From positions 1 to 15,126 of the forward strand of contig JAUZQA010000028.1 of assembly GCA_030705665.1 (NCBI GenBank): a stretch of DNA of 15,126 nucleotides, written 5' to 3'. The position numbers were made by a program, and so were the translations under genes. This document shows, piece by piece, positions 1 to 15,126 of the stretch. Source of the stretch: Bacillota bacterium. GTDB taxonomy: Bacteria; Bacillota; Bacilli; Bacillales_B; DSM-18226. Each line of letters opens with the position of its first letter. Position 1 is the first letter of the stretch. The notes beneath the pieces are model-generated. The model did no database searches. It had not been told where the DNA came from and was given only the letters and a program-made list of their open reading frames with translations.

Positions 1-768
1 CCAAATAATAAAATACTTTGAATTATACCAATCTCCACTTTCTGGCACATCCGTTTGGTCACCCCAAACCTGAGGTGAGGCCGGAGGCAAATCAGCATAC
101 CAATCATAAAAACTTAATATGGTACCGCCAATTAACGATAAAAATCTTGCACCACCTGCGTAGCTAACCATTGACATTGCTGGTATTGGACTGAAACCCA
201 CAACTCTGTCAGGCCCATATTTCTTGATTGTATAAATTGAGGCAGCGGCAATCATTTGACAAACCTCTTTCCAGGATCCGCGCACAAACCCGCCTTTGCC
301 TCTCGCTTTAACATATTGCTCACGTTTTTTGGGGTCGGTCACAATATTTTCCCATGCTTTAACTGGATTTTCCGCTCTTTCTAGTTCATCTTTCCATAAA
401 GCATAAAGATCCCCCCGTACATACGGATATTTCACACGTGTAGGACTATATGTATACCATGAAAAACTGGCCCCTCGAGGGCATCCCCTTGGTTCATATT
501 CAGGAAAATCATCACCAGTTGAAGGATAATCAGTTTGCTGGGTTTCCCAAGTGATAATTCCACCCTTCACGTGGATTTTCCAGCTGCAAGAGCCTGTACA
601 GTTTACTCCATGCGTGGAGCGGACTACTTTGTCATGACCCCAACGATTTCTGTAAACAGATTCCCAATCACGAGGACGCGGATTTTCCTCTGTCCATCCA
701 TCATTAATACGTTCTCCCCTCACCAAGTGTTTTAGGGAATGCAATAAATTATTTTTGCCCTTTTCCAT
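1..768 (-). CDS. narG: Respiratory nitrate reductase alpha subunit NarG, N-terminal 256 residues (cut by window edge)
   Basis: Catalytic Mo-bisMGD subunit of the membrane-bound quinol:nitrate oxidoreductase NarGHI, which reduces nitrate to nitrite at the cytoplasmic face. I translated the minus strand. The N-terminal [4Fe-4S] (FS0) ligand set is visible as H53-x3-C57-x3-C61 and C96 (STHGVNCTGSCSWK and EPRGCPRG). The conserved GPDRVVGFSPIPAMSMVSYA and SFYDWYADLPPASP segments follow; the latter (residues 219-232) contains the Asp region that ligates molybdenum in E. coli NarG. The start is the ATG at 768, about 5 bases after a strong AAGGGGTGAT site (773-782). This start lies inside the 3' end of the preceding small gene, with a 20-base overlap. 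The remaining roughly 970 residues, and presumably narHJI, lie beyond base 1. No frameshift is seen in the visible part. Confidence 0.97.
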   Translation of the reverse strand, partial: MEKGKNNLLHSLKHLVRGERINDGWTEENPRPRDWESVYRNRWGHDKVVRSTHGVNCTGSCSWKIHVKGGIITWETQQTDYPSTGDDFPEYEPRGCPRGASFSWYTYSPTRVKYPYVRGDLYALWKDELERAENPVKAWENIVTDPKKREQYVKARGKGGFVRGSWKEVCQMIAAASIYTIKKYGPDRVVGFSPIPAMSMVSYAGGARFLSLIGGTILSFYDWYADLPPASPQVWGDQTDVPESGDWYNSKYFIIW

Positions 769-1045
769 TTATATCACCCCTTCTTTCTACAAATTCACCC
801 AATGGATTGAAATTCTCTCCTAGTATTCGAAATGATCTCTCTCCAGCACTTAATTCCTCTACAAATACGTCCCAGCTAACAGCATTTGCTGCAGCTAAAA
901 TAAGATGCTGCAATGTATTCATATCGTCAATTTCATAGATTCTCTCTATTATTGCCCCATTAATACCCCCGAATCTCATTTGTAATACATTTATTAAATC
1001 TTCCCGATCATCAACTAGAAACGCATCGGATTCAAATGAAAACAA
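749..1045 (-). CDS. Unrecognised 98-aa acidic protein overlapping narG
   Basis: No confident family. The protein is acidic and mostly helical in appearance, with an N-terminal block (residues 8-45: DAFLVDDREDLINVLQMRFG, then IERIYEIDDMNTL) and a second helix with LILAAANAVSWDVFVEEL. The pattern RFG-x-I...I-x-x-I-x-D-x-x-x-L-x-x-L...A...S-W-x-x-F loosely recalls the C-terminal helical segment of Rpn/DUF4351-type proteins; that is only an impression. No Cys or His cluster suggests metal binding. The start is TTG at 1045, with AAGGGG about 10 bases upstream; no in-frame ATG or GTG gives a comparable site. It begins 17 bases after the preceding gene's stop. Its last six codons overlap narG, and the narG ribosome binding site lies inside its coding sequence, so translation of narG is probably coupled to it. 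A role in nitrate reductase expression or assembly is inferred from position only. Confidence 0.8.
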   Translation of the reverse strand: MFSFESDAFLVDDREDLINVLQMRFGGINGAIIERIYEIDDMNTLQHLILAAANAVSWDVFVEELSAGERSFRILGENFNPLGEFVERRGDINGKGQK

Positions 1046-1062
1046 TCCCTTACAACCCCTTT

Positions 1063-1359
1063 TTAAAGCTTGATCATTTTATAATAATCAGCAATTAAAA
1101 TAGACTTACATTTTTCTGCCGCTTCTTCAAAGAATTGAATGATCTTATTATCTGGATTTTCAGCCTGTTTACAGCTGACATAGGTGGAAACAAACATAGA
1201 AAAATCAGAAGAAAACCTTAAGGTAACATTCATTCCCTGGTTAATTTTTAGCACATATGCCTGCACCTCATAGGAATGGATGTGGTGATTTGAAAAGACT
1301 TCAATCATTTTCTTGTACAATTGCGGTGCAGCAAAACGTAATAACCGTTCCTCCAGCAT
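1063..1359 (-). CDS. Unrecognised 98-aa protein of the narG leader cluster
   Basis: I do not recognise a family. The sequence reads as alpha/beta: an N-terminal helix (LEERLLRFAAPQLYKKMIEVF), a likely beta stretch (HSYEVQAYVLKINQGMNVTLRFSSDFSMFVSTYVSC), and a C-terminal helix (KIIQFFEEAAEKCKSILIADYYKMIK). There are two Cys and several His but no recognisable metal motif, and no signal peptide or membrane segment. An upstream ATG at 1377 gives 104 residues but has only a weak AGAAAG ahead of it. The ATG at 1359 (MLEERLL) has a strong AAGGTGGT site (1366-1373) at ideal spacing and is preferred. The gene follows the hemerythrin gene's stop closely and precedes the 98-aa gene by 17 bases, so the three genes and narG look like one operon. 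Confidence 0.8.
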   Translation of the reverse strand: MLEERLLRFAAPQLYKKMIEVFSNHHIHSYEVQAYVLKINQGMNVTLRFSSDFSMFVSTYVSCKQAENPDNKIIQFFEEAAEKCKSILIADYYKMIKL

Positions 1360-1365
1360 TTCCAT

Positions 1366-1373
1366 ACCACCTT
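1366..1373 (-). promoter_or_regulatory. Ribosome binding site deciding the start at 1359
   Basis: AAGGTGGT on the minus strand lies inside the first codons of the longer 1377-start reading frame, 6-7 bases from the ATG at 1359. It directly abuts the ATG at 1363-1365, too close for use. It therefore favours the 98-residue form over the 104-residue form. Confidence 0.6.
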
Positions 1374-1383
1374 CCATTTCTTT

Positions 1384-1815
1384 CTATTTGGTATCATTCG
1401 TATTATTTAGGAGTTTATTCATTTCATCTTCGTTATGAATAGAATCTATAACAATAAGAGATTCCATTAATGACAACGTCCATTCATTCACTTCATTTTT
1501 TGATAACTGTACTTTTATTTGCTCAACAATTCGGCGCATCAAATCATGATCTCGAGTAAGTTGTATTATAAGATGATGTAACTTCGGATTCTCTTTGACC
1601 ATTTCGGTATATAAACCTTCTTCTTCTGCTTCTGCATGTTTAAGTGTTCGTGATTCCCATTGCTCCACCAGTACTTCAGCAACTTGGAAGGCCTTTTCTT
1701 TTTGTTCCTTCTGTAAACACAAACGAAATAATTCATTTAATTCTTTTGCTTCATTTAACGCTGCCTCATGAATTGAATTATGCGCATCCTGTTTCTTCAA
1801 ACTAGGTCCAGACAA
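1384..1815 (-). CDS. Hemerythrin-like (HHE) di-iron domain protein, first gene of the narG leader cluster
   Basis: A 143-residue, all-helical, soluble protein with the ligand pattern of HHE cation-binding/hemerythrin-like domains: H16 in an N-terminal helix, H60-x3-E64 (KHAEAEE), H90 (LTRDHD) and H127-x3-E131 (IHNEDE). Proteins of this type bind non-haem di-iron and are known to act as O2 or NO sensors, carriers, or in repair of nitrosatively damaged Fe-S clusters (YtfE/ScdA/DnrN). It lacks the N-terminal ScdA domain, so it is not a full-length ScdA. The start is TTG at 1815, six bases after a GGAAGGG site. As the first gene ahead of two unknown small genes and narG, a role in NO or O2 handling during nitrate respiration is plausible but inferred. 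The His/Glu motif supports the family well; the exact function is open. Confidence 0.85.
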   Translation of the reverse strand: MSGPSLKKQDAHNSIHEAALNEAKELNELFRLCLQKEQKEKAFQVAEVLVEQWESRTLKHAEAEEEGLYTEMVKENPKLHHLIIQLTRDHDLMRRIVEQIKVQLSKNEVNEWTLSLMESLIVIDSIHNEDEMNKLLNNTNDTK

Positions 1816-1861
1816 TGACGTCCCTTCCTTTCTTCCGCTTTTATCGTTTCCTAAACATTGG

Positions 1862-1901
1862 AATATTATTTAAATATAACAATACCGTTAGAAATAATAT
1901 T
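1862..1901. repeat. Nested inverted repeat upstream of the narG leader cluster
   Basis: Perfect 10-bp arms AATATTATTT (1862-1871) and AAATAATATT (1892-1901) flank a 20-base centre that itself contains a smaller inverted repeat, TAAC-N6-GTTA. On the minus strand the segment includes an extended -10-like TGTTATATT (1873-1881) with no good -35, about 50 bases ahead of the TTG start. It could be an operator or activator site over a promoter, or a 5'-leader hairpin. No canonical FNR box (TGTGA-N6-TCACA) was seen in 1816-2131. Confidence 0.4.
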
Positions 1902-1911
1902 AATCTTTTCC

Positions 1912-1935
1912 AATAGGCTTATTTCTAAACCTATT
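1912..1935 (-). other. Ten-bp hairpin with GAAA loop, minus strand
   Basis: Read on the minus strand, AATAGGTTTA and TAAGCCTATT pair over ten positions (one G-U) around a GAAA tetraloop. On the plus strand the same position is a C/A mismatch, so the fold favours minus-strand RNA. There is no T tract after it, so it is not a normal terminator. It may sit in the 5' leader of the nar cluster transcript or just upstream of its promoter. Confidence 0.35.
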
Positions 1936-2069
1936 CTGGCCGATATAAAGATGAATGAACTAGGCTTCCTTTCTAGAGTCAGTTTTTTTCATAGTAAAAT
2001 CTATTGCATCAGGCATTCCACCCAATAAATACATTTGTCCTCTACAGGAAGAATAACACTTGATTCTTT

Positions 2070-2097
2070 TTGACTTTTGCGTAATAATAGATACAAA
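2070..2097 (+). promoter_or_regulatory. Candidate sigma-A promoter of thrD
   Basis: TTGACT (2070-2075) and TACAAA (2092-2097) are separated by 16 bases, about 35 bases ahead of the start codon. No lysine riboswitch or T-box structure fits in the short leader. Confidence 0.4.
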
Positions 2098-2131
2098 ATT
2101 TGAGAATTATAATTGATCAGGAGATGTTAGG

Positions 2132-3493
2132 ATGAAGGTAGTAAAATTTGGGGGTTCTTCTTTAGCCTCTGGTGAACAATTAGATAAAGTATTTAAAATC
2201 GTTATGTCAGACTCAGAACGAAAAGTTGTTGTTGTTTCAGCACCAGGAAAAAGATTTTCAGATGACATCAAAGTGACTGATTTGTTAATTGCACTTGCAG
2301 AAAAAGCTCTTTCTTCTAGTAATACAGATACAGAATTAAATGCTTTACTAGAGAGGTATAACAATATTGCCAAAGAGGTAAACCTTTCTCCTAACATAAT
2401 TGATATAATTCGAGAGGATTTACTTAATCGGATAAAGGCTGATAAAACGAATGAAGCGCAGTATATCGACCTATTAAAAGCTAGTGGTGAGGATAATAAC
2501 GCGAAGCTGGTAGCTGCTTATTTTCAAAACAAAGGCGTTGAGGCTAGCTATGTAGACCCGAAAGAAGCAGGACTGCTTGTTACAAATGAACCTGGTAATG
2601 CCCAAGTGTTACCAGATTCATATAATCGTCTTTACCAGCTTCGTGAAAAATCAGGAATTTTAATCTTCCCTGGATTTTTTGGGTATAACGAAAATGGAGA
2701 AGTTGTAACTTTTTCAAGGAGCGGCTCAGATATAACTGGTTCAATTTTAGCAAATGGAGTAAAAGCTGATTTGTATGAAAACTTTTCAGATGTAGATGCA
2801 GTGTATTCAGTTAACCCCAATATAATCAAAAATCCAAATGAAATTCGTGAAATCACCTTTAGAGAAATGAGAGAACTTGCCTATGGCGGTTTTTCTGTAT
2901 TTCATGATGAGGCCCTTTATCCTGCTTTTCTTGCAGGAATCCCTGTTAATGTGAAAAATACAAATAATCCTGCAGCACCCGGGACTTTAATCGTGAAACA
3001 CCGAACAAATCAAAACGGCCCTGTTATTGGAATATCCAGTGAAAAAGGATTTTGCAATATTTATGTTCGTAAATATTTGATGAACAGAGAAATCGGCTTT
3101 GGAAGCAGGTTATTAAAGATATTAGAAGATTACGGTTTATCCTATGAGCATACTCCTTCAGGAATTGATGATCTATCTGTCATTTTACGTCATAGTCAAA
3201 TGGACCAAGATATGGAACAAGAAATCATCAGCCGCATTAAACATGAGCTTAGGGCGGACGAGGTACATGTAATTCCAAATATCGCCTTAATTATGGTAGT
3301 TGGTGAAGGAATGCGTCATAATATTGGAACAATGGCAAGAGCATCTAAAGCGTTAGCGCAAAGCTCGATTAATATTGAAATGATTAACCAAGGTTCCTCT
3401 GAAGTAAGCATGATGTTTGGGGTAAAAGAAAAAGAGGAGAAAAAAGCAGTTCAAGCACTTTACGAAGAATTTTTTGTTGGTGTAATGGTTTAA
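2132..3493 (+). CDS. thrD: Aspartate kinase, ThrD/YclM type (aspartokinase III)
   Basis: Phosphorylates L-aspartate to 4-phospho-L-aspartate, the first step to lysine, threonine, methionine and diaminopimelate. The 453-residue protein matches the single-chain YclM/ThrD aspartokinase of Bacillus in length and throughout its sequence. It shows the N-terminal kinase motif VKFGGSSLA (residues 4-12), SGEDNNAK and TNEPGNAQVLP in the catalytic domain, TFSRSGSDITGS, and a C-terminal ACT regulatory region ending INQGSSEVSMMFGV. In B. subtilis this isozyme responds to lysine plus threonine; the same is expected here but not shown. The start ATG has AGGAG eight bases upstream. The gene stands alone between its own promoter and a strong terminator, and is divergent from the nar leader cluster. 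Confidence 0.96.
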   Translation: MKVVKFGGSSLASGEQLDKVFKIVMSDSERKVVVVSAPGKRFSDDIKVTDLLIALAEKALSSSNTDTELNALLERYNNIAKEVNLSPNIIDIIREDLLNRIKADKTNEAQYIDLLKASGEDNNAKLVAAYFQNKGVEASYVDPKEAGLLVTNEPGNAQVLPDSYNRLYQLREKSGILIFPGFFGYNENGEVVTFSRSGSDITGSILANGVKADLYENFSDVDAVYSVNPNIIKNPNEIREITFREMRELAYGGFSVFHDEALYPAFLAGIPVNVKNTNNPAAPGTLIVKHRTNQNGPVIGISSEKGFCNIYVRKYLMNREIGFGSRLLKILEDYGLSYEHTPSGIDDLSVILRHSQMDQDMEQEIISRIKHELRADEVHVIPNIALIMVVGEGMRHNIGTMARASKALAQSSINIEMINQGSSEVSMMFGVKEKEEKKAVQALYEEFFVGVMV

Positions 3494-3513
3494 ACTATTT
3501 TCAAATACCATTG

Positions 3514-3549
3514 ATAAAAGGGCTAGCCGTGAATGGCAAGCCCTTTTAT
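3514..3549 (+). terminator. Rho-independent terminator of thrD
   Basis: A long stem (AUAAAAGGGCU paired with AGCCCUUUUAU, then GCC with GGC across one A/A mismatch, loop GTGAAT) is followed by TATTATTTT. The A-rich 5' side may let it work in both directions. Confidence 0.85.
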
Positions 3550-3711
3550 TATTTTACAGATCTATAGGTTTTTTATTTTTATGAAAAAAATATGTTCGTT
3601 CGGGATGCACAAAGTATTGAAAAAACGAAATGAAAGAGTTCCATATTAAACAGGTGATGGGAAATGGACTTTTCTAGTGGTTATGTACCGATTGGAATCA
3701 TCAAGCTTAGA

Positions 3712-3846
3712 TTAATTTATAGATGTTGTGCAGTTTTTGCTTTGATTTAATGATAAAAGGTATTTTGATTTTGGTTTGGTTAAACTCGCTTTAATTCCTG
3801 CTTTTTTCAGTTTAACAACTAGCTCAGAAATTTGTTTTTTAGCCAT
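3712..3846 (-). CDS. Unrecognised 44-aa basic small protein
   Basis: A short minus-strand reading frame encoding MAKKQISELVVKLKKAGIKA..., ending in SIN. It is strongly basic (about ten Lys, no Arg) and has an amphipathic N-terminal helix, a Ser/Lys-rich middle and one Cys near the end. There is no signal peptide or membrane span. The start is well supported: AAGGTGG sits five bases ahead of the ATG at 3846. It is divergent from ykpA and converges with thrD. Size and charge resemble small spore or nucleic-acid-binding proteins, but no family is recognised. A 24-bp palindrome lies 42 bases upstream. It could be a non-conserved spurious frame; the ribosome binding site argues against that. Confidence 0.5.
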   Translation of the reverse strand: MAKKQISELVVKLKKAGIKASLTKPKSKYLLSLNQSKNCTTSIN

Positions 3847-3887
3847 TTATTCCACCTTCTCTTTATTCTCTTATCTAACAACATTCT

Positions 3888-3911
3888 ACACTATATTTAT
3901 GAATAAAGTGT
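3888..3911. repeat. 24-bp imperfect palindrome upstream of the 44-aa gene
   Basis: Arms ACACTATATT and AATAAAGTGT (one mismatch per arm pair) meet around a TATG centre. It lies 42-65 bases upstream of the small basic gene and about 45 bases before the ykpA -35 box. It has the size and symmetry of a dimeric repressor operator; the regulator is unknown. Confidence 0.35.
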
Positions 3912-3953
3912 GAAATTTTATAAATTTTTCTTTGAATAATCCAATTTTAATTC

Positions 3954-3982
3954 TTGACATTTAATCATTTTATCTGTAAATT
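3954..3982 (+). promoter_or_regulatory. Candidate distal sigma-A promoter of ykpA
   Basis: A perfect TTGACA (3954-3959) is followed after exactly 17 bases by TAAATT (3977-3982). It would give a leader of about 125 bases before the ykpA start. Confidence 0.5.
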
Positions 3983-4071
3983 TTAAGTTTAGGCATAATT
4001 TATTTTTCTGATTTTTTGCGTATTCGAAGATAACCGCGTCGTAAAAAGAATTCGCCCTTTCCTTTATTAAA

Positions 4072-5732
<1,661 letters not shown>

Positions 5733-5740
5733 TAACCAAG

Positions 5741-5774
5741 AGGCATAACGAGGTACTCCGTTATGCCTTTTTTT
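5741..5774 (+). terminator. Rho-independent terminator of ykpA
   Basis: AGGCATAACG and CGTTATGCCT form a perfect 10-bp stem with an 8-base loop, followed by seven T. The convergent small gene at 5809-5946 may share it, although the opposite strand has only a weak T-rich tail. Confidence 0.9.
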
Positions 5775-5808
5775 CCATTTCAAAGCTCAATAGGTGCTTT
5801 CTCGATTC

Positions 5809-5946
5809 TTATTTGCTGTGTTGTTTTTGTTTTTTATTTGCAGATGACCTCATTTTGCTGCCTGTTTCTGTTGTTGTTGTCCCCTGACCTTCTACCTGTT
5901 GAGAAGATAAACCAATTGTAGATGGATCTGCTTTACGTTTTCCCAT
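5809..5946 (-). CDS. Small hydrophilic 45-aa protein, YuzL-like
   Basis: A minus-strand gene encoding MGKRKADPSTIGLSSQQVEG..., then a Thr-rich GTTTTETGSK stretch and a Lys/Gln-rich tail ending HSK. It is basic, very hydrophilic and probably disordered. The N-terminal K-R-K-x-D-P-S-x-x-G-L-S pattern resembles the short YuzL-like proteins of spore-forming Bacilli, whose function is unknown; this is from memory and tentative. The start is strongly supported by ACGGAGGTG about five bases before the ATG at 5946. It is divergent from ykuS (113 bases between starts) and convergent with ykpA. A TATAAT-like -10 lies on the minus strand near 5996-6001. Confidence 0.7.
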   Translation of the reverse strand: MGKRKADPSTIGLSSQQVEGQGTTTTETGSKMRSSANKKQKQHSK

Positions 5947-6059
5947 AATTACACCTCCGTATAATAGCTTTAGAATTCAGGAAGCATCTTATACGATTAT
6001 ACTTAAGAATATTTGGGATATAACTGTGGCAAATTAATATCAGGAGGAGGTGTTTTTGG

Positions 6060-6302
6060 ATGGCAAAGGTTGGAGTAGAACAATCTCTTACAAATGTACA
6101 ACAGGCTCTTCGGGAAAAAGGATATGATGTAGTTCAGTTAAAGCAGGAATCCGACGCAAAAGGCTGCGATTGCTGTGTAGTCACCGGACTTGATTCGAAC
6201 GTAATGGGTATACAGGATACTTCCACGAAAGGATCCGTCATCGATGCGAACGGGATGTCCGCAGATGAGGTATGCCAAGAGGTTGAAAGCAGAATTAGAT
6301 AA
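6060..6302 (+). CDS. ykuS: YkuS family protein (UPF0180), function unknown
   Basis: An 80-residue soluble protein with the family's characteristic core [28 protein letters not shown], including the CDCC cysteine cluster (residues 35-38), and an N-terminal [10 protein letters not shown]. Length equals the Bacillus YkuS proteins. Biochemical function is not known; the clustered cysteines suggest redox or metal chemistry, which is inference only. A very strong AGGAGGAGGTG site lies seven bases before the ATG. It is a single gene closed by its own terminator, divergent from the YuzL-like gene. Confidence 0.93.
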
Positions 6303-6310
6303 GTTATTTT

Positions 6311-6345
6311 AAGACTAAAGGTACATCTCCCCTTTAGTCTTTTTT
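6311..6345 (+). terminator. Rho-independent terminator of ykuS
   Basis: AAGACTAAAGG and CCTTTAGTCTT form a perfect 11-bp stem with a 9-base loop and a T6 tail. It touches the stop codon of the convergent gene ending at 6344. The opposite strand has AAAATAACTT after the stem, so it is at best a weak terminator for that gene. Confidence 0.88.
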
Positions 6346-6763
6346 AATCATCTCGATTTGCATAAATATTCACTTTAGGCCCAACTTTAGTCCCTTCTGA
6401 GTTTTTAGTTTTGTCCATTTTCTTATTCCTTAAAGTTTGCTTGTTTTCCTCTTCATTTGGCTTAGGAATAAACTCGCTTCCATATGTTGCTCCAATATTC
6501 AATTTTCCTTTTAATTCTTTAATCCCTAACTGACCAAAATTATTATTTAATTCATATTTATCAAGTACGATTTTGTCTATATGGATTTTTTCGATAATAA
6601 TCGGTGGGTCTTTTGGTTCTGTTGGCTCCTGCTTCTCCATTTTGATTTTAGCAACTGTGCCCTTTAATTCTTCAATATTTGTTTCTAGAAGGGAAATCTT
6701 TTTCTTCAATTCTTTTTCATAATCATCTTTACTGAATATGTGGAATAAATCTTTTAATGACAT
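6344..6763 (-). CDS. Small coiled-coil protein resembling the spore germination protein GerPC
   Basis: A 139-residue hydrophilic protein. Residues 15-43 (DYEKELKKKISLLETNIEELKGTVAKIK) form a likely coiled coil, followed by a Pro/Glu-rich linker and a conserved-looking block at 55-95 (IIIEKIHIDKIVLDKYELNN, then FGQLGIKELKGKLNIGATYG). The layout coiled coil, then IEKI..., then F-x-Q-L-x-I-x-x-L-x-G-x-L-N-I-G matches the GerPC core. GerPC acts in permeability of the spore coat and outer layers to germinants. This protein is shorter than typical GerPC (about 200 residues) and is not in a gerPABCDEF operon, so it is a paralogue-like relative rather than GerPC itself. The C-terminal 40 residues are Lys/Asn-rich. 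AAGGGGCG lies about eight bases before the ATG. It follows the Hsp20-like gene in the same direction by 88 bases. Confidence 0.7.
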   Translation of the reverse strand: MSLKDLFHIFSKDDYEKELKKKISLLETNIEELKGTVAKIKMEKQEPTEPKDPPIIIEKIHIDKIVLDKYELNNNFGQLGIKELKGKLNIGATYGSEFIPKPNEEENKQTLRNKKMDKTKNSEGTKVGPKVNIYANRDD

Positions 6764-6851
6764 TCAGTAAACGCCCCTTATTTTCGCCTTTTTAATCTAT
6801 TTATATGGAAATGTTGGTATTAACATGTCCATTTAGAAGCCTGTTCTTCCT

Positions 6852-7343
6852 TTATTCATCAATCGGGACAATCTCTACTCTTGAATATGCTCGAGGATAG
6901 CTGACAATCAAGAGACCATTCCAATACCTTGCGTTTAATTGATTGGGAGAAATTGTGTCCGGTAATTTAATTTGTCTTTGAAATTCTCCAGTAAACCTCT
7001 CCGAGTATGTTCTTTTTAAATGAGAATAGATGGGGTTGTTTATTCCTTTTACTGTTAAAACATCTCCAGCTATCCCCAGCTCGATATCCTCTTTTTTTAA
7101 TCCTGGAAGTTCAATAATAACATTTACCTCTTGTTCTCCCTCTAACAGTTCAATAATAGGATACACCTGGGATGGCTGCTGTTTTTCGCGTGGGTCTCCC
7201 TTTGAAGATTCAGAAGACGTTTTAAATGGCTGCTCATCAAGAAATTGTTTGGCGAAGTCCTGGTCAAAAATATTATTCCAAAACTCACCACCCTGCATAT
7301 TTTGGGCAACTTCCATCCATTGTTTCAATTTTTCTATATCCAT
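6852..7343 (-). CDS. Hsp20/alpha-crystallin family protein, possibly spore-coat associated
   Basis: A 163-residue protein with a variable N-terminus (1-60, including FWNNIFDQDFAKQFLDEQPF) and an alpha-crystallin domain at about 62-155. That domain shows the hallmarks VIIELPGLKKEDIEL (75-89) and the terminal A-x-x-x-x-G-L-L-type motif ARYWNGLLIVSYPR (138-151). The segment after the domain lacks a clear I-x-I/V oligomerisation motif beyond VEIVPI. Small Hsps hold unfolded proteins; in Bacillus several members (CotM, CotP, GerT) are spore coat components. The GerPC-like neighbour favours a spore role, which is inference. The start ATG at 7343 has AAGGGATGTG upstream. No clear promoter class could be assigned in the 210-base gap upstream. 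Confidence 0.85.
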   Translation of the reverse strand: MDIEKLKQWMEVAQNMQGGEFWNNIFDQDFAKQFLDEQPFKTSSESSKGDPREKQQPSQVYPIIELLEGEQEVNVIIELPGLKKEDIELGIAGDVLTVKGINNPIYSHLKRTYSERFTGEFQRQIKLPDTISPNQLNARYWNGLLIVSYPRAYSRVEIVPIDE

Positions 7344-7483
7344 TTATTCACATCCCTTAAACCATAAAAGTCATCAGTATCTTTTAAAAAGAGAGTGATA
7401 AATTTTCATCTATAATAAAATAGAACACTCAATTATGTATATGCATAATGAGCATAATCATATCCTTTACCGATTGTTAAAAA

Positions 7484-7521
7484 ATAAAAACCGTCCAAGT
7501 ATAGATCCTTGAACGGCTTTT
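7484..7521 (-). terminator. Rho-independent terminator of mprF
   Basis: On the minus strand CCGTTCAAG pairs with CTTGGACGG (one G-U) around an 8-base loop, flanked by AAAAG on the 5' side and TTTTTATTTTTT on the 3' side. It lies 33 bases after the mprF stop. Confidence 0.88.
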
Positions 7522-7553
7522 AGCGTTAATATGAACGAGGTAACGGAATTTTA

Positions 7554-10085
7554 TTAGAGACGCTTTTTAGATATTAATAATGATATTTGCATCATTGTAA
7601 ATGGGAGTGAAGATTTTCTGCGATATGCTAAAAATTTAGGTTCCCAAATTCTTTTTTGATTTTCTGATAATCGATCTATACCCGCTTTATTATAAATGAA
7701 ATGACTGTGTAAAAAAATTTGTGCCGCTATTCTCTCACTTAAAAACGAAAATCGGGATAAACCCGCGTTAGAAAGCGGAGTCATTCCCATATTAAAACGT
7801 TGATACCCATTATCTTTTGCCCAGTCTAACAAAGATATAATCAGAAAATCGGTGATTCCAGCAGGAGCATTCGGCAAAATTCTCATTAAATCAAAGGATG
7901 AGGTAATTTGATCATCAAATACAGGGATCAGATTAGCGAATCCAATAATTGCTGAGTTCTGATCCGTAACAAGGGCAATTTCCGTTCTGTTTAAATAATC
8001 TTCATTAAAAAAACCGTATGAAAAACCTTTTTCTCTACTGCCCTCAAGCCATTCTTCCGATACAACCCGCAATTTATTTAATAAATCACCAGAATGCGGC
8101 GGTTTTATAATAGAAACAGAATACCCTTGTTTCTTAAAATTATCAGCGGTTCCTTGTAAAAATTCTTGTTTTGCACCTGAGAAAGACATTGAATTCAAAT
8201 CTACAAGAGCTTCTTCCCCTAATTTAAAAAATGCATACCCTCCTACATGCAAATAGGAAAGCATTTCATCACTTACCTGATAGAAAACTGGTGTAAACCC
8301 ATGGATATCAGCAATTTGCTGAAATTCTTCAATCGCTGACGAGATGTCATTTTTTTCTCCTATCGGGTCACCGAGTACAACAAGTTTATCAGCGTATTGC
8401 TGATAAGCGATCAACACATTCCTTTTTCGATTCCAAAAAATATACTTATCATGTAAAAAAATCAAATGGGCCAAATTCTTCCCTTTATACTCCTGTAAAT
8501 GTTTAATAATTTCCTTTTCTTGATGCAGAGATGTTTCCATTACCCACTTTTTAGGATTGCTGATCAAGTAACCAAACATTAAGATGATAAAGGCTATTAA
8601 CAGACCGATTATTGCACTATAAAATAAATCGTGACTGTCGACGATTACATATTGTTGCAATTTGTTTGGAATTAATTTTTTAGCTGACGGTAAATTAGAA
8701 TATCCAATAATCAGGTACATGGATGTAATCACAAGGACAAGGGTAACATCGAAAATTGTTTTTCCCCAGGTCATAACATAGCTTTCTCGATAAAATTGTC
8801 CTTTTGCCAGTCGTAACAGGATCGCAACAATAATTAGAAAAATTGCTTCCTCATAATCAATTCCCTTAAATATTGAAAAAACCGCTGCAAATATTAAAGC
8901 AGTTACTGTTAATTCATACGTTCTCTTTACACTATATTCAATCCCCCGCGACAGCCCTAATAAGAGAAAGCCTGCGGCAACAGATAGTTGATGTGAAAGA
9001 TTCATAATCGGAAACGATAGAAGTTCTTGTGCATATCTCATCCTTGACATGATTCCTGGTACACTGGCAGAAAGAAGCAGAATGAGACCGGAAGCAAAAA
9101 CAAGCAATGTTAAGATGATATGACTAATTCCCTGAAGTATAGCACTTGGGAGATAACTCCAGGACTTATTCCACTTAACCCAAAATGATTTTACAAACAT
9201 GACCAAACTGATAAAGAATGGTATTAAATAATAACCAAGTCGATAAAATAGCAGTAAAACTATTACTTTTTCATTAGGAACATGTAAATCTTGCATACCC
9301 CAAATGAAAATTAAATCAAATGAACCGAGCCCGCCTGGGATCATGCTGATAATACCTGCACAGGAAGCGATAATAAAAACAGGAATTAGGTTTCTGACAC
9401 CTATAGATATTCCGAGTAACTCACTCAATAGCAGAATCGTTAAAAAAACAAAAAACCATTCCAAAAACGAAATTATTACCAGCTTAACTCCAATGTTTAA
9501 CGTTATTAGCGATTGCTCGTCCTTTTTGGCATTAATGATATGGACAAGAACAAATATGGGTAAATAAAATCCCACTGCTAATACGGCAAAATACAGCCAA
9601 TGTTCTTTTTGAAATAGTGGAAAATGGCGGTAGCCGATTGTAACAACCCAAGAAAGTAAAGAAATTCCTGTTAAATAAAAAAGAGAGACAGATGTAATCC
9701 CAACAACGAGTTTCCTTCGGTCATGCTCAAAATCATGATAAAAAAACGTACGCAGCATTGCTCCTATAAGTCCGCCGAACCCGATTAAATTCGAAAATGA
9801 ATTGGCAATAAATGAGTATTCTAACAGTTCTTTCCGTTGAATTTTTATACCTAGAACACGGACAAGGATTACATCGTAAAAAAACATTGGGAAAGTCGAA
9901 ATTAATGCAATGATTAGTATGAGTGCAAGTATACTAATGTGTAAATGACTTACTTCCTGATCTAGTAATTCAGTATTTACCCCTTTAGCAAACTTTTTTA
10001 TTTCATATATAGCTAATACCAATAGAAAAAGAGGGAAAATAAATTTAACCGTTGTAAAGATTCTTTCTTTTTTAATCCCCGTCAT
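7554..10085 (-). CDS. mprF: Bifunctional lysylphosphatidylglycerol synthase/flippase MprF
   Basis: Transfers lysine from Lys-tRNA to phosphatidylglycerol and flips the product to the outer leaflet, lowering surface negative charge and giving tolerance to cationic peptides. The 843-residue length is typical. Residues 1 to about 510 are a dense series of membrane helices, with the flippase-domain signature ISMIPGGLGSFDLIFIWGMQ (246-265). After VMETSL the cytoplasmic GNAT-like synthase domain follows, with LVVLGDPIGEKND (568-580), FTPVFYQVSDEML, a GFSYGFFNEDYL segment and the conserved GMTPLSNAG near the C-terminus. The ATG at 10085 has TTAGGAG six bases upstream. It is monocistronic, with its own terminator, and divergent from the cupredoxin gene. 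Substrate amino acid (Lys versus Ala) cannot be settled from sequence alone, but the family default is Lys. Confidence 0.96.
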   Translation of the reverse strand: MTGIKKERIFTTVKFIFPLFLLVLAIYEIKKFAKGVNTELLDQEVSHLHISILALILIIALISTFPMFFYDVILVRVLGIKIQRKELLEYSFIANSFSNLIGFGGLIGAMLRTFFYHDFEHDRRKLVVGITSVSLFYLTGISLLSWVVTIGYRHFPLFQKEHWLYFAVLAVGFYLPIFVLVHIINAKKDEQSLITLNIGVKLVIISFLEWFFVFLTILLLSELLGISIGVRNLIPVFIIASCAGIISMIPGGLGSFDLIFIWGMQDLHVPNEKVIVLLLFYRLGYYLIPFFISLVMFVKSFWVKWNKSWSYLPSAILQGISHIILTLLVFASGLILLLSASVPGIMSRMRYAQELLSFPIMNLSHQLSVAAGFLLLGLSRGIEYSVKRTYELTVTALIFAAVFSIFKGIDYEEAIFLIIVAILLRLAKGQFYRESYVMTWGKTIFDVTLVLVITSMYLIIGYSNLPSAKKLIPNKLQQYVIVDSHDLFYSAIIGLLIAFIILMFGYLISNPKKWVMETSLHQEKEIIKHLQEYKGKNLAHLIFLHDKYIFWNRKRNVLIAYQQYADKLVVLGDPIGEKNDISSAIEEFQQIADIHGFTPVFYQVSDEMLSYLHVGGYAFFKLGEEALVDLNSMSFSGAKQEFLQGTADNFKKQGYSVSIIKPPHSGDLLNKLRVVSEEWLEGSREKGFSYGFFNEDYLNRTEIALVTDQNSAIIGFANLIPVFDDQITSSFDLMRILPNAPAGITDFLIISLLDWAKDNGYQRFNMGMTPLSNAGLSRFSFLSERIAAQIFLHSHFIYNKAGIDRLSENQKRIWEPKFLAYRRKSSLPFTMMQISLLISKKRL

Positions 10086-10114
10086 GATGATCTCCTAATT
10101 TCATTTCTGATTTA

Positions 10115-10142
10115 AATATAAACTGTTGGCTAAAAAAAACAA
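10115..10142 (-). promoter_or_regulatory. Candidate sigma-A promoter of mprF
   Basis: On the minus strand TTGTTT (10137-10142), 16 bases, then TATATT (10115-10120), with a predicted leader of about 22 bases before the ATG. Confidence 0.4.
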
Positions 10143-10330
10143 AGAAAAATTTACCTCATGGGACTGATCGATTTCCTATCTATCATTGTTGACAGTATTT
10201 GTTTGGTTCAAAACTATTACCACGATACCGCTGATAATTATTGAAAGAAATTATTAAAAATAGACAAGTTTTCCACCCTGTTCTGCATAAATATTAAATA
10301 GTACAAAGGAAAGACAGGGGGATACGGAGA

Positions 10331-10780
10331 ATGAAGTTTTTCGTTTTTAAAAGAGAGACCGTTTTATATGTGTTGATTTCTGGTATTATCCTGGCAACCA
10401 TTTCAACGTGGTTTATTTTAAAAAAAGGGGATACAGTTGTTTTTAATGTTCAAAATGGACAAAATGTCCGCGAAATTCACATGGTAACAGGGGAATTTAA
10501 AACAACCATGAAAGATGGAACCCAAATTGAGTCCTACCGATGGGACCCTGGAACGATCTTTTTGGAAAAGGGGGAAAAAGTGAACCTCTATATTAGCGGA
10601 ATTAATGGAGAGGAACATCCCTTTTATATTGAAGGTACCAACTTAAAAGGAAATGTTAAAAAAGGCGAAGAAGTTGTTGTCCCCCTTCATTTTAATCAAT
10701 CAGGGACCTATCGTCTAATATGTAAAACGCATAATGACAAATCCCACAGTCCGATGATTGCATATATTGTTGTTAAGTAA
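10331..10780 (+). CDS. Membrane-anchored cupredoxin-domain protein
   Basis: A 149-residue protein with a single N-terminal membrane anchor (about residues 10-30, VLYVLISGIILATISTWFIL) and no lipobox, so the soluble domain is outside the membrane. Residues 35-149 read as a cupredoxin beta barrel. Candidate copper ligands are H96 (EEHPFYIEG), C131 and H134 (LICKTH), with H139 and M142 (SHSPM). C-x2-H followed by Met resembles a type 1 copper site with an enlarged Cys-Met loop; only one Cys is present, so it is not a CuA centre like that of cytochrome oxidase subunit II. Cupredoxins carry electrons in respiration or denitrification, or bind copper; the partner is not visible here. The start has AGGGGG about nine bases upstream; the GGAG next to the ATG is too close. 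It is a single gene with its own terminator. Confidence 0.82.
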   Translation: MKFFVFKRETVLYVLISGIILATISTWFILKKGDTVVFNVQNGQNVREIHMVTGEFKTTMKDGTQIESYRWDPGTIFLEKGEKVNLYISGINGEEHPFYIEGTNLKGNVKKGEEVVVPLHFNQSGTYRLICKTHNDKSHSPMIAYIVVK

Positions 10781-10789
10781 GTGTATACT

Positions 10790-10816
10790 AAAGCAGCCTT
10801 TATTGCTGCTTTTTTA
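10790..10816 (+). terminator. Rho-independent terminator of the cupredoxin gene
   Basis: AAAGCAGC and GCTGCTTT form an 8-bp stem with a 7-base loop, followed by a run of T to 10816. Confidence 0.87.
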
Positions 10817-10949
10817 TTTAGACCAATTCATATTTACGATTATATGTTTTTATATAACAGATGAATTAAATAATCCAATAATTATAGTACAGATAAACAT
10901 AATAGACTAAATTACCTAGAAGGCATTTTTAAAAAACCTCAAAATATCC

Positions 10950-10970
10950 TTGTGAAATATGACTTCACAA
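10950..10970. promoter_or_regulatory. Perfect TTGTGAA-N7-TTCACAA palindrome upstream of pflB
   Basis: Perfect 7-bp arms with a 7-base spacer. The arms are those of the Rex operator (TTGTGAA-N4-TTCACAA) and contain FNR/CRP half sites, but the spacing is 3 bases longer than either standard site. Its centre lies 43.5 bp (about four helical turns) upstream of the centre of the FNR-type box at 10996-11011, so bound proteins would sit on the same face. Confidence 0.55.
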
Positions 10971-10995
10971 TATCTTAACAAATCTGCCTTATTTA

Positions 10996-11011
10996 TGTGA
11001 TGCATTTCACA
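10996..11011. promoter_or_regulatory. FNR-type box (also Rex-like) of the pflB promoter
   Basis: TGTGATGCATTTCACA is a perfect TGTGA-N6-TCACA site. Its core GTGATGCATTTCAC also fits the spacing of a Rex operator. The centre (11003.5) is 29.5 bases before the -10 candidate at 11033-11038, which puts it at about -41.5 from the predicted start of transcription: the class II position for an FNR-activated promoter. Low-oxygen (FNR) activation and/or NADH-responsive (Rex) repression of pflB is therefore likely. Confidence 0.75.
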
Positions 11012-11032
11012 ATTGACCTGTTATACTAAGCG

Positions 11033-11038
11033 TATATT
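11033..11038 (+). promoter_or_regulatory. Candidate -10 box of the pflBA promoter
   Basis: TATATT, giving a predicted start near 11045. A TTGACC at 11013-11018 is only 14 bases upstream, too close for good activator-independent use, consistent with dependence on the FNR-type site. A second possible -10, TATACT (11022-11027), would place the box at about -30 and is less likely. A perfect inverted repeat ACAGCT-A-AGCTGT (11043-11055) overlaps the predicted start. Confidence 0.45.
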
Positions 11039-11093
11039 AAATACAGCTAAGCTGTTATATATTCTTACCACAACAAACCAGAGGTGAATAAAC

Positions 11094-13319
11094 ATGGAAC
11101 AATGGCAAGGATTTGAAAAAGGAATTTGGACAAAAGAAGTAAACGTACGCGATTTTATCATGAAGAACTTTACACCATTTGATGGTGATGATTCTTTCTT
11201 AGCAGAAGCAACAAAAGCAACAAAGCAACTTTGGGAACAAGTAATGGAGCTTTCTAAACAAGAAAGAGAAAAAGGCGGCGTTCTTGATATGGATACCGAG
11301 ATCGTCTCTACCATTACCTCACATGGACCTGGATATTTAAATAAAGAACTTGAAAAGGTAGTTGGAGTCCAAACTGATCAACCATTCAAACGCTCTATGC
11401 AGCCATTTGGCGGTATTCGTATGGCGCAACAAGCTTGCGAATCCTATGGTTATGAATTAAAGCCTGAAATTGAAAAAGTTTTTACAGAATTCCGTAAAAC
11501 TCACAACCAAGGTGTATTTGATGCCTATACAGATGAAATGAAACTTGCAAGGAAATCAGCAATTATTACCGGTCTTCCTGATGCATATGGTCGTGGACGG
11601 ATCATTGGTGATTACCGCCGCCTTGCATTATACGGTGTTGATTTCTTAATCAAGGAAAAACAACAAGCATTACAGGAAACTAGCACAGTAATGACAGAAG
11701 AAAATATTCGTCTTCGTGAAGAGTTGGCTGAACAAATTCGTGCGTTAAAAGAATTAAAACAAATGGCTAAAGCCTATGGATTTGATATCTCTCTTCCTGC
11801 ACAAAATACTGTTGAAGCATTCCAATGGTTATACTTCGGATATTTAGCAGCTGTTAAAGAACAAAACGGTGCAGCAATGAGTCTTGGACGGGTATCAACC
11901 TTCCTTGATATCTATGTCGAACGCGATTTAGCAAATGGCACATTAACTGAAGAAGAAGTGCAAGAAATCGTTGACCACTTTATTATGAAACTTCGACTTG
12001 TAAAATTTGCTCGGACACCGGATTACAATGATCTATTTAGTGGTGACCCAACATGGGTAACAGAATCAATCGGCGGTATCGCAAATGATGGACGCGCTCT
12101 TGTCACAAAGAACTCTTTCCGATTCCTTCATACACTTGATAACTTAGGACCAGCTCCTGAACCAAATTTAACTGTTTTATGGTCAACCAGACTTCCTGAA
12201 AACTTTAAAAAGTTCTGTGCAAACATGTCAATTAAGACAAGTGCAATTCAATATGAAAACGATGAAGTGATGCGCCCTGAATATGGGGATGATTACGGAA
12301 TTGCCTGCTGTGTATCAGCAATGGAGATCGGTAAACAAATGCAATTCTTCGGTGCTCGTGCAAACCTTGCTAAGACTCTTCTTTACGCCATTAACGGCGG
12401 AGTTGATGAAAGATTAAAAATTCAAGTCGGACCACAATTCCAGCCTATTACTGGAGAAGTACTTGACTTTGACGAAGTGATGCAAAAATATGATCAAATG
12501 ATGGATTGGCTTGCTGGTCTATATATCAATACGCTAAATATTATTCATTACATGCACGATAAGTACAGCTATGAGAGAATTGAAATGGCTTTACATGATA
12601 CAAAAATTCTTCGTACAATGGCAACTGGAATTGCTGGTTTGAGTGTTGCCGCAGATTCCTTAAGTGCGATTAAATATGGCGAAGTAAAAGTAATCCGCGA
12701 TGAAAACGGGCTTGCCATTGATTTTGAAACAAATGGCGACTTCCCTAAGTATGGAAATAACGATGAACGTGTTGACAGCATTGCGGTAGATCTTGTTACC
12801 CGTTTCATGAAAAAACTGCGCAAATATCAAACATATCGCAACTCTGTACACACAACGTCAGTTTTAACGATTACATCAAATGTCGTTTATGGAAAGAAAA
12901 CAGGAAATACACCTGATGGACGTCGTGCAGGAGAAGCCTTTGCTCCAGGAGCAAACCCAATGCACGGTCGTGATACAAAAGGAACTTTAGCTTCCCTTTC
13001 ATCGGTTGCAAAACTTCCTTACAGCTATGCAATGGACGGTATTTCAAATACATTCTCAATTGTACCAAAGGCATTAGGAAAAGATGCTGATAGTCAAATT
13101 TCTAATCTTGTTTCAATTCTCGACGGTTATGCCATCAAGTCAGGACATCACCTGAATGTCAATGTATTCAATAAAGAAACACTTTTAGATGCAATGGAAC
13201 ATCCAGAAGAATATCCACAGTTAACAATTCGTGTTTCGGGTTATGCTGTAAACTTTATCAAGTTGACAAAAGAACAACAGCTTGAAGTAATCAGCCGTAC
13301 CTTCCACGAATCTCTATAA
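11094..13319 (+). CDS. pflB: Formate C-acetyltransferase (pyruvate formate-lyase)
   Basis: Glycyl-radical enzyme converting pyruvate and CoA to acetyl-CoA and formate under anoxia. The 741-residue chain is typical for Firmicutes PflB. Active-site cysteines C405-C406 are in IACCVSAM, and the radical glycine G716 is in RVSGYAVNF near the C-terminus. It begins [22 protein letters not shown], the usual PflB N-terminus, and contains [32 protein letters not shown] lies seven bases before the ATG. It is followed by its activase pflA after a hairpin, and preceded by a strong FNR/Rex-type control region, so expression is expected only at low oxygen. No damage or truncation is seen. Confidence 0.98.
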
Positions 13320-13340
13320 TTGATTAAGGAAGTTAAGCGG

Positions 13341-13364
13341 CAAGCCCCTTATTACTGGGGCTTG
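13341..13364 (+). terminator. Intercistronic hairpin between pflB and pflA (attenuator or mRNA-stabilising)
   Basis: CAAGCCCC and GGGGCTTG form a perfect 8-bp GC-rich stem with an 8-base loop. What follows is TCTCTTCATTTG, not a T run, so full termination is unlikely. It lies 21 bases after the pflB stop and about 13 bases before the pflA ribosome binding site. It probably lowers pflA relative to pflB by partial termination or by protecting pflB mRNA. Confidence 0.6.
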
Positions 13365-13392
13365 TCTCTTCATTTGAAAGGAGATCATCATC

Positions 13393-14145
13393 ATGAACGG
13401 AAATATTCATTCAATTGAAACATTAGGTACGGTTGACGGTCCGGGGATTCGCTATGTTGTGTTTGTGCAGGGATGTCTCTTGCGCTGCCAATTCTGCCAT
13501 AATGCCGATACTTGGGAAATAGGTAAAGGAAAACAAATGACCGTTTCCGAAATCATGGATGATCTTCTTTCCTATCTTCCATTCATTCAACCTTCTGGCG
13601 GCGGGATTACTGTAAGCGGCGGTGAGCCGTTATTACAGCTGCCATTCTTGTTAGAATTATTCAAAGCATGCAAAAAGAAAGGGATTCATACAACGATTGA
13701 TTCATCAGGTGGATGTTTCTCAAACACAGAACCTTTTTTGACAGAGCTTGAAGAATTAATGCAATACACGGACTTAATCCTCCTTGATTTAAAGCATATC
13801 GATCGAAAAAAACACATAAAGTTGACTGGTAAACCAAACGATCATATTTTGGAATTTGCTAAATTCCTTTCTGATCGCAATATACCGGTTTGGATTCGTC
13901 ACGTGTTAGTACCGACTGTAACGGATGATTCGCTGGATCTTCAAAAAATGGGTGAATTTGTTGGTACCCTTGAAAATGTTCAAAAAATAGAGATACTTCC
14001 CTATCATAAGCTTGGAGTATACAAGTGGGAAGCACTGGGACATGAATACCCTTTGAAAGGTATTGAGCCGCCCAGCTCAGACAAAGTTGAGTATGCTTAT
14101 AACATGTTAACAAAGCATTGGAAACAGCCTTCTGTAAATGAATAA
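13393..14145 (+). CDS. pflA: Pyruvate formate-lyase activating enzyme (radical SAM)
   Basis: Uses a [4Fe-4S] cluster and S-adenosylmethionine to generate the glycyl radical on PflB. The 250-residue protein has the radical-SAM C28-x3-C32-x2-C35 motif (GCLLRCQFCHNADTW), preceded by the PFL-activase signature ETLGTVDGPGIRYVVF. The SAM-binding GGEP-type motif is at GGGITVSGGEPLLQ, and DLKHID and the IRHVLVPTVTDD segment follow. Length matches the E. coli and Staphylococcus enzymes. AAAGGAG lies nine bases before the ATG. Cotranscription with pflB is expected through the intercistronic hairpin, and a terminator closes the operon. Confidence 0.97.
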   Translation: MNGNIHSIETLGTVDGPGIRYVVFVQGCLLRCQFCHNADTWEIGKGKQMTVSEIMDDLLSYLPFIQPSGGGITVSGGEPLLQLPFLLELFKACKKKGIHTTIDSSGGCFSNTEPFLTELEELMQYTDLILLDLKHIDRKKHIKLTGKPNDHILEFAKFLSDRNIPVWIRHVLVPTVTDDSLDLQKMGEFVGTLENVQKIEILPYHKLGVYKWEALGHEYPLKGIEPPSSDKVEYAYNMLTKHWKQPSVNE

Positions 14146-14162
14146 ATGATCACAAACTTAAG

Positions 14163-14193
14163 AACACTGATTCATTCGAATTGGTGTTTTTTT
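14163..14193 (+). terminator. Rho-independent terminator of pflBA
   Basis: AACACTGATTC and GAATTGGTGTT form an 11-bp stem (two G-U pairs) with an ATTC loop, followed by a T run. Confidence 0.85.
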
Positions 14194-14300
14194 ACGATAA
14201 TGTGAAAAGAGTCTCTTCTGCATACTTTTTTGATATTTTTATAGTATTGTTAAGGTAAAAACACGATTATCTTTGACGTATTCAGAAGAAAGGTGAAAAA

Positions 14301-15029
14301 ATGTACTCCTTTTTAAGCTCAATAAGCCAATTTCTCAGCAGTCCCTTTGTTATCTTATTAAATGAAACCAAACAGCTTCCCCTTCTTGCTGCTTTTTTCC
14401 TTGGTCTTGTTGGCGCCCTCGCGCCTTGTCAGCTAACAGGCAATATTAGTGCAATCACATACTATGGGAATAAAAGCCTGCAAACAAAAAAACAATGGCT
14501 TGAAGCTTGTATTTTTATTCTTGGCAAAGTGGTTGCATTTTCGTGCCTTGGCTTAGCTGTTTGGATGATCGGCCGTGGATTTCAGACATCTATTACAGGG
14601 TTTTTTGCGTTTTTTCGCAAACTTATGGGTCCATTTATTATTCTTTTAGGTCTCTTTTTGTTTGGGATGATAAAGCTAAATATACTAAACCGCTTCTTTA
14701 CTTTTATGCCAAAATTAACAAAGGGAGGATTGTGGGGTTCGTTTTTAATGGGGATTAGTTTTTCTATCGCATTTTGCCCTACCATGTTTGTTTTATTTTT
14801 TCTAACTTTAATGCCAATAGTGTTAACTACATCCTATGGAGCCATTTTACCTACAATTTTTGCGCTCGGAACATCTCTCCCGCTCATTGTGTTTCTATTA
14901 ATTGTATGGTCTTTAGGTTTTGACGGATCACTTATGAAAAAAAGCAGGAAAATAGGTTTAATTATCCAAAAATCTGCTGGCATGTTACTTATTATCATGG
15001 GGATTTTTGATACCATTACCTATTGGTAA
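14301..15029 (+). CDS. CcdA/DsbD-like six-helix transmembrane protein
   Basis: A 242-residue integral membrane protein with about six hydrophobic segments (roughly 27-49, 68-90, 106-128, 146-170, 180-203 and 218-238). The two halves carry matching motifs: GALAPCQLTGNIS (C43) in the first helix and GISFSIAFCPTMFVL (C159) in the fourth. That pseudo-symmetric pair of Pro-flanked cysteines is the mark of the CcdA/DsbD transmembrane superfamily, which passes electrons from cytoplasmic thioredoxin to extracytoplasmic thiol proteins, for example in cytochrome c maturation. No thioredoxin domain is fused, and no partner gene lies within the 97 bases to the window end. AGAAAGGTG lies five bases before the ATG. 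It is separated from pflBA by a terminator, so it has its own promoter, which I could not define. Other members transport metals, so the exact role is uncertain. Confidence 0.8.
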   Translation: MYSFLSSISQFLSSPFVILLNETKQLPLLAAFFLGLVGALAPCQLTGNISAITYYGNKSLQTKKQWLEACIFILGKVVAFSCLGLAVWMIGRGFQTSITGFFAFFRKLMGPFIILLGLFLFGMIKLNILNRFFTFMPKLTKGGLWGSFLMGISFSIAFCPTMFVLFFLTLMPIVLTTSYGAILPTIFALGTSLPLIVFLLIVWSLGFDGSLMKKSRKIGLIIQKSAGMLLIIMGIFDTITYW

Positions 15030-15126
15030 AAGAAAAACAAAACTATGAATGGGAATAAATCTTAATATTCTTGATTTAACAGGATTAAATTGATTCTTTA
15101 CCCTTTCTACTATATACTCATATAAG

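Follow-up and report, generated by a model that had tools for sequence, protein, structure and literature searches.

The hemerythrin-like gene (HHE) and the two small genes (O1 and O2) that precede narG in the window, which is the whole 15,126-nucleotide stretch of DNA that was analysed, are strongly indicated to belong to nitrate respiration, O1 and O2 going with one clade of NarG. In one branch of spore-forming soil bacteria the set, as HHE with one or both of the small genes, almost always accompanies NarG, which makes a so far undescribed role in helping or guarding nitrate respiration very probable. Nitrate reductase of the Nar type plays a central part in nitrate respiration and in the NO and N2O that spore-formers release from soils; NarJ and two-component sensors are the accessories known for it. 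Conservation of a di-iron protein with small partners on one NarG clade would point to a step not known before in which the enzyme is made, guarded or gated, and the set is spread across the Bacilli and into an apparent second class.

Gene arrangement and conservation in the window

The four genes lie on the minus strand in the order HHE, O1, O2, narG, with gaps of 24 and 17 bases followed by a 20-base overlap of the end of O2 with the start of narG (749..768); the head-to-tail packing reported by the initial annotation was confirmed in its open reading frames, coordinates, gaps and overlap. HHE (1384..1815) encodes a predicted di-iron protein of 143 amino acids with a TTG start. O1 (1063..1359) encodes 98 amino acids without a family, and O2 (749..1045, TTG start) encodes a helical protein of 98 amino acids, of which residues 13-67 appear related to DUF4351, the C-terminal domain of Rpn proteins. 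The narG gene (1..768, ATG at 768) is cut by the window edge after the N-terminal 256 residues, which match TIGR01580 (E 3e-133) and also PF00384 and PF14710. By eye, a Shine-Dalgarno-like stretch precedes each of the four starts, including AAAGGAAGG (1823..1831) ahead of HHE and AAGGGGTGAT (773..782, inside O2) ahead of narG, both on the minus strand. The O1 start at 1359 is backed by GGAAGGTGG 7 bases before it and by most close homologues, which use the same start; an in-frame upstream ATG at 1377 provides an alternative (1377-1063).

The presumed operon promoter region (1816..2131, minus strand) separates HHE from a divergent aspartokinase-type gene on the opposite strand (2132-3493, with AA_kinase and ACT domains). 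No terminator-like site was found in 700-2140, including the interval between HHE and narG, and promoter-like sites in 700-2140 showed no excess over shuffles. Among 76 related loci, 9 have an FNR-like box (at least 9 of 10 positions) in the 300 bases before HHE, six of these boxes being perfect; shuffled sequences gave a mean of 0.75, and no box was found in the window itself. For comparison, 81 kb of HHE-O1-O2 sequence contain the pattern 7 times and 224 kb of narG contain it 6 times. These counts suggest that in some lineages HHE is preceded by an anaerobic promoter.

The closest named record is Neobacillus sp. PS3-12 (L001), whose N-terminal NarG is 98.8% identical. Relative to it, HHE has a Ka/Ks of 0.11, O1 of 0.21, O2 of 0.20 and the narG part of 0.03; L002 is more distant, and the comparison with it shows saturation at the synonymous sites of HHE and O2. 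Judging from these ratios, HHE, O1 and O2 are under purifying selection.

Recurrence of the set ahead of narG

A scan with an O2 profile of a collection holding one genome per species (84,980 species) yielded 79 loci; because its DNA pattern was built on the two O2 peptides that are conserved best, the scan passed over divergent relatives of O2. In tblastn searches with the four window proteins, narG was found on the same strand just downstream of O2 in all 79 loci, two of which hold a narG remnant or fragment (L078, L079). Chance is thereby excluded as the source of the arrangement, which, by this comparison of sequences, recurs and is selected. The loci belong to Neobacillus, Cytobacillus, Oceanobacillus, Virgibacillus, Alicyclobacillus, Aneurinibacillus, Ammoniphilus and others. 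With the preferred starts, O2 and narG overlap or lie at most 23 bases apart in 75 of the 79; the exceptions are L061 (71 bases), L071 (78 bases), and L067 and L079, in which the narG frame is interrupted. HHE was detected in 76 loci and O1 in 71 (E up to 1e-4); between HHE and O2 there is no room for O1 in L068, L070, L075 and L077. The three-gene leader described in the initial annotation thus recurs as an arrangement but is not universal, O1 not being found in 8 and HHE in 3 of the 79 loci.

Distribution among genomes with and without narG

A sample of 299 genomes from the class to which G001 belongs, probably the Bacilli, was surveyed with E-value cut-offs of 1e-6 for HHE, 1e-3 for O1 and O2, and 1e-20 for narG. 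The narG gene was found in 82 genomes. HHE was found in 41, of which 40 have narG (Fisher p 2e-25, uncorrected for kinship), and O1 in 8, all of which have narG. O2 was found in 20, with E below 1e-10 in 18, and 15 of these 18 have narG; in these 15 genomes, all 16 places of O2 are inside the nar cluster, 15 directly before narG and one 1.2 kb before it, with a gene for a TDT-type transporter between. These counts agree with the proposal in the initial annotation that the genes serve nitrate respiration. Nor do the genes occur widely without narG, although the other three of the 18 genomes (G137, G159, G201) are narG-less and have free-standing genes for O2-like proteins, whose neighbours look unrelated in the stretches fetched. 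Two other genomes without narG gave marginal O2 matches (G237, E 4.8e-4; G272, E 2.5e-4).

HHE is present in all 15 genomes that have both O2 and narG, although it lies downstream of the nar genes in G096 and on another contig in G191. Rearranged orders keep O2 in the nar cluster, as HHE-O2-TDT-narG in G290 and as TDT-O2-narGHJI-narK-HHE in G096, and G082 retains HHE-O1-narG but lacks O2. That the order varies while the linkage to nar stays argues for function over inertia.

A further 61 genomes from the class of G300, taken as another class, gave matches to the O2 profile in six, strong in three (G311, G300, G355). G311 has the order HHE, a 97-amino-acid protein, O2, narG, and this protein matches the O1 profile (hmmsearch 5e-5, hhalign 90.7%); the trio thus appears to be present in the second class too. 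G300 has HHE-O2 and a fragment of narG, and G355 has HHE-narGHJI-O2-TDT.

Two kinds of nar cluster

The surroundings of 95 distinct narG loci were read, after repeats had been left out (L125, L126, L128, L129, L130, L131 and L149, of L159, L157, L158, L160, L162, L164 and L224, respectively), together with one frame of the broken narG of G053 and one repeat of a place in G050. Queries for nreB and nreC came from clusters whose NreA had been identified with NF038250 at 6e-40, short of the cut-off of that model. O2 or O1 is carried by 17 of the 95 loci, and nreB with nreC by none of these 17, of which 14 were read for at least 12 kb downstream and three for only about 2 kb; the window ends inside narG, and the nreB and nreC counts come from its related loci. 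Among the other 78 loci, nreB and nreC are present in at least 50, a lower bound since several of these loci have less than 14 kb downstream, and 28 have neither the set nor nreBC.

Of the 17 set-bearing loci, 15 have HHE no more than 4 kb upstream of narG, as do 9 of the 50 loci with nreBC and 2 of the remaining 28 (26 of 95 in total). HHE lies on the opposite strand in the nine nre loci and on the same strand directly before narG in the two others; in many genomes with HHE it is found elsewhere. From these counts HHE accompanies narG as such, and O1 and O2 are the special part.

A NarG tree was made from the 90 of the 95 loci with a NarG frame of at least 900 residues; the set-bearing L124, L127 and L154, truncated at the end of a contig or of the stretch fetched, were dropped. 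All 14 set-bearing rows fall within one group of 15 (local support 100), and the fifteenth row, G299, has none of HHE, O1 and O2. On this tree, O1 and O2 are for the most part restricted to a single NarG clade, O1 being optional, and HHE occurs with other NarG clades too. With the set-bearing rows in one group, the separation from nreABC depends on a very small number of evolutionary events and can only be called suggestive, and the strong linkage of the set to nar within the clade is likewise, as far as the tree indicates, partly a matter of common descent. Five genomes (G173, G113, G096, G117, G001) have one set-bearing nar cluster and a second without the set; the second has nreB and nreC in G173, G113 and G096.

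The predicted metal site of HHE

HHE scores 29.0 bits against PF01814, above the curated cut-off of 25.3. Its predicted ligands H16, H60, E64, H90, H127 and E131 are conserved in 75 of 76 aligned rows, rows from nre clusters included, and the single exception ends before the last two ligands; H12 is also invariant. A few of these rows repeat the same gene, and 73 are distinct over residues 10-110. Rows from redundancy-filtered sets make up 35 of 56 in alignment A3 (HHE), 62 of 62 in A4 and 53 of 60 in A5; A3, A4 and A5 also take in the window and some further homologue proteins, and A5 adds L071.

HHE shares with YtfE, RIC and ScdA the hemerythrin-like domain family and the setting of nitrate respiration. 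The ligands of YtfE are His84, His129, Glu133, His160, His204 and Glu208 (PMC9052748, consulted in part), and the order of four His and two Glu is the same in both proteins, with closely similar spacings of 44-4-26-37-4 in HHE and 45-4-27-44-4 in YtfE. Unlike YtfE, HHE consists of the hemerythrin domain only and has a single Cys, without a ScdA_N domain with its Cys pair, and it differs again in that its gene adjoins narG. The RIC equivalog model TIGR03652 gave no match to HHE (E up to 1), and a search of the PDB with the HHE profile found no YtfE chain. Given these three results, the likeness to YtfE is one of the metal site: HHE is predicted to bind metal at a YtfE-like site without being a RIC protein.

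Such ligands point with moderate confidence to chemistry with NO, O2 or nitrite. YtfE has been proposed to be a nitrite reductase that makes NO (PMC9052748, in the part consulted), so sensing of nitrite by way of NO is one possible use of HHE. The roles named in the initial annotation, NO or O2 sensing, Fe-S repair and NarG maturation, are all possible, and only the YtfE-type ligands favour NO chemistry.

The small proteins O1 and O2

The initial annotation found no family for either small protein. This still holds for O1, which matches no Pfam or NCBIfam family above cut-off; O2 proved to be a distant relative of DUF4351 and the Rpn C-terminal domain. The structure model of O1 has the order alpha-beta-beta-beta-alpha (pLDDT 85), and PDB fold searches with it gave nothing significant, the matches being at noise level. 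The model of O2 has helices at residues 4-25, 30-38, 42-54 and 58-70, with a mean pLDDT of at least 92 in blocks spanning residues 11 to 60 and a low-confidence tail; PDB fold searches with O2 gave nothing significant either. Conserved positions of O2 include D13-R14-E15-D16-L17, R24-F25-G26 and A52-A53-N54.

In Pfam scans, the window O2 had no hit to DUF4351 (PF14261) and no scanned O2 member exceeded any cut-off, while PF14261 matched 2 of 28 members below its cut-off (best E 0.017). The O2 profile search of the second class also matched the ends of longer proteins (E 9e-8 to 2.5e-4), open frames of 245 to 349 residues and some shorter frames. These carry a repeat linker of the kind typical of Rpn-type proteins, and DUF4351 was the top Pfam match, below cut-off, in 3 of the 6 long proteins scanned. 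In profile-profile comparison, O2 matched ten Rpn-type C-terminal ends at 97.9%, seven of the ten having been picked with the O2 profile itself, and three ends found by PF14261 alone at 89.8% (three of the four such matches were aligned, the frame of L236 being unused); the same ten ends compared with O1 as a negative control gave 0.3%. By these comparisons, the 55-residue core of O2 (13-67) is distantly related to DUF4351, which forms the binding domain at the C-terminus of Rpn nucleases.

In the parts consulted of a preprint on Rpn proteins (PMC10327210), RpnS domains are described as made separately, forming dimers as three-helix bundles and blocking the full-length Rpn protein; RpnS is sometimes a separate gene annotated as DUF4351 and is predicted to be related to HTH motifs. 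O2 resembles RpnS in being encoded by a gene of its own and in the aligned residues 13-67. Unlike RpnL/RpnS, O2 has O1 and narG, rather than an Rpn nuclease, as its immediate neighbours and is linked to nar, and unlike the Rpn C-terminal domain it has its own conserved tail, GExFNPL. From this kinship and the O2 model, O2 is best seen as a small binding domain of the RpnS kind rather than a nuclease, and the analogy suggests, with moderate confidence, that it binds protein.

Possible roles of the set

The preferred reading, though its probability is put somewhat short of even, is that the set is an accessory that protects or matures NarG. HHE, O1 and O2 would work in the cytoplasm as an accessory module that is transcribed together with NarG of one clade and acts post-translationally on the NarG subunit; we infer the co-transcription, the protein contacts and the chemistry from the arrangement and the predicted domains. 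The Fe-S cluster and Mo cofactor of NarG are threatened by NO, nitrite or O2, which HHE would counter either by binding NO or by donating iron during maturation or repair. O2, made beside nascent NarG, would be an adaptor that tethers HHE, and O1 where present, to NarG; alternatively, O2 might keep NarG waiting for its cofactor. That the set acts on NarG itself is weakly indicated. Support for the accessory reading was seen in narG or its remnant downstream of O2 in all 79 loci, in the way the three genes track narG across the 299 genomes, in the rearranged orders that keep O2 with nar, in the conserved YtfE-type ligands, in the presence of NarJ besides the set, in HHE next to narG in other clades, and in RpnS, the studied relative of the O2 core, as a helical dimer that blocks its partner (PMC10327210, consulted in part). 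Counted against it were the HHE sequence without a ScdA_N or RIC match or a YtfE chain in the PDB search, the loci in which O1 or O2 was not found, the O2-like genes in narG-less genomes, the presence of HHE within 4 kb upstream of narG in only 26 of 95 loci, the PDB searches with no significant folds for O1 and O2, and the share of common descent in the linkage within the clade.

The absence of nreB and nreC from all 17 clusters with O1 or O2, compared with their presence in 50 of 78 other nar loci, might instead mean that the set stands in for NreABC as a sensor or regulator acting on nar expression, the di-iron protein reading O2 or NO and O1 and O2 relaying the signal; the predicted relation of RpnS to HTH motifs (PMC10327210, consulted in part) would fit. 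However, HHE lies upstream of narG in nine nreBC clusters too and hence is no replacement for NreABC, 28 of the 78 other loci have neither the set nor nreBC, the exclusion comes essentially from one NarG clade, and no kinase or DNA-binding family was found above cut-off in O1 or O2, so regulation of this kind is rather unlikely. Also unlikely, and slightly more so, is dedicated maturation, in which HHE would give iron or guard insertion of the Fe-S and Mo cofactors while O1 and O2 served as chaperones specific to the NarG clade beside NarJ. The overlap of the O2 gene with narG, the clade specificity, and models of a small helical O2 and a small alpha/beta O1 are as such chaperones might be, but each of the 10 set-bearing clusters checked also has a gene for NarJ, and family scans gave no NarJ/TorD-type match for O1 or O2.

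Hitch-hiking is improbable: HHE would be a generic nitrosative-stress protein and O1 and O2 passengers kept by operon inertia, as might be expected from the association of HHE with narG in clades without O1 and O2 and from the loss of O2 in G082 and of HHE, O1 and O2 together in G299, yet purifying selection (Ka/Ks about 0.2), the retention of O2 in the nar cluster through three rearranged orders, and an O1-like gene at the same place in the second class all speak against it. Less probable still is a bolder version of an action on NarG, with O2 as an RpnS-like antitoxin-type domain clamping new NarG in an inactive or protected state, HHE loosening or tightening the clamp according to NO or O2, and O1 as a linker. 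If true, nitrate reductase in a clade without NreABC in the cluster would be under direct, post-translational redox gating, and an antitoxin-type domain would be in respiratory use.

Comparison with known systems

No description of the HHE-O1-O2 set was found in the literature covered, which comprised titles and the beginnings of abstracts, most subscription papers being outside coverage. The text of a paper on the nar clusters of B. azotoformans and B. bataviensis (PMC3475470, figures not covered) contains no instance of "hemerythrin", "HHE" or "nar operon" in the part consulted, and in one strain of B. licheniformis an extra hypothetical protein immediately upstream of narG1 is mentioned (PMC4719734, consulted in part).

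NreABC of staphylococci and other Bacilli also accompanies nar clusters as an accessory set within this class; unlike it, the HHE-O1-O2 set was found to contain no kinase, response regulator or GAF family. NarJ (TIGR00684) is likewise an accessory linked to NarG. As narJ was found downstream in all 10 set-bearing clusters checked, the module is no replacement for NarJ, in keeping with the suggestion of the initial annotation that the set is separate from it. Thermus encodes downstream of nar the DUF2249/DUF1858 proteins DrpA and DrpB (PMC6282519, consulted in part); scans of O1 and O2 gave no match to DUF2249, and the likeness is that DrpA and DrpB, too, are small conserved proteins tied to the nar operon, reported in the same source to modulate nar.

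Variation of the set at nar loci

The nar loci related to that of the window do not all carry the complete set of HHE, the hemerythrin-like di-iron protein, and the 98-residue proteins O1 and O2. At positions 1870-2626 of locus L124 (G082:C6, a contig of 3777 bases), the gene order is HHE-O1-narG without O2, O1 overruns the start of narG, and the encoded NarG is a close relative (88%). HHE, O1 and O2 are all absent beside the narG of locus L159 (G299:C46, 5065), the product of which falls within the set-bearing NarG clade; upstream of this narG is encoded a 172-residue protein (423-941 of L125, a shorter fetch of the same place) that by eye resembles DUF2249, a domain of Thermus Drp proteins. 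Alteribacillus iranensis has remnants of O2 and narG that face, in head-to-head arrangement, a second narG of inverted orientation (L078, 4997-6670).

A small number of records under the names Bacillus toyonensis, thuringiensis or cereus (P0019, P0099, P0120, P0126 and P0129) contain O2, which suggests a sparse spread of the set into that group. Free-standing O2-like proteins of approximately 80-125 residues are encoded by three genomes without narG, G137 (L118), G201 (L120) and G159 (L259), where the neighbouring genes appear unrelated and include transporters in two of the three.

Other genes of nar clusters

Several set-bearing nar clusters contain or adjoin a gene for a TDT-type (tellurite-resistance/dicarboxylate) transporter: L137 (4950-6059), L138 (13143-14252; TIGR00816 match below cut-off), L139 (14966) and L258 (9062-10126; assigned by similarity). 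The nreABC-type nar clusters L141, L144, L146 and L147 encode a second hemerythrin-like protein (cluster c25) that is weakly similar to the YtfE-type RIC family (the L147 copy matches TIGR03652 at E 7e-7, below cut-off).

In the window, a cupredoxin-like protein (10331-10780) gives a weak match, at E 5e-5 and below cut-off, to Sec-dependent nitrous oxide reductase in the C-terminal region of that enzyme. Two genes at 11094-14145, which we take to resemble those of pyruvate formate-lyase and its activating enzyme, look like a further anaerobic function close to nar.
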